64,000 nt of DNA, from the NCBI RefSeq assembly GCF_001620265.1, contig NZ_CP012664.1:62001-126000 (forward strand), given 5' to 3'. The notes under the pieces were generated by a model, which worked only from the letters and a program-made list of their open reading frames with translations, was not told where the DNA came from and did no database searches. This document shows, piece after piece, positions 1 through 64,000 of the stretch (position 1 is its first letter; every line of letters begins with the position of its first letter). The DNA is from Frigidibacter mobilis. GTDB lineage: Bacteria; Pseudomonadota; Alphaproteobacteria; Rhodobacterales; Rhodobacteraceae. Both the position numbers and the translations under genes were made by a program.

Positions 1-352
1 GCAACAAGGCGGAGCGGGCGCGGATCGCGGCGGAGAGCATGATGCCCGGGGTGACGGTCGCCGAGGTTGCGCGCCGGCACGGCACGACCCGCTGGCAGAT
101 CTACGATTGGCGCAAGCAGCTTCGCAAAGGCAATCTCGTGGTGCCCGGGAACGTGGCAGTCTTGCCGGTCTTCGCGGAATTGGTGGTCGATGACAATTCG
201 GCCGAGGCACCGGCGGCTGTCACGGGCCCGATCTCGAAACGGGGCCCGATCTCGAAATTGTCGTCGGTGATGTCGTGATCCGTGCTGGCGCTGGTGCCGA
301 TGAGGGCCAGTTGACGCGAGCGATCCGGGCGGCACGGGCTGCGGCATCGTGA
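1..352 (+). pseudogene. tnpA: IS66 TnpA, N-terminally cut by window, one frameshift
   Basis: This is the C-terminal part of the small IS66 orf1 protein. The helix-turn-helix region reads VAEVARRHGTTRWQIYDWRK, as expected for the DNA-binding accessory protein. Relative to the intact 158-residue versions at 23978-24454 and 47903-48379, one G is missing from a G4 run near 225, which shifts the frame just before the GPDLETGPDLE tandem. The stop overlaps the GTG of tnpB. The shift is probably a sequence artefact, because neighbouring IS genes show the same kind of one-base contraction. Confidence 0.85.
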
Positions 353-703
353 TGTTCAGCCACGGCGGGCCGGTGAAGGTCTATGTCGCGACACGGCCGG
401 TGGATTTCCGCAAGGGGATCGATGGCCTGGCGCTGGCCGTTCAGGAGATGTTCGGCCTCGACCCGTTCTGCGGGCTGTCTTCGTGTTCCGTTCGAAACGG
501 GCAGACAGGATCAAGCTTCTGGTCTGGGATCAGACCGGCATGGTGCTGGTTCACAAGCGATTGGAGGATGCCAGGTTCGTCTGGCCGCAGGTGCAGGGCG
601 GGGTGATGCGGATGTCGTCGGCGCAACTGGCGGCCCTGTTCGAGGGCTGGACTGGCGGCTGGTCCGGTCGGAACGCGCGCGGCGTCCGCTGGTGGCTGGA
701 TGA
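349..703 (+). pseudogene. tnpB: IS66 TnpB (Orf2), two one-base contractions
   Basis: TnpB is the IS66 accessory protein (IS66 Orf2 family) with the family sequence VYVATRPVDFRKGIDGLALA followed by the KRADRIKLLVWD block. The intact copy at 23625-23981 is 357 nt; this one is 355 nt. The two missing bases lie in G runs near 478 (TGCGGGCTG instead of TGCGGGGCTG) and near 648 (GAGGGCTGG instead of GAGGGGCTGG). It overlaps the tnpA stop by four bases, which suggests translational coupling. Confidence 0.85.
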
Positions 704-770
704 CTGGCAAAATGCGCTGAAAAGCCTTTTTTTGCTGGCCTGCAAGGGAATCCCGTGATTCACTTCCCTC

Positions 771-2328
771 ATGGAAACCGCTGATCTTGCGCGTGAAAAC
801 GCTCTGCTGAAGGCCCGCCTCGCCGAGGTGGAGGCGACGCTGGCCGAGACGCAAGAGGCCAACCGGCGGCTGCAGGATATCCTGCACGCGGCGCAGCGCG
901 AGAAGTTCGGCAAGCGTTCGGAGAAGCTGTCGCCGGACCAGTTCAACCTGCCGCTCGAGGATGCCGAACTGGCCCAGGGCGTGCTTGAGGCCGCACAGGA
1001 AAAGGCAGAGGCGGCACTGCAAAGGGCCCGGGGGAGACGCCCGCAAGCCGGCACGCAACCGCGGCATCTCCCCCGCATCTGCCCGGGTCGAGCGGGTGAT
1101 CGAGCCCGCCAGCACGCTCTGTCCCTGCGGCTGCGGCGAGATGGCAAGGATCGGCGAGGACGTTTCCGAGCGGCTGGACGTGATCCCCGCGCAGTTCCGG
1201 GTGCTGGTCACGCGGCGGCCCAGATACGCCTGCCGCCGCTGCTCGCAAGCCGTGGCGCAGGCGCACGCCCCCGAGCATGTCGTGCCCGGCGGGCTGCCCA
1301 CGGAGCTGTTCATTGCTTGGATCATCGTCTCGAAGTTCGGGGACCACCTTCCGTTCTACCGCCAGGCGGAGATCTTCAAGCGGCAGGGGATAGACCTCGA
1401 TCGCGGCACGCTCGGCAACTGGGTCGGGCGCGCCTGTTTCCACCTGATGCCGATCATCAATCACATGAAAGCCCATCTGCGCGGAGCGGACCGCATCTTT
1501 GTCGATGAAACCCGCGCGCCGGTGCTGGACCCAGGCCGCAAGGCCACCAAGAGCGGCTTCTTCTGGGCCGTCGTGTCCGACGATCGCGGCCATGGCGGTG
1601 CCGATCCGCCATCGTGTTGTTCCACTACGCCCCCGGCCGGGCAAAGAACATCCGCTGAAGTTCCTCGTCGGATACCGCGGCCGGTTCCTGCAATGCGACG
1701 CCTACCAGTCCTACAACGCGCTGACGGAAATCGAGCGTGACGGTGGCCCATGGCGGCTGGTCTACTGCTGGACCCACGTCCGCCGCCGCTTCGTGAAACG
1801 CTTCGAGAGCGACCGCTCCCCATCGCCGAGGAGATGCTGCGCCAGATCGCGCTGCTCTATCAGATCGAGAAAACCGTGCGTGGCCAGGATGCAGCCGTCC
1901 GTCTGGCCGCCCGGCGCGAAAACGCAGCCCCGATCATCGCCGCGCTCAAGCCGTGGCTGGAAGCCCAGCTCTCGCGCATCCCGCAGAAATCCCAGCTGGC
2001 CGAGGACATCCGCTACACCCTCGCGCACTGGCCCGGCCTGATCCGCTTCCTTGACGACGGCACCCTCGAGCTCGACACCAACCCCGTCGAAAATCAAATC
2101 AGACCGATTGCCCTGACGCGGAAAAACGCGCTCTTCGCAGGCAACGAGGTCGGAGCCGAGAACTGGGCCATGCTCGCCTCGCTGGTCGCCACCTGCAAGA
2201 TGTCCGGCGTCAACCCGATCGACTATATCGCGGCCACCCTCCGCGCGATCCTCGACGGCCACCCGCAAAGCGGCATCGAAGACCTCATGCCATGGCGATA
2301 CAAGCAACCGTCAAGCCTCGCCGCATAG
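771..2328 (+). pseudogene. tnpC: IS66 TnpC transposase, frameshifted
   Basis: This is the DDE transposase of IS66. Its parts are spread over several frames: an N-terminal coiled-coil (METADLARENALLKARLAEV), a zinc-finger block with CPCGCGEM and CRRC, the catalytic blocks FVDETRAPVLD, QCDAYQSYN and NPVENQIRPIAL, and a C-terminal SSLAA. The frame changes near 1036, 1610-1660 and 1820, all at G/C runs. The same protein in the other three copies breaks at partly different runs, so the true element may well encode one intact protein of about 519 residues. Confidence 0.85.
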
Positions 2329-2423
2329 GGCAACGTCGTCGCGCTTACAGACAACCGGTTGCGAGACAGCCAGAATATGCCGGTATCGCGCAGAGATGCG
2401 GATCGGGAACATCTCAAAGTAGC

Positions 2424-2452
2424 TTGACTGTATCCTCTCCAGGGGGATAGGT
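2424..2452 (+). promoter_or_regulatory. Putative DmeR operator and promoter
   Basis: TTGACT (2424-2429) and ATAGGT (2447-2452) are spaced by 17 bp and sit just before the ATG at 2460. Between them lies the near-palindrome TATCCTCTCCAGGGGGATA (2431-2449), a G/C tract flanked by TA-rich ends as in CsoR/RcnR-type operators. The other DmeR-like gene in this window has TATCCTCCCCAGGGGATA (40610-40627) next to its start. Transcription would begin very near the ATG, so the mRNA may be leaderless. The role is inferred. Confidence 0.6.
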
Positions 2453-2459
2453 CTATCGA

Positions 2460-2738
2460 ATGACCGACACAGCCACGCACACCTCGCACCCGGACATCAT
2501 CAACCGCCTTAAAAGGGCGGATGGCCATCTGCGTTCCATTATCGAGATGCTGGAGGCCGGACGCCCCTGTCTTGATGTGGCGCAGCAACTGCAGGCCGTT
2601 GAAAAAGCGGTCGCTCAGGCCAAGAAGGCGCTGATCCACGATCACATCGACCACTGTCTGGAAGATATCACCGGTCCCTTGCCGCGCGATCAGCGGGCCC
2701 AGGTCGAAGAATTCAAGCTGATCACCAAGTATTTGTGA
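2460..2738 (+). CDS. dmeR: CsoR/RcnR-family metal-sensing repressor, DmeR-like
   Basis: This 92-residue all-helical repressor of the CsoR/RcnR/FrmR family (DUF156) should bind DNA as a tetramer and release it on metal binding. Candidate ligands are His10, Cys37, His62 and Cys66, in the spacing of the family metal site (Cys, then His 25 and Cys 29 residues later). The gene starts 7 bp upstream of the next gene's end-to-start junction with a CDF exporter, an arrangement known as dmeRF in rhizobia, where it answers to Ni and Co. The C-terminal Cys makes a Cu-type (CsoR) response possible, but the exporter partner favours Ni/Co. A second copy is at 40339-40599. Confidence 0.85.
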   Translation: MTDTATHTSHPDIINRLKRADGHLRSIIEMLEAGRPCLDVAQQLQAVEKAVAQAKKALIHDHIDHCLEDITGPLPRDQRAQVEEFKLITKYL

Positions 2739-2745
2739 GGCCGGA

Positions 2746-4206
2746 ATGCGCGAAAAAGTACTTGATTGGTTTGGCTTTGGCGCTGGCGGACACAGCTTCG
2801 CCGGGCACGGTCACAGCCAAGGCGGTCACGGTCATGGCGCGCATGGTCATGACCATGGCGACGGTGGGCATGGCCACACCCATGGCGTCATCGACCCGAT
2901 GATCGCGACTACGTCGCGGGGTATTTGGGCGATCAAATGGTCGTTTGTGCTGCTGGCCCTGACGGCCGCGGCGCAGCTTGTCATCGTGGTCTTGTCGGGG
3001 AGTGTGGCGCTGCTTGCAGACACGATCCACAACGTCGGCGATGCGGTCACTGCCATCCCTCTTTGGCTCGCGTTCATGCTGGCGCGTCGCAAACCGTCGC
3101 GCACCTTTACATACGGCCTCGGCCGGGTCGAGGATATCGCCGGGCTGTTCATCGTCGCCATCATTCTGTTTTCGGCTCTGGTTGCCGGCTATCAGTCGAT
3201 CAACCGGTTGATCAATCCGGAACCCATCTCCCATCTGGGATGGGTTTTCGTCGCGGGGCTGATCGGCTTTGTCGGAAACGAGGTGGTGGCCGTCTTCCGC
3301 ATCCGCGTCGGACGCGAGATCAGCAGTGCCGCCCTGATCGCCGATGGCTACCATGCGCGCACCGACGGGTTCACCAGCCTTGCCGTCGTTCTCGGTGCGA
3401 TCGGTGTCTGGGCAGGTTTCCCGCTTGCCGATCCGATTGTCGGATTGCTGATCACCCTCGCCATCTTCGGCATCGTCTGGCAATCGGCCCGGGCCGTACT
3501 GACGCGGATGCTCGACGGGGTAGAGCCGGACATTCTGGACGAAATCGACCATGCCGCCGAGCATGTTTCCGGCGTGATCGGGGTACATGGGGTGCAAGCA
3601 CGCTGGTTGGGGCACAAGCTCTATGCCGAACTCTCGGTGCACCTGGACGAAACGGTCACCGTCGCTGAGGCGCAGACCATTGTGGCGGCGATGAAGGCAG
3701 AGCTTTTCGCCCATCTTCCCGTGCTGGCGCAAGTCAGCATTCGGATCGAGGCGCCTGCAAAGACAGAGGTTGCGACAAAGCCGCACCGACACGACCATCC
3801 TGATCACGGGCACCCCCACAGCCACGCGCATCCGCATGGCGCCGATCATAGACATCACGACGACGCAAAGGACCATGACCACCACCACGCCCCCGACCCG
3901 TTTCAGGTGAACTGCGCCCTGGCGGACGGCGTGTTGGAAATCGTGGATACGCCGCAAGGCGAACGGATGCGGCTGACCATCGCACGCCACGCCGAAGACC
4001 TGACCGCTATGGTGGTCATCGAACGATCCACAGGCCCCGAGACGTTGTTCCTGATGCCCGAGGCAGGCGATCATCATCGACTGCAAAGCACGGATGCACC
4101 GGCCGAACCGCACGAGTTCAACGCCCGCCTCATCCTGCAGGCCAATGGCAAATCGCTTGACCTGCCGTTCCGCATGACCGAACCGGAGGGCCACGGCGCG
4201 CATTGA
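2746..4206 (+). CDS. dmeF: CDF metal-cation efflux protein, DmeF-like, with extra C-terminal domain
   Basis: This inner-membrane cation diffusion facilitator probably exports Co/Ni (or Zn) from the cytoplasm in exchange for protons. The N-terminus (residues about 15-47) is His-rich (GHGHSQGGHGHGAHGHDHG). Transmembrane helices 2 and 5 carry the HxxxD metal sites His95/Asp99 (ADTIHNVGDA) and His203/Asp207 (GYHARTDG). A CDF cytoplasmic domain follows to about residue 345. Unusually, a second His-rich linker (about 348-383) then leads to a further domain of about 100 residues without His clusters. At 486 residues the protein is longer than usual DmeF. It follows dmeR by 7 bp and is probably co-transcribed. 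Confidence 0.88.
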   Translation: MREKVLDWFGFGAGGHSFAGHGHSQGGHGHGAHGHDHGDGGHGHTHGVIDPMIATTSRGIWAIKWSFVLLALTAAAQLVIVVLSGSVALLADTIHNVGDAVTAIPLWLAFMLARRKPSRTFTYGLGRVEDIAGLFIVAIILFSALVAGYQSINRLINPEPISHLGWVFVAGLIGFVGNEVVAVFRIRVGREISSAALIADGYHARTDGFTSLAVVLGAIGVWAGFPLADPIVGLLITLAIFGIVWQSARAVLTRMLDGVEPDILDEIDHAAEHVSGVIGVHGVQARWLGHKLYAELSVHLDETVTVAEAQTIVAAMKAELFAHLPVLAQVSIRIEAPAKTEVATKPHRHDHPDHGHPHSHAHPHGADHRHHDDAKDHDHHHAPDPFQVNCALADGVLEIVDTPQGERMRLTIARHAEDLTAMVVIERSTGPETLFLMPEAGDHHRLQSTDAPAEPHEFNARLILQANGKSLDLPFRMTEPEGHGAH

Positions 4207-4225
4207 TGCGGCCGGGTCAGAACAA

Positions 4226-5536
4226 ATGCTCAGTGTCCTGTCCAACCGCACCTTCCGCCACCTTTTCGCGGCACAGGTCATAGCCCTTCTGGGTACGGGC
4301 CTTGCCACCGTGGCCTTGGGTCTGCTGGCCTGGCAACTGGCTGGCGAGGATGCCGGTCTGGTTCTGGGCACCGCTCTTGCGATCAAGATGATCGCCTATG
4401 TGACACTGGCCCCGATTGCCGCCGCCATAGCGGAACGGTTGCCGCGCCGGGCGTTTCTGGTGGCGCTGGACCTGATCCGCGGGGGCGTCGTGTTGTTCCT
4501 GCCCTTCGTCACCGAGGTCTGGCAGATCTATGTGCTGATCTTCTTCCTTCAGGCGGCATCGGCAGGCTTTACCCCGGCGTTTCAGGCGACGATCCCCGAT
4601 GTGCTGCCGAATGAGCGGGACTATACCAACGCGCTGTCCCTGCTGCGGCTGGCTGAGGACCTTGAACAGCTACTCAGCCCGATGCTGGCCGCGGCCCTGC
4701 TGACCATTGTCAGTTTTCCGGTGCTGTTCGGCGGCACGGTTGCGGGCTTTGTCGGATCAGCGCTGCTGGTCGTCACTGTGGCGCTGCCTACCCGAACCGC
4801 AGCAGAGGCGGGGCATTTCTGGGCCTCAACGACAAAGGGCATCCGCATCTATCTGGCAACGCCGCGCCTGCGCGGTCTGATGGTCATGGAAATGGCTGTC
4901 GCTGCCGCAGGGGCGATGATCTACGTCAATACGGTCGTGCTGGTGCAGGCCCGTCTGGAGTTGGGGGAACCGCAAGTGGCGCTGGCCTTTGCCGCCTTCG
5001 GTGCGGGGTCGATTGTGGCGGCGTTCCTGTTGCCGCGCCTCCTCGAACGGATCACAGACCGACCTGTGATGATCACCGGTGCGGGGCTGATGGTGGCCGG
5101 GGTGGCGATGGTGCCGCTGATGCCGGGGCTGGCTGCCCTCATGGCGCTCTGGGCGGTCATCGGCTTTGGCTTTTCCTGCACGCAGACCCCGATCGGGCGC
5201 ATCCTGAACCGCTCTGCCCGGGAACAGGACCGCCCCGCCGTCTTCGCCGCGCAGTTCGCGCTGAGCCATGCCTGCTGGCTGGTCACCTATCCGCTAGCGG
5301 GCTGGCTCGGGTCGGCCTTCGGTCTGACCCAGGCGGCACTTGGGCTCGCGCTGGTGGGGACGGTGGCGATGGTGGCTGTCCTCCGGTTGTGGCCGGCTTT
5401 CGATCCGGTCGAGCTGCTGCACAGCCACCCCGATCTGCCGCCAGATCATCCGCACATCCGCGACCATGCACAAGAGCACCGCCACCCCCTGCAGATCGAC
5501 GACCTGCACCGCCGCTGGCCCCGCTCTGCCTTCTGA
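4226..5536 (+). CDS. MFS exporter with His-rich C-terminal tail, NreB-like
   Basis: This 436-residue major facilitator protein has about 12 transmembrane segments. After the last helix a cytoplasmic tail rich in His and Asp appears (HSHPDLPPDHPHIRDHAQEH, ending near DLHRRWP). His-tailed MFS proteins of this kind include the nickel exporter NreB, and the gene lies 19 bp after dmeF in the dmeR operon, so Ni/Co export is a reasonable inference. The protein at 39009-40328 is a clear paralogue with the same tail pattern and also sits beside a DmeR-like repressor. The substrate is not proven by sequence. Confidence 0.82.
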   Translation: MLSVLSNRTFRHLFAAQVIALLGTGLATVALGLLAWQLAGEDAGLVLGTALAIKMIAYVTLAPIAAAIAERLPRRAFLVALDLIRGGVVLFLPFVTEVWQIYVLIFFLQAASAGFTPAFQATIPDVLPNERDYTNALSLLRLAEDLEQLLSPMLAAALLTIVSFPVLFGGTVAGFVGSALLVVTVALPTRTAAEAGHFWASTTKGIRIYLATPRLRGLMVMEMAVAAAGAMIYVNTVVLVQARLELGEPQVALAFAAFGAGSIVAAFLLPRLLERITDRPVMITGAGLMVAGVAMVPLMPGLAALMALWAVIGFGFSCTQTPIGRILNRSAREQDRPAVFAAQFALSHACWLVTYPLAGWLGSAFGLTQAALGLALVGTVAMVAVLRLWPAFDPVELLHSHPDLPPDHPHIRDHAQEHRHPLQIDDLHRRWPRSAF

Positions 5537-5604
5537 TCGGTTCTGTCCCGAACCGGGCAACAGGTCAGTCCTGACGCGATAGTTTCATAGGCAGGCACCA
5601 ATAA

Positions 5605-5638
5605 CACTTGACATGTTACGATGGTAACATGTCAAGTG
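5605..5638. promoter_or_regulatory. Perfect 15-bp inverted repeat before chrB-like gene
   Basis: CACTTGACATGTTAC (5605-5619) is repeated exactly in inverted orientation (5624-5638) around a 4-base loop GATG. It lies immediately upstream of the ATG at 5644 and covers an alternative ATG at 5629. It contains TTGACA on both strands. There is no T-tract, so an operator for a dimeric regulator is more likely than a terminator. ChrB proteins can be chromate-responsive repressors of their own operon, which makes self-regulation plausible but unproven. Confidence 0.7.
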
Positions 5639-5643
5639 GTGCA

Positions 5644-6186
5644 ATGGAACACATCACTTGGCTCTTGCTGACCTACAAAGTGCCCCCGGAACCCGCAGCA
5701 AAGCGGGTCGCCCTGTGGCGAAAGCTGAAAGGGATGGGGGCGGTCTATCTGCAGAATGGCGTCTGTCTGCTGCCCAAGACCGACGATCACATCCGCCGTC
5801 TGAAGATGCTGGAAAACGACATCGCAGAAGCGCAGGGCGAGGCGGTGATTCTTGAGACCATCGCTCTTGATCCGGGCCAGGAAGCCAAAGTCCTGACCCG
5901 CTTCAAGGCCGCGCGCGACGACGCCTACGCCGAGTTCATCGACAAATGCGACGACTTCGAGCGCGAGGTCGCCAAAGAAGTAACGGCGGGTCACTTCACT
6001 TACGCCGAACTGGAAGAGAACGACGTCGACCTGAAGAAACTTCAGGGCTGGCTGGCTAAGATCCAGAAGCTCGACTTTTACGGTGCCGACCGCGCGGATG
6101 AAGCCAAGGAACGCCTGGCCGGATGCGTGACCGTTCTGGATGACTACGCGCGCCGGGTATTCGACGCGCATGATGAAAACAAGTGA
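5644..6186 (+). CDS. ChrB-like protein
   Basis: The product (180 residues from the ATG at 5644, starting MEHITWLLLTYKVP) matches the ChrB N-terminal domain family (WLLLTYKVPPEPAAKRVALW, then GAVYLQNGVCLLP). ChrB is linked to chromate resistance and in some bacteria represses the chrBA operon. Only this domain is present; the C-terminal ChrB domain is absent and no ChrA transporter is found in the window. A start at 5629 would fall inside the 5605-5638 palindrome, so 5644 is preferred. The following gene (DUF1127) starts 10 bp later. Confidence 0.8.
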   Translation: MEHITWLLLTYKVPPEPAAKRVALWRKLKGMGAVYLQNGVCLLPKTDDHIRRLKMLENDIAEAQGEAVILETIALDPGQEAKVLTRFKAARDDAYAEFIDKCDDFEREVAKEVTAGHFTYAELEENDVDLKKLQGWLAKIQKLDFYGADRADEAKERLAGCVTVLDDYARRVFDAHDENK

Positions 6187-6196
6187 GTATCCTGTC

Positions 6197-6400
6197 ATGG
6201 CCAACCCCATTGCCACCCGCCTCGACTACCGCCCTGGGTTTGCGCCTTTCCCTCCAAGACCTACGGAACCCGGTTTTCTGCTCCTCTGGCTCGACCGGCA
6301 AAGACAGCGCGCGCATCTTGCCGAGCTCGACGACCGCCTCCTGAAGGACATCGGCGTGAGCCGCCCACAAGCGATCGAGGAGGCTAGACAATGGACCTGA
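6197..6400 (+). CDS. DUF1127 small protein
   Basis: This 67-residue basic protein ends in the DUF1127 motif (LLLWLDRQRQRAHLAELDDR, then LLKDIGVSRPQAIEEARQW). DUF1127 proteins are abundant in Rhodobacteraceae, and some modulate small-RNA or phosphate-related regulation. The start ATG at 6197 is 10 bp after the chrB-like stop, and the COG4280 gene begins 33 bp downstream, so the gene belongs to one transcription unit. Its role in metal resistance is unknown. Confidence 0.8.
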   Translation: MANPIATRLDYRPGFAPFPPRPTEPGFLLLWLDRQRQRAHLAELDDRLLKDIGVSRPQAIEEARQWT

Positions 6401-6433
6401 ACCCCATTCGCCCTGCTACCCGAAGGCCCCGTG

Positions 6434-7183
6434 ATGCTTGACTGGTCCACCGCAGCCCCGGCGATTGGTGCCGCTTTCCTTGCCTCGCTGGTCGAGGTGG
6501 TCGAGGCCTTCACCATAGTTCTGGTCGTCGCCACCCTGCGCGGCTGGAAGCCTGCCGTGCTTGGTACCGTAGCCGCCCTTGCGACACTGGCCGCAGTCGT
6601 CGTGGTGCTCGGGCCCTTGCTGGATCGGGTTCCGTTGCACCTGCTGCAAATGGTGATCGGCGTACTGCTGCTGCTGTTCGGGATAGGCTGGCTGCGCAAG
6701 GCTGCGCTGCGGGCGGGCGGCGTCATCCCCCTGCATGACGAGGACGCCATCTTCGCTCGGGAAACTGCGGAACTGAGCGCAGAGGTCAGGCGCCAGCAGA
6801 CATCGCAGGACTGGATCGCGGGGATCGCCGCCTACAAGGCCGTGCTGCTGGAAGGGCTGGAGGTCATCTTCATCGTGATCGCGGTCAGCGCCGGGCGCGG
6901 GTTGCTGTGGCCTGCAAGCCTTGGCGCGCTATCAGCCTGCGTTCTGGTTCTGCTGATCGGCGCCATCGCACATCGGCCGCTGTCACGGGTGCCCGAGAAC
7001 ACGCTCAAGTTCGGGGTGGGCGTGATGCTCTCTGCCTTCGGCGTGTTCTGGACGGGTGAGGGGCTGGGGGTGGACTGGCCCGGTCAGGATCTGGCGCTGT
7101 TCGTCTTTGCCGGTCTGTTCCTTTTGGCGGGGCTGATGTCTGCCCGCATGGTGCGGCAACCGCTGCCGGAGGTGGTGCGATGA
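6434..7183 (+). CDS. COG4280-type integral membrane protein, FTR1-like motifs
   Basis: This is a protein of about 249 residues with roughly 7 membrane helices. Two internal acidic motifs, SLVEVVEAFTIVL near the N-terminus and LLEGLEVIFIVIAVS in the middle, resemble the glutamate motifs of iron permease FTR1 and suggest a metal-cation path built from two similar halves. A more polar loop with HDEDAIFARETAEL lies between them. GTG 6431 is an alternative start one codon earlier. It overlaps the next gene by 4 bp. The family has no assigned function that I know of; transport is an inference. Confidence 0.7.
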   Translation: MLDWSTAAPAIGAAFLASLVEVVEAFTIVLVVATLRGWKPAVLGTVAALATLAAVVVVLGPLLDRVPLHLLQMVIGVLLLLFGIGWLRKAALRAGGVIPLHDEDAIFARETAELSAEVRRQQTSQDWIAGIAAYKAVLLEGLEVIFIVIAVSAGRGLLWPASLGALSACVLVLLIGAIAHRPLSRVPENTLKFGVGVMLSAFGVFWTGEGLGVDWPGQDLALFVFAGLFLLAGLMSARMVRQPLPEVVR

Positions 7184-7422
7184 ACATCCTGAAAGATGCC
7201 CTGTCCGAACTGTTCAGCATGTTCGTCGGCGATGCGCGGCTGACCGCCGCGATCCTTGCAGTGGTCGCCATGTCGGCGCTGCTGATTGACGCTACTCCGC
7301 TGCCCCCTCTGGTGGGTGGGGCGGTCCTGACCTTAAGTTGCATCACCGTTCTGGTCATGGCGGTGCGCAGAGAAGCCGCGCGTCGCCGTTCAAAGGCCAA
7401 GGTGCTTGCGAAAGCCCCCTGA
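7180..7422 (+). CDS. Small two-helix membrane protein
   Basis: The 80-residue product has two hydrophobic segments (about residues 22-37 and 43-62) and a very basic C-terminus (RREAARRRSKAK). The ATGA overlap with the COG4280 gene indicates coupling, so the two may form a complex. I do not recognise the family. Confidence 0.65.
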   Translation: MNILKDALSELFSMFVGDARLTAAILAVVAMSALLIDATPLPPLVGGAVLTLSCITVLVMAVRREAARRRSKAKVLAKAP

Positions 7423-7434
7423 CGAACGGATTGG

Positions 7435-7866
7435 TCACGGTGCCTCGCCCTGCCTGTGGTCGCCGTGGCACTTTGTATGATCGCCCAAGACCTCGATCAC
7501 ACGGCAATCGGCAATCACGCCCCCCGCGCATTGGACGAGCATCCTTTCCAGCTCGGCCTTGAGCGCCACGAGCCGCGCAATGCGCGCTTCGACCGCTGCA
7601 AGCTGCGCCGAGGCGATGGCATCTGCCGCAGCACAGGACTGGTTTGGCCGGTCTGAAAGGCTGAGCAGGTCGCGGATCGCATCCAGCGGGAACCCGAGTT
7701 CGCGGGCATGGCGGATGAAGGTCAGCCGCTCTTGCGCCTTTTGGCCGTAAAGCCGCTGATTGCCCGCGCTGCGTTCGGCTTGAGGCAGAAGGCCGATCTC
7801 TTCGTAGTAGCGGATGGTCGGCACTTTGACCCCGGCGGCATCGCTCAGTTTTCCGATGGTGAGCAT
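7435..7866 (-). CDS. MerR-family Zn/Cd/Pb-responsive regulator
   Basis: The 143-residue product (start ATG at 7866, MLTIGKLSDAAGVKVPTIRY) has a MerR winged helix, the dimerisation helix and a C-terminal metal loop. A Cys in the dimer-helix region (PNQSCAAAD) and Cys residues in AGGVIADCRVIEVLGDHTKC fit the ZntR/CadR/PbrR class rather than CueR. It is divergent from the Zn/Cd/Pb-type ATPase at 7959, and the shared promoter carries a 19-bp spacer. An upstream in-frame ATG at 7881 would overlap the -35 box and is less likely. Confidence 0.85.
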   Translation of the reverse strand: MLTIGKLSDAAGVKVPTIRYYEEIGLLPQAERSAGNQRLYGQKAQERLTFIRHARELGFPLDAIRDLLSLSDRPNQSCAAADAIASAQLAAVEARIARLVALKAELERMLVQCAGGVIADCRVIEVLGDHTKCHGDHRQGEAP

Positions 7867-7875
7867 GGTTTGTCC

Positions 7876-7906
7876 TTGCACCTCTAGTTACTAGAGAGAT
7901 TACAGA
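7876..7906 (+). promoter_or_regulatory. MerR-type promoter of the Zn/Cd/Pb ATPase operon
   Basis: TTGCAC (7876-7881) and TACAGA (7901-7906) are separated by 19 bp, the over-long spacer typical of MerR-activated promoters. The perfect dyad CTCTAGTTACTAGAG (7882-7896) lies within the spacer. The adjacent divergent merR-like gene is the natural regulator. Confidence 0.85.
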
Positions 7907-7958
7907 GTAGCCTGAACAGTTGCAACCGGTGCTAGGGCTCCGGCGGGAAAGGCTTGAA

Positions 7959-10253
<2,295 letters not shown>

Positions 10254-10257
10254 GGCG

Positions 10258-10881
10258 ATGATCTCGGGTTTCGGCTGGGCCGCGCTGGCCCTTCTGTTCG
10301 GCTATCTGGCGTTGTTCTTCTGGGGTAGCGCCCTTGCGGCCCAAGCCGCAGGTCGGCCCGTCTGGCTGTTTGCGCGGGCCAAGGGGCGTGACCGACTTGC
10401 CGCCACCGGCTTTCGCGCGGCCTTTGCACTCGCCTTCTTCGGGCCGCTTCTCTGGCTGGCCGTGCCTGTGCTGCACAAGGTCGATCCGCTCTGGACGGAA
10501 GGAAATGCCTTAGCACTGGGCCTGATCGGCATCTTCATCGCGAGTCTCGGCGCGATGGTGGCTTTTGCGGCGCAGATGTCGATGGGCTCGTCCTGGCGGG
10601 TCGGTGTGGTGGGCGGCGAGACCGGCGATCTCGTCTCGGGCGGGCTCTACCGGTTCAGCCGCAACCCGACATTTGTCGGACAGGCTGCCTTGCTTGCCGG
10701 AGTTGCCCTCACAGTGCCTTCCGTCCCGACCGTCCTGGCGCCAATCCTGTTTCTTTGGTCCGCCTGCACGCAAGTGCAGTCGGAAGAGGCTGCGCTGCGC
10801 GCGTCCCTCGGGCCAGACTATGACCGCTATACAGCGTCGGTTCCGCGCTGGATGGGCTTCAATCGCCGGGAATTGCCATGA
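10258..10881 (+). CDS. PEMT/ICMT-like membrane methyltransferase
   Basis: This 207-residue protein has about five membrane helices and the isoprenylcysteine/phospholipid methyltransferase C-terminal motifs: GSSWRVG, GLYRFSRNPTFVGQ (SAM-binding RNP block) and SEEAALRASLGPDYDRY. Proteins of this type are often found in metal-efflux loci, but their substrate there is unknown. It begins 4 bp after the ATPase and overlaps lspA by 4 bp. Confidence 0.8.
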   Translation: MISGFGWAALALLFGYLALFFWGSALAAQAAGRPVWLFARAKGRDRLAATGFRAAFALAFFGPLLWLAVPVLHKVDPLWTEGNALALGLIGIFIASLGAMVAFAAQMSMGSSWRVGVVGGETGDLVSGGLYRFSRNPTFVGQAALLAGVALTVPSVPTVLAPILFLWSACTQVQSEEAALRASLGPDYDRYTASVPRWMGFNRRELP

Positions 10882-11363
10882 GCGCGCGACTTACGCTCGT
10901 CCTGATCGCGGCAACCATACTGGCCGATCAACTGACTAAGGCCGCAGCCTTGGTACATCTGACAGTCGGCGAGCCAGTTGCCATTGTTCCTGGCGTCAAT
11001 CTGGGGCTTGGGTTCAACGAAGGATCGAGCTTCGGCATGCTGTCCGGTGTCATGGCAGGAAGGCCCTTGCTGATGGCTGCTCTGACCGGAGCCTTGACCC
11101 TGATCTTTGCCGCCATGGCATTCCGCACTCGCGCGCCACTCGAACGCGCAGGATTTGCTTTCGTCACGGGCGGGGCACTCGGCAACATCGTTGACCGGCT
11201 GAGGCAAGGCGCGGTGACCGACTTCCTTGACCTCTATTGGCGCGACTGGCACTGGCCGACGTTCAACGTCGCGGATATCGCCATTACGGTTGGTGCGGCA
11301 TGCATAATCGCAGCCTCCGTTCCCGCCTGCCGGCGCAAGGAGACTGCTCATGACCAACGCTGA
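10878..11363 (+). CDS. lspA: Lipoprotein signal peptidase (signal peptidase II)
   Basis: This 161-residue membrane aspartyl protease removes lipoprotein signal peptides. Family boxes are present: FNEGSSFGM, GGALGNIVDRLRQGAVTDFL with the first catalytic Asp, and FNVADIAI with the second. As an accessory copy inside a metal ATPase operon it resembles PbrC-type proteins of lead-resistance operons. No lipoprotein substrate is encoded in this operon. It overlaps dsbB by 14 bp. Confidence 0.9.
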   Translation: MSARLTLVLIAATILADQLTKAAALVHLTVGEPVAIVPGVNLGLGFNEGSSFGMLSGVMAGRPLLMAALTGALTLIFAAMAFRTRAPLERAGFAFVTGGALGNIVDRLRQGAVTDFLDLYWRDWHWPTFNVADIAITVGAACIIAASVPACRRKETAHDQR

Positions 11364-11787
11364 ATCTTCGCAATTGTCGCGTGACGACCTTCTGCTTGCG
11401 TCGGCATTCCTGACTGCGCTCACAGCAACGCTTGCAGCACTCTTCATCGGCGAGGTGCTGGGGCAGATGCCTTGCACCCTGTGCTGGTATCAGCGCATCG
11501 CGATGTTCCCACTGGTGCCGATCCTTGGCATTGCGCTGTGGCGCGGAGACGGCATGGCGCGTCTTTATGCCCTGCCGCTCGTAGTTGCAGGCTTAGCCCT
11601 GGCAGGATGGCACTCCGGGCTCGCCATCGGACTGATCCCGGAAGCGGTTGCCCCTTGCACACAGGACGGCCCGTCCTGCTCGGGTCCTGCACAGATCATT
11701 CTCGGCATCCCCATCCCCTACCTGTCGCTGGCAGCCTTTGCCGCGATCCTTGTCTGTCTCACCTTGCCGAAAGGAACCCGCGCATGA
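11350..11787 (+). CDS. dsbB: Disulfide bond formation protein B
   Basis: This 145-residue, four-helix membrane oxidase passes electrons from DsbA to quinone. Both redox pairs are visible: PCTLCWYQR in the first periplasmic loop and PCTQDGPSC in the second. The ATGA overlap with the following DsbA-like gene makes them a couple. In a metal operon they may restore disulfides of periplasmic proteins damaged by soft metals (inference). Confidence 0.92.
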   Translation: MTNAESSQLSRDDLLLASAFLTALTATLAALFIGEVLGQMPCTLCWYQRIAMFPLVPILGIALWRGDGMARLYALPLVVAGLALAGWHSGLAIGLIPEAVAPCTQDGPSCSGPAQIILGIPIPYLSLAAFAAILVCLTLPKGTRA

Positions 11788-12443
11788 ACCGCCGCACATT
11801 GTTGATCGGGGCCTCGGCCCTCGGGCTTGCCGCCTTCGGTGGCGGTGCCTTTTTCCTGAACCGCCAGCGTCAGGCCGAAGCCGAAGCGGTCGCCGCCGCG
11901 AACCCGGCCGTGGACCCGGCTCTTCTTGTCCGCCCCCACTCTCCCAGCTTTGGCCCGGAAGATGCGCCGGTCACGCTGGTCGAATTCTTCGACCCCTCCT
12001 GCGAGGCCTGCCGCGCTTACCATCCGGTCGTCGAAGAAATCCGACGCATGTTTCCGTATCAGGTCAGAATCGTGTTTCGCTATACTCTCTTCCACGAGGG
12101 CTCAGACGAAGCGGCACGCATCCTCGAGGCCGCGCGGATGCAGAATAAATTCGAACCGGTGCTCGACGCGCTCTTTGAGGAACAACCTGGCTGGGCCGTA
12201 CACGGATCGCCGGAAATGGACGTCGCATGGGAAATTGCCGCCAATGCGGGTCTCGATGTGGAACGTGCCGAAACCGACAAGCTGTTCCCGGGGATTACCG
12301 GCACCCTCAATCAGGACATGGCGGACGTCGAAGCTCTTGGCATTCGACAGACACCCACGTTTTTCTTGAATGGCAAGCGACTGGAGAATTTCAGCGCCGA
12401 AAGCCTGATAGCCGATGTCCGGTTCGCGGTTGAGAATGCCTGA
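11784..12443 (+). CDS. DsbA-family thiol-disulfide oxidoreductase
   Basis: This 219-residue periplasmic thioredoxin-fold protein starts with a Tat-like or hydrophobic signal (MNRRTLLIGASALGLAAFGG). The active site is CEAC (FFDPSCEACRAYH), and the cis-Pro loop is RQTPTFFLNG. The DsbA/Com1-like family usually has 200-250 residues, so it is complete. It is coupled to dsbB by the ATGA overlap and is the last gene of the unit, since mntR converges on it. Confidence 0.88.
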   Translation: MNRRTLLIGASALGLAAFGGGAFFLNRQRQAEAEAVAAANPAVDPALLVRPHSPSFGPEDAPVTLVEFFDPSCEACRAYHPVVEEIRRMFPYQVRIVFRYTLFHEGSDEAARILEAARMQNKFEPVLDALFEEQPGWAVHGSPEMDVAWEIAANAGLDVERAETDKLFPGITGTLNQDMADVEALGIRQTPTFFLNGKRLENFSAESLIADVRFAVENA

Positions 12444-12466
12444 CGGGGCGTTCAGGAGCGGCGCGA

Positions 12467-12925
12467 TCAGGACTTGCTGGCGTAGGCGGCAAAGAGAGCG
12501 AGCGTCCGTTCGCTGACGTGATGTTCGATGCCTTCGGCGTCGCGCTCGGCCGTCTCGGCGTCCAGTCCGAGACTGAGCAGGAAACGCAGCACGATCTCAT
12601 GCCGACGGCGGCATTCCCGGGCGAGAGCGCGGCCCTCATCCGTCAGAAAGACCGAACGATACTTTGCGCGGGTGATCAGGCCCTCGCGGGCCAGACGGTC
12701 CAATGCTTTTGTCACAGTGGGCGGCCGCACGCCAAGTCGAGCGGCGATCTCCACCGGGCGGGCTTCGCCATGGTCGTGGATCAGTTCTGCGATCAGTTCG
12801 ACATAGTCCTCGGCCAGTTCGCGGCTGCGCGCATCCCGGACGCCCTGAAACGCCTCGGCGCGCAGGTCTGCGGGGCGGCCATCGGTCACGGAAGGTGTCG
12901 GATTTGCAAGATCACGCTGTGTCAT
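12467..12925 (-). CDS. mntR: Manganese-responsive DtxR-family repressor
   Basis: The 152-residue product has a winged-helix N-terminus (ARPVEIAARLGVRPPTVTKA) and a dimer/metal domain ending EGIEHHVSERTLALF, as in MntR. Candidate ligands include the Glu and His residues of the RRRHEIVLRF and AEGIEHHVSE helices. It is divergent from the mntH-type gene, so control of Mn uptake is likely. ATG 12943 is an alternative start six codons upstream; neither has a clear Shine-Dalgarno. Confidence 0.88.
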   Translation of the reverse strand: MTQRDLANPTPSVTDGRPADLRAEAFQGVRDARSRELAEDYVELIAELIHDHGEARPVEIAARLGVRPPTVTKALDRLAREGLITRAKYRSVFLTDEGRALARECRRRHEIVLRFLLSLGLDAETAERDAEGIEHHVSERTLALFAAYASKS

Positions 12926-12976
12926 AAGCTTAGTGTCGCACATGGAGGATTGACAAGTAAAGTCGCACCTCTGATT

Positions 12977-12992
12977 GTTAGCATTGTCTAAC
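12977..12992. promoter_or_regulatory. Candidate MntR operator
   Basis: The inverted repeat GTTAG-N6-CTAAC lies in the AT-rich part of the mntR-mntH intergenic region, 54 bp before the mntH start, and overlaps a plausible -10 for mntH (TAACTTTAT). Function as an MntR site is inferred from position. Confidence 0.5.
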
Positions 12993-13045
12993 TTTATGCG
13001 CCAAGACTTTGGCGCGCTATCTCCGACTATAGAAAGACAAGTCCT

Positions 13046-14371
13046 ATGCCCGCAAACGCCTGGCGCCGGGAGCGTGAGACGCCGTCGCTGTCCGAGGTCT
13101 TCCGCAGCATCGCGGTCGGCAATGGTGGCACCAGCCGTTTTCGTCGGTTTCTTGCGTTCATCGGCCCCGGATACCTCGTTGCCGTAGGCTACATGGATCC
13201 CGGCAACTGGGCCACGTCACTCGCAGGCGGGGCAGCGTTCGGCTACACGCTCTTGTTCGTGGCGCTCTTGTCGAACATCATGGCGATCCTGCTGCAATCG
13301 CTGTGCGCCAGGCTGGCAGTCGCCTCGGGGCGTGATCTGGCGCAGGCCTGCCGCGACGCTTTTCCGAAATGGATGTCGGTGCCGCTTTGGCTGCTGGCTG
13401 AAGGCGCCATCATCGCCACCGATCTGGCCGAGGTGATCGGCACCGCCATCGGTCTGAACCTGCTGTTCGGGATCCCGCTGGAAATCGGCATCTTCATCAC
13501 CGCCGCCGATGTGTTCCTGATCTTGTGGCTGCAGAACAAGGGGTTCCGCTGGATTGAGGCGTTGATCATCTCGCTGATGGCGCTGATCGCCGCATGTTTT
13601 GTCGTGCTGATCGCCCAGGCCGACCCGGTCTGGGGCGAGGTGATCGCCGGGTTCGCCCCCAGCAGAGACATATTCAACAATCCGACCATGCTGTTTCTGG
13701 CGCTCGGGATCATCGGCGCGACCGTCATGCCCCACAACCTTTACCTGCACTCGGGCATCGTGCAGACCCGCGCCTTCGGTCTCGATCTGCCCGCCAAGCG
13801 CGAGGCGCTGCGGCTGGCGACATGGGACAGCACCATCGCGCTGATGTTCGCGCTTACGATCAACGCCTCGATCCTGATCCTTGCAGCCGCCACGTTCTAT
13901 ACAGTTGGTCAGAATGATGTGGCCGAGATCGACAAGGCGCATCTCCTTCTCGAACCGCTGCTGGGGTCGTCCCTGGCACCGATCTTGTTTGGCGTGGCGT
14001 TGCTCTGTGCGGGCCTCAATTCCACCGTCACCGCCACCATGGCAGGGCAGATTGTCATGGAAGGGTTCATCAACCTGCGCATCGCCCCCTGGGCACGGCG
14101 TTTGATCACGCGGTGCCTTGCCATCGTGCCGGCCATCTTCGTGATCCTGATCTACGGCAGCGAAGGAGTCGGGCAGCTCTTGATCCTCAGTCAGGTTGTG
14201 CTGTCGTTCCAGCTTCCCTTCGCCATCGTTCCTTTGGTGATGTTCACCGCCAGCCGCGCCAAGATGGGCGAACTCGTAGCACCCCGCTGGCTGACCGGCC
14301 TCTGTTGGCTGATTGCGGCCCTGATCATCGTGCTGAACGTGAACCTGCTGTCGACCGTTCTTCTGGGCTGA
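13046..14371 (+). CDS. mntH: Nramp-family Mn(II) importer
   Basis: This 441-residue, roughly 11-helix proton-coupled transporter has the metal-binding DPGN motif in helix 1 ([11 protein letters not shown]) and MPHNLYLHS in helix 6. The divergent mntR and the operator between them support Mn(II) as substrate. It is the only clear importer among the metal genes and may offset Mn depletion or mismetallation under metal stress. Confidence 0.93.
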
Positions 14372-14373
14372 CA

Positions 14374-14421
14374 GTTCACCCTTCGGTGAAGGTGTGATTT
14401 CCGGCTTGTAGCTCAAGCTAC
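14374..14421. promoter_or_regulatory. Hairpin after mntH and dyad before SCO operon
   Basis: A short hairpin TTCACC-CTTC-GGTGAA (about 14374-14389) follows the mntH stop and could be a weak terminator. The dyad GTAGCTCAAGCTAC (14408-14421), followed by CTGGAGGGTTTAGACA, resembles part of a MerR-type promoter (TTGTAG, 19 bp, TAGACA). It is the only candidate promoter for the copper genes starting at 14462. Confidence 0.4.
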
Positions 14422-14461
14422 TGGAGGGTTTAGACACCGAGAATTGCGGAGTGGGCGGCGG

Positions 14462-15055
14462 ATGCGTTTGACAAGACTGCAGAAAATACTCTGGGCGGCG
14501 GCGGGCGTCGCCGCACTTGCCTATGGGGCGTTAATGGTTTTCTCGGACCGTGCGCCGGTCTCCGTGGCGGAAGCGGTCTTTCGGCCGACCTTTTCGCTGC
14601 CAGATGCAGAGGGGCGGCTGCGTACCCCGGCAGATTTCGCGGGCAAGCATCTGTTGGTATTCTTTGGGTTCACCAACTGCCCCGATGTCTGCCCAACGAC
14701 GCTGGCTGAAGTTGCTCAAGTCATGGATGATCTTGGCGAGGAGGCCGAAAACGTCCAGCCGCTGTTCATTTCCGTCGATCCGGAGCGGGACCGCAGGCTT
14801 GGTCTGGCCGCGTTTACCGCAGCCTTCCACCCAACGATCCTGGGGCTTGCCGGGGACACAGAGCAGACTCGCGCCGCGGCAGAAAGCTTCAAGATATTCT
14901 TCGAACGCCAGGACGATGCCGCAGCGCCGGATGGCTATACGATGTCCCATAGCCCTGCGCTCTACCTGATCGGGCCGGACGGGGATTGGCTGCGCCAATT
15001 CACCTTCGGCACCCCTGCCACCGACATTCTTGCCGACCTGCAACCCAGATTGTGA
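14462..15055 (+). CDS. SCO1/SenC-family copper chaperone, first copy
   Basis: The 197-residue product is a membrane-anchored thioredoxin-like protein (one N-terminal helix, then FSLPDAEGRLR). The Cu-binding CxxxC is in NCPDVCPTT and the distal His in SHSPALYLI. SCO proteins deliver Cu to the CuA site of cytochrome oxidase or act in periplasmic redox. It is followed 6 bp later by a PCuAC protein, its usual partner. ATG 14462 is preferred over 14444 because it puts the basic stretch directly before the helix. Confidence 0.88.
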   Translation: MRLTRLQKILWAAAGVAALAYGALMVFSDRAPVSVAEAVFRPTFSLPDAEGRLRTPADFAGKHLLVFFGFTNCPDVCPTTLAEVAQVMDDLGEEAENVQPLFISVDPERDRRLGLAAFTAAFHPTILGLAGDTEQTRAAAESFKIFFERQDDAAAPDGYTMSHSPALYLIGPDGDWLRQFTFGTPATDILADLQPRL

Positions 15056-15061
15056 GACCCC

Positions 15062-15535
15062 ATGAAGCGCCTGATCCTTGCAACCCTCGTAGTCTTCGCG
15101 GCGATGCCCGCCCTCGCGTGCGAAACTGTACGCGTTGGCGATATCGAGGTTGAACATGCCTGGTCCCGCGCCACGATTGGTGCGGATCGACCTGGCGTCG
15201 TCTACCTGAGCATTCGCAATACCGGCAGCACTGATGATGCGCTCATCGGGGTGGCGACGCCCATTTCCGGGATGCCGATGCTGCATGAAACCGTTGTGAG
15301 CGATGGTATCGCCTCGATGCCGCATACCATGTCGATGCCCGTGCCTGCGGGCCAGACGGCGGCGCTGGCACCCGGTGGGTTTCACGGCATGCTTATGGGG
15401 TTGACGCAGGCATTGAAGAAGGGAGATTCCTTTCCGCTGACCCTGACGTTCGAGACCGCAGGCGACGTGACGGTGACCGTTGATGTGTTGGGCATGGGGG
15501 CCAAGGAGGCTGAGTGCCCTGACGCGCAACCGTGA
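15062..15535 (+). CDS. Periplasmic PCu(A)C-type copper chaperone
   Basis: This 157-residue protein has a Sec signal (MKRLILATLVVFAAMPALAC). Its Cu ligands follow the HxnMx21HxM pattern: the MLHETV His, Met in IASMPHTM, and HGM in GGFHGMLMGL. It transfers Cu(I) to SCO or oxidase subunits. It lies between two SCO genes and overlaps the second (GTGA). Confidence 0.9.
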   Translation: MKRLILATLVVFAAMPALACETVRVGDIEVEHAWSRATIGADRPGVVYLSIRNTGSTDDALIGVATPISGMPMLHETVVSDGIASMPHTMSMPVPAGQTAALAPGGFHGMLMGLTQALKKGDSFPLTLTFETAGDVTVTVDVLGMGAKEAECPDAQP

Positions 15536-16131
15536 ACCGGCGTCAGGTCCTGACAGGGGCGTCATTGGCCGTTGGGGCGGCGGGCTTCATGCTGACTCTC
15601 GGCTGGTGGCGCTCCGGGGGGCAACCAATGACGGGACGAGATCTGCTGCCAATCCCGATCAGGGACATGTCCTTCAGCCTGACGGATCATAACGGTCAGC
15701 CCTTTGCACCTTCACAGTGGCTTGGCCGTCCGACGATGGTGTTTTTCGGCTTCACCTTCTGTCCCGACGTCTGCCCGACAACGCTGAACGACATTTCTGA
15801 CTGGCTGGCCGACCTTGGCCCCGATGCCGACGGGCTGAACGTAGTCCTGATCTCCGTCGATCCCGAACGCGATACGCCCACCATTCTGGCCGAATATCTG
15901 TCGAACTTCGATCCGCGCATCGTTGGGCTGACAGGTCGGCTGACCGAGCTTGAAAAGGCCGCCGCTGACTTCCGGGCGACATTTGAGAAACTACCGCGAG
16001 ACGGCGACTACACGATGAACCACACGGCGGGTGTCTTTCTCTTTGCCGCTGACGGCCAATTCACGTCGATCATCGACTTTCATGAAGACCGCCGGTTCGC
16101 CATCCCGAAAATCCGCCGCATCCTGACCTGA
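15532..16131 (+). CDS. SCO1/SenC-family copper chaperone, second copy
   Basis: This 199-residue SCO protein starts at GTG 15532 overlapping the previous stop, with a Tat-like N-terminus (MNRRQVLTGASLAVG). CxxxC is in TFCPDVCPTT and the ligand His in MNHTAGVFLF. It is more divergent from the first SCO than a recent duplication would be, so the two may serve different targets. Confidence 0.88.
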   Translation: MNRRQVLTGASLAVGAAGFMLTLGWWRSGGQPMTGRDLLPIPIRDMSFSLTDHNGQPFAPSQWLGRPTMVFFGFTFCPDVCPTTLNDISDWLADLGPDADGLNVVLISVDPERDTPTILAEYLSNFDPRIVGLTGRLTELEKAAADFRATFEKLPRDGDYTMNHTAGVFLFAADGQFTSIIDFHEDRRFAIPKIRRILT

Positions 16132-16148
16132 AGACCTGGAGCTTTCAC

Positions 16149-16619
16149 ATGCCGCAACTGAGCCGTCGAAGCCTTTTCATATCGACCGCGTCGCTCGGTC
16201 TGGTCTCGGCCTTGCCGCTTCACGCCGAAACCCTGCCGCCGATCCACGTCGCCAAGGGCACGGGCTGTGAGTGCTGCTCGGCTTGGGTGGAACACCTTCG
16301 CTCGGAAGGGTTCACCGTCACCGAGGAACAGCTCTACGGTATGCTGCTGATCAACTACAAACTCGAGAACGGCATTCCACAGCGCATGACCTCGTGCCAC
16401 ACCGGAAAGATCGACGGTTACATGATCGAGGGTCATGTTCCTGCTGCGGACATCCGCCGCCTGCTGCAGGAGCGCCCGGATGCCATCGGCCTTGTGGTGC
16501 CCGGCATGCCTTATGGCTCGCCGGGCATGGGGGACGAAACTGACCGCGATGCCTATGAGGTTTTCCTGATAGCGCGCGACGGGACGACCTCGGTATTCAC
16601 GTCTTATCCCGAAGCTTGA
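16149..16619 (+). CDS. DUF411 periplasmic metal-binding protein, copy 1
   Basis: The 156-residue product has a twin-Arg-like signal (LSRRSLFISTASLGLVSA). The mature part starts with a thioredoxin-like beta strand and Cys cluster GCECCSAWVEHL, then SCHTGKIDGYMIEGHVPAAD and VPGMPYGSPGM. DUF411 proteins occur with copper genes and are thought to bind Cu. It ends the SCO-PCuAC-SCO operon. Paralogues are at 20559-21032 and 38491-38970. Confidence 0.85.
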   Translation: MPQLSRRSLFISTASLGLVSALPLHAETLPPIHVAKGTGCECCSAWVEHLRSEGFTVTEEQLYGMLLINYKLENGIPQRMTSCHTGKIDGYMIEGHVPAADIRRLLQERPDAIGLVVPGMPYGSPGMGDETDRDAYEVFLIARDGTTSVFTSYPEA

Positions 16620-16728
16620 ATGCTTTCCGGGCGAGTGGTCAGGAGCGACCGGAGGCTCTCATCCTAGTTGCTCGACCAGTCAGCGGCGAGCGTGCCGAAC
16701 CGGCGTCCGCTTCAGGATGCGAGCAAGG

Positions 16729-16757
16729 GCAGAGGGCCATGGAAGACAGCCCTCTGC
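16729..16757. terminator. Stem-loop downstream of DUF305 gene
   Basis: GCAGAGGGC and GCCCTCTGC form a perfect 9-bp stem with an 11-base loop, 11 bp past the stop of the minus-strand DUF305 gene and about 110 bp past the plus-strand DUF411 stop. There is no clear T-run, so it could serve as a bidirectional terminator or RNA stabiliser. Confidence 0.55.
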
Positions 16758-16767
16758 GCTCAATCCC

Positions 16768-17187
16768 TCACTGACCGCGTGCGGCCAGCCAGGCTTTCAT
16801 CTGTGCAATCTCGCGCTCTTGGGCCGCGATGACCTCCTCGGCCAGGGCGCGCACTTCGGGGTCGGTGCCATGTTCCAGTGCCACACGCGCCATTGCGACG
16901 GCGGCTTCGTGATGCGGGATCATCCCCACCATGAAATCCACGTCCGGATCGCCGGTATAGGGCACCATCATATCGGCCATCATCTTGTCCATGGCGTCGG
17001 CATAGGCGTTCGTGGCCGGGTCATTGGCAAACTCGGGCGGGATCAGCGCGGAATGGTCCATCATGGCCATGCCGTCCATCGATCCGCCGGCCATGTTGCC
17101 GTGATCCATGCCTTCCATCTGGGCAAAGGCAATGCCGCCTGCCACAACGAGGGTGGCAGCGGTCAGGGCAAGAACGGTCTTTTTCAT
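16768..17187 (-). CDS. DUF305 periplasmic copper-binding protein
   Basis: This 139-residue exported protein has a Sec signal ([20 protein letters not shown]), then a Met/His-rich stretch ([20 protein letters not shown]). The DUF305 core has [16 protein letters not shown] and a C-terminal helix [14 protein letters not shown]. Members such as CopM bind Cu in the periplasm. It is co-directional with copZ (20 bp gap), so both should answer to the CueR-type promoter at 17430-17460. Confidence 0.88.
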
Positions 17188-17207
17188 TTTCTTCTCCTTT
17201 GGGTCGG

Positions 17208-17396
17208 TTACGCGGGTGCAAAGCCCGCTTCGGTCAGGGCGGCAACGATCTGGTCGCGCGGCGCAGTGGTGGTCACTTCCACACGGCGGTTGGGCGGATC
17301 GGCCTGCACGGTTGCGGTGGCGTCGACGCTCTGGATCGCCTTGGTCACACCCCGGGCACAGCCGCCGCAGGTCATTGTTTCAATATGGAACTGCAT
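17208..17396 (-). CDS. copZ: CopZ-like HMA-domain copper chaperone
   Basis: The 62-residue single ferredoxin-like HMA domain has the Cu(I) site MTCGGC near the N-terminus (residues 8-13). It would carry Cu(I) in the cytoplasm to the CopA-type ATPase encoded divergently at 17557. Complete for the family. Confidence 0.9.
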
Positions 17397-17429
17397 CGCA
17401 TCCTCGTTCGGTTGAACTTCGATGCATAG

Positions 17430-17460
17430 GACATGGGGCTTCCAAGCGTTGGAAGGTCAA
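17430..17460 (-). promoter_or_regulatory. CueR-type box upstream of copZ
   Basis: On the minus strand TTGACC (17460-17455) is followed by the dyad CTTCCAACGCTTGGAAG inside a 19-bp spacer, with a weak -10 (CATGTC) ending at 17430. This matches the CueR operator pattern and faces copZ-DUF305. Confidence 0.75.
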
Positions 17461-17486
17461 GAGCACGTTTTTGTGTAATTTGACGC

Positions 17487-17517
17487 TTGACCTTCCAATG
17501 ATGGGAAGGCCTATCTG
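17487..17517 (+). promoter_or_regulatory. CueR-type promoter upstream of copA
   Basis: TTGACC (17487-17492) and TATCTG (17512-17517) are 19 bp apart, with the dyad CCTTCCAATGATGGGAAGG (17491-17509) between them. This is a classical CueR-activated promoter, with the copA ATG 40 bp downstream and cueR in the same operon. Confidence 0.88.
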
Positions 17518-17556
17518 TGAGTGCGACCCGACACTTTTCTGATCAGGACAGTCGCC

Positions 17557-20039
<2,483 letters not shown>

Positions 20040-20043
<4 letters not shown>

Positions 20044-20477
20044 ACATCGGAGAAGCCGCCAAGCATTCGGGCGTTTCAGCCAAAATGATCCGCTACTATG
20101 AGCAGACTGGCTTGATCCCTTCAGCCGGGCGCACCGCATCGGGCTACCGCACCTATACCGGCACCGATGTCCAGATGCTGCGCTTTATCCGCCGCGCCCG
20201 CGATCTGGGTTTTCAGGTTGAAGCAATTGGCGAACTTCTGGCCCTTTGGCGGGACCGCAGCCGCCACAGCGCGGACGTCAAGCAGCTGGCACAGGCCCAG
20301 ATCGCTGGCCTGCGCCGCAAGATCGTGGAGATGGAAAGCATGGTCGCCACGCTTGACCATCTGGCGCAGGGTTGTTCCGGCGATGATCGGCCCGATTGCC
20401 CGATCCTGGCCGATCTGGAGGGGGAGGCATCACTCGTTGCTCCCGCCTGCCACAGCGGGCCGGGCTTCAATCGATAA
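20040..20477 (+). CDS. cueR: Cu(I)-responsive MerR-family activator
   Basis: This 145-residue MerR regulator ([20 protein letters not shown]) has the CueR C-terminal Cu loop CSGDDRPDC (two Cys seven residues apart) and a further Cys/His tail (APACHSG). It is coupled to copA by the ATGA overlap and should activate both CueR boxes in the copZ-copA intergenic region, and perhaps the similar site at 36058. Confidence 0.92.
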
Positions 20478-20558
20478 CCGCGACGTCCCAGCCACTTGCC
20501 TTTCAGTGGCAGCGGGCCAAACTTCCTTTCAACTAATTACATTCGCTGGAGAGACCCA

Positions 20559-21032
20559 ATGACCCTCACTCGTCGCCATGTCCTGTCCGCGGCCGCCAGT
20601 CTGATCAGCCTCGGCATTCTTCCAGGTCGGACCTTTGCCCAAGACTTGGAGACGATCGAAGTCTTCAAGACGGCCACCTGTGGATGCTGTCACGATTGGA
20701 TCGCGCATCTGCAAGACGCAGGCTTTGCCGTCACTGCACAGGATCTGGAGTATGACGCACTCGCCGACCTAAAGCAGACGGCGGGGGTGCCAGAGGGCCT
20801 TGTGTCCTGCCACACCGGCCGGATCGCTGGCTATGTCATCGAGGGCCATGTACCCGCCGCCGACATCCGCCGACTGCTGGTCGAAAGGCCCGAGGCCATT
20901 GGTCTGTCGGTCCCAGGCATGCCCATCGGCTCACCCGGAATGGGACCAGAAGACCAGCGCGAAGCCTATGACGTGATCCTGATCGGGCGCGATGGGGCGA
21001 CCATGGTGTTCGCGTCCTATCCGGCTGCCTGA
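20559..21032 (+). CDS. DUF411 periplasmic metal-binding protein, copy 2
   Basis: This 157-residue exported protein (start ATG 20559, GGAGAG upstream) has a signal MTLTRRHVLSAAASLISL ending near FAQ. The Cys cluster is TCGCCHDWIAHL, followed by SCHTGRIAGYVIEGHVPAAD and VPGMPIGSPGM. It follows cueR by 81 bp and ends at the hairpin at 21098. The position after copA-cueR supports a copper role in the periplasm. Confidence 0.85.
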   Translation: MTLTRRHVLSAAASLISLGILPGRTFAQDLETIEVFKTATCGCCHDWIAHLQDAGFAVTAQDLEYDALADLKQTAGVPEGLVSCHTGRIAGYVIEGHVPAADIRRLLVERPEAIGLSVPGMPIGSPGMGPEDQREAYDVILIGRDGATMVFASYPAA

Positions 21033-21097
21033 ACACGGTCAGGTCCGAAGCAGGCAAGAAGCCGAACGAACCCAGCCAGCGGCCTTCCTAGAACGAA

Positions 21098-21121
21098 AAC
21101 GCCAGCCCGAAGGCTGGCGTT
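21098..21121. terminator. Rho-independent-type terminator
   Basis: AACGCCAGCC-CGAA-GGCTGGCGTT is a perfect 10-bp stem with a tetraloop, followed by CCCCTTGTTT. It separates the copA operon from the converging small Cys-rich gene and can act on both strands. Confidence 0.85.
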
Positions 21122-21144
21122 CCCCTTGTTTGGTCAAGTGCGGA

Positions 21145-21270
21145 TCAGAAGCAGCACTCGAACATCGCAGCACAGCAGGCCATCAGATCACCGCAGCAAT
21201 CCGAGGCCGCAAAGGCGGCGCCGCCAAAGGCGAGCAATACTGCCGCAGCAGCAAGTGTGGTTTTCATCAT
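21145..21270 (-). CDS. 41-residue exported Cys-pair peptide
   Basis: This small gene has an AAGGAGAC ribosome site 5-6 bases before ATGATG. The product has a Sec signal (MKTTLAAAAVLLAFGGAAFA) and a mature part of about 20 residues with three adjacent-Cys pairs (ASDCCGD, MACCAA, FECCF). Six Cys in so short a mature peptide suggests soft-metal binding in the periplasm. It converges on the DUF411/copA operon and shares its terminator. I know no family; coding is supported by start signal, signal peptide and regular spacing of Cys pairs. Confidence 0.7.
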   Translation of the reverse strand: MMKTTLAAAAVLLAFGGAAFAASDCCGDLMACCAAMFECCF

Positions 21271-21306
21271 AGGTCTCCTTGATGAGGTTGAATCGGGAGT
21301 GTCATC

Positions 21307-21627
21307 TCAAACAAGGGATCGGGGGGGCGGCACATCCGGCTCTGTCAGGATGCCCGCGAACCGCGGGACCTTCGGGACGGGCTGAACGGATATCTTGCCG
21401 ACAAAGGCGGGTGCGGCCTGAACGCTGTATTGGAATGGAACACCGCAGGCTAAAACGCAGACGCCACTTTCGGTTTCCATGTCCATGCCTGCCATGGCGC
21501 AGTCGGTCTGACCCGTTGGGCAATAGCTGGAGCTCAGCATCACAAGCCCGAGGCCGACTATGATGGCGCAGGCCCGTAGGGCCCGGAAAAAGGAATTCAG
21601 AAGATGCGCAGTCCGGCCACTGTCCAT
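21307..21627 (-). CDS. Small exported Cys/Met-containing protein
   Basis: The 106-residue product has one hydrophobic segment (ACAIIVGLGLVMLSSSYC) acting as signal or anchor, then a metal-ligand-like stretch CPTGQTDCAMAGMDMETESG and CVLACGVPF, and a Pro-rich end. It ends 36 bp upstream of the small Cys-pair gene and may be in the same unit. It resembles in layout, not clearly in sequence, the small exported proteins at 31404 and 40685. Function unknown. Confidence 0.6.
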   Translation of the reverse strand: MDSGRTAHLLNSFFRALRACAIIVGLGLVMLSSSYCPTGQTDCAMAGMDMETESGVCVLACGVPFQYSVQAAPAFVGKISVQPVPKVPRFAGILTEPDVPPPRSLV

Positions 21628-21726
21628 CGCCGAACGGTCAACTGCCGGGCTCTTTGAAGCAAATCACAAACCTGACAGACCGCAGACCCTTGATCCCTGA
21701 TTGCAGCGTCTCCACTAACGTGCACT

Positions 21727-21978
21727 GTAAGCGCGACGACGTTGCCCTATGCGGCGAGGCTTGACGGTTGCTTGTATCGCCATGGCATGAGGTCTTCGAT
21801 GCCGCTTTGCGGGTGGCCGTCGAGGATCGCGCGGAGGGTGGCCGCGATATAGTCGATCGGGTTGACGCCGGACATCTTGCAGGTGGCGACCAGCGAGGCG
21901 AGCATGGCCCAGTTCTCGGCTCCGACCTCGTTGCCTGCGAAGAGCGCGTTTTTCCGCGTCAGGGCAATCGGTCTGATT
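21727..21978 (-). mobile_element. IS66 right-end fragment (252 bp)
   Basis: The sequence equals the right-terminal 252 bp of the IS66 element, including the GTAAGCGCGACGACG end at 21727 and the last 77 or so codons of tnpC. It stops at GTCTGATT, where a second, full copy begins. The rest of this disrupted copy is not found on the far side. Confidence 0.92.
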
Positions 21979-21998
21979 GTAAGCGCGACGACGTTGCC

Positions 21999-23557
21999 CT
22001 ATGCGGCGAGGCTTGACGGTTGCTTGTATCGCCATGGCATGAGGTCTTCGATGCCGCTTTGCGGGTGGCCGTCGAGGATCGCGCGGAGGGTGGCCGCGAT
22101 ATAGTCGATCGGGTTGACGCCGGACATCTTGCAGGTGGCGACCAGCGAGGCGAGCATGGCCCAGTTCTCGGCTCCGACCTCGTTGCCTGCGAAGAGCGCG
22201 TTTTTCCGCGTCAGGGCAATCGGTCTGATTTGATTTTCGACGGGGTTGGTGTCGAGCTCGAGGGTGCCGTCGTCAAGGAAGCGGATCAGGCCGGGCCAGT
22301 GCGCGAGGGTGTAGCGGATGTCCTCGGCCAGCTGGGATTTCTGCGGGATGCGCGAGAGCTGGGCTTCCAGCCACGGCTTGAGCGCGGCGATGATCGGGGC
22401 TGCGTTTTCGCGCCGGGCGGCCAGACGGACGGCTGCATCCTGGCCACGCACGGTTTTCTCGATCTGATAGAGCAGCGCGATCTGGCGCAGCATCTCCTCG
22501 GCGATGGGGAGCGGTCGCTCTCGAAGCGTTTCACGAAGCGGCGGCGGACGTGGGTCCAGCAGTAGACCAGCCGCCATGGGCCACCGTCACGCTCGATTTC
22601 CGTCAGCGCGTTGTAGGACTGGTAGGCGTCGCATTGCAGGAACCGGCCGCGGTATCCGACGAGGAACTTCAGCGGATGTTCTTTGCCCGGCCGGGGCGTA
22701 GTGGAACAACACGATGGGCGGATCGGCACCGCCATGGCCGCGATCGTCGGACACGACGGCCCAGAAGAAGCCGCTCTTGGTGGCCTTGCGGCCTGGGTCC
22801 AGCACCGGCGCGCGGGTTTCATCGACAAAGATGCGGTCCGCTCCGCGCAGATGGGCTTTCATGTGATTGATGATCGGCATCAGGTGGAAACAGGCGCGCC
22901 CGACCCAGTTGCCGAGCGTGCCGCGATCGAGGTCTATCCCCTGCCGCTTGAAGATCTCCGCCTGGCGGTAGAACGGAAGGTGGTCCCCGAACTTCGAGAC
23001 GATGATCCAAGCAATGAACAGCTCCGTGGGCAGCCCGCCGGGCACGACATGCTCGGGGCGTGCGCCTGCGCCACGGCTTGCGAGCAGCGGCGGCAGGCGT
23101 ATCTGGGCCGCCGCGTGACCAGCACCCGGAACTGCGCGGGATCACGTCCAGCCGCTCGGAAACGTCCTCGCCGATCCTTGCCATCTCGCCGCAGCCGCAG
23201 GGACAGAGCGTGCTGGCGGGCTCGATCACCCGCTCGACCCGGGGCAGATGCGGGGGAGATGCCCGCGGTTGCGTGCCGGCTTGCGGGGCGTCTCCCCCGG
23301 GCCCTTTGCAGTGCCGCCTCTGCCTTTTCCTGTGCGGCCTCAAGCACGCCCTGGGCCAGTTCGGCATCCTCGAGCGGCAGGTTGAACTGGTCCGGCGACA
23401 GCTTCTCCGAACGCTTGCCGAACTTCTCGCGCTGCGCCGCGTGCAGGATATCCTGCAGCCGCCGGTTGGCCTCTTGCGTCTCGGCCAGCGTCGCCTCCAC
23501 CTCGGCGAGGCGGGCCTTCAGCAGAGCGTTTTCACGCGCAAGATCAGCGGTTTCCAT
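21999..23557 (-). pseudogene. tnpC: IS66 TnpC transposase, frameshifted
   Basis: The gene starts METADLARENALLK at 23557 and ends KQPSSLAA at 21999. Frame changes occur near 23295, 23150, 23060, 22690 and 22510, at G/C runs. Domains are an N-terminal coiled-coil, a zinc finger, the DDE core (VDETRAPVLD, CDAYQSYN, PVENQIRP) and the IS66 C-terminal domain. The copies measure 1558, 1559, 1556 and 1557 nt in A-D, so no two share the same length. Confidence 0.85.
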
Positions 23558-23624
23558 GAGGGAAGTGAATCACGGGATTCCCTTGCAGGCCAGCAAAAAA
23601 AGGCTTTTCAGCGCATTTTGCCAG

Positions 23625-23981
23625 TCATCCAGCCACCAGCGGACGCCGCGCGCGTTCCGACCGGACCAGCCGCCAGTCCAGCCCCTCGAACAGGGCCGCC
23701 AGTTGCGCCGACGACATCCGCATCACCCCGCCCTGCACCTGCGGCCAGACGAACCTGGCATCCTCCAATCGCTTGTGAACCAGCACCATGCCGGTCTGAT
23801 CCCAGACCAGAAGCTTGATCCTGTCTGCCCGTTTCGAACGGAACACGAAGACAGCCCCGCAGAACGGGTCGAGGCCGAACATCTCCTGAACGGCCAGCGC
23901 CAGGCCATCGATCCCCTTGCGGAAATCCACCGGCCGTGTCGCGACATAGACCTTCACCGGCCCGCCGTGGCTGAACATCAC
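23625..23981 (-). CDS. tnpB: IS66 TnpB (Orf2), intact
   Basis: This intact 118-residue version starts GTG-ATG at 23981 and serves as the reference for the family in this window. It contains YVATRPVDFRKGIDGLA, VFVFRSKRADRIKLLVWDQT and ends RRPLVAG. TnpB is needed for IS66 transposition, but its biochemical role is not established. It overlaps tnpA by 4 bp. Confidence 0.93.
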   Translation of the reverse strand: MMFSHGGPVKVYVATRPVDFRKGIDGLALAVQEMFGLDPFCGAVFVFRSKRADRIKLLVWDQTGMVLVHKRLEDARFVWPQVQGGVMRMSSAQLAALFEGLDWRLVRSERARRPLVAG

Positions 23982-24454
23982 GATGCCGCAGCCCGTGCCG
24001 CCCGGATCGCTCGCGTCAACTGGCCCTCATCGGCACCAGCGCCAGCACGGATCACGACATCACCGACGACAATTTCGAGATCGGGCCCCGTTTCGAGATC
24101 GGGCCCCGTGACAGCCGCCGGTGCCTCGGCCGAATTGTCATCGACCACCAATTCCGCGAAGACCGGCAAGACTGCCACGTTCCCGGGCACCACGAGATTG
24201 CCTTTGCGAAGCTGCTTGCGCCAATCGTAGATCTGCCAGCGGGTCGTGCCGTGCCGGCGCGCAACCTCGGCGACCGTCACCCCGGGCATCATGCTCTCCG
24301 CCGCGATCCGCGCCCGCTCCGCCTTGTTGCGCCGACGCCGCCCGCTCGGACCCTCGATCACGTCCAGCCGGGAAACCTCAAAAACCGTCGAGCCGTCCAA
24401 ATGGACGCCCATTTTGCCGTCTCTTGCCAAATCCAAACCCTCCGCCACGCACAT
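23978..24454 (-). CDS. tnpA: IS66 TnpA, intact
   Basis: This is a 158-residue accessory protein with a Hin-like helix-turn-helix (GVTVAEVARRHGTTRWQIYD) at about residues 54-80. A tandem GPDLET-GPDLEI marks an 18-bp duplication present in every copy here. It is identical in layout to 47903-48379. Confidence 0.92.
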   Translation of the reverse strand: MCVAEGLDLARDGKMGVHLDGSTVFEVSRLDVIEGPSGRRRRNKAERARIAAESMMPGVTVAEVARRHGTTRWQIYDWRKQLRKGNLVVPGNVAVLPVFAELVVDDNSAEAPAAVTGPDLETGPDLEIVVGDVVIRAGAGADEGQLTRAIRAARAAAS

Positions 24455-24513
24455 GTGCGCAGAATGGCCCGATCAGGTCAGCAATGGCAGGAGGTGGTCG
24501 GCGTGGCGCTTAC

Positions 24514-25018
24514 GATGCGCAAAGGCTTTCTCTATCTGGTCGCCATCATGGACTGGTTCACCCGCAAGGTGCTGGCCTGGCGGATATCGAACACGCTGGA
24601 GGCCGAGTTCTGCATCGAGGCGCTGAACGAGGCCATCCACAAGTTCGGCCCGCCCGAGATAATGAACACGGACCAAGGATCACAGTTCACGTCCTTCGAC
24701 TGGACCGACCGTTTGAAGCGGGCAAAGACCAAGATCTCGATGGACGGCAAAGCCCGGTATCTCGACAACATCTTCATCGAGCGCCTTTGGCGGTCCCTCA
24801 AATATGAATGCGTCTATCTGCACGCCTGGGAAACAGGGTCACAGGCCCGGACTGGCGTCGGACGCTGGATCACCTTCTACAACCACCAGCGGCCCCATGC
24901 CGCCCATAGCGGTCAACCGCCCGCCGTGGTCTACTTCAACAGCATTGAAACCGGCCAGCAGATGCAGGAAGTAGCTTAAACCACCCCGGAAACTGTCCGA
25001 ACATCGGGGAGTAGCTCA
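24514..25018 (+). mobile_element. IS3-family remnant, 3' half of OrfB
   Basis: From the IS66 end to 24979 the plus strand encodes the integrase core of an IS3-type transposase: the first Asp in VAIMDWFTRKVLAW, the second in NTDQGSQFTS and the Glu in FIERLWRSLKYE, then FYNHQRPHAAHSG. OrfA and the OrfB N-terminus are missing. The non-coding tail with TGTCCGAACATCGGGGAGTA probably includes the right end. It was probably cut by the IS66 next to it. Confidence 0.88.
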
Positions 25019-25055
25019 CCATGACGCCGACCTCGTCGCCCGCATCAAGACCCAG

Positions 25056-25664
25056 TCACCGCGGTAGCAACCGGCCGGTTACCATCTCCTTGTAGACGTT
25101 GCGGCGCATCATCACCGTCTCAACCACGGGAAACCGAGCGATCGCTACTTCGATCAAGGCGGCATCCGCGCGCGTGGCTTTCGGGTCAACCATGTTCAGA
25201 ACGACATGGTGGCGCGGCAAGCTCGCCGGGTTGTCGACGCGCGCGCGCAATCTTTCGAACCAGTCGGCAGTCTGCGCGCCGACGTCGAGATCAGAGGTCG
25301 ACAGCATGACCGGCGTCACGATGTGATCGGCCAGAACGGCGATCCCGTCCGACCATTCCGCACCGACGCCTGCCGTGTCGATGAAGACGAAATCCGCCGA
25401 GTCCGCATCATAGACCTGCTCGATCTTGCGATCGACGGCCCCCACACTCTCGACCGAGATTGACCGCAGCAGAGGCGACCCCAGACCCGCCGCTTCAGCT
25501 CGTTCGTGCCAGGCGCCAAGCACTCCGGTGCTATCAGTGTCGATCAGCAGAACCCGACGCCCGGCAGCCACGGCAGCGCTGATCAGGGCGCGAGAGAGCG
25601 TGGTTTTGCCGCTCCCCCCTTTCCGGGCCATCGCGGCGATGACCACGAGATTGTCGTTGGGCAT
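25056..25664 (-). CDS. parA: ParA-family partition ATPase
   Basis: The 202-residue product (MPNDNLVVIAAMARKGGSGK at its start) has the deviant Walker A KGGSGKTT, Walker A-prime VLLIDTDSTG and Walker B DFVFIDTAGVG. Small ParA proteins partition plasmids or position cargo. ParB is not obvious; the 21-bp array immediately upstream could be the centromere-like site. The start at 25664 follows GCCTGCGCC without a strong ribosome site; longer in-frame starts exist. Its 3' side meets the IS3 remnant. Confidence 0.85.
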   Translation of the reverse strand: MPNDNLVVIAAMARKGGSGKTTLSRALISAAVAAGRRVLLIDTDSTGVLGAWHERAEAAGLGSPLLRSISVESVGAVDRKIEQVYDADSADFVFIDTAGVGAEWSDGIAVLADHIVTPVMLSTSDLDVGAQTADWFERLRARVDNPASLPRHHVVLNMVDPKATRADAALIEVAIARFPVVETVMMRRNVYKEMVTGRLLPR

Positions 25665-25895
25665 GGGGCGCAGGCCTCCTGCAAAAATAGTGAAACGCGA
25701 CAAAGATGCAATAATGTCGCTAACCTCTTGGTGCATCGGCGTCAAGCGGAAGGCGGGATGCACGATGCGGTGGGCAGGATGCATTCGCCGTTACGAATTT
25801 TGCAGCAACCAGACAGCGGGGCGCAGGGGACAGACGCCGCGATCCAGGTTGCGCGATGCGGTTGCCAGAAGACGCACTGCATTCCGCAATCTCCA

Positions 25896-26084
25896 AAGGA
25901 CGTAAAGCGCAGAACGCGACGCGGGGTGCACGCAACGCCGTGCATGAAGCGCGATGCGTGCTGCAATCGACACGGCCCACTTGCCCGAAGACGCGCTGCA
26001 GAGCGCAAAAGACACGGTGCATAAGACGTGATGCACGGTGCAGGGAACGCGGGACGCGTTGCATTGAGCGCGTTGCGCGCTGCA
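25896..26084. repeat. Nine imperfect 21-bp tandem periods between parA and mobC
   Basis: On the minus strand units begin TGCA followed by a CGCG-rich body; successive units start at 26084, 26063, 26042, 26021 and 26000, and less well conserved ones continue to 25916. Examples: TGCAGCGCGCAACGCGCTCA, TGCAACGCGTCCCGCGTTCC, TGCACCGTGCATCACGTCTT (each plus one base). Another pair of TGCA blocks exactly 21 bp apart lies at 25759 and 25780. Position in front of parA and mobC suggests a partition site or relaxosome binding region. The 556-bp stretch 25665-26220 holds no gene I can support. Confidence 0.75.
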
Positions 26085-26100
26085 TTTGACAAAGGACGTC

Positions 26101-26123
26101 AAATCGGCCCCCCGGGCCGATTT
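26101..26123. terminator. Symmetric GC-rich hairpin
   Basis: AAATCGGCCC-CCC-GGGCCGATTT is a perfect 10-bp stem with A-tract and T-tract on the two sides, so it could terminate transcription in either direction. It separates the 21-bp array from the oriT-like stem-loop. Confidence 0.75.
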
Positions 26124-26133
26124 TCTATATTGA

Positions 26134-26186
26134 GTACAAGCCCTTAATGCCTTCTCCGCTTGTGCTGGGAGAAGGCGGGCTTGTAC
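26134..26186. other. Nested stem-loop, candidate oriT or nic-region inverted repeat
   Basis: An outer 10-bp perfect stem GTACAAGCCC...GGGCTTGTAC encloses an inner 9-bp stem GCCTTCTCC...GGAGAAGGC with loop GCTTGTGCT. It lies 35 bp before the mobC ATG. oriT sites typically lie beside the relaxosome genes and have such inverted repeats, but no nick consensus is assigned here. A mobC operator is an alternative. Confidence 0.6.
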
Positions 26187-26220
26187 GAAGGTGGCAAGAA
26201 ATAGGAACGTTAACTTCAAA

Positions 26221-26805
26221 ATGTCACGCGGCCGAAGACTGACCGAAACAGACCGTCTGAGCATCGCCAAAGAGCGTGCGCAGGGCGTCGCTGCTGCTGA
26301 TCTGGCCCAGCGGTATGGGGTCAGCCTGAAGACGATCTACAATGCCGTGAACCACGCTCTGGACCGGCAAAACGCGAATGGTAGCCGGCCGATCGTCATT
26401 GGTCTGCGGGTCAGCCGACGTGAGTTGGCCGCGTTTGATGCCGCACTTGCCCGTCATGGCATCACCAATCGCACAGATGCCTTGCGCCATTTGGTGTTGG
26501 CTGCTGATGAAATCCTGGAGCCCGATCACGCGTTGACCGAGGCCCTTTCTGCTCGGGCGGCCGACATCAGCCGTATCGGCAACAACATCAATCAGGTGGC
26601 ACGGCGGCTGAACGAAGCCAGGCTGAAGGGCCAGCCTTTGTCCTACACTGCGGAAAGCCACGGGCATATTCGCGAATTCGCAGGGCTGATCCTCGATCTG
26701 ACTGATCGCTTGCAGGCGCTTCTCTTGAAGCGTCGTGCCGATCTGGCGCTCAAGGTCACAAAGGCATGGGCCCCGCTCGTCCCGGATCGGCTAAAGCGTG
26801 GGTAA
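26221..26805 (+). CDS. mobC: MobC-like relaxosome accessory protein
   Basis: This 194-residue protein has an N-terminal Hin-like helix-turn-helix (LAQRYGVSLKTIYNAVNHAL) and a C-terminal MobC region with RIGNNINQVARRLNEARL. MobC proteins help open oriT for the relaxase. ATG 26221 is preferred to GTG 26191, which is close to the stem-loop. The stop overlaps the GTG of the relaxase, so translation is probably coupled. Confidence 0.85.
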   Translation: MSRGRRLTETDRLSIAKERAQGVAAADLAQRYGVSLKTIYNAVNHALDRQNANGSRPIVIGLRVSRRELAAFDAALARHGITNRTDALRHLVLAADEILEPDHALTEALSARAADISRIGNNINQVARRLNEARLKGQPLSYTAESHGHIREFAGLILDLTDRLQALLLKRRADLALKVTKAWAPLVPDRLKRG

Positions 26806-29149
26806 GCGCCTTGCCCACGGTGTCGGGCCTGCCCTCTTCGATCGCGACTGGAGCCGGGTCTCCGGCAGCTGGCAGGGACTCGCCAGGAACGCGCAGATGG
26901 TGCGCGCGGCGCGGGGCTATTCCCCGGCCATCTTCAAGCCGATCTCGAAGGGCGGGTGCCACACCGGCGCGCAGCTGAAGGCCCAGCTGACGTATCTTAC
27001 CACCAAGTCGAGCCACATCCTCGATAGCCGCGGTACCCATGACGGCAAGAAGACCCTGACCGAGGCGGAGATCGACCGGGTCGTGCGCCGATTTGAAAAC
27101 CAGTGGGGCGAGCGGCACAGCCCGAAGCTCGGCCATACCTCGCATCTGCTGATGGCCTTTCCCGTCGGCACCAGCGGTGAGGAGGTGCGCGCGATCACCG
27201 AGACGGTCTGTGAGCGGTTCTTTCAAGGTGAGGGGTCGCAATTCGACTATATTGCTGCAATACACCAAGATCGCGCGCATCCACATGCGCATATCGTTCT
27301 GAACCGCCGCAGCAAGGATGGCGAAATGTTCTTTCTCGGGAAGGATCACCACTTCAACTACGACGCCTTTCGGGCGGCGATGGTCGCCGCGGCGCAGGTC
27401 CACGGGATCCGGCTCGAGGCGACACGGCGTCTTGACCGGGGGGTGACGACCTACCGCGCCGAGATCGATGAGGTCTACAAGGCTCGTGACGAGGGCCGGC
27501 CGCCGGTCGAGCGCCAGCGCACAGGCGCTGATCTCGCCGCAGCCCTGCAGACGGTGGCGCGCAACGCGCTGACCTATCGGGGTCTGGCTGCCGAGGCGTC
27601 CCGGTCAAACTTCGATGACGTGGCCGAGGCCCTTGAGCGGGCCAACACCATCCTTGCCAGTGGCGGTCAGGTCCAATCTGACGGAGCCATCTATATGTCC
27701 CAAGACGAAACGGCGTTTGACACGCTGATCACCGAGTTCTCTCAAAACATCCGCCAGATCGAGGCCGCGATCGACCGCGCGCCCGCGTCCGAGCGGCCGG
27801 AGATCGAGCGCAAGCTCACCGATGTTCTGGCCTCTGTCGCGCATCTCAACCCACTCGGGGATCAATCGGCCGCGCTGCTTGATGCGCCGTCCCGCGACGG
27901 CGTCTATGCGCGCGCCAATATGCGCGAAGACCAACTCGAACGCCTCGACGAGGGGGATGTGAAGGCACGGCTTACGGAGGCGCTGCAGGGCACGGGCATC
28001 GATCCGGAGGCCGTCGCGGCCCGCATGCGGGAGGGTGCTGGCAATGCAGCCCTCGAGCGCCAGTGGCTGGCACAGGATCTGCGCGCCATCGCCACGGCGG
28101 GCGACCTCGATCTGGAGAAGGGCGAGGATCGCGAGGAACCGCTGGACCGGCTGGAAGCCGTTCACGTCCGCCTGAGCGATACTCTGACCGATGCGCGCAT
28201 CTTGCGGGCGGTCGACAATGTCGATGAGGCGGAGGATGCCGAGGTCTCGCTCGCCGAACGTCTGACGCCACTGGGCCGCAATCTCGACGACGCGGGACCG
28301 GACGCCTTCGCCCCGTCCGAGCGGCAGGACTTCCAGCAGCTGGTCGCCCAGTTCCGACGGACAGATTTCACCTACCCGTTCTCAGACGACCCTTCCGTGC
28401 GCAGGGCGGGTGCTGTCGAAGTGGAAGAAGCCCGCGCCGCCTTCAACGCCTATGCACAGCGATCGCCTGATCATGCCGAACTGGCCGCGATGGCCTGGAA
28501 CAAGATCACCGACAGCCGCAAGCCCGAGGAGTTCGCCGTCGAGGAGAAGGATCGCAGGCTCCATGCCGGCGATATGGACCTTGCCATGCGCGATCCTTCG
28601 CAACATCTCGGTCCGATCACCGAAGATGACCGCACCCTCGCGCGCTACCGCGCGGAAATGCCCGACGAAGAATTCGGGACGGCGGTGCAGGATGAGATCA
28701 ACCGGCTGCGCGCCGCCGGGGCATCGCGCGCCTATATCAGTGAGCGTAGTTTCGACATCGAGGACCAGGCGCGGCAAGACTATGCCGAGCGGCGCTTCAT
28801 GGCTGAGACCGCCCCTGATGTGTTGACCTTCCTGCAGCGGGCCGAGGCCGAGAATGGCACAGCTCTCTCCGAAACAGCCGGGCAGCGCCTGATCGAGCAG
28901 GTCGACAGAAACCTCGCGCCAAACGCGGTCACCGCCCTGCGCGCCGGCCATGCAGATGTGCTGGACAAGTTCACCGAACATCCGCTGCGGCAGCTGGAGC
29001 TCGCGAAGGCCTATCTGGAGAGCAGTGAGGTGACCGCCCATGGACCGGCCATGGAGCGGGTTCTGGATGCCTTGGCCGAGGAACAGATCGAGGCACAGCG
29101 CGCCCGCCATGCCGCGGCCCATGGCGAAAAGGGGATCACCCATGGATAA
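26798..29149 (+). CDS. VirD2-type relaxase/mobilization nuclease
   Basis: This 783-residue protein has an N-terminal relaxase domain: a candidate catalytic Tyr region (QLTYLTTKSSHILD) and the 3-His motif HQDRAHPHAHIVLN. It should nick one strand at oriT and stay covalently bound during transfer. The long C-terminal half is acidic and helical with repeated AEDAE/EERL-like segments and no recognised enzymatic motif. GTG 26798 overlaps the mobC stop; the end overlaps the coupling-protein start (ATGGATAA). Confidence 0.88.
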   Translation: MGKRLAHGVGPALFDRDWSRVSGSWQGLARNAQMVRAARGYSPAIFKPISKGGCHTGAQLKAQLTYLTTKSSHILDSRGTHDGKKTLTEAEIDRVVRRFENQWGERHSPKLGHTSHLLMAFPVGTSGEEVRAITETVCERFFQGEGSQFDYIAAIHQDRAHPHAHIVLNRRSKDGEMFFLGKDHHFNYDAFRAAMVAAAQVHGIRLEATRRLDRGVTTYRAEIDEVYKARDEGRPPVERQRTGADLAAALQTVARNALTYRGLAAEASRSNFDDVAEALERANTILASGGQVQSDGAIYMSQDETAFDTLITEFSQNIRQIEAAIDRAPASERPEIERKLTDVLASVAHLNPLGDQSAALLDAPSRDGVYARANMREDQLERLDEGDVKARLTEALQGTGIDPEAVAARMREGAGNAALERQWLAQDLRAIATAGDLDLEKGEDREEPLDRLEAVHVRLSDTLTDARILRAVDNVDEAEDAEVSLAERLTPLGRNLDDAGPDAFAPSERQDFQQLVAQFRRTDFTYPFSDDPSVRRAGAVEVEEARAAFNAYAQRSPDHAELAAMAWNKITDSRKPEEFAVEEKDRRLHAGDMDLAMRDPSQHLGPITEDDRTLARYRAEMPDEEFGTAVQDEINRLRAAGASRAYISERSFDIEDQARQDYAERRFMAETAPDVLTFLQRAEAENGTALSETAGQRLIEQVDRNLAPNAVTALRAGHADVLDKFTEHPLRQLELAKAYLESSEVTAHGPAMERVLDALAEEQIEAQRARHAAAHGEKGITHG

Positions 29150-31124
29150 GGGCAAGATCGCGGGCGGGATCCTCAGCATGACACTGGTCGGCCTCGCCAT
29201 CGGCTATGTCGTGGCGACAGCCTATCTGATCCTGCGCAATGGGCTGTCGACCGAGCGCATCGATTTCACATTGCTCGCGCGGGAATACCGCGCGCTTGGG
29301 ACCACCGCCCCGAAGGATTTCCTTTGGGTGAACCTGATCCTGGGCGGTTTTGGGTTAGCAGCACTGTTGCTCAGCGTCACGCTTCTGGGCGAGGCGCTGA
29401 CCCGGTTCGGCACGACACATTGGCAGACCAAAGCAGAGATGAAGCGCAACGGCTTTTTTGCCAAACCGGGCGGTGGGTTCCTGTTGGGCAAGCTTGGCCG
29501 CCCGAAATCGAAGCGCCCGTTTCTCGTGTCCAAGACCTTCCCGCATGCGCTGATTGTGGCACCAACGGGCCGAGGCAAGGGCGTGGGCTTCGTGATCCCG
29601 AACCTTCTGACCTATAAAGGCTCGGCCGTGGTGCTCGACGTAAAGGGCGAGAACTTCCGCGAAACCTCGCGCTTCCGCGCCAGTATGGGCGACAAGGTGT
29701 TCCGCTTCGCGCCCACTGACTGGGATCGGCCAACACACCGGTACAACCCTCTCGCGCGCATCGCGGCCATGACCAATCCCGACCGGCAGCAGATGGAGTT
29801 GAAGCTGACCGCAAAGCTCTTCCTGCAGACCGACAACGAAAAGCTGAGCGGGCTTCTGGCCGGGGGCATCGACCTCTTCGTGGCGGCTGGCCTTCTGGCC
29901 TTCGAACGCGGGGTGCCGACCATCGGCGAAATCTACCGGATCACCGCCTCGGGTGGAGACAAGCAGAAAGAATACCTCAAGCGCGCGCAAGAGGTGAAGA
30001 ACAAGTCGGCCAAGCTGATCTTCGAGCGCATGGCCTCGACCAACAACGACACCCTGACCTCCTACCTGTCGCTCCTGATGACTTCGGGTCTCGACACCTG
30101 GGACAACCGTGCGATCGACGCGGCCACCGCGACCTCGGATTTCTCCTTCCGGGACATCCGGCGTCGCCCCCACGCGATCTATCTCGTGGTCGAGTCCGAG
30201 ATGATCCGCCCCCTGGCCCCGCTGATCCGGCTGTTCTTCTCCGACCTGATCGCCTCGCTGCAGGCGCAGGAGCCGGGCGATGACGAGCCTTGGCCCGTGA
30301 TGATCATGCTCGACGAGTTCGACCGGCTCGGCAAGATGCCGATCGTGGCCGAGAGCATCAAGACGCTGCGCTCCTTCGGTGGCAACCTCGCCATCGTCAC
30401 CCAGACCATCCCGGCATTGGACGAGATCTATGGCGAGAACACCCGCCGCTCGCTGCAGGGTGGCGCGGGCGTGAAGCTCTACCTCACCCCGTCCGAGCAG
30501 AAGACCATCGAGGAGCTGAGTCAGGCTGTAGGCAAGACCACCAAGCGCGTGATCACCCGCTCCCGCGCTGTCGGGCGTAACCCATTCGAGGGACGTAGTG
30601 TTTCCGAGCGGACCGAGGATACGCCGCTGCTGACCGAGGACCAGGCCCGACGGATGGACCTCGATGAGGTGATCCTCGTGATCGATGCGCAGATGCCGAT
30701 CCGGGCGCGGCGGATCAAGTATTTCGAGGACCCGATACTCAAGGTGCTGCATGCCGGGCAGGCGGGGAGTTTCCCTTATCCAGATGAAGATGGTCTGCGG
30801 CGGGATCGGCAGATGTCCGAGACACGCGAGACCGTGGAGAAGCTGAAGCAGGAACTGCAGGCGGTTAGGGCTGCTGCGGGAGCGCAGGGGTCTGGGACTG
30901 CGCCCTCGTCGATGACCGTTGAGCCACCTGCAACGGAGACGCAGGATCCGCAGCCAGCGCCATCAGGTCGGGCGCGAGGTAAAGCCGCTCGTGCAGCAGC
31001 GGGTGGCGGTGGGTTAGGTCAGTTGTCGTTCGATCTGGCTGGACTCGGGATCAGAGGGGCGAACAGGTCAGAGTTGGCGGCAGCTGTTCAGACGACGCGG
31101 TCGATCATCGAAGTTCATGGATGA
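29142..31124 (+). CDS. virD4: VirD4/TraG type IV coupling protein
   Basis: This 660-residue ATPase has two N-terminal membrane helices (MTLVGLAIGYVVATAYLIL; WVNLILGGFGLAALLLSVTL), Walker A APTGRGKG at about residue 139 and Walker B VMIMLDEFDRLGK, followed by TQTIPALDEIYGENTRRSLQ. It recruits the relaxase-DNA complex to a type IV secretion channel. No channel genes occur in the window, so the element is either mobilizable or its channel genes lie elsewhere. The Ala/Gly/Pro-rich tail is low complexity. Confidence 0.92.
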   Translation: MDKGKIAGGILSMTLVGLAIGYVVATAYLILRNGLSTERIDFTLLAREYRALGTTAPKDFLWVNLILGGFGLAALLLSVTLLGEALTRFGTTHWQTKAEMKRNGFFAKPGGGFLLGKLGRPKSKRPFLVSKTFPHALIVAPTGRGKGVGFVIPNLLTYKGSAVVLDVKGENFRETSRFRASMGDKVFRFAPTDWDRPTHRYNPLARIAAMTNPDRQQMELKLTAKLFLQTDNEKLSGLLAGGIDLFVAAGLLAFERGVPTIGEIYRITASGGDKQKEYLKRAQEVKNKSAKLIFERMASTNNDTLTSYLSLLMTSGLDTWDNRAIDAATATSDFSFRDIRRRPHAIYLVVESEMIRPLAPLIRLFFSDLIASLQAQEPGDDEPWPVMIMLDEFDRLGKMPIVAESIKTLRSFGGNLAIVTQTIPALDEIYGENTRRSLQGGAGVKLYLTPSEQKTIEELSQAVGKTTKRVITRSRAVGRNPFEGRSVSERTEDTPLLTEDQARRMDLDEVILVIDAQMPIRARRIKYFEDPILKVLHAGQAGSFPYPDEDGLRRDRQMSETRETVEKLKQELQAVRAAAGAQGSGTAPSSMTVEPPATETQDPQPAPSGRARGKAARAAAGGGGLGQLSFDLAGLGIRGANRSELAAAVQTTRSIIEVHG

Positions 31125-31403
31125 GCGATGATGGCCGCTTCGCGGACAGTGTCGTCCGGGCCCTCTGGGACTTGCACACGGATTGCATGTTGATACGTCC
31201 TACCTGCCCCGGGTTGCTACGAAGTCGAGGGTCACACCTCCGACGACCAGACCGATCCCGACAGTATTTCGGAGAGTTTTTCCCAAGACGTCTGTCCCCG
31301 ATCATTGCGGAATATCATTCGCGTTTGGTCGAGACCATGTTGTGCCAGCGGCGAGGCGCCTGCGACAATGGACATTCTCGTGAGCAATGCCTATCTTTGC
31401 AGC
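31125..31403. other. Junction between mobilization block and copper block
   Basis: I see no reliable gene in these 279 bp. An ATGA overlap at 31121 would start a product MSDDGRFADSVVRALWDLH, typical of coupling to the gene before it, but the continuation looks non-coding, so this may be the first part of a transfer gene cut at the junction. ATTGCGGAATATCATTCGCG near 31302 is AT-richer and may hold the promoter for the gene at 31404. Confidence 0.4.
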
Positions 31404-31766
31404 ATGATCGAACGTGTCATCACCATGCTTGCCATACTCGCGATCACCGTGGTGACGACGGTGACCTCCGCGCATGCGACACGCATGAGCATGAATTCCG
31501 GTGTGGATCACTCGATGCATGTCGCCGACATGATGCACTCTCCGGTCATTTCGGGCCTCGGCTGTGACGCTGGAGAGCACTGTGGGTCGGCCGACGCCGA
31601 GATGTGCGAGTTCGTCTGCGCAGGCCTCTCGGCCTTCCTGACGTCGGCAGGCGGGGAAGCCGGGCACGCCCACGGCGCCGCCAGTCATGACGTCCCGTCC
31701 GCGGCAATCCACGTCAGCCGTGCGCCGGGACTGAACGAACGCCCTCCCCAACTCCGTCTCCTCTGA
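31404..31766 (+). CDS. Small exported His/Cys/Met protein
   Basis: The 120-residue product has a Sec signal (MIERVITMLAILAITVVTTV, cleavage near AHA), a Met/His region (MSMNSGVDHSMHVADMMH) and four Cys in LGCDAGEHC and EMCEFVCAG, then GHAHGAASH. Upstream in-frame Met codons extend it without sense. It lies 73 bp before the multicopper oxidase and is probably periplasmic and copper-related. Family not recognised. Confidence 0.6.
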   Translation: MIERVITMLAILAITVVTTVTSAHATRMSMNSGVDHSMHVADMMHSPVISGLGCDAGEHCGSADAEMCEFVCAGLSAFLTSAGGEAGHAHGAASHDVPSAAIHVSRAPGLNERPPQLRLL

Positions 31767-31839
31767 TCGCGCCCGGGCCGACGCCCGCGGCGTCCCATCG
31801 GCCATGAAGAACGGGACGGCATGTCCCGAGGAGACGACA

Positions 31840-33411
31840 ATGAACACGCTTTCACGCCGCGGCTTTCTTGCCGCAAGTGCTGCCGCAATTGGCGCTGCAC
31901 AAATGCCCCGTCTTGCCTTCGCGCAGTCGGCGGCACCGATCAGCCTCGCCGCCGCGACCCGGACCCTCGATATCGACGGGCGCGCGGCAACGGTCTTTGG
32001 CCTTGCCGGCCCCGGCGGTCAGGGGCTGACCTTTGATCCCGGCCAGAGGTTCCGGGTCGATCTGACCAACGATCTCGATGTCGGCACCATCATCCACTGG
32101 CACGGCCAGATCCCGCCGAATGCGCAGGACGGCGTGCCGGACATGCCGATGCCCCTTCTCGCACCGGGTGAGACCCGATCCTACGACTTCGAGGCCCGGC
32201 CGGGCACCCACTGGATGCACAGCCATGTGCCCACGCAGGAGATGCAGCTGCTCGCCGCGCCGCTGATCGTGCGTTCGCAGGAGGACCTGGCTGCCGACCG
32301 GCAGGAGGTTGTGATGTTCCTGCATGACTTCTCCTTCAAGGCCCCCGAGGAGGTTCTGGCGGAGATCAGCGGTGGCCATGGAGGCGGACACGGCGCAGGC
32401 CATGGTGCCGGTGCGGAGCCCGAGCAAAGCGCTTCCATGGGAGGCATGGGGGCGATGCAGGGCATGGATCACGGGGCCATGGGCCATGGCGCCACGGGCG
32501 GCATGCCGATGGGCAACATGCCCGGCATGGGCGGGATGATGGGCATGAGCGGGATGATGGGCATGGGCGGCCAGATGGGCGGCATGGCCATGGACCTGAA
32601 CGACTATGACTGGGACGCCTATCTCGCCAACGACCGGACGCTGTCGGACCCCGAGGTGGTGCAGGTCGAGCGCGGCGGGCGCATCCAGCTCCGGGTAATC
32701 AACGCCGCCGCGGCGACGGTGTTCTGGATCGAAACCGGCGGTGCCGAGGCGCGGCTGGTCGCGGTGGACGGGCACGCCGTCCAGCCTGTTGCGGGCACCC
32801 GGTTCGGGCTGGCGATGGGCCAGCGGTTGGACATCGAGATCGACCTGCCGAACGAGGGCGGCGCCTGGCCGATCCTCGCCCTGCGCGAAGGCGCGCGAGA
32901 GCGCACCGGCCTGATCCTCGCTACGCAGGGAGCCGAGGTCCGGCGCCTCGATGCCGTTGCGGAGGCCGCAGCACCCGCGTTTGACACCGATCTTGCGCAG
33001 GAGGCGCGCCTCATCGCCCGCGATCCCCTGCCGGATCGGCAGGTGGACCGCAGCCAGATGCTGATGCTGGGCGGCTCGATGCAGCCCTATCTCTGGACGA
33101 TCAACGGCGCAGTCTGGGGCCAGCACCAGCCGATCATCGCGCGCAGCGGCGAACGAGTCGTGCTTTCGTTCCACAACATGTCGATGATGGCCCACCCGAT
33201 GCATCTGCACGGGCATGTGTTCCAGGTCGTCGGCCTGAACGGGCGGCGTGTTGCCGGTGCCCTGCGCGACACGGTTCACGTTCCGCCGATGTCGATGGTC
33301 GATGTCGCGCTGGACGCCGGGGAGGCCGCGCGCTGGATGCTCCACTGCCATCACATGCCGCACCTCGCGACCGGCATGATGACCGAGTTCGCGGTCACGG
33401 CGTCGGTCTGA
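31840..33411 (+). CDS. Tat-exported multicopper oxidase with Met/His-rich insert
   Basis: This 523-residue periplasmic oxidase probably oxidises Cu(I) to Cu(II) (CueO/CopA class). A twin-Arg signal is visible (LSRRGFLAASAAAIG). Copper sites: HWHGQ and HWMHSHV in the first cupredoxin domain, HPMHLHGHVF and LHCHHMPHLATGMM at the C-terminus. Between domains 1 and 2 an insert rich in Gly, Met and His (residues about 180-245) probably captures Cu(I). A preceding ATG at 31804 would mask the Tat signal, so 31840 with GAGGAGACGA upstream is chosen. Confidence 0.92.
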   Translation: MNTLSRRGFLAASAAAIGAAQMPRLAFAQSAAPISLAAATRTLDIDGRAATVFGLAGPGGQGLTFDPGQRFRVDLTNDLDVGTIIHWHGQIPPNAQDGVPDMPMPLLAPGETRSYDFEARPGTHWMHSHVPTQEMQLLAAPLIVRSQEDLAADRQEVVMFLHDFSFKAPEEVLAEISGGHGGGHGAGHGAGAEPEQSASMGGMGAMQGMDHGAMGHGATGGMPMGNMPGMGGMMGMSGMMGMGGQMGGMAMDLNDYDWDAYLANDRTLSDPEVVQVERGGRIQLRVINAAAATVFWIETGGAEARLVAVDGHAVQPVAGTRFGLAMGQRLDIEIDLPNEGGAWPILALREGARERTGLILATQGAEVRRLDAVAEAAAPAFDTDLAQEARLIARDPLPDRQVDRSQMLMLGGSMQPYLWTINGAVWGQHQPIIARSGERVVLSFHNMSMMAHPMHLHGHVFQVVGLNGRRVAGALRDTVHVPPMSMVDVALDAGEAARWMLHCHHMPHLATGMMTEFAVTASV

Positions 33412-33535
33412 TCCGGGCGGGGCGCCCGGACAGGGCGCCCCGATGTCCCGTCACCGATCCTGTGCGGTCCTGCCCCAAGTTGTCGCAATGACCGTTCAAC
33501 AGGCGCACCCTGCGGGTGAAAATCAGGAGGATGAG

Positions 33536-33664
33536 ATGATGAACTGGAACGATATGGGCTATGGAATGGGTTTAGGAATGGGGTTTGGCTGGCTTTTCGG
33601 CCTGATTTGCCTCGCGTTGGTCATCTTGGTCATTGCGGCTTTGATAAAATACCTTCGAAAATGA
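33536..33664 (+). CDS. 42-residue membrane peptide
   Basis: AGGAGG at 33525-33530 precedes the ATG at 33536. The product starts MMNWNDMGYGMGLGMGFGWL, then has one strongly hydrophobic helix ending in IKYLRK. Met/Gly repeats before the helix could touch copper. It lies between the multicopper oxidase and DUF302 genes in the same direction. Related short proteins occur in copper loci, usually with a SHOCT domain that is absent here. Confidence 0.72.
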   Translation: MMNWNDMGYGMGLGMGFGWLFGLICLALVILVIAALIKYLRK

Positions 33665-33680
33665 GAGAAAGGGCTTCTCA

Positions 33681-34067
33681 ATGACTTATACGATCAATCG
33701 CACGATCCCCGACATTGGGATCGACGACGTCGACGCGCGCGCGCGAAAGTCGCTCGCGGACCATGGCTTCGGCGTCCTGACCGAGATCGACGTCAAGGCG
33801 ACGATGAAGAAGAAGCTCGACGTCGAGATGCCCGCCTACCGCATCCTCGGCGCCTGCAACCCGAAGATGGCGCATCAGGCCATCGGGATCGAACCGCGCG
33901 TGGGTGCGATGCTGCCCTGCAACGTCATCCTGCGCGAGGTCGGGGGCGGCGTGGAGGTCAGCGCCATCGACCCGGTGGCGTCGATGCAGGCGATCGCGAA
34001 CGCCCAGCTGACGACCGTGGCGGGCGAGGTGCGCGACCTCCTGGCGAAAGCCGTCGAGGCGATCTGA
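33681..34067 (+). CDS. DUF302 protein
   Basis: This 128-residue cytoplasmic protein has the DUF302 core (DVKATMKKKLDVEMPAYRIL, GACNPKMAHQAI, GAMLPCNVILRE). DUF302 proteins often occur next to copper or sulfur-redox genes; no enzyme activity is established. It follows the small membrane peptide by 16 bp, and the stop is one base from the next ATG. Confidence 0.88.
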   Translation: MTYTINRTIPDIGIDDVDARARKSLADHGFGVLTEIDVKATMKKKLDVEMPAYRILGACNPKMAHQAIGIEPRVGAMLPCNVILREVGGGVEVSAIDPVASMQAIANAQLTTVAGEVRDLLAKAVEAI

Positions 34068-34068
34068 G

Positions 34069-34743
34069 ATGAGCCTGCGCGCCGCCATCCTCACGGGCCT
34101 TGCGATCCTCGGGATCGGACTGCTCGCTGTCTGGCAGTTCGCGCCTTCGGTATTCGCCGAGGCGCGCAGCCTTCTGGAGCCCGAGCGTCTGGAAGTGCTG
34201 GTGGCGCGCGCCGGTCTCTGGGGGCCGGTCCTGATCGTCACGTTTATGACCCTTGCGGTCGTGGCCAGCCCCATTCCAAGCGCGCCGATCGCACTGGCGG
34301 CCGGAGCGGCCTACGGACATCTCTGGGGGACCGTGCAGGTCGTTATCGGCGCCGAGCTCGGGGCGCTGATCGCCTTCGGTCTCGCACGGGTTCTGGGGCA
34401 TGATGTCTTGCGGCGGGTGTTCGGTGATCGCGTCGATGCTGGGCTTCTCGGCTCGCAGACCGCGTTGACGGCGACGGTTTTTGCCAGCCGCCTGATGCCC
34501 TTCGTGTCCTTCGACATGATCAGCTACGCGGCCGGACTGAGCCGATTGCACGCCTGGCGTTTCGCCTTGGCAACTCTGGCGGGGATCATACCGGCAAGCT
34601 TCCTGCTGGCCCATTTCGGCGGTGAGGCGGTTAGCGGAGACCTCGGCCGCGCGACATGGGCGGTGCTCGGACTCGGGCTTGTGACGGGGCTGCCGCTGCT
34701 CTGGGTGGCGCTGCGGCAAAAGCCTGAAAAGGAAAATCCATGA
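34069..34743 (+). CDS. TVP38/TMEM64 (VTT-domain) membrane protein
   Basis: This 224-residue protein has about six membrane segments and the VTT/DedA-like core: SPIPSAPIALAAGAAYGHLW with the re-entrant Pro/Gly stretch, then FASRLMPFVSFDMISYAAGL. Members affect membrane lipid or small-molecule handling; in mercury and copper loci they appear as accessory proteins. It overlaps the permease gene by 4 bp. Confidence 0.85.
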   Translation: MSLRAAILTGLAILGIGLLAVWQFAPSVFAEARSLLEPERLEVLVARAGLWGPVLIVTFMTLAVVASPIPSAPIALAAGAAYGHLWGTVQVVIGAELGALIAFGLARVLGHDVLRRVFGDRVDAGLLGSQTALTATVFASRLMPFVSFDMISYAAGLSRLHAWRFALATLAGIIPASFLLAHFGGEAVSGDLGRATWAVLGLGLVTGLPLLWVALRQKPEKENP

Positions 34744-36050
34744 CGAAAAGCGATTACGAGAAGAACAGCATTACCCTGCCGGGCGCAGTGGCCATGGGCA
34801 CCGGCGTGATGATCGGCGCGGGCATTTTCGCGCTGACCGGGCAGATCGCCGAACTCGCCGGACCTCTCTTCCCGCTCTCGTTCGTCGTTGGCGCCATCGT
34901 GACCGCGTTCAGCGCCTACACCTATATCAAGATGTCGAACGCATACCCGTCTGCGGGCGGCATCGGGATGATTCTGAAGAAAGCCTACGGCCCGACGACG
35001 GTCGCGGCGGGTGCTGCACTCCTGATGGCGCTGTCGATGGTGATCAACGAAAGCCTCGTCGCGCGCACTTTCGGTACCTACACGCTGCGGGCGTTCGGCG
35101 GCGATCCGGACAGCGTGCTGGTGCCAATCCTCGGCGTCGGGCTGATCGTCTTCGCCTGGCTCGTGAACGTATCGGGCAACCGGTCGGTCGGGCTGTTCTC
35201 CATCGTCATGGCCGTTCTCAAGGTCGGCGGCATCGCGCTGTTCGGGGCAGCAGGCCTCTGGGCGAGCGGCATCTCGTTCGAGGCGACGGGTGGAGACATG
35301 GGCGCCACCGGCTTCGTGGCGTCGGTTGCGCTGTCGATCCTGGCCTTCAAGGGCTTCACGACCATCACCAACAGCGGCGCAGAGGTCACCGACCCGCACC
35401 GCAATGTGGGCCGGGCCATCATCTGGTCGATTGCCATCTGCGTCGTCGTCTATCTGCTGGTGGCCTTCGCGGTCGGCTCCAGCCTGCCGCTCGACCGCAT
35501 CGTGGCGGCGAAGGACTACGCGTTGGCCGAAGCGGCCCAGCCCTCCCTCGGTCAGACCGGCTTCTACCTGACGGTGGCGCTGGCGCTGGTGGCCACGGCG
35601 TCAGGTCTGATCGCCAGCGTGTTCGCGGTCTCGCGGATGCTGGCGATGCTGACCGACATGAAGATGATCCCGCACAGCCATTTCGGGATGCCGGGCACGA
35701 TCAAGGATCACACGCTCGTCTATACCGTCGTGATCGCGGGATTCCTGACGGTCTTCTTCGATCTCAGCCGCATCGCCTCGCTCGGGGCCTTCTTCTATCT
35801 GGTAATGGACATCATAATCCACTGGGGCGTGTTCCGGCACCTGCGCGAGGAGATCGGCGCGCAGGGCTGGGTGCTGCTGACGGCCATCGCCCTCGATGCC
35901 GTGGTGCTGACCGCCTTCGCCGCGATGAAATGGCAGTCCGACCCCCTCATCGTCGTCCTTGGCGCGATCGGCATGGCGCTGGTGTTCCTGTTCATACGGG
36001 TTTTCCTCACACGCAATCCCGCCCCGGAAGATGCTCACGACCACCATTGA
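34740..36050 (+). CDS. APC-superfamily permease
   Basis: This 436-residue protein has 12 or so helices and the APC N-terminal signature (AMGTGVMIGAGIFALTG). It ends in an acidic/His tail (PEDAHDHH). Substrate not predictable. Its place between the VTT gene and the copper ATPase, with ATGA coupling to the former, suggests a role in the copper block, perhaps importing a thiol or amino-acid ligand (speculative). Confidence 0.8.
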   Translation: MTKSDYEKNSITLPGAVAMGTGVMIGAGIFALTGQIAELAGPLFPLSFVVGAIVTAFSAYTYIKMSNAYPSAGGIGMILKKAYGPTTVAAGAALLMALSMVINESLVARTFGTYTLRAFGGDPDSVLVPILGVGLIVFAWLVNVSGNRSVGLFSIVMAVLKVGGIALFGAAGLWASGISFEATGGDMGATGFVASVALSILAFKGFTTITNSGAEVTDPHRNVGRAIIWSIAICVVVYLLVAFAVGSSLPLDRIVAAKDYALAEAAQPSLGQTGFYLTVALALVATASGLIASVFAVSRMLAMLTDMKMIPHSHFGMPGTIKDHTLVYTVVIAGFLTVFFDLSRIASLGAFFYLVMDIIIHWGVFRHLREEIGAQGWVLLTAIALDAVVLTAFAAMKWQSDPLIVVLGAIGMALVFLFIRVFLTRNPAPEDAHDHH

Positions 36051-36057
36051 AAAGGGC

Positions 36058-36088
36058 TTGAGCTTCCAACGGCTGGAGGCCGCAAGCT
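36058..36088 (+). promoter_or_regulatory. CueR-like promoter before second Cu ATPase
   Basis: TTGAGC (36058-36063) is followed by the dyad CTTCCAACGGCTGGAGG within a 19-bp spacer and a poor -10 (CAAGCT, 36083-36088). The layout matches the two CueR boxes at 17430-17517, so the cueR at 20040 may act here in trans. Confidence 0.6.
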
Positions 36089-36117
36089 GAAACGAGATAC
36101 CGAAAGGCAGGCAGACC

Positions 36118-38451
36118 ATGGAGCATGACCATCATCACACGGCACCCGACATTCCGGCGGGGACAGAGACGGCGAAGGACCCGGTCTGCGGGATGACGGT
36201 ACCGGTGAAGCCCGACGGGCGGCACGCCGAGTTCCAAAGCGAAACCTTCCATTTCTGCTCGGAGAAGTGCCAGACCAAGTTCAAGGCGGATCCGTGGTTC
36301 TATGCCTCAGGTCGCGCCGCCGGGCAGAAGAAAGCTGCTCAGGCCAACGTCCAGTATACCTGCCCGATGCACCCCGAAATCATCCGCGATGCGCAGGGCT
36401 CCTGCCCGATCTGCGGCATGGCGCTGGAGCCGATGGTGCCGTCGGACGAGCCCAGCGAAGAGTTGACCGACTTCACCCGCCGGATGTGGATATCCGCCGC
36501 GGCGGCAGTGCCGCTTGTCATACTCACGATGGGCGAGCTGGTCGCCCTGCCGGTGCGCGACTGGATTGGGCACCAGACCGCAAGCTATCTCGAGTTCCTG
36601 CTGGCCACACCCATTGTGCTCTGGGCGGCGCTGCCGTTCTTCAAGCGCGGCTGGGAGTCCATCGTGAACCGCAGCCCCAACATGTGGACGCTGATCAGCC
36701 TCGGCGTGGGGGCAGCCTATCTCTATTCGATCGTCGCCACCTTCCTGCCGGGTGTGTTTCCGGAACAGTACCGGATGGGCCATGGCGTGGGCACCTATTT
36801 CGAGGCGGCGGTTGTGATCGTGGCGCTGGTCTTCGTTGGCCAGGTTCTCGAATTGCGCGCACGCGAACGCACGGGCGACGCGATCCGCGCGCTTCTGGAC
36901 CTCGCGCCGAAGACCGCGCGGCGCATCCTGCCCGATGGCACGGAATATGACGCCCCGCTGGAGAACATCATGGAGGGCGACCGGCTGCGCGTCCGTCCCG
37001 GTGATGCGGTGCCAGTCGACGGCACGGTAATCGAGGGGCGCTCATCTCTCGATGAAAGTATGCTGACCGGCGAGTCGATGCCGGTCGAAAAAGGCCCCGG
37101 CGACGCAGTGACCGGGGCCACCATCAACAAGAACGGCTCCTTGGTCATGGAGGCGGGGAAGGTCGGGGCCGATACGGTGCTGGCACAGATCGTGACCATG
37201 GTGTCGAACGCGCGCCGCTCGCGCGCACCGATCCAGGGTCTGGCCGACCGCGTGTCGGCGGTGTTCGTGCCGACGGTGGTCGCGGTGGCGGTCTTCGCCT
37301 TCATAGTATGGATGATCTTTGGGCCAGAACCTGCGCTGGTCTTCGCCATCGCCTCTGCTGTGTCAGTGCTGATCATCGCCTGTCCCTGTGCCCTGGGGCT
37401 GGCGACGCCGATCTCGATCACCACGGCAGCGGGACGCGGGGCGCAGGCGGGTGTGCTGATCAAGGATGCCGAGGCGCTGGAACGCATGGCGGCAGTCGAC
37501 ACGCTGATCGTGGACAAGACCGGCACGCTGACCATGGGCAGGCCGAAGCTGACGGACACCGTGGTCCTCGGCGATGTGACGGAAGCCGACCTTCTGTCGC
37601 TGGCGGCCGCGCTGGAACGCGGCTCGGAACACCCGCTCGCCGAGGCCATCGTCGAGGGCGCCGAGGCGCAGGGTGCCCCGCGTCAGGAGGCTGCGGACTT
37701 CGACGCCGTCACCGGCAAGGGCGTGCGGGGCCGTGTCGGCGGCCGCGCGGTGGCGCTCGGCAATGCAGCGATGATGCAGGAGATGGGCCTGGACACGGGT
37801 GCGGCCGAGGCAAAAGCCGACACGCTGCGCACCGAAGGCAAGACGGCGATGTTCATTGCGGTCGATGGCGCGCTGACGGGCATCGTGGCGGTGGCCGACC
37901 CGATCAAGGACTCGACCGCGCAGGCGATCCGGGAACTGCACGCTCAGGGGCTGCGGGTGATCATGGCCACGGGCGACAATGAGCGCACGGCGCAAGCAGT
38001 GGCAGGTAAGCTCGGCATCGATGAGGTGCGCGCGGGCATCCTGCCCGAGGCGAAGAAGGACCTGATCGACCAGCTGCGCCGCGATGGCCACAAGATCGCG
38101 ATGGCGGGCGACGGTGTGAATGACGCCCCCGCGCTGGCCGCTGCGGACGTCGGCATCGCCATGGGCACGGGCGCGGATGTGGCGATGGAAAGCGCAGGCA
38201 TCACTCTCGTGGGCGGCGACCTGATGGGTATAGTCCGGGCGCGCAAGCTGGCCCGCGCCACCCTGCGCAACATCAAGCAAAACCTGTTCTTCGCCTTCGC
38301 CTACAACGCGCTTGGCGTCCCTATCGCGGCAGGACTGCTTTACCCTGTCACCGGCCTTCTCCTCTCGCCGATGATCGCGGCGGCGGCCATGAGCCTGTCG
38401 TCGGTCTCGGTGATCACCAACGCCCTGCGGCTTAGGCGGGTCGATCTCTGA
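36118..38451 (+). CDS. Cu-type P1B ATPase with YHS and heavy-metal-binding domains
   Basis: This 777-residue pump has no HMA domain. Instead it has a His-rich start (MEHDHHHT), a YHS domain (KDPVCGMTV...[12 protein letters not shown]) and a CPMHPE/CPICGM heavy-metal-binding domain (about residues 80-106). The transport motif is Cys422-Pro-Cys424 ([10 protein letters not shown]), the phosphorylated residue Asp466 (DKTGTLTMG), with SEHPLAEAI and [10 protein letters not shown]. Such enzymes export Cu(I), often toward oxidase assembly or resistance. A CueR-like box lies upstream and a DUF411 gene downstream. Confidence 0.92.
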
Positions 38452-38490
38452 CCTGTCCGTCTACACATGCAATCTCGAAAGGAAGATCAG

Positions 38491-38970
38491 ATGAACCAAG
38501 ACACTTTTTCCCGCCGCACGCTTCTGCTCGGCGCAGTTGCGCTGGTGGCTGCGTCGTCCTTGAGGACTCTGGCGCAAGGCACCGGACCGGCGATCCACGT
38601 GATGAAGGACCCGAACTGCGGCTGCTGCTCGGCCTGGATCGATATCCTCGAAAACGACGGCTTTGTCGTCACGACCGAGGCGAGCGCCGGAACGCTTCTG
38701 ATGCGCTACAAGCTGGACAACGGCATCCCGCAGGAGATGGTCTCCTGCCATACGGGTCGCGTGGACGGCTATATGATCGAGGGCCACGTGCCTGTTGCCG
38801 ACATACGCCGTCTGCTGGATGAGCGCCCAGACGCGGTCGGCCTCGCAGTGCCTGGCATGCCCTATGGGTCTCCCGGCATGGGCCCGGAGTCGCAGCGAGA
38901 GGCTTATGTCGTCTACCTGATCCGTCGTGACGGCACGACAGAGACATTCTCAAGCTATCAGGCAGCCTGA
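38491..38970 (+). CDS. DUF411 periplasmic metal-binding protein, copy 3
   Basis: This 159-residue protein (ATG 38491 after GGAAGATCAG) has a twin-Arg-like signal (FSRRTLLLGAVALVAASS). The Cys cluster is NCGCCSAWIDIL, then SCHTGRVDGYMIEGHVPVAD and VPGMPYGSPGM. It follows the Cu ATPase by 39 bp. It is closer in sequence to copy 1 than to copy 2 (shared LENGIPQ/LDNGIPQ and GMPYGSPGM). Confidence 0.85.
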   Translation: MNQDTFSRRTLLLGAVALVAASSLRTLAQGTGPAIHVMKDPNCGCCSAWIDILENDGFVVTTEASAGTLLMRYKLDNGIPQEMVSCHTGRVDGYMIEGHVPVADIRRLLDERPDAVGLAVPGMPYGSPGMGPESQREAYVVYLIRRDGTTETFSSYQAA

Positions 38971-39008
38971 GATTCGCATGACATTCAGGGGCATACGTTG
39001 AGGGTCGC

Positions 39009-40328
39009 TCAAAGCTGTGACGCCCAGCGCGGGTGCTGGTCGTCCACGACAAACGGATGTGAGTGACGCCGCGCACCCTTGAGATGGGGGTGGTCGAGCG
39101 GCAGATTGTCGTGGCTGTGCTCGATGACCTCCGGATCCTCCTGCGGCCAGAGGCGAAGGGCCGACAGCGCGCCGACGCCTGCCAGCGCCGCCAGCGTCCC
39201 GAGGGCCGCGACCGGCCCGAACTGCGTCATGAGCCAGCCCGAGAGTGGGTAGGTCACCAGCCAGCAGACGTGGCTGAGTGCGAACTGAGCGGCGAAGAGC
39301 GCCGGGCGATCCTCCGGGTGCGCTGACCGGCGCAGGAGACGGCCGGAAGGCGTGAGCACCGCCGAGTACCCCAGCCCGATGAGCAGCCACGCACCAAGAA
39401 GGACGGGCCAGTTCAGTCCAAGGGCGGCGACCTCTCCGGCGAGACCGAGGAGCGTCAGCACCATGAGCGCGGCGCCTGCGACCATTACCGGCCGGTCAGG
39501 CAGGCGGTCGAGCAGCTTCGGCAAGGCAAGTGCGGCCATCATCGAGCCGGCTCCGAAGGCGAACAGCGTCCAGGCCAGCGCGGATGCGTCCAGCCCCAGC
39601 GTGCTGCGCACCAGCACCACCGAGTTGACCAGCACCATCGCGCCCGCAGCGGCTGCGGCGAGGTTCAGCGCCAGCAGGCCGCGCAGGCGCGGTGTCGCAA
39701 GGTAGATGCGGATGCCGCGCGTCGTGCGGTCGTAGATGCCACGCGGCTCGGACGGTTTCGGGCTGGGCAGCAGGACCGAGACGACCAGCGCCGCGGAGGC
39801 CGCGAACCCCACCACCGTTCCAAGGAAAAGTGAGTTGTAGCTCACCACCACAAGTAGGAGCCCGGCCAGCATCGGGCTGGCGATGTTCTCAAGGTCATAG
39901 GCCAGCCGCGACAGCGACAGCGCCCGCGTGTAGCGCGCCTCGTCCGGCAGCACGTCCGGGATGGTCGCCTGGAAGGTCGGCGTGAAGGCGGCGGACGCCG
40001 ATTGCAGCAGGAAGATCAGGAGATAGACCTGCCAGACCTCGGTGACGAAAGGCAGGCAGAGCGCCGCGCCCGCCCGCACCAGATCAAGTGCTACCAGAAA
40101 CGCCCGGCGGTTCACCCGGTTCGCAAAAGCCCCGGCGATGGGGGCAATGCCGACATAGGCCACCATCTTGATGGTGAAGACCGTGCCCAACACCAGGCCT
40201 GCGTTGTCGCCCGCAAGATCGTAGGCCAGAAGCCCCAGTGCCACGGTGGCAAGCCCCGTACCCAGAAGCGCCACGACCTGTGCAGCGAAGAGATGGCGAT
40301 AGGTACGGTCGGCAAGGACTTCGAGCAC
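39009..40328 (-). CDS. MFS exporter with His-rich tail, second copy
   Basis: This 439-residue paralogue of 4226-5536 has the same N-terminal helix (YRHLFAAQVVALLGTGLATV) and the same tail style (HSHDNLPLDHPHLKGARRHS, ending DDQHPRW). It follows a DmeR-like repressor by 10 bp on the same strand, so the repressor-exporter pair is repeated, here without the CDF gene. Ni/Co export is inferred. Confidence 0.82.
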   Translation of the reverse strand: MLEVLADRTYRHLFAAQVVALLGTGLATVALGLLAYDLAGDNAGLVLGTVFTIKMVAYVGIAPIAGAFANRVNRRAFLVALDLVRAGAALCLPFVTEVWQVYLLIFLLQSASAAFTPTFQATIPDVLPDEARYTRALSLSRLAYDLENIASPMLAGLLLVVVSYNSLFLGTVVGFAASAALVVSVLLPSPKPSEPRGIYDRTTRGIRIYLATPRLRGLLALNLAAAAAGAMVLVNSVVLVRSTLGLDASALAWTLFAFGAGSMMAALALPKLLDRLPDRPVMVAGAALMVLTLLGLAGEVAALGLNWPVLLGAWLLIGLGYSAVLTPSGRLLRRSAHPEDRPALFAAQFALSHVCWLVTYPLSGWLMTQFGPVAALGTLAALAGVGALSALRLWPQEDPEVIEHSHDNLPLDHPHLKGARRHSHPFVVDDQHPRWASQL

Positions 40329-40338
40329 TGCAGTGACC

Positions 40339-40599
40339 TCAGAGGTAACGGGAGATGGTTTTCAGTTCATCGCGGTCCGCGGGCGAGTGATCAGCATCGA
40401 GGCAATGGTCCAGGTGATCGTGGATCAGCGCACGCTTGGCGTTGACCACCGCCTTCTCGACCGCCTGAAGTTGCTGCGCGATCTCGAGGCAGGGTTTGCC
40501 CGCCTCGATCATGTCGATCACGGCACGAAGATGCCCATCGGCGCGCTTCAGCCGGGCGACGAGGGCGGGATGGGTTGCGTGCACATGGGGTTTTGTCAT
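40339..40599 (-). CDS. CsoR/RcnR-family repressor, second DmeR-like copy
   Basis: This 86-residue repressor shares with 2460-2738 the metal-site pattern (His10, Cys37, His62, Cys66 by position) and the blocks RLKRADGHLRAVIDMIEAGK and QQLQAVEKAV. It should repress itself, the MFS gene behind it, and perhaps the divergent genes at 40685 and 41097, through the palindrome at 40610-40627. Confidence 0.85.
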   Translation of the reverse strand: MTKPHVHATHPALVARLKRADGHLRAVIDMIEAGKPCLEIAQQLQAVEKAVVNAKRALIHDHLDHCLDADHSPADRDELKTISRYL

Positions 40600-40609
40600 A
40601 GAAAGACGC

Positions 40610-40627
40610 TATCCTCCCCAGGGGATA
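40610..40627. promoter_or_regulatory. DmeR-like operator palindrome
   Basis: TATCCTCCCCAGGGGATA lies 10 bp before the repressor's ATG and in front of the divergent small His-rich gene. It matches the site at 2431-2449, TATCCTCTCCAGGGGGATA, with one extra base and one substitution. Confidence 0.65.
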
Positions 40628-40684
40628 GAACAAGATGGCTCCATGAATGGGCCGCGACGACGAGCGGGCGGACAGGCAAGATCG

Positions 40685-41038
40685 ATGGCACTTCTGCGGA
40701 CATACGGACGAAATGCGTTTGCGACGCTTCTGTGCCTGTCGCTGGTGGTCTGGTCCGTCATGCCGGCCGCAACCCATGCGCCGACTGTCTTCGAGACGAT
40801 CCAGGATCATCTGGAGATGATCGCCGACCACGGCCATTCGCATGGGTTCGAGGAAGATCTCTACTGGGCCATGCACGGTCACAGCCACGAGGCCGCCGAC
40901 CACGATCACAGCCAGGCATTCCTGTCGCTGGGTCACGGGGGCCAACTGGTCTTTGCGCAAAGGGATGCGTGGCGGCTCCGGACCTCGCCGGACGGCCCCC
41001 ACCGCACCTTCCGGATCGAACGCCCTCCACGTGCCTGA
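40685..41038 (+). CDS. Small exported His-rich protein
   Basis: The 117-residue product begins MALLRTYGRNAFATLLCLSL with a signal ending near ATHA. The mature part has His clusters (ADHGHSHGFEEDLYWAMHGH, then SHEAADHDHSQ). It is divergent from the DmeR-like gene and shares its operator, and is followed by a HupE-type permease, so a periplasmic Ni/Co-binding role is plausible. An earlier ATG at 40643 is possible. Family not recognised. Confidence 0.6.
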   Translation: MALLRTYGRNAFATLLCLSLVVWSVMPAATHAPTVFETIQDHLEMIADHGHSHGFEEDLYWAMHGHSHEAADHDHSQAFLSLGHGGQLVFAQRDAWRLRTSPDGPHRTFRIERPPRA

Positions 41039-41096
41039 TCGGCATCGCGCATCGCGCGGCATACCGATCCTTTAACAGCACAACGGAGATCTATTC

Positions 41097-41402
41097 ATGA
41101 CTTCAGGCTATTGGGGCTTGCGCGCGCTGGCATCGCGCCGCGCGGTCGCCCTGACCATTGCAGTGCTCGCGCTCTACGCATCCAGCGTGGCGCAGGTGCT
41201 CGCCCACAACGTCACCGAAGGTGACGCGGGCTACATCCAGGAAATCTGGGGGGTGCACATCATCCCCTTCATATATCTCGGCGCCAAGCACATGGTGACG
41301 GGATACGACCACATCCTGTTCCTGCTTGGCGTCGTCTTCTTCCTCTACCGGATGAAGGACGTGGCCATCTACGTCAGCATTTTCGCCATTGGCCACTCGG
41401 TC
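41097..41402 (+). pseudogene. HupE/UreJ-like permease, 3' truncated
   Basis: The N-terminal 102 or so residues match HupE/UreJ-type Ni/Co permeases: signal-like helix, HNVTEGDAGYIQEIWGVHII, then GAKHMVTGYDHILFLLGVVF and a partial AIGHS. The open frame runs to 41477, but after about 41402 the sequence changes to unrelated text (VGDDGGKSCRRPG). This marks the right boundary of the metal block against the catabolic cluster. The His/Asp residues of GYDHILF are the usual metal ligands. Confidence 0.8.
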
Positions 41403-41546
41403 GGGGACGATGGGGGCAAGTCCTGCCGACGCCCGGGATCGACATACGCCGCCGGGCATGTGAGAAGCGGGGGGTGAATCCATAGCTCTGGACTCTCTGT
41501 CGGCAGCCCGACAGACCTCGGGCCAGGTCCGAAACAGACGGCAGAC

Positions 41547-42326
41547 ATGACTGACACAGGCGAGGACGAGAAGGGGCAGCGCGCTCCGCGCAGCCAGACG
41601 CTGGCGCGCGGGCTCGACATCGTTGATGCCGTTTCGGAACGCGCCCGGTCCATCGCCGACATCGCCGCCGTGACCGGCCTCACCTACAGCACGGTTCACC
41701 GCATCGTGTCGGTGCTGCTGGAAAGGCGCTACATCAAGGCCGAGAACCCGCGCGAGTTTACCTTGGGTCCCCGCCTGATCGAACTGGGGTTCGCGGCCTA
41801 TTCCCGGATCGACCTGGTGCGCGAGGCCCGGCCCTGGCTGGAGGAGCTTGCGCGCGAAGTCCGCGACACCGTTCATCTGGCGCAACTGGAGGGATGGGAG
41901 GTGGCGTATCTCGACAAGCTGCGCGGCTCGCGTCCGGTCGAGATCAGCTCGCGCATCGGCGGACGCAAGCCGGTCATCTCCACGGGGGTCGGCAAGGCGC
42001 TGATCCTTGATGAACCCGAACCGACGTTGTTGCGGCTGTATCAGCGCGACCACCACCTTCTTTCCGATGACATGACCGAGGCCAACTGGCTTTCGCTGAT
42101 GGCGGGGTATCGCGCCGGTGGCTATGCGTTCGACCTTGGCGAGGATGAGCCTTCCATCCGCTGCGTTGCGGCACCGATCCGGGATGCCACCGGCCGGATC
42201 ATCGCCGCTGTGTCCGTCTCATCGACGGTTGAATACATGCCGGCTGCGCGCATGCACGATCTGGTGCCGGACGTTCAGCGGGCGGCACAGGCCATTTCTG
42301 CGGCCATCGGCGCGCGTCGGGACTGA
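41547..42326 (+). CDS. IclR-family regulator
   Basis: The 259-residue product has an N-terminal winged helix (SIADIAAVTGLTYSTVHRIV) and an effector domain (VHLAQLEGWEVAYLDKLRGS; ISTGVGKALI). It is located 292 bp upstream of the TRAP-aldolase operon in the same direction and is its likely regulator. Candidate operator at 42451-42465. Confidence 0.9.
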   Translation: MTDTGEDEKGQRAPRSQTLARGLDIVDAVSERARSIADIAAVTGLTYSTVHRIVSVLLERRYIKAENPREFTLGPRLIELGFAAYSRIDLVREARPWLEELAREVRDTVHLAQLEGWEVAYLDKLRGSRPVEISSRIGGRKPVISTGVGKALILDEPEPTLLRLYQRDHHLLSDDMTEANWLSLMAGYRAGGYAFDLGEDEPSIRCVAAPIRDATGRIIAAVSVSSTVEYMPAARMHDLVPDVQRAAQAISAAIGARRD

Positions 42327-42450
42327 CCGGCCAGCATCTCCGAAACGCAGCGTCCCATCCCGGTACCGGCCCTCTGTCTTCGCCGATTGCACGCGCACGC
42401 GCGGCAGCCGGGTCGCCGCCGGTGTCCCCAACCGCCCCAAGCACTGCAAT

Positions 42451-42465
42451 TCTCACATAGTGAGA
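42451..42465. promoter_or_regulatory. Inverted repeat, candidate IclR operator
   Basis: TCTCAC-ATA-GTGAGA is a perfect repeat with 6-bp arms, 15 bp before a good -35 box. Its location upstream of the promoter fits an activator or repressor site for the IclR protein encoded next door. Confidence 0.5.
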
Positions 42466-42479
42466 GATGCTTCTAGCAT

Positions 42480-42508
42480 TTGACAGATTAGCCGTTGTCT
42501 GGTTATTT
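42480..42508 (+). promoter_or_regulatory. Sigma-70-type promoter of TRAP-aldolase operon
   Basis: TTGACA (42480-42485), 17 bp, TTATTT (42503-42508). This is the best promoter match in the 292-bp gap before dctP; the leader would be about 100 nt. Confidence 0.55.
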
Positions 42509-42618
42509 TGCCGTGCTGGGGAGGAGTGGTGGTGCCGACTTTGAATGGGCCCGTCACGGTATCTGGCATGCGCCAAGAGGGGGCCGCGTCCGGTTCCCGC
42601 ATCACAGGGAGGACAGAC

Positions 42619-43626
42619 ATGTCGCTTACAAGAGCCGCGTACACCGTGCGCGCCGGTTTCGTTGCCGCACTCGCATCGGCCACTTTCTTCGGTGCCGCTG
42701 TTGCGGCCGAGCCGGAGATCACGTTCCGCGCCGCCCATTCTTCGACGCCGTCTTCAACCGGCCACAAGGCGCTCGAATTTCTGGACAAGGAACTGCGCGA
42801 GAAATCCGACGGCCGCATCGGCCTGGTGATCTTCCCGAACTCGCAGCTTGGCGGCGAGCGTGAGCTGGTCGAGAACGTCCAGTTCGGCAACGTCGATCTG
42901 ACCTTCGTGTCCTCGGCGCCGGTCGCATCCTTCGCGCCGCAATTCTTCGCCTTCGACATCCCGTTCCTGTTTAAGGATCGTGAGCAGGCCTACGGCGTGC
43001 TTGACGGCGACATCGGCAAGGAGATCCTCGCGTCGCTGGACGACAAGGGCATGGTCGGGCTTGGCTACTGGGAAAACGGGTTCCGCCAGCTGACCAACAA
43101 CAAGATGGAAATCCGCACGCCGGAGGATCTTGCCGGCCTGAAAATGCGCACGATGGAAAACGAGGTTCATATCGCGACATGGCGTGCCGAGGGTGCGAAC
43201 CCGGCGCCGCTCGCCTTCAACGAGCTGTTCACGGCGCTTCAACAAGGCACCTTCGATGCGCAGGAAGGGCCGATCAACCTTTTCTACGACATGAAGTTCA
43301 ACGAAGTGCAGAAGTTCATCACCAAGACCAACCACATCTACTCGCCCTGGCCGGTGCTTGCCAATCCGGACAAGCTGGCGAGCCTGAGCGCGGAAGATCG
43401 CGCCCTTTTCGATGCGGCCATCAGCGCTGCCACCGAATACCAGCGCGGTCTTGCACAGGAGGCTGACGACAAGGCCGAAGCCGCCATGACCGATGTCACC
43501 TTCACCACGCTGACCTCGGAAGAGCTGGCGGCCTTCTCCGCCAAGGTCGTGCCGATCGTGGATCTGGTCAAGGAAAAGGCCGGGGCCGACCTGGTCGACC
43601 GCCTCCTGACAGCCACCGCCAACTAA
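42619..43626 (+). CDS. dctP: TRAP transporter substrate-binding protein
   Basis: This 335-residue periplasmic protein (GGGAGGACAG before ATG 42619) has a Sec signal ending AAVAAEPEI. DctP-type features are FRAAHSSTPSSTGHKALEFL, GRIGLVIFPNSQLGGERELV, the conserved Arg region LKMRTMENEV and FNELFTALQQGTFDAQEGP. It captures an organic acid for the DctQM permease; the adjacent meta-cleavage enzymes hint at an aromatic or hydroxy acid. Confidence 0.92.
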   Translation: MSLTRAAYTVRAGFVAALASATFFGAAVAAEPEITFRAAHSSTPSSTGHKALEFLDKELREKSDGRIGLVIFPNSQLGGERELVENVQFGNVDLTFVSSAPVASFAPQFFAFDIPFLFKDREQAYGVLDGDIGKEILASLDDKGMVGLGYWENGFRQLTNNKMEIRTPEDLAGLKMRTMENEVHIATWRAEGANPAPLAFNELFTALQQGTFDAQEGPINLFYDMKFNEVQKFITKTNHIYSPWPVLANPDKLASLSAEDRALFDAAISAATEYQRGLAQEADDKAEAAMTDVTFTTLTSEELAAFSAKVVPIVDLVKEKAGADLVDRLLTATAN

Positions 43627-43726
43627 GACGCCATGTCTTCGTGCCCGGCGGCGGTTCGCCGGGCACGTCCACAGAGTTTCAATGACCTGTCGCCGCCAGG
43701 CGCCTTGTTCAGCGCGGGAGGCGTGC

Positions 43727-44209
43727 ATGCTCAAACTCATCGACGAGCATTTCGAGGAGGCGATCGTCGTGTTTCTGATGGCGATGATGTCGGCCCTGAT
43801 CGGGGTGCAGATCTTCATGCGCTACGTCATGGGGGCCTCGCTCTCGTGGTCGGAAGAGCTGGCGCGCTATTTCTTCATCTGGGCGACCTATATTGGCATC
43901 GCCTATGCGGTGCGAAAGGATGCCCATATCCGGGTGACCATGGGGACCGACCTTCTGCCCCCGCGCGGCAGGGCCTACGTCCGGGTTCTGACCCATGTAA
44001 TCTTTGCCGGCTTTGCGCTTTTCGTCATGTACCAGGGCTGGTTCATGGTCGAAAAGACGTTCCGGTTCGGCCAGAAGTCCGCGTCTCTGGGGGTGCCGAT
44101 GGGCATCGTCTATCTGGCGCCTTTCACCGGCTTCCTGCTGGTGGTGCTGCGGTTGGTTCAGGCTGTCCTGCTTGACCTGCGGGTGGCCATGCAGGGGCCC
44201 GTCCGATGA
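43727..44209 (+). CDS. dctQ: TRAP transporter small permease
   Basis: The 160-residue product has four helices, with the DctQ motif SWSEELARYFFIWATYIGIA and the region VRKDAHIRVT. ATG 43727 is preceded by GGGAGGCG. It ends overlapping dctM by 4 bp, and the two together form the sodium-coupled permease. Confidence 0.9.
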   Translation: MLKLIDEHFEEAIVVFLMAMMSALIGVQIFMRYVMGASLSWSEELARYFFIWATYIGIAYAVRKDAHIRVTMGTDLLPPRGRAYVRVLTHVIFAGFALFVMYQGWFMVEKTFRFGQKSASLGVPMGIVYLAPFTGFLLVVLRLVQAVLLDLRVAMQGPVR

Positions 44210-45489
44210 TCTCGCTGATCCTGTTCGGGCTTCTCGCCGGTCTTCTGCTGCTCTCGGTGCCGGTCGCCATCTCGCTCGCCATTGCCTCGACCGTGGCGCT
44301 GATCGTTTCGGGCACCGTCTCGGGCTCGTATGTGCCGCAGGGTCTCGTGACCTCGATCGACAGCTTTCCGTTGATGGCGGTTCCCTTCTTCATCCTGGCC
44401 GGTGACCTGATGGGACGGGGCGGGCTGTCGCAGCGCCTGATCAACGTGGGCCGCATGTTCTTTGGCCGCTATACCGGCGGCATGGCGATCATCGCCGTCG
44501 TCACCTGCATCTTCTTTGCGGCGATTTCCGGCTCCGGGCCGGCGACCGTCGCCGCCGTCGGCGCGATCTTGCTGCCGGCGATGGCCAAGGACGGCTACAA
44601 GCCAGGCTTTTCCTCGGGGCTGGTCGCAAGCTCCGGCTCGCTCGGCATCATCATTCCGCCGTCCATCCCGATGGTGATCTATGCCACCTCGGCGAATGTC
44701 TCGGTGTCGAAAATGTTCATGGCGGGCGTCGTGCCTGGCCTGCTGATCGGGCTCGCGCTGATCGTCTATGCCTTCTTGCAGTCGAAGAAGGACGGCCAGA
44801 GGCCCGGCGACTATCGCCCCACCGGCCGCGAGATGCTTGCCGTGCTGAACGATGCCAAATGGGCGCTGATGGTGCCGGTCGTCATTCTGGGCGGGATCTA
44901 TGGCGGCGTCTTCACCCCCACCGAGGCCGCGGCGGTCGGCGTCATCTATGGCCTGATCGTCGGCACCTTCGTTTATCGCGAACTGAGCCTTGGTGATCTC
45001 TACAAGACCTTTGCCGGCGCGGCCATGACCTCGGCGACCATCATGCTGATCGTCGGCACGGCGACCATCTTCGGCCGCGCCCTGACGATCGAGGGCGTAC
45101 CCGTGATGCTGGCCGCGTTCATCACCTCTGTCGTCGATCAGCCCTGGCTGCTGCTTCTGGCGATCAACATCGTCCTCCTGATCGTCGGCACGTTCATGGA
45201 AACGATCGCGGCGATCATCATCCTGACCCCGATCCTGTTGCCACTGGTGGTGGCTCTGGGGGTCAGCGCCGAGCACTTCGGCATCGTGATGATCGTCAAC
45301 CTCGCCATCGGCATGATCACTCCGCCGGTCGGGGTCAACCTGTTCGTGGCGTCGCGCGTCTCTGGCCTGACGCTGGAGTCGGTGGTCAAGGGCACGGTCA
45401 CGCCGCTGATCGTCATGATCGCCGTGCTGCTGGTCATCACCTATGTGCCCGCGCTGTCGCTCGCACTGCCCGCCTTCTTCGGCATGTAA
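44206..45489 (+). CDS. dctM: TRAP transporter large permease
   Basis: This 427-residue protein has 11-12 helices and DctM signatures: PLMAVPFFILAGDLMGRGGL, FFAAISGSGPATVAAVGAIL, SGSLGIIIPPSIPMVIYA and TPTEAAAVGVIYGLIVG. It catalyses uptake of the DctP-bound substrate. The aldehyde dehydrogenase gene follows by 15 bp. Confidence 0.93.
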   Translation: MISLILFGLLAGLLLLSVPVAISLAIASTVALIVSGTVSGSYVPQGLVTSIDSFPLMAVPFFILAGDLMGRGGLSQRLINVGRMFFGRYTGGMAIIAVVTCIFFAAISGSGPATVAAVGAILLPAMAKDGYKPGFSSGLVASSGSLGIIIPPSIPMVIYATSANVSVSKMFMAGVVPGLLIGLALIVYAFLQSKKDGQRPGDYRPTGREMLAVLNDAKWALMVPVVILGGIYGGVFTPTEAAAVGVIYGLIVGTFVYRELSLGDLYKTFAGAAMTSATIMLIVGTATIFGRALTIEGVPVMLAAFITSVVDQPWLLLLAINIVLLIVGTFMETIAAIIILTPILLPLVVALGVSAEHFGIVMIVNLAIGMITPPVGVNLFVASRVSGLTLESVVKGTVTPLIVMIAVLLVITYVPALSLALPAFFGM

Positions 45490-45504
45490 TCCAAAGGATC
45501 TCAA

Positions 45505-46416
45505 ATGAGCACGAAACTCAGGGCGCTCATCATCGGGCCCGGAAATATCGGCACCGACCTGCTGATGAAAATGAAGCGCTCCGAATGGGTGGAGCCAATC
45601 TGGATGGTGGGGATCGACCCCGCATCCGAGGGGCTCAAGCGGGCCGAGGACATGGGCGTCAAGACCTGCGCCACCGGGGTGGATGGGGTGCTCGACCAGA
45701 TCATCGCCGACGACATCCGCGTCGCCTTTGACGCAACCTCTGCCTATGCCCACGCCGAAAACTCCCGCAAGCTCAACGCGCTTGGGGTGATCATGATCGA
45801 TCTGACGCCGGCGGCCATCGGCCCGTTCTGCATTCCGCCCGTCAACCTCGCGGATCACGCGCGGCAGCTGGAAATGAATGTGAACATGGTCACCTGCGGC
45901 GGCCAGGCCACGATCCCGATGGTGGCGGCCGTTTCGCGCGTGCAGCCAGTCGATTATGGCGAGATCGTCGCGGCGGTGTCCTCGCGGTCTGTCGGCCCGG
46001 GGACGCGCAAGAATATCGACGAGTTTACCCGCACGACGGCCCTCGCCATCGAGAAGGTGGGCGGCGCCAAGCGCGGCAAGGCGATCATCATCGTCAACCC
46101 CGCCGAACCGCCGCTGCTGATGCGCGACACGGTGCATGTGCTGACCGAAGGCGAACCCGATCAGGCGGCGATCATCGCCAGCGTCAACGCCATGGTCGCG
46201 GAGGTGCAAAAATACGTTCCCGGCTACAAGCTGGTGAACGGCCCGGTCTTCGATGGCAAGCGCGTCACGGTCTATCTCGAGGTCGAGGGGCTGGGGGACT
46301 TCCTGCCCAAATACGCAGGAAACCTCGACATCATGACGGCGGCCGCCCTTCGCACCGCCGAACTATTTGCCCAGGAGGCCGCCAAGGGCGTGATCTCCCT
46401 GCCGGCGCGCGGTTGA
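45505..46416 (+). CDS. mhpF: Acetaldehyde dehydrogenase (acylating)
   Basis: The 303-residue enzyme converts acetaldehyde, CoA and NAD+ to acetyl-CoA in the last step of meta-cleavage pathways. The NAD site [11 protein letters not shown] is at the N-terminus and the catalytic Cys in [13 protein letters not shown]. It normally forms a channelling complex with the aldolase encoded immediately downstream. Confidence 0.94.
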
Positions 46417-46427
46417 GGAGAGAGCGG

Positions 46428-47450
46428 ATGAGCATTGAAGGTCGCAAGATCACCCTTCACGAGATGAGCCTGCGTGACGGCATGCATGCCAAGCGCCACC
46501 AGATCTCGACCGACCAGATGGTTGCCATCGCCACGGCGGCCGATGACGCGGGCATGCCCTGGATCGAGGTCACCCACGGCGACGGCCTCGGCGGCGCCTC
46601 GGTCAACTACGGCTTCGCGGCGCACAGCGATGTCGAATATCTGCGCGCGGTCGTACCGAAGCTGAAGACGGCCAAGGTGTCGGCGCTGCTGCTGCCGGGC
46701 ATCGGCACCGTCGATATGCTGAAAGAGGCGATCGACTGCGGCATCGCGGGCGTGCGCATCGCGACCCATTGCACCGAGGCCGATTGCGCCGAGCAGCACA
46801 TCGGCTATGCGGCCAAAACCGGGCTCGACACGGTCGGCTTCCTGATGATGGCGCACCGGGCGGCCCCGCAAACGCTGGTGGAGCAAGCCCTGCTGATGGA
46901 GAGCTACGGTGCGAATTGCGTCTATTGCACCGATTCCGCCGGGCACATGCTGCCCGAGGACGTGACCGCCCGGATCACCGCGATCCGCGCTGCGCTGAAG
47001 CCTGAAACCGAGCTTGGCTTCCACGGTCACCACAATCTGGGAATGGGCATCGCAAACTCGGTGGCCGCCGTGGCAGCCGGCGCCAACCGGATCGACGGCG
47101 CGATCGCCGGCCTGGGGGCCGGCGCCGGCAATGCCGCGACGGAGCTGCTGGTCGCCGTGTTCGAGCGTATGGGCGCACAGACCGGCGTCGATCTGTTCAA
47201 GATCATGGATGTCGCCGAAGACATCGTCGTTCCGATGATGGACCGCCCGATCCGGGTGGACCGCGGCTCGCTGGTGCTGGGTTATGCGGGGGTCTATTCC
47301 TCGTTCCTGCTGTTCGCAGAGCGGGCAGAAAAGCGCTACGGCATTCCCGCGCGTGACCTGCTGCTGGAACTGGGCCGCCGCGGCATGGTCGGCGGGCAGG
47401 AGGACATGATCGAGGATCTGGCACTGACGATGTCGCGCGCCCGGGCCTGA
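46428..47450 (+). CDS. mhpE: 4-hydroxy-2-oxovalerate aldolase
   Basis: The 340-residue TIM-barrel enzyme cleaves 4-hydroxy-2-oxoacids to pyruvate and an aldehyde. The catalytic Arg/His are in [10 protein letters not shown] and the metal ligands in [14 protein letters not shown] 46428 has GAGGAGAGA upstream. The 2-oxopent-4-enoate hydratase that usually precedes the pair is not in the window. Confidence 0.94.
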
Positions 47451-47473
47451 GGCTCAGGGCCACACGCGGGGGT

Positions 47474-47493
47474 GGCCGGGAAAAGCCCCGGCC
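47474..47493 (+). terminator. GC-rich hairpin after aldolase gene
   Basis: GGCCGGG-AAAAG-CCCCGGCC forms a 7-bp stem 24 bp past the mhpE stop. There is no T-run, so strength is uncertain. Confidence 0.5.
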
Positions 47494-47591
47494 GCCCATG
47501 CCCGCATCCCGGGGCATCTGCAATGCCCCCGTCGCCATCGCGCGGTATTGCGACGGGCCTGCAGACGATGCAGCCGTAACAGCCCTATAGC

Positions 47592-47843
47592 TCAGGACCT
47601 GCCTAGAAGACGTTCCGAGAGCAGCGCGCCGATCTCGGGGAAGGCCGCAGGGTGGTCTTCGCAAAGGCCCCTGCCTTGGGTCATCAGGCAGATGCCGATC
47701 GGCGCGGCGCCGGGAATTTCCACCCTGAGCAGGTCGTGCTTGTAGTAGCAGGCTCAGCCCCTCCCGGCTTTCCCGCCAGGCCTCGAACTCGTCCCCTGAC
47801 AGGAGGGTGTCGCCGGTGGTGCCGGTCAACAGGTCGATCACAT
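47592..47843 (-). pseudogene. Unidentified gene remnant cut by IS66 copy C
   Basis: On the minus strand a reading frame runs from the IS66 end (VIDLLTGTTGDTLLSGDEFE, then AWRESREG) and, after a shift near 47755, continues YYKHDLLRVEIPGAAPIGIC to a stop (LLSERLLGRS). The second part reads like a protein C-terminus. I cannot assign a family. The upstream part is missing beyond the IS element. Confidence 0.4.
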
Positions 47844-47902
47844 GTAAGCGCCACGCCGACCACCTCCTGCCATTGCTGACCTGATCGGGCCATTCTGCGC
47901 AC

Positions 47903-48379
47903 ATGTGCGTGGCGGAGGGTTTGGATTTGGCAAGAGACGGCAAAATGGGCGTCCATTTGGACGGCTCGACGGTTTTTGAGGTTTCCCGGCTGGACGTGAT
48001 CGAGGGTCCGAGCGGGCGGCGTCGGCGCAACAAGGCGGAGCGGGCGCGGATCGCGGCGGAGAGCATGATGCCCGGGGTGACGGTCGCCGAGGTTGCGCGC
48101 CGGCACGGCACGACCCGCTGGCAGATCTACGATTGGCGCAAGCAGCTTCGCAAAGGCAATCTCGTGGTGCCCGGGAACGTGGCAGTCTTGCCGGTCTTCG
48201 CGGAATTGGTGGTCGATGACAATTCGGCCGAGGCACCGGCGGCTGTCACGGGGCCCGATCTCGAAACGGGGCCCGATCTCGAAATTGTCGTCGGTGATGT
48301 CGTGATCCGTGCTGGCGCTGGTGCCGATGAGGGCCAGTTGACGCGAGCGATCCGGGCGGCACGGGCTGCGGCATCGTGA
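47903..48379 (+). CDS. tnpA: IS66 TnpA, intact
   Basis: This complete 158-residue TnpA (MCVAEGLDLARDGKMGVHLD start) lies 59 bp inside the left end. The helix-turn-helix is at about residues 56-80 and the GPDLET-GPDLEI tandem near residue 123. Same sequence as 23978-24454. Confidence 0.92.
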   Translation: MCVAEGLDLARDGKMGVHLDGSTVFEVSRLDVIEGPSGRRRRNKAERARIAAESMMPGVTVAEVARRHGTTRWQIYDWRKQLRKGNLVVPGNVAVLPVFAELVVDDNSAEAPAAVTGPDLETGPDLEIVVGDVVIRAGAGADEGQLTRAIRAARAAAS

Positions 48380-48729
48380 TGTTCAGCCACGGCGGGCCGG
48401 TGAAGGTCTATGTCGCGACACGGCCGGTGGATTTCCGCAAGGGATCGATGGCCTGGCGCTGGCCGTTCAGGAGATGTTCGGCCTCGACCCGTTCTGCGGG
48501 GCTGTCTTCGTGTTCCGTTCGAAACGGGCAGACAGGATCAAGCTTCTGGTCTGGGATCAGACCGGCATGGTGCTGGTTCACAAGCGATTGGAGGATGCCA
48601 GGTTCGTCTGGCCGCAGGTGCAGGGCGGGTGATGCGGATGTCGTCGGCGCAACTGGCGGCCCTGTTCGAGGGCTGGACTGGCGGCTGGTCCGGTCGGAAC
48701 GCGCGCGGCGTCCGCTGGTGGCTGGATGA
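48376..48729 (+). pseudogene. tnpB: IS66 TnpB, three contractions
   Basis: The gene is 354 nt against 357 in the intact copy. Missing bases: one G in GCAAGGGATCG near 48440, one in CAGGGCGGGTG near 48628 and one in GAGGGCTGG near 48670. The frame closes again only because three bases are lost; the middle is out of frame. Confidence 0.85.
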
Positions 48730-48796
48730 CTGGCAAAATGCGCTGAAAAGCCTTTTTTTGCTGGCCTGCAAGGGAATCCCGTGATTCACTTCCCTC

Positions 48797-50352
48797 ATGG
48801 AAACCGCTGATCTTGCGCGTGAAAACGCTCTGCTGAAGGCCGCCTCGCCGAGGTGGAGGCGACGCTGGCCGAGACGCAAGAGGCCAACCGGCGGCTGCAG
48901 GATATCCTGCACGCGGCGCAGCGCGAGAAGTTCGGCAAGCGTTCGGAGAAGCTGTCGCCGGACCAGTTCAACCTGCCGCTCGAGGATGCCGAACTGGCCC
49001 AGGGCGTGCTTGAGGCCGCACAGGAAAAGGCAGAGGCGGCACTGCAAAGGGCCCGGGGGAGACGCCCGCAAGCCGGCACGCAACCGCGGGCATCTCCCCC
49101 GCATCTGCCCGGGTCGAGCGGGTGATCGAGCCCGCCAGCACGCTCTGTCCCTGCGGCTGCGGCGAGATGGCAAGGATCGGCGAGGACGTTTCCGAGCGGC
49201 TGGACGTGATCCCCGCGCAGTTCCGGGTGCTGGTCACGCGGCGGCCCAGATACGCCTGCCGCCGCTGCTCGCAAGCCGTGGCGCAGGCGCACGCCCCGAG
49301 CATGTCGTGCCCGGCGGGCTGCCCACGGAGCTGTTCATTGCTTGGATCATCGTCTCGAAGTTCGGGACCACCTTCCGTTCTACCGCCAGGCGGAGATCTT
49401 CAAGCGGCAGGGATAGACCTCGATCGCGGCACGCTCGGCAACTGGGTCGGGCGCGCCTGTTTCCACCTGATGCCGATCATCAATCACATGAAAGCCCATC
49501 TGCGCGGAGCGGACCGCATCTTTGTCGATGAAACCCGCGCGCCGGTGCTGGACCCAGGCCGCAAGGCCACCAAGAGCGGCTTCTTCTGGGCCGTCGTGTC
49601 CGACGATCGCGGCCATGGCGGTGCCGATCCGCCCATCGTGTTGTTCCACTACGCCCCGGCCGGGGCAAAGAACATCCGCTGAAGTTCCTCGTCGGATACC
49701 GCGGCCGGTTCCTGCAATGCGACGCCTACCAGTCCTACAACGCGCTGACGGAAATCGAGCGTGACGGTGGCCCATGGCGGCTGGTCTACTGCTGGACCCA
49801 CGTCCGCCGCCGCTTCGTGAAACGCTTCGAGAGCGACCGCTCCCCATCGCCGAGGAGATGCTGCGCCAGATCGCGCTGCTCTATCAGATCGAGAAAACCG
49901 TGCGTGGCCAGGATGCAGCCGTCCGTCTGGCCGCCCGGCGCGAAAACGCAGCCCCGATCATCGCCGCGCTCAAGCCGTGGCTGGAAGCCCAGCTCTCGCG
50001 CATCCCGCAGAAATCCCAGCTGGCCGAGGACATCCGCTACACCCTCGCGCACTGGCCCGGCCTGATCCGCTTCCTTGACGACGGCACCCTCGAGCTCGAC
50101 ACCAACCCCGTCGAAAATCAAATCAGACCGATTGCCCTGACGCGGAAAAACGCGCTCTTCGCAGGCAACGAGGTCGGAGCCGAGAACTGGGCCATGCTCG
50201 CCTCGCTGGTCGCCACCTGCAAGATGTCCGGCGTCAACCCGATCGACTATATCGCGGCCACCCTCCGCGCGATCCTCGACGGCCACCCGCAAAGCGGCAT
50301 CGAAGACCTCATGCCATGGCGATACAAGCAACCGTCAAGCCTCGCCGCATAG
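48797..50352 (+). pseudogene. tnpC: IS66 TnpC transposase, frameshifted
   Basis: The coiled-coil start METADLARENALLK breaks after a few codons (AAGGCCGCC instead of AAGGCCCGCC near 48840). Later shifts lie near 49085, 49297, 49366, 49410 and 49680. The DDE blocks are recognisable in three frames. 1556 nt, the shortest of the four copies. Confidence 0.83.
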
Positions 50353-50372
50353 GGCAACGTCGTCGCGCTTAC

Positions 50373-50469
50373 GGTGGAAATCGTTGTGGGCGATGTCCTC
50401 ATCCGCGTCGCGCCCGATCTTGGCGAGGCCGCGTTGCGCCGTCTCATCAGCGCGGTGCGCTCGGCATGA
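50373..50469 (+). pseudogene. tnpA: TnpA C-terminus of second IS66 type
   Basis: Only the last 31 or so residues remain (VEIVVGDVLIRVAPDLGEAA, ending SAVRSA). The pattern EIVVGDV matches the C-terminal part of TnpA in the other IS66 type (LEIVVGDVVIRAG). Confidence 0.75.
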
Positions 50470-50810
50470 TCCCGTCCGGTGTGCGGGTCTTTCTCGCGAG
50501 CCATCCGGTCGACTTCCGCAAAGGACCGGACAGCCTGCTGTCCCTGGTGCGCGATGCTGGCAGCGACCCGTTCAGCGGCGCGCTTTATGTGTTCCGGGCG
50601 AAGCGGGCGGACCGGGTGAAAATCGTCTGGTGGGATGGCAGCGGCGTCTGCCTCTTTGCGAAACGCCTCGAGAAATCCACGTTCTGCTGGCCGCGGATCG
50701 GGCATGTCCGGGTGCAGCTCAACCATGCCCAGCTCATGGCGTTGCTCGACGGTCTGGACTGGAAGCGGGTTCGTCCCGTGGCAGTCAAAGCCCCTGTATT
50801 TGCTGGATAA
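50466..50810 (+). CDS. tnpB: TnpB (Orf2) of second IS66 type
   Basis: This 114-residue, intact protein reads MIPSGVRVFLASHPVDFRKG, then FRAKRADRVKIVWWDGSGVC. It is about half identical to the TnpB of copies A-D, which shows the two elements are separate IS66 members. Confidence 0.88.
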   Translation: MIPSGVRVFLASHPVDFRKGPDSLLSLVRDAGSDPFSGALYVFRAKRADRVKIVWWDGSGVCLFAKRLEKSTFCWPRIGHVRVQLNHAQLMALLDGLDWKRVRPVAVKAPVFAG

Positions 50811-50925
50811 CCCGGCTGCGGCAAAGTGAATCATCTGCCCTTGGGCGCCGATACCTGCGGAATGCCTCGCCGGGATATGCTATCCTTGATGCCATGAGCG
50901 GCGGCGATCTCTCCCTTCCGATGAC

Positions 50926-52477
50926 ATGGACCTGCTGAAGTCCATGGTCCGCGCGATGGCGCAGAAGACGGCGGCCCTGGAGGACGAGAATGCGGCTTTG
51001 AAAGCCCGCAGCTCGGATGCCGACGAGCGGATCAAGCGACTGATGCAGATCCTGAAGGCCTATGACCGGGCCCGGTTCGGGCGCCGCTCGGAGAAGCTTG
51101 GCACCGGAGAGCCGAGTGGGGACGAGGATGCGCAGCAGGCCTTTGTCTTTGAAGAGATCGAGACCGGCATCTCTGCCCTCAGGGCGCAGGTCGGCAAGGG
51201 CCGGTCCTCGGATGAGAAGCGACCGCCCGGGCGCGCAAGGGCTTCCCGCCGCATCTGGAGCGGGTTGAGGTGGTGATCGAGCCCGAGGACCTGCCGGAGC
51301 ACGCGGGCAAGCAGAAGGTGCTGATCGGGGAAGACGTCTCCGAGCGGCTGGATGTGATCCGGCGAAGTTCCGGGTGATCGTCACCCGCCGCCCAAAATAC
51401 GCGTTCAAGGGCTGGGACGGCGTCATCCAGGCCCTGGCCCCGGCGCACATCATCGAAAGTGGCCTGCCGACCGAGGCGCTGCTGGCGCAGATCGCGGTCT
51501 CCAAATACGCCGACGGCCTGCCGCTCTATCGCCAGGAAGGGATTTATGCCCGCGATCTGGTCGACCTCGACCGGCGGCTGATGGCGCAGTGGATGGGCCG
51601 GGTCGGCTTCGAGCTGGATATCCTTGCAGACCACGTCCTGGGTGAGATCCTGAAGGGCGCCCGGGTCTTCGCGGACGAAACCAGCCTGCCGACCCTCGCC
51701 CCCGGCACAGGCACCACAAAGAAAGCCTGGCTCTGGCCTATGCCCGCGATGACAGCACCTTCGGCGGAAGTGGTCCGCCCATGGTGGCCTATCGCTTCGA
51801 AGACAGCCGGTCCGGCGACTGCGTGCGCCGGCACCTCGGCAACTACCGCGGTATTGTGCAGGTGGACGGCTATGCCGCTTACAACAAGCTGATACGCAAG
51901 GACGGGGCAACGACGGCCCGCGCCTGGCGGGATGCTGGGCCCACTCCCGGCGCCGCTTCTTCGAGCTCCACGCTGCCGGCGCCTCGGAGATCGCCACCGC
52001 CACGGTCGAGCGGATGACCGAGCTCTGGAAGCTCGAGGCAGAGGTTCGCGGCCAAAGCCCCGAGGCGCGCGCTGCCGCGCGCCAGGCTGTCTCGGCGCCG
52101 ATCGTCGCCGATCTGTTCACACTCTGGCAGCAGACCTTGCCCCGCATCTCGGGGAAATCGAAGCTGGCCGAGGCCCTGCGCTATGCCATCACCCGGCGCG
52201 AGATCTTCGAGCGCTTCCTGACCGACGGCCTCGTCGAGCTCGACTCCAACATTGTCGAGCGCGCCATCAGGCCCCAGACAATCACGAGAAAGAACAGCCT
52301 GTTCGCCGGTTCGGATGGTGGCGGTCGGACATGGGCGACCATCGCCACGCTCTTGCAGACCTGCAAGATGAACAACGTCGACCCGTCGCGTGGCTGACCC
52401 AGACATTGGAGCGCATCGCCAACCAGTGGCTGAGCGCAGAGATCGACGCTCTCATGCCTTGGAACTACAAGGCCTGA
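50926..52477 (+). pseudogene. tnpC: TnpC transposase of second IS66 type, frameshifted
   Basis: The coiled-coil start (MDLLKSMVRAMAQKTAALED), the DDE blocks FADETSLPTLAPGTG, QVDGYAAYNKL and NIVERAIRPQTIT, and the end DALMPWNYKA are spread over three frames. Breaks are near 51230, 51360, 51735, 51935 and 52385, at G/C runs. Confidence 0.83.
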
Positions 52478-52499
52478 ACGGTCTCGGCTGCCCGCTTAC

Positions 52500-53951
52500 G
52501 ATTTTGCGCTGAAACGCTGCGGTCTTGCTCGCCATGGCCTGCAGGGTTTTGTATAATTTCTGCGGAAACCCTGCAATTTCGGTTGTGCCATGAAGCACCG
52601 TCCGCGCCCTCCCGAACAAGATGACCTGCTGCGTCCGCGTCTGGTCGACATGATTGACCCGCGGCACGAGTTGGTGAAACTGGCGGCGTTGATCGACTGG
52701 GAGGTGTTCGAGCGGGAATGGGCGGGGTTCTTTCCGTCGGGCAAGGGCCGGCCTGCAACGCCGCCGCGGCTGGTGGCGGGGCTGCTCTATCTCCAGCACG
52801 CCTACCGGCTGTCGGACGAGGCGGTGGTCGCGCGTTGGGTGGAGAACCCCTATTACCAGCACCTCACCGGCGAGACCTTCTTCCAGCACAAGCTGCCGAT
52901 TGACCCCTCCTCGCTGACCCGCTGGCGTGGGCGGATCGGGAAGAAGGCGTCGAATGGCTGCTGACCCAGACCATCCGGGCCGGGCAGAGGTCCGGTGCCA
53001 TCGACGACGACAGCGTGAAGCGGGTGGCGGTCGACACCACCGTGATGGAAAAGGCGATCGCCCATCCGACGGACGCCCGGCTCTACGAGCGCGCGCGGGA
53101 TCAGCTGGTCGCCCTGGCGCAGGAGGCCGGGGTGGAGCTGCGCCAGTCCTATGCCCGCCTTGCGCCTCGGCTGGCGCTGCAGGTCGGCCGCTACGCCCAT
53201 GCCAGACAGTTCAGGCGCATGCGCAAGGCATTGAAAAAGCTGAAGGGCTACACCGGCCGGGTCATGCGCGACCTGCGCCGCCACCTGCAGGACATCCCCG
53301 AGGGCAGCCTGCGGGACCGGATCATCGCCAAGCTCGCCCTGGTCTCGCACCTCCTGCACCAGCAGCCCAAGGGGAGCGGCAAGATCTACGCCCTGCACGA
53401 ACCGAGGTCGACTGCATCTCGAAAGGCAAGGCGAGGGTCCGATATGAGTTCGGTTGCAAGGTCAGCGTCGCCACCACGCTGGACGAAGGCTTCGTGGTCG
53501 GCATGCGCAGCTTTACGGGCAATCCTACGATGGCCATACCCTCCGCCCGGCGCTGGAACAGGTGACGATCCTGACCGACCAGCGCCCCGATCTGGCCGTC
53601 GTCGACCGCGGTTATCGCGGCCATGGCGAAACAGAGACCCGCGTGCTGATCAGCGGCGCCCGCCGCGGTCTCACACCGAAGCTGATCGCCGACCTGCGCC
53701 GCCGAAGCGCCATCGAGGCCGAGATCGGCCACATGAAAACCGACGGCCGCCTGTCACGGTGCCCCTGAAAGGCCCATCGGAGACGCCCTCTTCGCCGTGC
53801 TCTGCGCCTGCGGACACAACATCCGAAAGATCCTGGCCCACATCAGGGCTTGGCTTGCCTGGATGATCGCCGTCATCTGGGTCGTAATCTACGCACCGGA
53901 TCGGCGCCCTCAGATCGTCATAGCGGCTTGAGTGGTTTGTTCAGGGTGAAC
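52500..53951 (+). mobile_element. IS5-family element, left-truncated copy
   Basis: Apart from its missing left end this is the same element as 58255-59739. The right inverted repeat GTTTGTTCAGGGTGAAC ends at 53951, where an IS66 fragment begins, so this IS5 once inserted into an IS66 tnpC. Confidence 0.9.
52590..53931 (+). pseudogene. IS5 transposase, five one-base contractions
   Basis: The gene is 1342 nt against 1347 in the intact copy at 58373. All five differences are losses from G/C runs: CGGGAAG near 52940, ACCGAGG near 53402, ATCCTACG near 53525, GCCCCTG near 53762 and GGCCCATC near 53772. No other length change is needed to explain the frame breaks. Confidence 0.88.
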
Positions 53952-54470
53952 GGTGTAGCGGATGTCCTCGGCCAGCTGGGATTTCTGCGGGATGCGCGAG
54001 AGCTGGGCTTCCAGCCACGGCTTGAGCGCGGCGATGATCGGGGCTGCGTTTTCGCGCCGGGCGGCCAGACGGACGGCTGCATCCTGGCCACGCACGGTTT
54101 TCTCGATCTGATAGAGCAGCGCGATCTGGCGCAGCATCTCCTCGGCGATGGGGGAGCGGTCGCTCTCGAAGCGTTTCACGAAGCGGCGGCGGACGTGGGT
54201 CCAGCAGTAGACCAGCCGCCATGGGCCACCGTCACGCTCGATTTCCGTCAGCGCGTTGTAGGACTGGTAGGCGTCGCATTGCAGGAACCGGCCGCGGTAT
54301 CCGACGAGGAACTTCAGCGGATGTTCTTTGCCCCGGCCGGGGGCGTAGTGGAACAACACGATGGGCGGATCGGCACCGCCATGGCCGCGATCGTCGGACA
54401 CGACGGCCCAGAAGAAGCCGCTCTTGGTGGCCTTGCGGCCTGGGTCCAGCACCGGCGCGCGGGTTTCATC
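53952..54470 (-). mobile_element. IS66 internal fragment (519 bp)
   Basis: The fragment matches the tnpC interior from GGTGTAGCGGATGTCC to GGGTTTCATC. IS5 cuts it on the left and full IS66 copy D on the right. It encodes the zone from the first DDE Asp region to the middle of the C-terminal half. Confidence 0.9.
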
Positions 54471-54490
54471 GTAAGCGCGACGACGTTGCC

Positions 54491-56047
54491 CTATGCGGCG
54501 AGGCTTGACGGTTGCTTGTATCGCCATGGCATGAGGTCTTCGATGCCGCTTTGCGGGTGGCCGTCGAGGATCGCGCGGAGGGTGGCCGCGATATAGTCGA
54601 TCGGGTTGACGCCGGACATCTTGCAGGTGGCGACCAGCGAGGCGAGCATGGCCCAGTTCTCGGCTCCGACCTCGTTGCCTGCGAAGAGCGCGTTTTTCCG
54701 CGTCAGGGCAATCGGTCTGATTTGATTTTCGACGGGGTTGGTGTCGAGCTCGAGGGTGCCGTCGTCAAGGAAGCGGATCAGGCCGGGCCAGTGCGCGAGG
54801 GTGTAGCGGATGTCCTCGGCCAGCTGGGATTTCTGCGGGATGCGCGAGAGCTGGGCTTCCAGCCACGGCTTGAGCGCGGCGATGATCGGGGCTGCGTTTT
54901 CGCGCCGGGCGGCCAGACGGACGGCTGCATCCTGGCCACGCACGGTTTTCTCGATCTGATAGAGCAGCGCGATCTGGCGCAGCATCTCCTCGGCGATGGG
55001 GGAGCGGTCGCTCTCGAAGCGTTTCACGAAGCGGCGGCGGACGTGGGTCCAGCAGTAGACCAGCCGCCATGGGCCACCGTCACGCTCGATTTCCGTCAGC
55101 GCGTTGTAGGACTGGTAGGCGTCGCATTGCAGGAACCGGCCGCGGTATCCGACGAGGAACTTCAGCGGATGTTCTTTGCCCCGGCCGGGGCGTAGTGGAA
55201 CAACACGATGGGCGGATCGGCACCGCCATGGCCGCGATCGTCGGACACGACGGCCCAGAAGAAGCCGCTCTTGGTGGCCTTGCGGCCTGGGTCCAGCACC
55301 GGCGCGCGGGTTTCATCGACAAAGATGCGGTCCGCTCCGCGCAGATGGGCTTTCATGTGATTGATGATCGGCATCAGGTGGAAACAGGCGCGCCCGACCC
55401 AGTTGCCGAGCGTGCCGCGATCGAGGTCTATCCCTGCCGCTTGAAGATCTCCGCCTGGCGGTAGAACGGAAGGTGGTCCCGAACTTCGAGACGATGATCC
55501 AAGCAATGAACAGCTCCGTGGGCAGCCCGCCGGGCACGACATGCTCGGGGCGTGCGCCTGCGCCACGGCTTGCGAGCAGCGGCGGCAGGCGTATCTGGGC
55601 CGCCGCGTGACCAGCACCCGGAACTGCGCGGGGATCACGTCCAGCCGCTCGGAAACGTCCTCGCCGATCCTTGCCATCTCGCCGCAGCCGCAGGGACAGA
55701 GCGTGCTGGCGGGCTCGATCACCCGCTCGACCCGGGCAGATGCGGGGGAGATGCCCGCGGTTGCGTGCCGGCTTGCGGGCGTCTCCCCCGGGCCCTTTGC
55801 AGTGCCGCCTCTGCCTTTTCCTGTGCGGCCTCAAGCACGCCTGGGCCAGTTCGGCATCCTCGAGCGGCAGGTTGAACTGGTCCGGCGACAGCTTCTCCGA
55901 ACGCTTGCCGAACTTCTCGCGCTGCGCCGCGTGCAGGATATCCTGCAGCCGCCGGTTGGCCTCTTGCGTCTCGGCCAGCGTCGCCTCCACCTCGGCGAGG
56001 CGGGCCTTCAGCAGAGCGTTTTCACGCGCAAGATCAGCGGTTTCCAT
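54491..56047 (-). pseudogene. tnpC: IS66 TnpC transposase, frameshifted
   Basis: Length is 1557 nt, divisible by three, yet the blocks still fall in different frames (breaks near 55840, 55780, 55730, 55545, 55490, 55430, 55190 and 55005). The C-terminal 178 residues (KRFESDRSPIAEEMLRQIAL to SSLAA) are in one frame, unlike copies A-C, because the G5 run at 55000 is kept here. Confidence 0.83.
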
Positions 56048-56114
56048 GAGGGAAGTGAATCACGGGATTCCCTTGCAGGCCAGCAAAAAAAGGCTTTTCA
56101 GCGCATTTTGCCAG

Positions 56115-56466
56115 TCATCCAGCCACCAGCGGACGCCGCGCGCGTTCCGACCGGACCAGCCGCCAGTCCAGCCCTCGAACAGGGCCGCCAGTTGCGCCGA
56201 CGACATCCGCATCACCCCGCCCTGCACCTGCGGCCAGACGAACCTGGCATCCTCCAATCGCTTGTGAACCAGCACCATGCCGGTCTGATCCCAGACCAGA
56301 AGCTTGATCCTGTCTGCCCGTTTCGAACGGAACACGAAGACAGCCCGCAGAACGGGTCGAGGCGAACATCTCCTGAACGGCCAGCGCCAGGCCATCGATC
56401 CCTTGCGGAAATCCACCGGCCGTGTCGCGACATAGACCTTCACCGGCCGCCGTGGCTGAACATCAC
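56115..56466 (-). pseudogene. tnpB: IS66 TnpB, five contractions
   Basis: 352 nt against 357 nt. The five missing bases are at GGCCGCCG (56447), ATCCCTTG (56400), GAGGCGAAC (56370), CAGCCCGCAG (56344) and CAGCCCTCG (56170). It is the worst-affected TnpB copy. Confidence 0.85.
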
Positions 56467-56937
56467 GATGCCGCAGCCCGTGCCGCCCGGATCGCTCGCG
56501 TCAACTGGCCCTCATCGGCACCAGCGCCAGCACGGATCACGACATCACCGACGACAATTTCGAGATCGGGCCCGTTTCGAGATCGGGCCCGTGACAGCCG
56601 CCGGTGCCTCGGCCGAATTGTCATCGACCACCAATTCCGCGAAGACCGGCAAGACTGCCACGTTCCCGGGCACCACGAGATTGCCTTTGCGAAGCTGCTT
56701 GCGCCAATCGTAGATCTGCCAGCGGGTCGTGCCGTGCCGGCGCGCAACCTCGGCGACCGTCACCCCGGGCATCATGCTCTCCGCCGCGATCCGCGCCCGC
56801 TCCGCCTTGTTGCGCCGACGCCGCCCGCTCGGACCCTCGATCACGTCCAGCCGGGAAACCTCAAAAACCGTCGAGCCGTCCAAATGGACGCCCATTTTGC
56901 CGTCTCTTGCCAAATCCAAACCCTCCGCCACGCACAT
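56463..56937 (-). pseudogene. tnpA: IS66 TnpA, two contractions
   Basis: 475 nt against 477 nt. Both lost bases are in the tandem GGGCCCC runs near 56572 and 56590; the part between them is out of frame (PISKRARSRN). Confidence 0.85.
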
Positions 56938-56996
56938 GTGCGCAGAATGGCCCGATCAGGTCAGCAATGGCAGGAGGTGGTCGGCGTGGCGCTTAC

Positions 56997-57201
56997 CTAT
57001 CTCCCACCATACACTCCGGAATTGCAGCCGGCGGAAACCCTCTGGGTCCATCTCGACGAGCCGCTCGTCAACCGCCATTTCGAGACCCTCGCCGACCTCG
57101 ACGCCGCCGTCGCAGCGCAGTGCGTCGCCCTCAGCACTCAGCCCGACCGGATCCGCCGCCAGACCAACTTCCACTGGTGGCCCAACACCTCCCGGAACTG
57201 A
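56997..57201 (+). mobile_element. IS630-family transposase remnant
   Basis: The plus strand encodes the C-terminal 67 residues of an IS630-type DDE transposase (LPPYTPELQPAETLWVHLDE with the catalytic Glu, ending FHWWPNTSRN). The upstream part was replaced by IS66 copy D. Confidence 0.85.
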
Positions 57202-57204
57202 TCA

Positions 57205-57565
57205 CCCGGATTTGGTATCAATCGCATCGTCGGTCAGCTCGCCGGGCAGCGGCCAGCTCAGTCCCGCCGCCGCGGCACGCTTCAGATTGTCCTGAACAGT
57301 GCTGCGCGCCACGCCCAGCGTCAGCGCGATCTCCCGGCTGCTCGTCCCGTCCCCGGCAAGCCGGAGCATTTGTCGCAATTGTCTCATGGTCAGCCTTCTC
57401 TTTGCCGGCATCACGCACCCTTGGTTCAAAGGTCCGTCATGCCAAAGTTGCTGACCCAGGTGGTCGGTCTTCTCGCCCCTCAAACTGGCCGGATATTGAT
57501 CGGAATCCTGGCCGGCTTCATTCCGGAATGCTGGCCGGCTTCAAATCGGAATGCCCGGCCGGATA
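57205..57565 (-). mobile_element. IS21-family left end with istA 5' part
   Basis: On the minus strand a terminal region with three copies of a 22-23-bp motif (CTGGCCGGCTTCAAATCGGA on the plus strand and variants at about 57486, 57508 and 57531) leads into istA (57411 downward), which encodes MPAKRRLTMRQLRQMLRLAG and a helix-turn-helix SSREIALTLGVARSTVQDNL. The rest of istA and istB are absent. Confidence 0.82.
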
Positions 57566-57922
57566 ACCTCGGAATCTGCACATCGCGCGACCAAATCGAG
57601 TTGGCGGCGTCCACGGCTGGGGAAATATTTCCGACCCGTGACGCATATAGATTTCCAGAACTTCCTCGGCGCGCATTCCTGCTGCCATGCCGAGCGCGAT
57701 TATCCCTCCGGTTGAAGTGCCGGCGACCATGTCGAAGTAGCTGGCTGCCGAACCGCCCTTCAAGAAACGACGCTCGCATTCCGCCAACACCGCAGCAGGC
57801 AGAATGCCCTTTATTCCGCCGCCATCAATGGACAGTATGCGAAGATTATCTGCGGGCCACTCGAGTTGTTTTCGACGGTGAAAGATGGTGCCGTGCGAAC
57901 GTCGGGATTGAGGTTGTGCCAT
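57566..57922 (-). pseudogene. Patatin-like phospholipase, CapV-like, 3' truncated
   Basis: About 118 residues remain from ATG 57922 (MAQPQSRRSHGTIF). The oxyanion-hole motif is in LRILSIDGGGIKGILPAAVL and the nucleophile elbow in FDMVAGTSTGGIIALGMA, followed by ILEIYMRHGSEIF-like text. The order and spacing fit CapV, the phospholipase effector of CBASS antiphage systems, and related patatins. The catalytic Asp part is lost at the IS21 end. No nucleotide cyclase is nearby. Longer upstream starts are possible. Confidence 0.75.
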
Positions 57923-58089
57923 GAAATCTCTCCATAAGTATCGCCAACCTGGAGCGCCCGCCTGACTGACTTCTGATGTGTTTGCCGGTCCCAAACCATT
58001 TACCCGAAGCGAGCCAGCTTTCGTAGCAGCTCAGCCAATTGGACGCCCAGGGAATGGTCGTGTTGCTGATCAGGTCATCCAGCGAGTTG

Positions 58090-58254
58090 GTGTCGCCGTC
58101 GCTGTCGATCGAGAACAGCCCTCCCGGAAACCCGATGATGACCGTGCAGGCCCAGCTGTCGAACGCCGTGAACCGTTCAATGGGGGTTTCAATGGTCGGG
58201 CCGTCGATCACGTCGCCCACGTCGTTGCGAGGCTTGGGCCGGACCAGCTCGGTA
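58090..58254 (-). pseudogene. Phage tail-tip protein (TipJ/J-like), part after IS5
   Basis: Reading on from the IS5 insertion, the minus strand gives TELVRPKPRNDVGDVIDGPT, ERFTAFDSWACTVIIGFPGG and LFSIDSDGDT, the section of J-like tail proteins after the N-terminal domains. It rejoins 59740-60527 in frame when the IS5 and one 6-bp repeat are removed. Beyond about 58090 the similarity stops; the next 170 bp hold no gene I recognise. Confidence 0.7.
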
Positions 58255-59739
58255 GTTCGCCCTGAACAACATCCATATCGTTGATTTTGCGCTGAAACGC
58301 TGCGGTCTTGCTCGCCATGGCCTGCAGGGTTTTGTATAATTTCTGCGGAAACCCTGCAATTTCGGTTGTGCCATGAAGCACCGTCCGCGCCCTCCCGAAC
58401 AAGATGACCTGCTGCGTCCGCGTCTGGTCGACATGATTGACCCGCGGCACGAGTTGGTGAAACTGGCGGCGTTGATCGACTGGGAGGTGTTCGAGCGGGA
58501 ATGGGCGGGGTTCTTTCCGTCGGGCAAGGGCCGGCCTGCAACGCCGCCGCGGCTGGTGGCGGGGCTGCTCTATCTCCAGCACGCCTACCGGCTGTCGGAC
58601 GAGGCGGTGGTCGCGCGTTGGGTGGAGAACCCCTATTACCAGCACCTCACCGGCGAGACCTTCTTCCAGCACAAGCTGCCGATTGACCCCTCCTCGCTGA
58701 CCCGCTGGCGTGGGCGGATCGGGGAAGAAGGCGTCGAATGGCTGCTGACCCAGACCATCCGGGCCGGGCAGAGGTCCGGTGCCATCGACGACGACAGCGT
58801 GAAGCGGGTGGCGGTCGACACCACCGTGATGGAAAAGGCGATCGCCCATCCGACGGACGCCCGGCTCTACGAGCGCGCGCGGGATCAGCTGGTCGCCCTG
58901 GCGCAGGAGGCCGGGGTGGAGCTGCGCCAGTCCTATGCCCGCCTTGCGCCTCGGCTGGCGCTGCAGGTCGGCCGCTACGCCCATGCCAGACAGTTCAGGC
59001 GCATGCGCAAGGCATTGAAAAAGCTGAAGGGCTACACCGGCCGGGTCATGCGCGACCTGCGCCGCCACCTGCAGGACATCCCCGAGGGCAGCCTGCGGGA
59101 CCGGATCATCGCCAAGCTCGCCCTGGTCTCGCACCTCCTGCACCAGCAGCCCAAGGGGAGCGGCAAGATCTACGCCCTGCACGAACCCGAGGTCGACTGC
59201 ATCTCGAAAGGCAAGGCGAGGGTCCGATATGAGTTCGGTTGCAAGGTCAGCGTCGCCACCACGCTGGACGAAGGCTTCGTGGTCGGCATGCGCAGCTTTA
59301 CGGGCAATCCCTACGATGGCCATACCCTCCGCCCGGCGCTGGAACAGGTGACGATCCTGACCGACCAGCGCCCCGATCTGGCCGTCGTCGACCGCGGTTA
59401 TCGCGGCCATGGCGAAACAGAGACCCGCGTGCTGATCAGCGGCGCCCGCCGCGGTCTCACACCGAAGCTGATCGCCGACCTGCGCCGCCGAAGCGCCATC
59501 GAGGCCGAGATCGGCCACATGAAAACCGACGGCCGCCTGTCACGGTGCCCCCTGAAAGGCCCCATCGGAGACGCCCTCTTCGCCGTGCTCTGCGCCTGCG
59601 GACACAACATCCGAAAGATCCTGGCCCACATCAGGGCTTGGCTTGCCTGGATGATCGCCGTCATCTGGGTCGTAATCTACGCACCGGATCGGCGCCCTCA
59701 GATCGTCATAGCGGCTTGAGTGGTTTGTTCAGGGTGAAC
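58255..59739 (+). mobile_element. IS5-family element, complete copy (1485 bp)
   Basis: The terminal inverted repeats are GTTCGCCCTGAACAAC at the left and its partner GTTTGTTCAGGGTGAAC at the right. TCGGTA is directly repeated at 58249-58254 and 59740-59745, a clean target duplication. It interrupts a phage tail-tip gene lying on the minus strand. Confidence 0.93.
58373..59719 (+). CDS. IS5-family transposase, intact
   Basis: The 448-residue DDE transposase has a DUF772-type N-terminus (RLVAGLLYLQHAYRLSDEAV, GETFFQHKLPIDPSSLTRWR) and catalytic blocks VAVDTTVMEKA (Asp), AVVDRGYRGHGE (Asp) and AIEAEIGHMKTDGRL (Glu). It is the only complete IS5 gene in the window. Confidence 0.93.
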   Translation: MKHRPRPPEQDDLLRPRLVDMIDPRHELVKLAALIDWEVFEREWAGFFPSGKGRPATPPRLVAGLLYLQHAYRLSDEAVVARWVENPYYQHLTGETFFQHKLPIDPSSLTRWRGRIGEEGVEWLLTQTIRAGQRSGAIDDDSVKRVAVDTTVMEKAIAHPTDARLYERARDQLVALAQEAGVELRQSYARLAPRLALQVGRYAHARQFRRMRKALKKLKGYTGRVMRDLRRHLQDIPEGSLRDRIIAKLALVSHLLHQQPKGSGKIYALHEPEVDCISKGKARVRYEFGCKVSVATTLDEGFVVGMRSFTGNPYDGHTLRPALEQVTILTDQRPDLAVVDRGYRGHGETETRVLISGARRGLTPKLIADLRRRSAIEAEIGHMKTDGRLSRCPLKGPIGDALFAVLCACGHNIRKILAHIRAWLAWMIAVIWVVIYAPDRRPQIVIAA

Positions 59740-60527
59740 TCGGTATTGGTGGCCTCCTCCAGCACCTGGCGCGGATAGAGCAGGCAAGGCTCGTCGTCGG
59801 GCCAGCCCTTGCGGATCTCCATCTCGACGTCGTCATAGCTGTCGATCGAGGTGTCGCCGATCTTGATGTCGCTGATCGTCATCGGGCCCGGCCCGAAGCA
59901 AAACAGGGCGCGGACATACTGGTTGTTGCCGATCACCTCGGTATAGCTCGTGGCCGCAAAGGGCGGGGCCATGCGGATGCGGCCCATGAGCTCGGGCACG
60001 GGCTGGTTGGCGCGAACCTCGTTCTTGAACTGGCCGAGCGTGTAGCGCTTGTCGACCTCGTCCGCCTTGGGCGCCTTCACCGGCACCAGCGCCGAGACGA
60101 GCATCGATCCCACCACCGTCAGGCCGGCGGTGATCAGGCCGGTCGCCGTCCCGAGCGAGCCGATGCCCGTGGCGCCAACCCAGGCGGTGGCCAGCGGGCC
60201 GGCCAGGGCAAAGGCCACCACGGTCACGACGATCATCATGATCGACCGAAGGGCGCCGTCGCCGGGCACCAGCCGGATCACCAGGCGCACGCCGGGGCGC
60301 GGCCGGCTGATCGCCCACGCCGATTGCGGCAGCACCGTCATGCCGCGCTCGCTGACCAGCGTCACCCGCAGCTGGCTCTGATCGGCGGCGCTGATGGCGG
60401 GCATCGCGGCCGCCACCATCTCGGCGACAGTCATGCCGCCGGGCAGCTGCAGTTCGACACGGCCAGCGCCGGGATCGAGCAGCGGGGCGGCAAGGACGGG
60501 CACGAGATGGGTCATGCGCTTGCTCAT
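59740..60527 (-). pseudogene. Phage tail-tip protein (TipJ/J-like), N-terminal part
   Basis: ATG 60527 starts MSKRMTHLVPVLAAPLLDPG. A beta-rich N-terminal domain is followed by two hydrophobic helices (SIMMIVVTVVAFALAGPLAT; GLITAGLTVVGSMLVSALVP) and YTLGQFKNEVRANQPVPELM, MRMAPPFAATSYTEVIGNN, FCFGPGPMTISDIKIGDT. This is the order in TipJ-family tail-tip proteins. It breaks off at EEATNTE, where IS5 inserted. Confidence 0.85.
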
Positions 60528-60570
60528 GCGGTGGCCTCCAGGGCGAGCCGTGCATTGAGAGAGAGCCGCC

Positions 60571-60837
60571 TCATGGCATCACCGATACTGAAAACGAGAT
60601 CTGGAATCGGACGCCGAGGATGGTCTCGGTCGGCATCGCATCGCCGAACAGGCACAGCCACTGGGCCGACAGCAGGACGGGCGCACCCTCTGCGGTCAGC
60701 ACCGGCGCGCCGTCTGCGGTGAGCATGGGCCAGCCATCCGTCGTCGGGTCCGGCATCCAGAACAGGTTGGTGCCCATGGCCTGATCGGAAAAGAAGCTGT
60801 CGAAGGTCGCCTTCTGCGAACGGGTGCCCTGGCGCAC
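60571..60837 (-). pseudogene. Phage-type gene fragment upstream of tail-tip gene
   Basis: The last 85 or so residues of a protein (RQGTRSQKATFDSFFSDQAM, GTNLFWMPDPTTDGWPMLTA, repeats of TADGAPVLTAEGAPVL, ending ISFSVSVMP) lie 43 bp before the tail-tip gene on the same strand. Position and composition fit a tail structural protein; the family is not recognised. The 5' part is replaced by an IS3 remnant. Confidence 0.55.
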
Positions 60838-61050
60838 ATGCCCGCGAGCTGCTGGCGGCCTGGGTCACTGATTACAACACCGCGCGGCCGCATTCCGCGC
60901 TTGGCTACCAGACCCCCGCAGGCTTCGCCCTGCACCTGACCACCGCAATCGCCCGACCCGCTGCACGCAATGAAAGTTCCGCGCGCCGGGCGATTGCTCA
61001 ACCCGCGCCGAAAGGCGTAAATGACCAACGGGCTCCGGTCGCGGCTGGAT
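60838..61050 (+). mobile_element. IS3-family remnant, OrfB C-terminus
   Basis: The plus strand encodes ARELLAAWVTDYNTARPHSA and LGYQTPAGFALHLT, the conserved end of IS3-type OrfB, then a basic tail to TGA at 61048-61050. It is a different member from 24514-24979. Confidence 0.85.
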
Positions 61051-61190
61051 GAAAGACCAGTGGCAGGTCAATGTGAGGCGAGACCGGCCCCCCGAATGCC
61101 AGCAGTGCCGGACGAGGTATGAAATCTGTCGCGGTTCAGCCCAGATTCCCAAGAAGGCTGCGCACCCTGCGCCGGGGGAGCGCCTCAACT

Positions 61191-61973
61191 TCACTCCAGA
61201 AGTCGGTGAAGGTTGGGCACATTCTTGCGAAGATACTCGTCGCCAAGCTGTCGGGCGATGGCCCTGTGGATTTCGATGGCGGTATCTTCCATGCGGCTTT
61301 CGATGCGGAACAGCGGTCCTGCGACGGTGACCGAGAAGAGCCGTCCGCCAAGAACAAGTGGGACAGAGATGCCGCCAAGATCGCGACTGAAGGCCGAAGC
61401 GCTGCGGAACGACCCGCGCCGCAGCGACTCCGCGATGCTTTGCTCGACCTCTTCGACGCTCATCGGTGTGCCGGGGCCGAAGCGTTCGAACACCGCCTTT
61501 CGCAAGATCGCGGCGGTCTGCGCGGCGCTCATCTGGCTCATGATTGCCTGTCCCGAGGCGGTGCCATGGATCGGCACCCGCTTGCCGGGTTCTGCTGTAT
61601 AGCGCACCGCTTGCGCCGATTGGATCACCGATAGCAGGACCGCATGTTGGCCGCTCGGCGCCGCGATCCAGATCGTCTCGCCGGTGGTTTCGGCTAGGTC
61701 CCGAAGCAGCGCGAGCGCCGCCTTGGGCAAGGGTTCGGCGCTGGCAATCTCCTGGGCCAGCGCCAGCCAGCGGCCCGTCGGATAGAAGCCGCCCCGCGCC
61801 TTGGGTTCATAGAGAAATCCGCGCTCCACCAGTGTCTGGATCAGGTTGAATGTGCTGGACCTGGGCCAGCCGAAATATGCGCAGAGATCCGCAAGGCTCG
61901 CGGTTTTTTGTTCCCGGGCGAAATATTCCAGCAGTTCCAACACGTGGGCAGCTTGCTTCACCAGCATGACCAT
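61191..61973 (-). CDS. IclR-family regulator
   Basis: The product (about 260 residues, start ATG 61973 or 61967) has a winged helix (TASLADLCAYFGWPRSSTFN) and an IclR effector domain (TIWIAAPSGQHAVLLSVIQS, IHGTASGQAIM). It is divergent from the CoA-transferase gene and probably represses or activates it through the sites at 61992 and 62095. Confidence 0.9.
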   Translation of the reverse strand: MVMLVKQAAHVLELLEYFAREQKTASLADLCAYFGWPRSSTFNLIQTLVERGFLYEPKARGGFYPTGRWLALAQEIASAEPLPKAALALLRDLAETTGETIWIAAPSGQHAVLLSVIQSAQAVRYTAEPGKRVPIHGTASGQAIMSQMSAAQTAAILRKAVFERFGPGTPMSVEEVEQSIAESLRRGSFRSASAFSRDLGGISVPLVLGGRLFSVTVAGPLFRIESRMEDTAIEIHRAIARQLGDEYLRKNVPNLHRLLE

Positions 61974-61991
61974 CACCCCTTCGCAATCAGC

Positions 61992-62108
61992 TCCATATAT
62001 ATGGACAGGCGGCGGCGAAAAGCGAGTTCTTTCTGACTCTGCGGTTGACTCAATGCCAAATAAACTTAGTATGTACACCAGCAGGGATAGAAAATCTCTA
62101 TATATGGA
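61992..62108. promoter_or_regulatory. Two similar AT-rich palindromes in divergent promoter
   Basis: TCCATATATATGGA (61992-62005) is a perfect palindrome. TCTCTATATATGGA (62095-62108) has 12 of 14 bases in common with it. They lie 103 bp apart (start to start) between the IclR gene and the CoA-transferase gene, one near each start, and could be sites for a looping regulator. Confidence 0.6.
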
Positions 62109-62159
62109 CAAAATGGGTGCCGCCGTGCTGACGGAGCGCGCCACGCAGGAGGAGGCGTC

Positions 62160-63380
62160 ATGGGTCCCCTATCGGGCTTGCGCATCATCGATATGTCTTC
62201 GGTCCTGATGGGCCCCTACGCTACCCAGATGCTGGGCGACTTCGGCGCCGATGTGGTCAAGGTCGAGGCGCCAGAGGGGGACCTTGTTCGCCAGATCGGG
62301 CCGGGCCGTCATGCCAGCATGGGGCCGCTGTTCCTGAACGCGAACCGATCCAAGCGCTCGATTACGCTGGACCTGAAGCGGCCCGAATGCCGGGATGCGC
62401 TGCTGCGGCTTTGCGAAGGGGCCGACATCCTCGTCTATAACGTGCGGCCCAAGGCGATGGCGCGGCTTGGCCTGTCCTATGAAGAGGTCGCGAAAGCCAA
62501 CCCGCGGATCATCTATGCCGGGATGTTCGGCTATTCCCAAAGCGGCCCCTATGCCGACCGGCCGGCCTATGACGACCTGATCCAAGGCGCCTCGACCCTT
62601 CCCTACCTGTTCTCGCGGGTGAACGAGGGCAAGCCGCGCTATGTGCCCACCGCCGTCGCGGACCGCGTCGTCGGGTTGGTGGCGGCCAGCGCCATCCTCG
62701 CTTCGGTGGTGGAGCGCAACAGCAGCGGGCAGGGGCAGCGGCTGGACGTTCCGATGTTCGAAACGATGGTGTCCTTCGTCATGGGCGATCACATGGGCGG
62801 GCTGACCTTCGACCCGCCGCTGGACAACGGTGGTTACGTGCGGCAGCTGTCCGTCGACCGCCGCCCCTACCAGACCAAGGACGGGCACATCTGCGCGCTG
62901 ATCTACAATGACGGGCACTGGCGCCGGTTCTTTGCCGCCATCGGCCGGCCCGACGTGCCACAGACAGACCCCCGCTATCGGGATTTCACCTCGCGCATGG
63001 CCCATATCGACGAGGTCTATGGCGAGCTGGCAGAGGTCTTCCTGACCCGCACGACCGCGGAGTGGATGGAGCTCTTGGGTGCTGCCGATGTGCCGGCGAT
63101 GCCGATGTATGATTTTCAGGGTGTGCTCACAGATCCGCATCTGGTGGCGACCAACTTCTTTCAGATGGTCGAGCATCCCAGCGAAGGCACCATCCGTCAG
63201 ATGGATGTTTCCGCGCAGTGGTCGCGCACGCCGGCGGTGCCGGACCGGTTGGCCCCGCGACAGGGGGAACATGCTGCCGAAATCCTGCGCGAAGCCGGGT
63301 TTTCGGAGGCGGAGATTGCTGCACTCAACGCGGCCCAGCAGCCAGATGTGGCCGTGCCGCCCGCTGCCGTCAGGGTTTAG
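62160..63380 (+). CDS. CaiB/BaiF (class III) CoA-transferase
   Basis: The 406-residue enzyme has the family N-terminus (LRIIDMSSVLMGPYATQMLG, DFGADVVKVEAPEGD) and the catalytic Asp region PAYDDLIQGAS. It moves CoA between carboxylic acids. GGAGGAGG precedes ATG 62160. The acyl-CoA dehydrogenase follows by 11 bp, so a carboxylic acid would be activated and then oxidised. Confidence 0.92.
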   Translation: MGPLSGLRIIDMSSVLMGPYATQMLGDFGADVVKVEAPEGDLVRQIGPGRHASMGPLFLNANRSKRSITLDLKRPECRDALLRLCEGADILVYNVRPKAMARLGLSYEEVAKANPRIIYAGMFGYSQSGPYADRPAYDDLIQGASTLPYLFSRVNEGKPRYVPTAVADRVVGLVAASAILASVVERNSSGQGQRLDVPMFETMVSFVMGDHMGGLTFDPPLDNGGYVRQLSVDRRPYQTKDGHICALIYNDGHWRRFFAAIGRPDVPQTDPRYRDFTSRMAHIDEVYGELAEVFLTRTTAEWMELLGAADVPAMPMYDFQGVLTDPHLVATNFFQMVEHPSEGTIRQMDVSAQWSRTPAVPDRLAPRQGEHAAEILREAGFSEAEIAALNAAQQPDVAVPPAAVRV

Positions 63381-63391
63381 GGAGAGAACGA

Positions 63392-64000
63392 ATGGACTTT
63401 GAGCTTACTCAGGAACAGGAAGCCATCCGCGATGCCGTCGCGGCGGTCTGCGCGAAGTTCGACGACAGCTACTGGCTGACGCGCGACCGCGAGGGCGGGT
63501 TTCCGCATGACTTCTACGATGCACTGGCGCGGGACGGCTGGCTTGGGGTCTGCACGCCCGAAGCCTATGGCGGGGCCGGGCTTGGCATCACCGAAGCTGC
63601 GCTGGTGATGCGCACCATCGCCGAATCCGGCGCGGGAATGAGCGGGGCCTCCGCCGTGCACATCAACATCTTCGGTCTGAACCCGGTCTCCGTGTTCGGC
63701 ACCGAAGAGCAGAAGGCCCGCATGATGCGTCCGATGGCAGAGGGGCGTGAGAAGGCCTGCTTTGCCGTCACCGAACCCAGCACGGGGCTCAACACCACGC
63801 AGTTGAAGCTGCGGGCCGTCAAAACCGGCGACCGCTACGTCGTCAACGGGCAGAAGGTGTGGATCTCGACCGCGCAGGAAGCTGACCGCATCTTGCTGCT
63901 GGCACGCACCACGCCGATCGATCAGATCGACAAGCCGACCCGCGGCCTGAGCTTGTTCTACACCCGCTTCGATCGCAGCCGGATCCGGGTGCAGGAGATC
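63392..64000 (+). CDS. Acyl-CoA dehydrogenase, cut by window end
   Basis: 203 residues from ATG 63392 (GGAGAGAACGA upstream) start MDFELTQEQEAIRDAVAAVC and include the N-terminal helical domain (GWLGVCTPEAYGGAGLG) and the FAD/substrate motif ACFAVTEPSTGLNTT, then GQKVWISTAQEADRILLLAR. The C-terminal domain with the catalytic base lies outside. Oxidation of an acyl-CoA made by the neighbouring CoA-transferase is likely. Confidence 0.92.
   Translation, partial: MDFELTQEQEAIRDAVAAVCAKFDDSYWLTRDREGGFPHDFYDALARDGWLGVCTPEAYGGAGLGITEAALVMRTIAESGAGMSGASAVHINIFGLNPVSVFGTEEQKARMMRPMAEGREKACFAVTEPSTGLNTTQLKLRAVKTGDRYVVNGQKVWISTAQEADRILLLARTTPIDQIDKPTRGLSLFYTRFDRSRIRVQEI

Follow-up and report, generated by a model that had tools for sequence, protein, structure and literature searches.

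ParA-type ATPases coupled to DNA transfer are already known, VirC1 of Agrobacterium and StbB of plasmid R388 among them. In Agrobacterium, overdrive is bound by VirC1, which works together with VirC2 and recruits the relaxosome to the cell pole and to VirD4 (PMC4949242, PMC4285021). In R388, StbA acts on direct repeats by oriT (the stbDRs), with StbB operons in the leading region; StbB is a ParA-like ATPase required for transfer when StbA is present, and the repeats affect both stability and transfer (PMC3098194). The partition proteins of NAH7 act on conjugation and on the oriT region (PMC12421886). In the partition system of pSM19035, every 7-bp repeat is bound by one dimer of omega (ParB), and ParA is fully activated only when four or more repeats follow one another directly (PMC9499535).

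Here, we analyzed a 64,000-nucleotide stretch of Frigidibacter mobilis DNA (the window) that carries, from left to right, a cut-short ParA gene on the minus strand, an array of 7-bp repeats, a candidate oriT, mobC, and the genes of a relaxase (VirD2-like) and of a coupling protein (VirD4-type). This locus resembles the VirC1/VirC2-overdrive system of Agrobacterium in its VirC1-type ParA ATPase (followed in relatives by a VirC2-like gene), its VirD2-like relaxase and the position of the site beside a transfer origin, and 8-bp arrays accompany five of six VirC1-type loci beside virD1; it differs in its 7-bp step, its 52 units and a VirC2-like protein too diverged for Pfam. It shares with the delta/omega parS of pSM19035 contiguous, non-palindromic 7-bp repeats beside a ParA gene, but omega sites comprise 7–10 WATCACW heptads in mixed orientation, as opposed to 52 YGnnnnn units in one orientation beside a candidate oriT. 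Like the stbDRs of R388, the repeats lie by a (here candidate) oriT, presumably in the leading region, and upstream of an operon for a ParA-like ATPase; the stbDRs, however, form two sets, each with five 9-bp repeats that are 2 bp apart (an 11-bp period, against 7 here), and the R388 order stbA-stbB-stbC puts the DNA-binding protein before the ATPase, whereas in relatives of our locus the VirC2-like gene follows it. The likeness to the parS/oriT-binding proteins of NAH7 is that partition proteins act on conjugation; NAH7 uses ParB and a KorA-like ParR, and the excerpts describe no period-7 array there (PMC12421886).

Within titles, abstract openings and passages of the open-licence papers that our searches listed, we found no description of a long, spacing-locked 7-bp array at such an oriT. 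An earlier note on this DNA had proposed a coupling of partition and mobilization as the novelty, but such coupling of ParA to conjugation has precedents; what appears to be new is the long, spacing-locked array with one held base per unit, whose letters vary between lineages and whose period rarely does. Proteins with which the plasmid positions and transfers itself probably dock along this array.

Gene neighborhood and candidate origin of transfer

Judged from its nearest matches, the window is most likely plasmid DNA. The ParA gene (25056..25664, minus strand) encodes a VirC1-like ParA-family ATPase that matches PF07015 at 56.3 bits (cut-off 24; the scan used a longer open reading frame, 25056–25784), while it stays below the cut-off of the NCBIfam VirC1 equivalog NF010423 (56.9 bits, cut-off 313) and below the threshold of the NCBIfam ParA_partition equivalog. 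The gene is cut short: DNA similarity to relatives ends at 25082, with 25040–25082 matching other plasmids (H21, H22), and the protein has 202 codons, compared to 239 in most relatives. Residues 1–200 are 97.5% identical to the ParA of locus L001, with divergence after about residue 194. A transposase-like frame (24251..24979, plus strand), presumably of the IS3/rve type, lies near the end of the similarity.

Among 95 loci with ParA, 88 extend at least 650 bases beyond it; a strict motif identified a VirC2-like frame in 72 of these, and a profile built from 17 proteins found it in all the rest but one, so that a VirC2-like gene accompanies ParA in 87 of the 88, the exception being the window's own locus. 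Neither this gene nor the remainder of ParA was found elsewhere in the 64-kb window. The ParA gene without a visible ParB, to which the earlier note had drawn attention, is thus explained by a ParA frame that departs near residue 194 and by the missing VirC2-like gene, which relatives possess. On another contig of the same genome (C2; the window is on C4), a second, apparently complete locus (L068, L104) encodes a 239-codon ParA (82% identity) and a VirC2-like protein beside a YG array, and could supply proteins to the damaged module.

To the right of the array, the candidate oriT comprises a perfect inverted repeat with 10-bp arms (26101..26123) and nested inverted repeats at 26134..26186 (26134–26143/26177–26186 and 26149–26157/26168–26176), the region having been aligned across 14 loci. 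These are followed by a strongly conserved 25-base block (26193..26217, plus strand), which is our candidate nic region; when up to six changes were allowed, 93 of 154 sequences examined contained it, 78 of these 93 without any change. We take this block to resemble a T-DNA border. Relative to the nic-like block, the array is found on the TGGC side and the Ti overdrive presumably on the opposite one; if nicking follows the polarity of T-DNA borders, the array would be on the leading side, as for Stb.

The MobC-type relaxosome protein (26191..26805, plus strand; a later ATG at 26221 is a possible alternative start) combines an N-terminal helix-turn-helix (HTH) with a NikA-like/MobC region and matches PF05713 above its cut-off (30.5 bits), PF13384 (23.2 bits, cut-off 24.6) and PF21983 both remaining sub-threshold. 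The relaxase (26798..29149, plus strand) meets the cut-off of PF03432 (48.6 bits), but not that of the VirD2 equivalog NF010437 (77 bits, cut-off 623), and the VirD4/TraG-type coupling protein (29040..31124, plus strand) matches PF02534 at 277 bits. The distance from the end of the best-scoring array block to the mobC match is 93 bases in the window and likewise in 40 of the 62 loci on genome contigs. A promoter scan of 25600–26260 revealed no sigma-70-like site and two terminator-like stems, one of them the inverted repeat at 26101–26123.

Other repeats were noted in the window. A 252-bp stretch is present in two perfect tandem copies (21726–22230), in a region that looks to us like an IS66-type transposase. 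One 17–18-bp unit is doubled at 24073–24109, 48248–48284 and 56558–56592, inverted at one of these places; the three sites are perhaps copies of one transposable element. Finally, methionine-rich 18-bp repeats occur at 32524–32570 within an open reading frame that is presumably multicopper-oxidase-like.

A conserved, spacing-locked heptad array

The array consists of 52 contiguous heptads in a single orientation (25735..26098), read as YGnnnnn on the minus, ParA-coding strand. Position 1 is C or T, position 2 is G and position 3 is mostly C, T or G; G occupies position 2 in 51 of the 52 units and YG starts 50 of them, a count with a binomial P of about 2e-35 at the window's own YG rate of 0.177. 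The array reaches a heptad score of 46, compared to best scores elsewhere in the window of 5 on the minus strand (array masked) and 6 on the plus strand.

In a column test of periods 2–49, period 7 was by far the strongest (z 36.2), followed by its multiples 14–49; the next other period, 17, reached 0.77, and period 11 scored −0.53. The earlier note had described a 21-bp periodic array at 25732..26084. Its periodicity is real, in that identity at lag 21 over these positions is 0.458, compared to 0.274 in dinucleotide shuffles, of which 0/2000 reached the observed value. Lags 7, 14, 42 and 63 are about as high (0.43–0.46; 0/2000 each) and lags 20 and 22 are low. Across the whole array, 21-bp order on top of the 7-bp register was not significant (234/2000 heptad shuffles); in the 18 heptads at the oriT-proximal end it was marginal (lag 21, 42/2000; lag 42, 19/2000). 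The period test and the heptad shuffles thus reject 21 bp as the repeat unit: the repeat measures 7 bp, the array extends further than had been described, and the 21 bp read as two helical turns are three heptads. The individual TGCA starts listed in the note (26084, 26063, 26042, 26021 and 26000) are present on the minus strand, and the further TGCA pair spaced by 21 bp is also real, its minus-strand starts being 25783 and 25762. A repeat array at the DNA level, upstream of a ParA-type gene and adjoining relaxosome genes and a candidate oriT, is supported, and "centromere-like" is a fair description of it.

The array is also kept beside related parA-mobC pairs. A run of YG heptads scoring 16 or more occurs on the strand opposite mobC in 67 of 67 loci (66 around MobC relatives plus the window), although many of these are near-duplicates and two runs are short (L004, 16 heptads; L005, at a contig end). 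Among 16 arrays compared without gaps (pairs 15–75% different; 5140 heptad comparisons), heptad positions 1–7 were changed at 0.40, 0.012, 0.45, 0.58, 0.62, 0.53 and 0.61 of sites, and position 1 was C or T in 97%. With position 2 changed at 1.2% of sites and the others at 40–62%, a single base per heptad is held while most others drift.

Irregular members of the set were seen as well. In L016 and L018 (about 3551–3908), a one-base phase slip splits the array into blocks of 28 and 23 units, and run coordinates suggest the same slip in many relatives. On Pukyongiella p4 (L004, 2582–2693), 16 heptads and mobC lie beside a Tn3-type element, and no ParA was found in the locus, which is perhaps a remnant of the module.

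Step sizes beside more distant ParA genes

Of 394 family genomes searched with ParA, 291 matched at E 0.001, most of them weakly. Among the best 30 of the 291 (L072–L101, with L072 the window's own locus), the strongest of periods 5–12 was 7 in 30/30. These best 30 include 11 loci with only 32–44% ParA identity; all 11 have a period-7 array, built from other letters in six motif groups (among the motifs ACGnnAC, nnanATS, RACAnnn, ACAnnnA and CRYACCG) and ending 4–218 bp before ParA.

We further compared 21 named plasmid regions, hand-picked for diversity, in 17 of which ParA/VirC1 is transcribed divergently from whichever gene takes the place of mobC/virD1 (annotated as mobC, virD1, VirD1/MobC family, helix-turn-helix, transposase or hypothetical). 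The period was 7 in nine of these 17 and 8 in five, each of which exceeded the best of 20 shuffles; it was 12 in L141, and L142 and L149 had none. Inside the positive arrays z was 8.9–28.6, while outside them it reached at most 6.5 across the 17 loci. In the four regions without the divergent layout (L148, L150, L151, L153) there was no 7- or 8-bp array; a weak period 9 was seen in L151 (6.0, shuffle maximum 5.3) and L153 (5.2, shuffle maximum 4.8). L142, on Phaeobacter piscinae pP36_f, has the layout of ParA, VirC2-like protein and relaxase, yet no periodic array, and in L149 VirC1-VirC2 adjoin VirD1 without an array.

Of six VirC1-type loci beside virD1, five have period 8. L102, a true VirC1/VirC2/VirD1 locus (PF07015, E 7e-79; PF07181, E 6e-18; VirD1, E 3e-19; VirC2 crystal structure 2RH3, E 2e-15), carries a 26-unit period-8 array. 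In L102 and L144–L147, virD1 and the array are separated by a stretch with a TATATCCTGC core, which we take to be the VirD2 border core. In a tree of 36 ParA proteins, in which L115, L135, L141, L142 and L153 sit on long branches, the periods were clustered, with three changes for period 7 and two for period 8 (0/500 shuffles as low).

Most loci of a broader PF07015 set (30 loci; 28 without own-genome copies) had no 7- or 8-bp array: the period was 7 in L115, 8 in L102 and, weakly, L121, and 11 in L106, and in the remaining 24 z did not exceed 8.3 for any of the periods tried (4, 5, 7, 8, 10, 11 and 13). Upstream of ParA in L106, L110, L121 and L127 we noted periods of 11, 10, 8 and 10, some of them weak; given such periods in other ParA families, short-step arrays may be common beside ParA genes. 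In L115 (2073–2190), the ParA of another alphaproteobacterial family is accompanied by 14 heptads in perfect step around GAC-n-GTT, and the locus has no mobC match. A MobC search of 385 genomes of the class gave four matches including the window's own; none of the other three (L069–L071) had a YG array, L071 being a VirC1 locus with period 8. PF07181, searched in 17 genomes of the family of G148, was found in G148 itself only. Finally, the array-ParA module occurs on eight plasmids that PLSDB types as non-mobilizable (L133, L134, L135, L137, L140 and L144–L146), seven of which have an annotated relaxase beside it.

These comparisons bear on the possibility that the array is a classical partition centromere only, on which ParA and the VirC2-like protein would segregate the plasmid, with no part in conjugation and with the proximity of oriT reflecting modular packing. 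It is usual for parABS systems to have repeats upstream of ParA, periods of 8, 10 or 11 also precede ParA in some other loci of the class, and the non-mobilizable plasmids make up 8 of the 17 named ones, the adjoining relaxase genes notwithstanding. We nevertheless consider this explanation unlikely: a period of 7 or 8 characterizes 14 of the 17 loci with the ParA-array-mobC/virD1 arrangement and 0 of 4 without it, and the window's ParA is VirC1-like.

It is more improbable that the array is a strict homolog of the Ti overdrive enhancer, as the VirC1-type ATPase, VirC2-like partner and VirD2-like relaxase, together with the 8-bp arrays adjoining the TATATCCTGC core in five VirC1-type loci, might otherwise suggest. 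Its tens of units contrast with an element given in the literature as 24 bp (minimal) to 83 bp, and VirC1-named loci of p42a, Bradyrhizobium and Mesorhizobium have no array beside virC1. In addition, overdrive and the array presumably flank the nic core on opposite sides.

Candidate binders and a proposed role

The earlier note had suggested that MobC binds the array, and MobC coating the array through its N-terminal HTH would accord with the near-threshold PF13384 match, with mobC being encoded next door and with the array remnant in L004, which retains MobC and no ParA. We compared heptad matrices with protein distances in 31 hand-picked period-7 loci (a 32-locus set minus L072 and L097, plus L152). 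The matrices correlated with ParA at 0.62, with the VirC2-like protein at 0.58 and with MobC at 0.52. Given MobC, partial rank correlations were 0.41 for ParA (0/1000 permutations) and 0.28 for the VirC2-like protein (3/1000); given ParA, they were −0.11 for MobC (860/1000 permutations as high) and −0.02 for the VirC2-like protein; given the VirC2-like protein, ParA retained 0.29 (1/1000). An earlier tracking had used 25 of the 32 loci, the rest lacking a recognized VirC2-like frame or MobC coordinates, and compared to it the 31-locus tracking weakens the VirC2-like protein relative to ParA.

Individual loci also speak against MobC. The MobC proteins of L100 and L101 are about 45% identical to the window's, yet their motif differs; L074–L076 keep YG with MobC at 47–49% and ParA at 90–92% identity; and in L096 a period-7 array lies beside a MobC without an HTH family up to E 1. 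As far as such comparisons can indicate a binder, MobC as the main one is not supported and the motif follows ParA, so that we regard a MobC coat as very improbable. The partial correlations indicate the ParA side of the locus, and not the VirC2-like protein in particular; moreover, as ParA is nearer the array than MobC, plain co-inheritance could yield the same correlation.

That the array is no binding array at all, but a hidden repeat protein, an RNA leader or a product of chance composition, is hardly credible. In its favor, all three minus-strand frames are open over much of the array. Against it, a coding heptad repeat is rejected because neither 7 nor 14 is divisible by three and the signal at these two lags is roughly equal to that at lag 21, a known RNA is rejected by the lack of any Rfam match at gathering score, no shuffle reached the periodicity of the array, and conservation is mostly confined to one base per heptad. 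The three overlapping open reading frames (one per frame, 25720–26270) are no evidence of a gene, as TGA is rare under the YG register.

Returning to a docking track, we suggest that its binder is probably the VirC2-like protein, a choice based on the family of this protein and not on the correlations. Nine VirC2-like proteins scanned matched neither Pfam VirC2 nor a ribbon-helix-helix family, and a search of solved structures with one of them and with their profile gave no credible match. Alignment of their profile to a VirC2 profile, in turn, yielded an hhalign probability of 88.8% (P 2.5e-6), compared to only 56% against a single VirC2, and the VirC2 profile matched crystal structure 2RH3 at 5e-39. 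VirC2 reportedly has a ribbon-helix-helix fold (Lu 2009), and by analogy the VirC2-like proteins may share it.

We consider it rather probable that the array offers many docking sites to a VirC1(ParA)/VirC2-like module linked to oriT, in which the VirC2-like protein would coat the DNA and the ATPase would position the plasmid and aid relaxosome loading. One VirC2-like chain might occupy each heptad, with two ribbon-helix-helix halves in the single chain; unequal halves would explain why all units have the same orientation. With a 7-bp step, the protein might wrap round the DNA as a helix in which three units span two turns. Once coated, the track, with its roughly 50 units, would stimulate or capture the ParA/VirC1 ATPase, which in turn may position the plasmid and help to load the relaxosome at the neighboring oriT, some 100 bp from the track, onto the VirD4/T4SS. 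Such a track would work like overdrive, the stbDRs or the omega heptads. Against this proposal stand L142, which has ParA and a VirC2-like protein and no array, the period of 12 in L141 and the absence of an array from L149, as well as most other PF07015-matching ParA loci in the class, which have no 7- or 8-bp array, and the position of the array, presumably across the nic-like block from where overdrive would be.

More tentatively, and with some doubt on our side, the locus may exemplify a class of ruler arrays at oriT that keep their spacing and little of their sequence, with 7 bp beside VirC1-like ParA on Rhodobacterales plasmids and 8 bp beside true VirC1/VirC2. They would be read by a protein with tandem ribbon-helix-helix units in one chain, which would form a helical filament over tens of repeats, and the overdrive of Ti plasmids would have derived from such an array as a small version of it.

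VirC1 and VirC2 have so far been seen as helpers of T-DNA transfer around a short overdrive, while their relatives on many alphaproteobacterial plasmids carry long arrays right beside the candidate oriT. With their locked 7- or 8-bp step, these arrays offer clean substrates for studying the link that a ParA-type ATPase makes between conjugation and the positioning of a plasmid. A protein that recognizes roughly a single base in each unit, yet insists on the spacing, would be an instructive case of DNA recognition. The array also provides a sequence signature for finding oriT and such modules, several of them on plasmids that PLSDB types as non-mobilizable.
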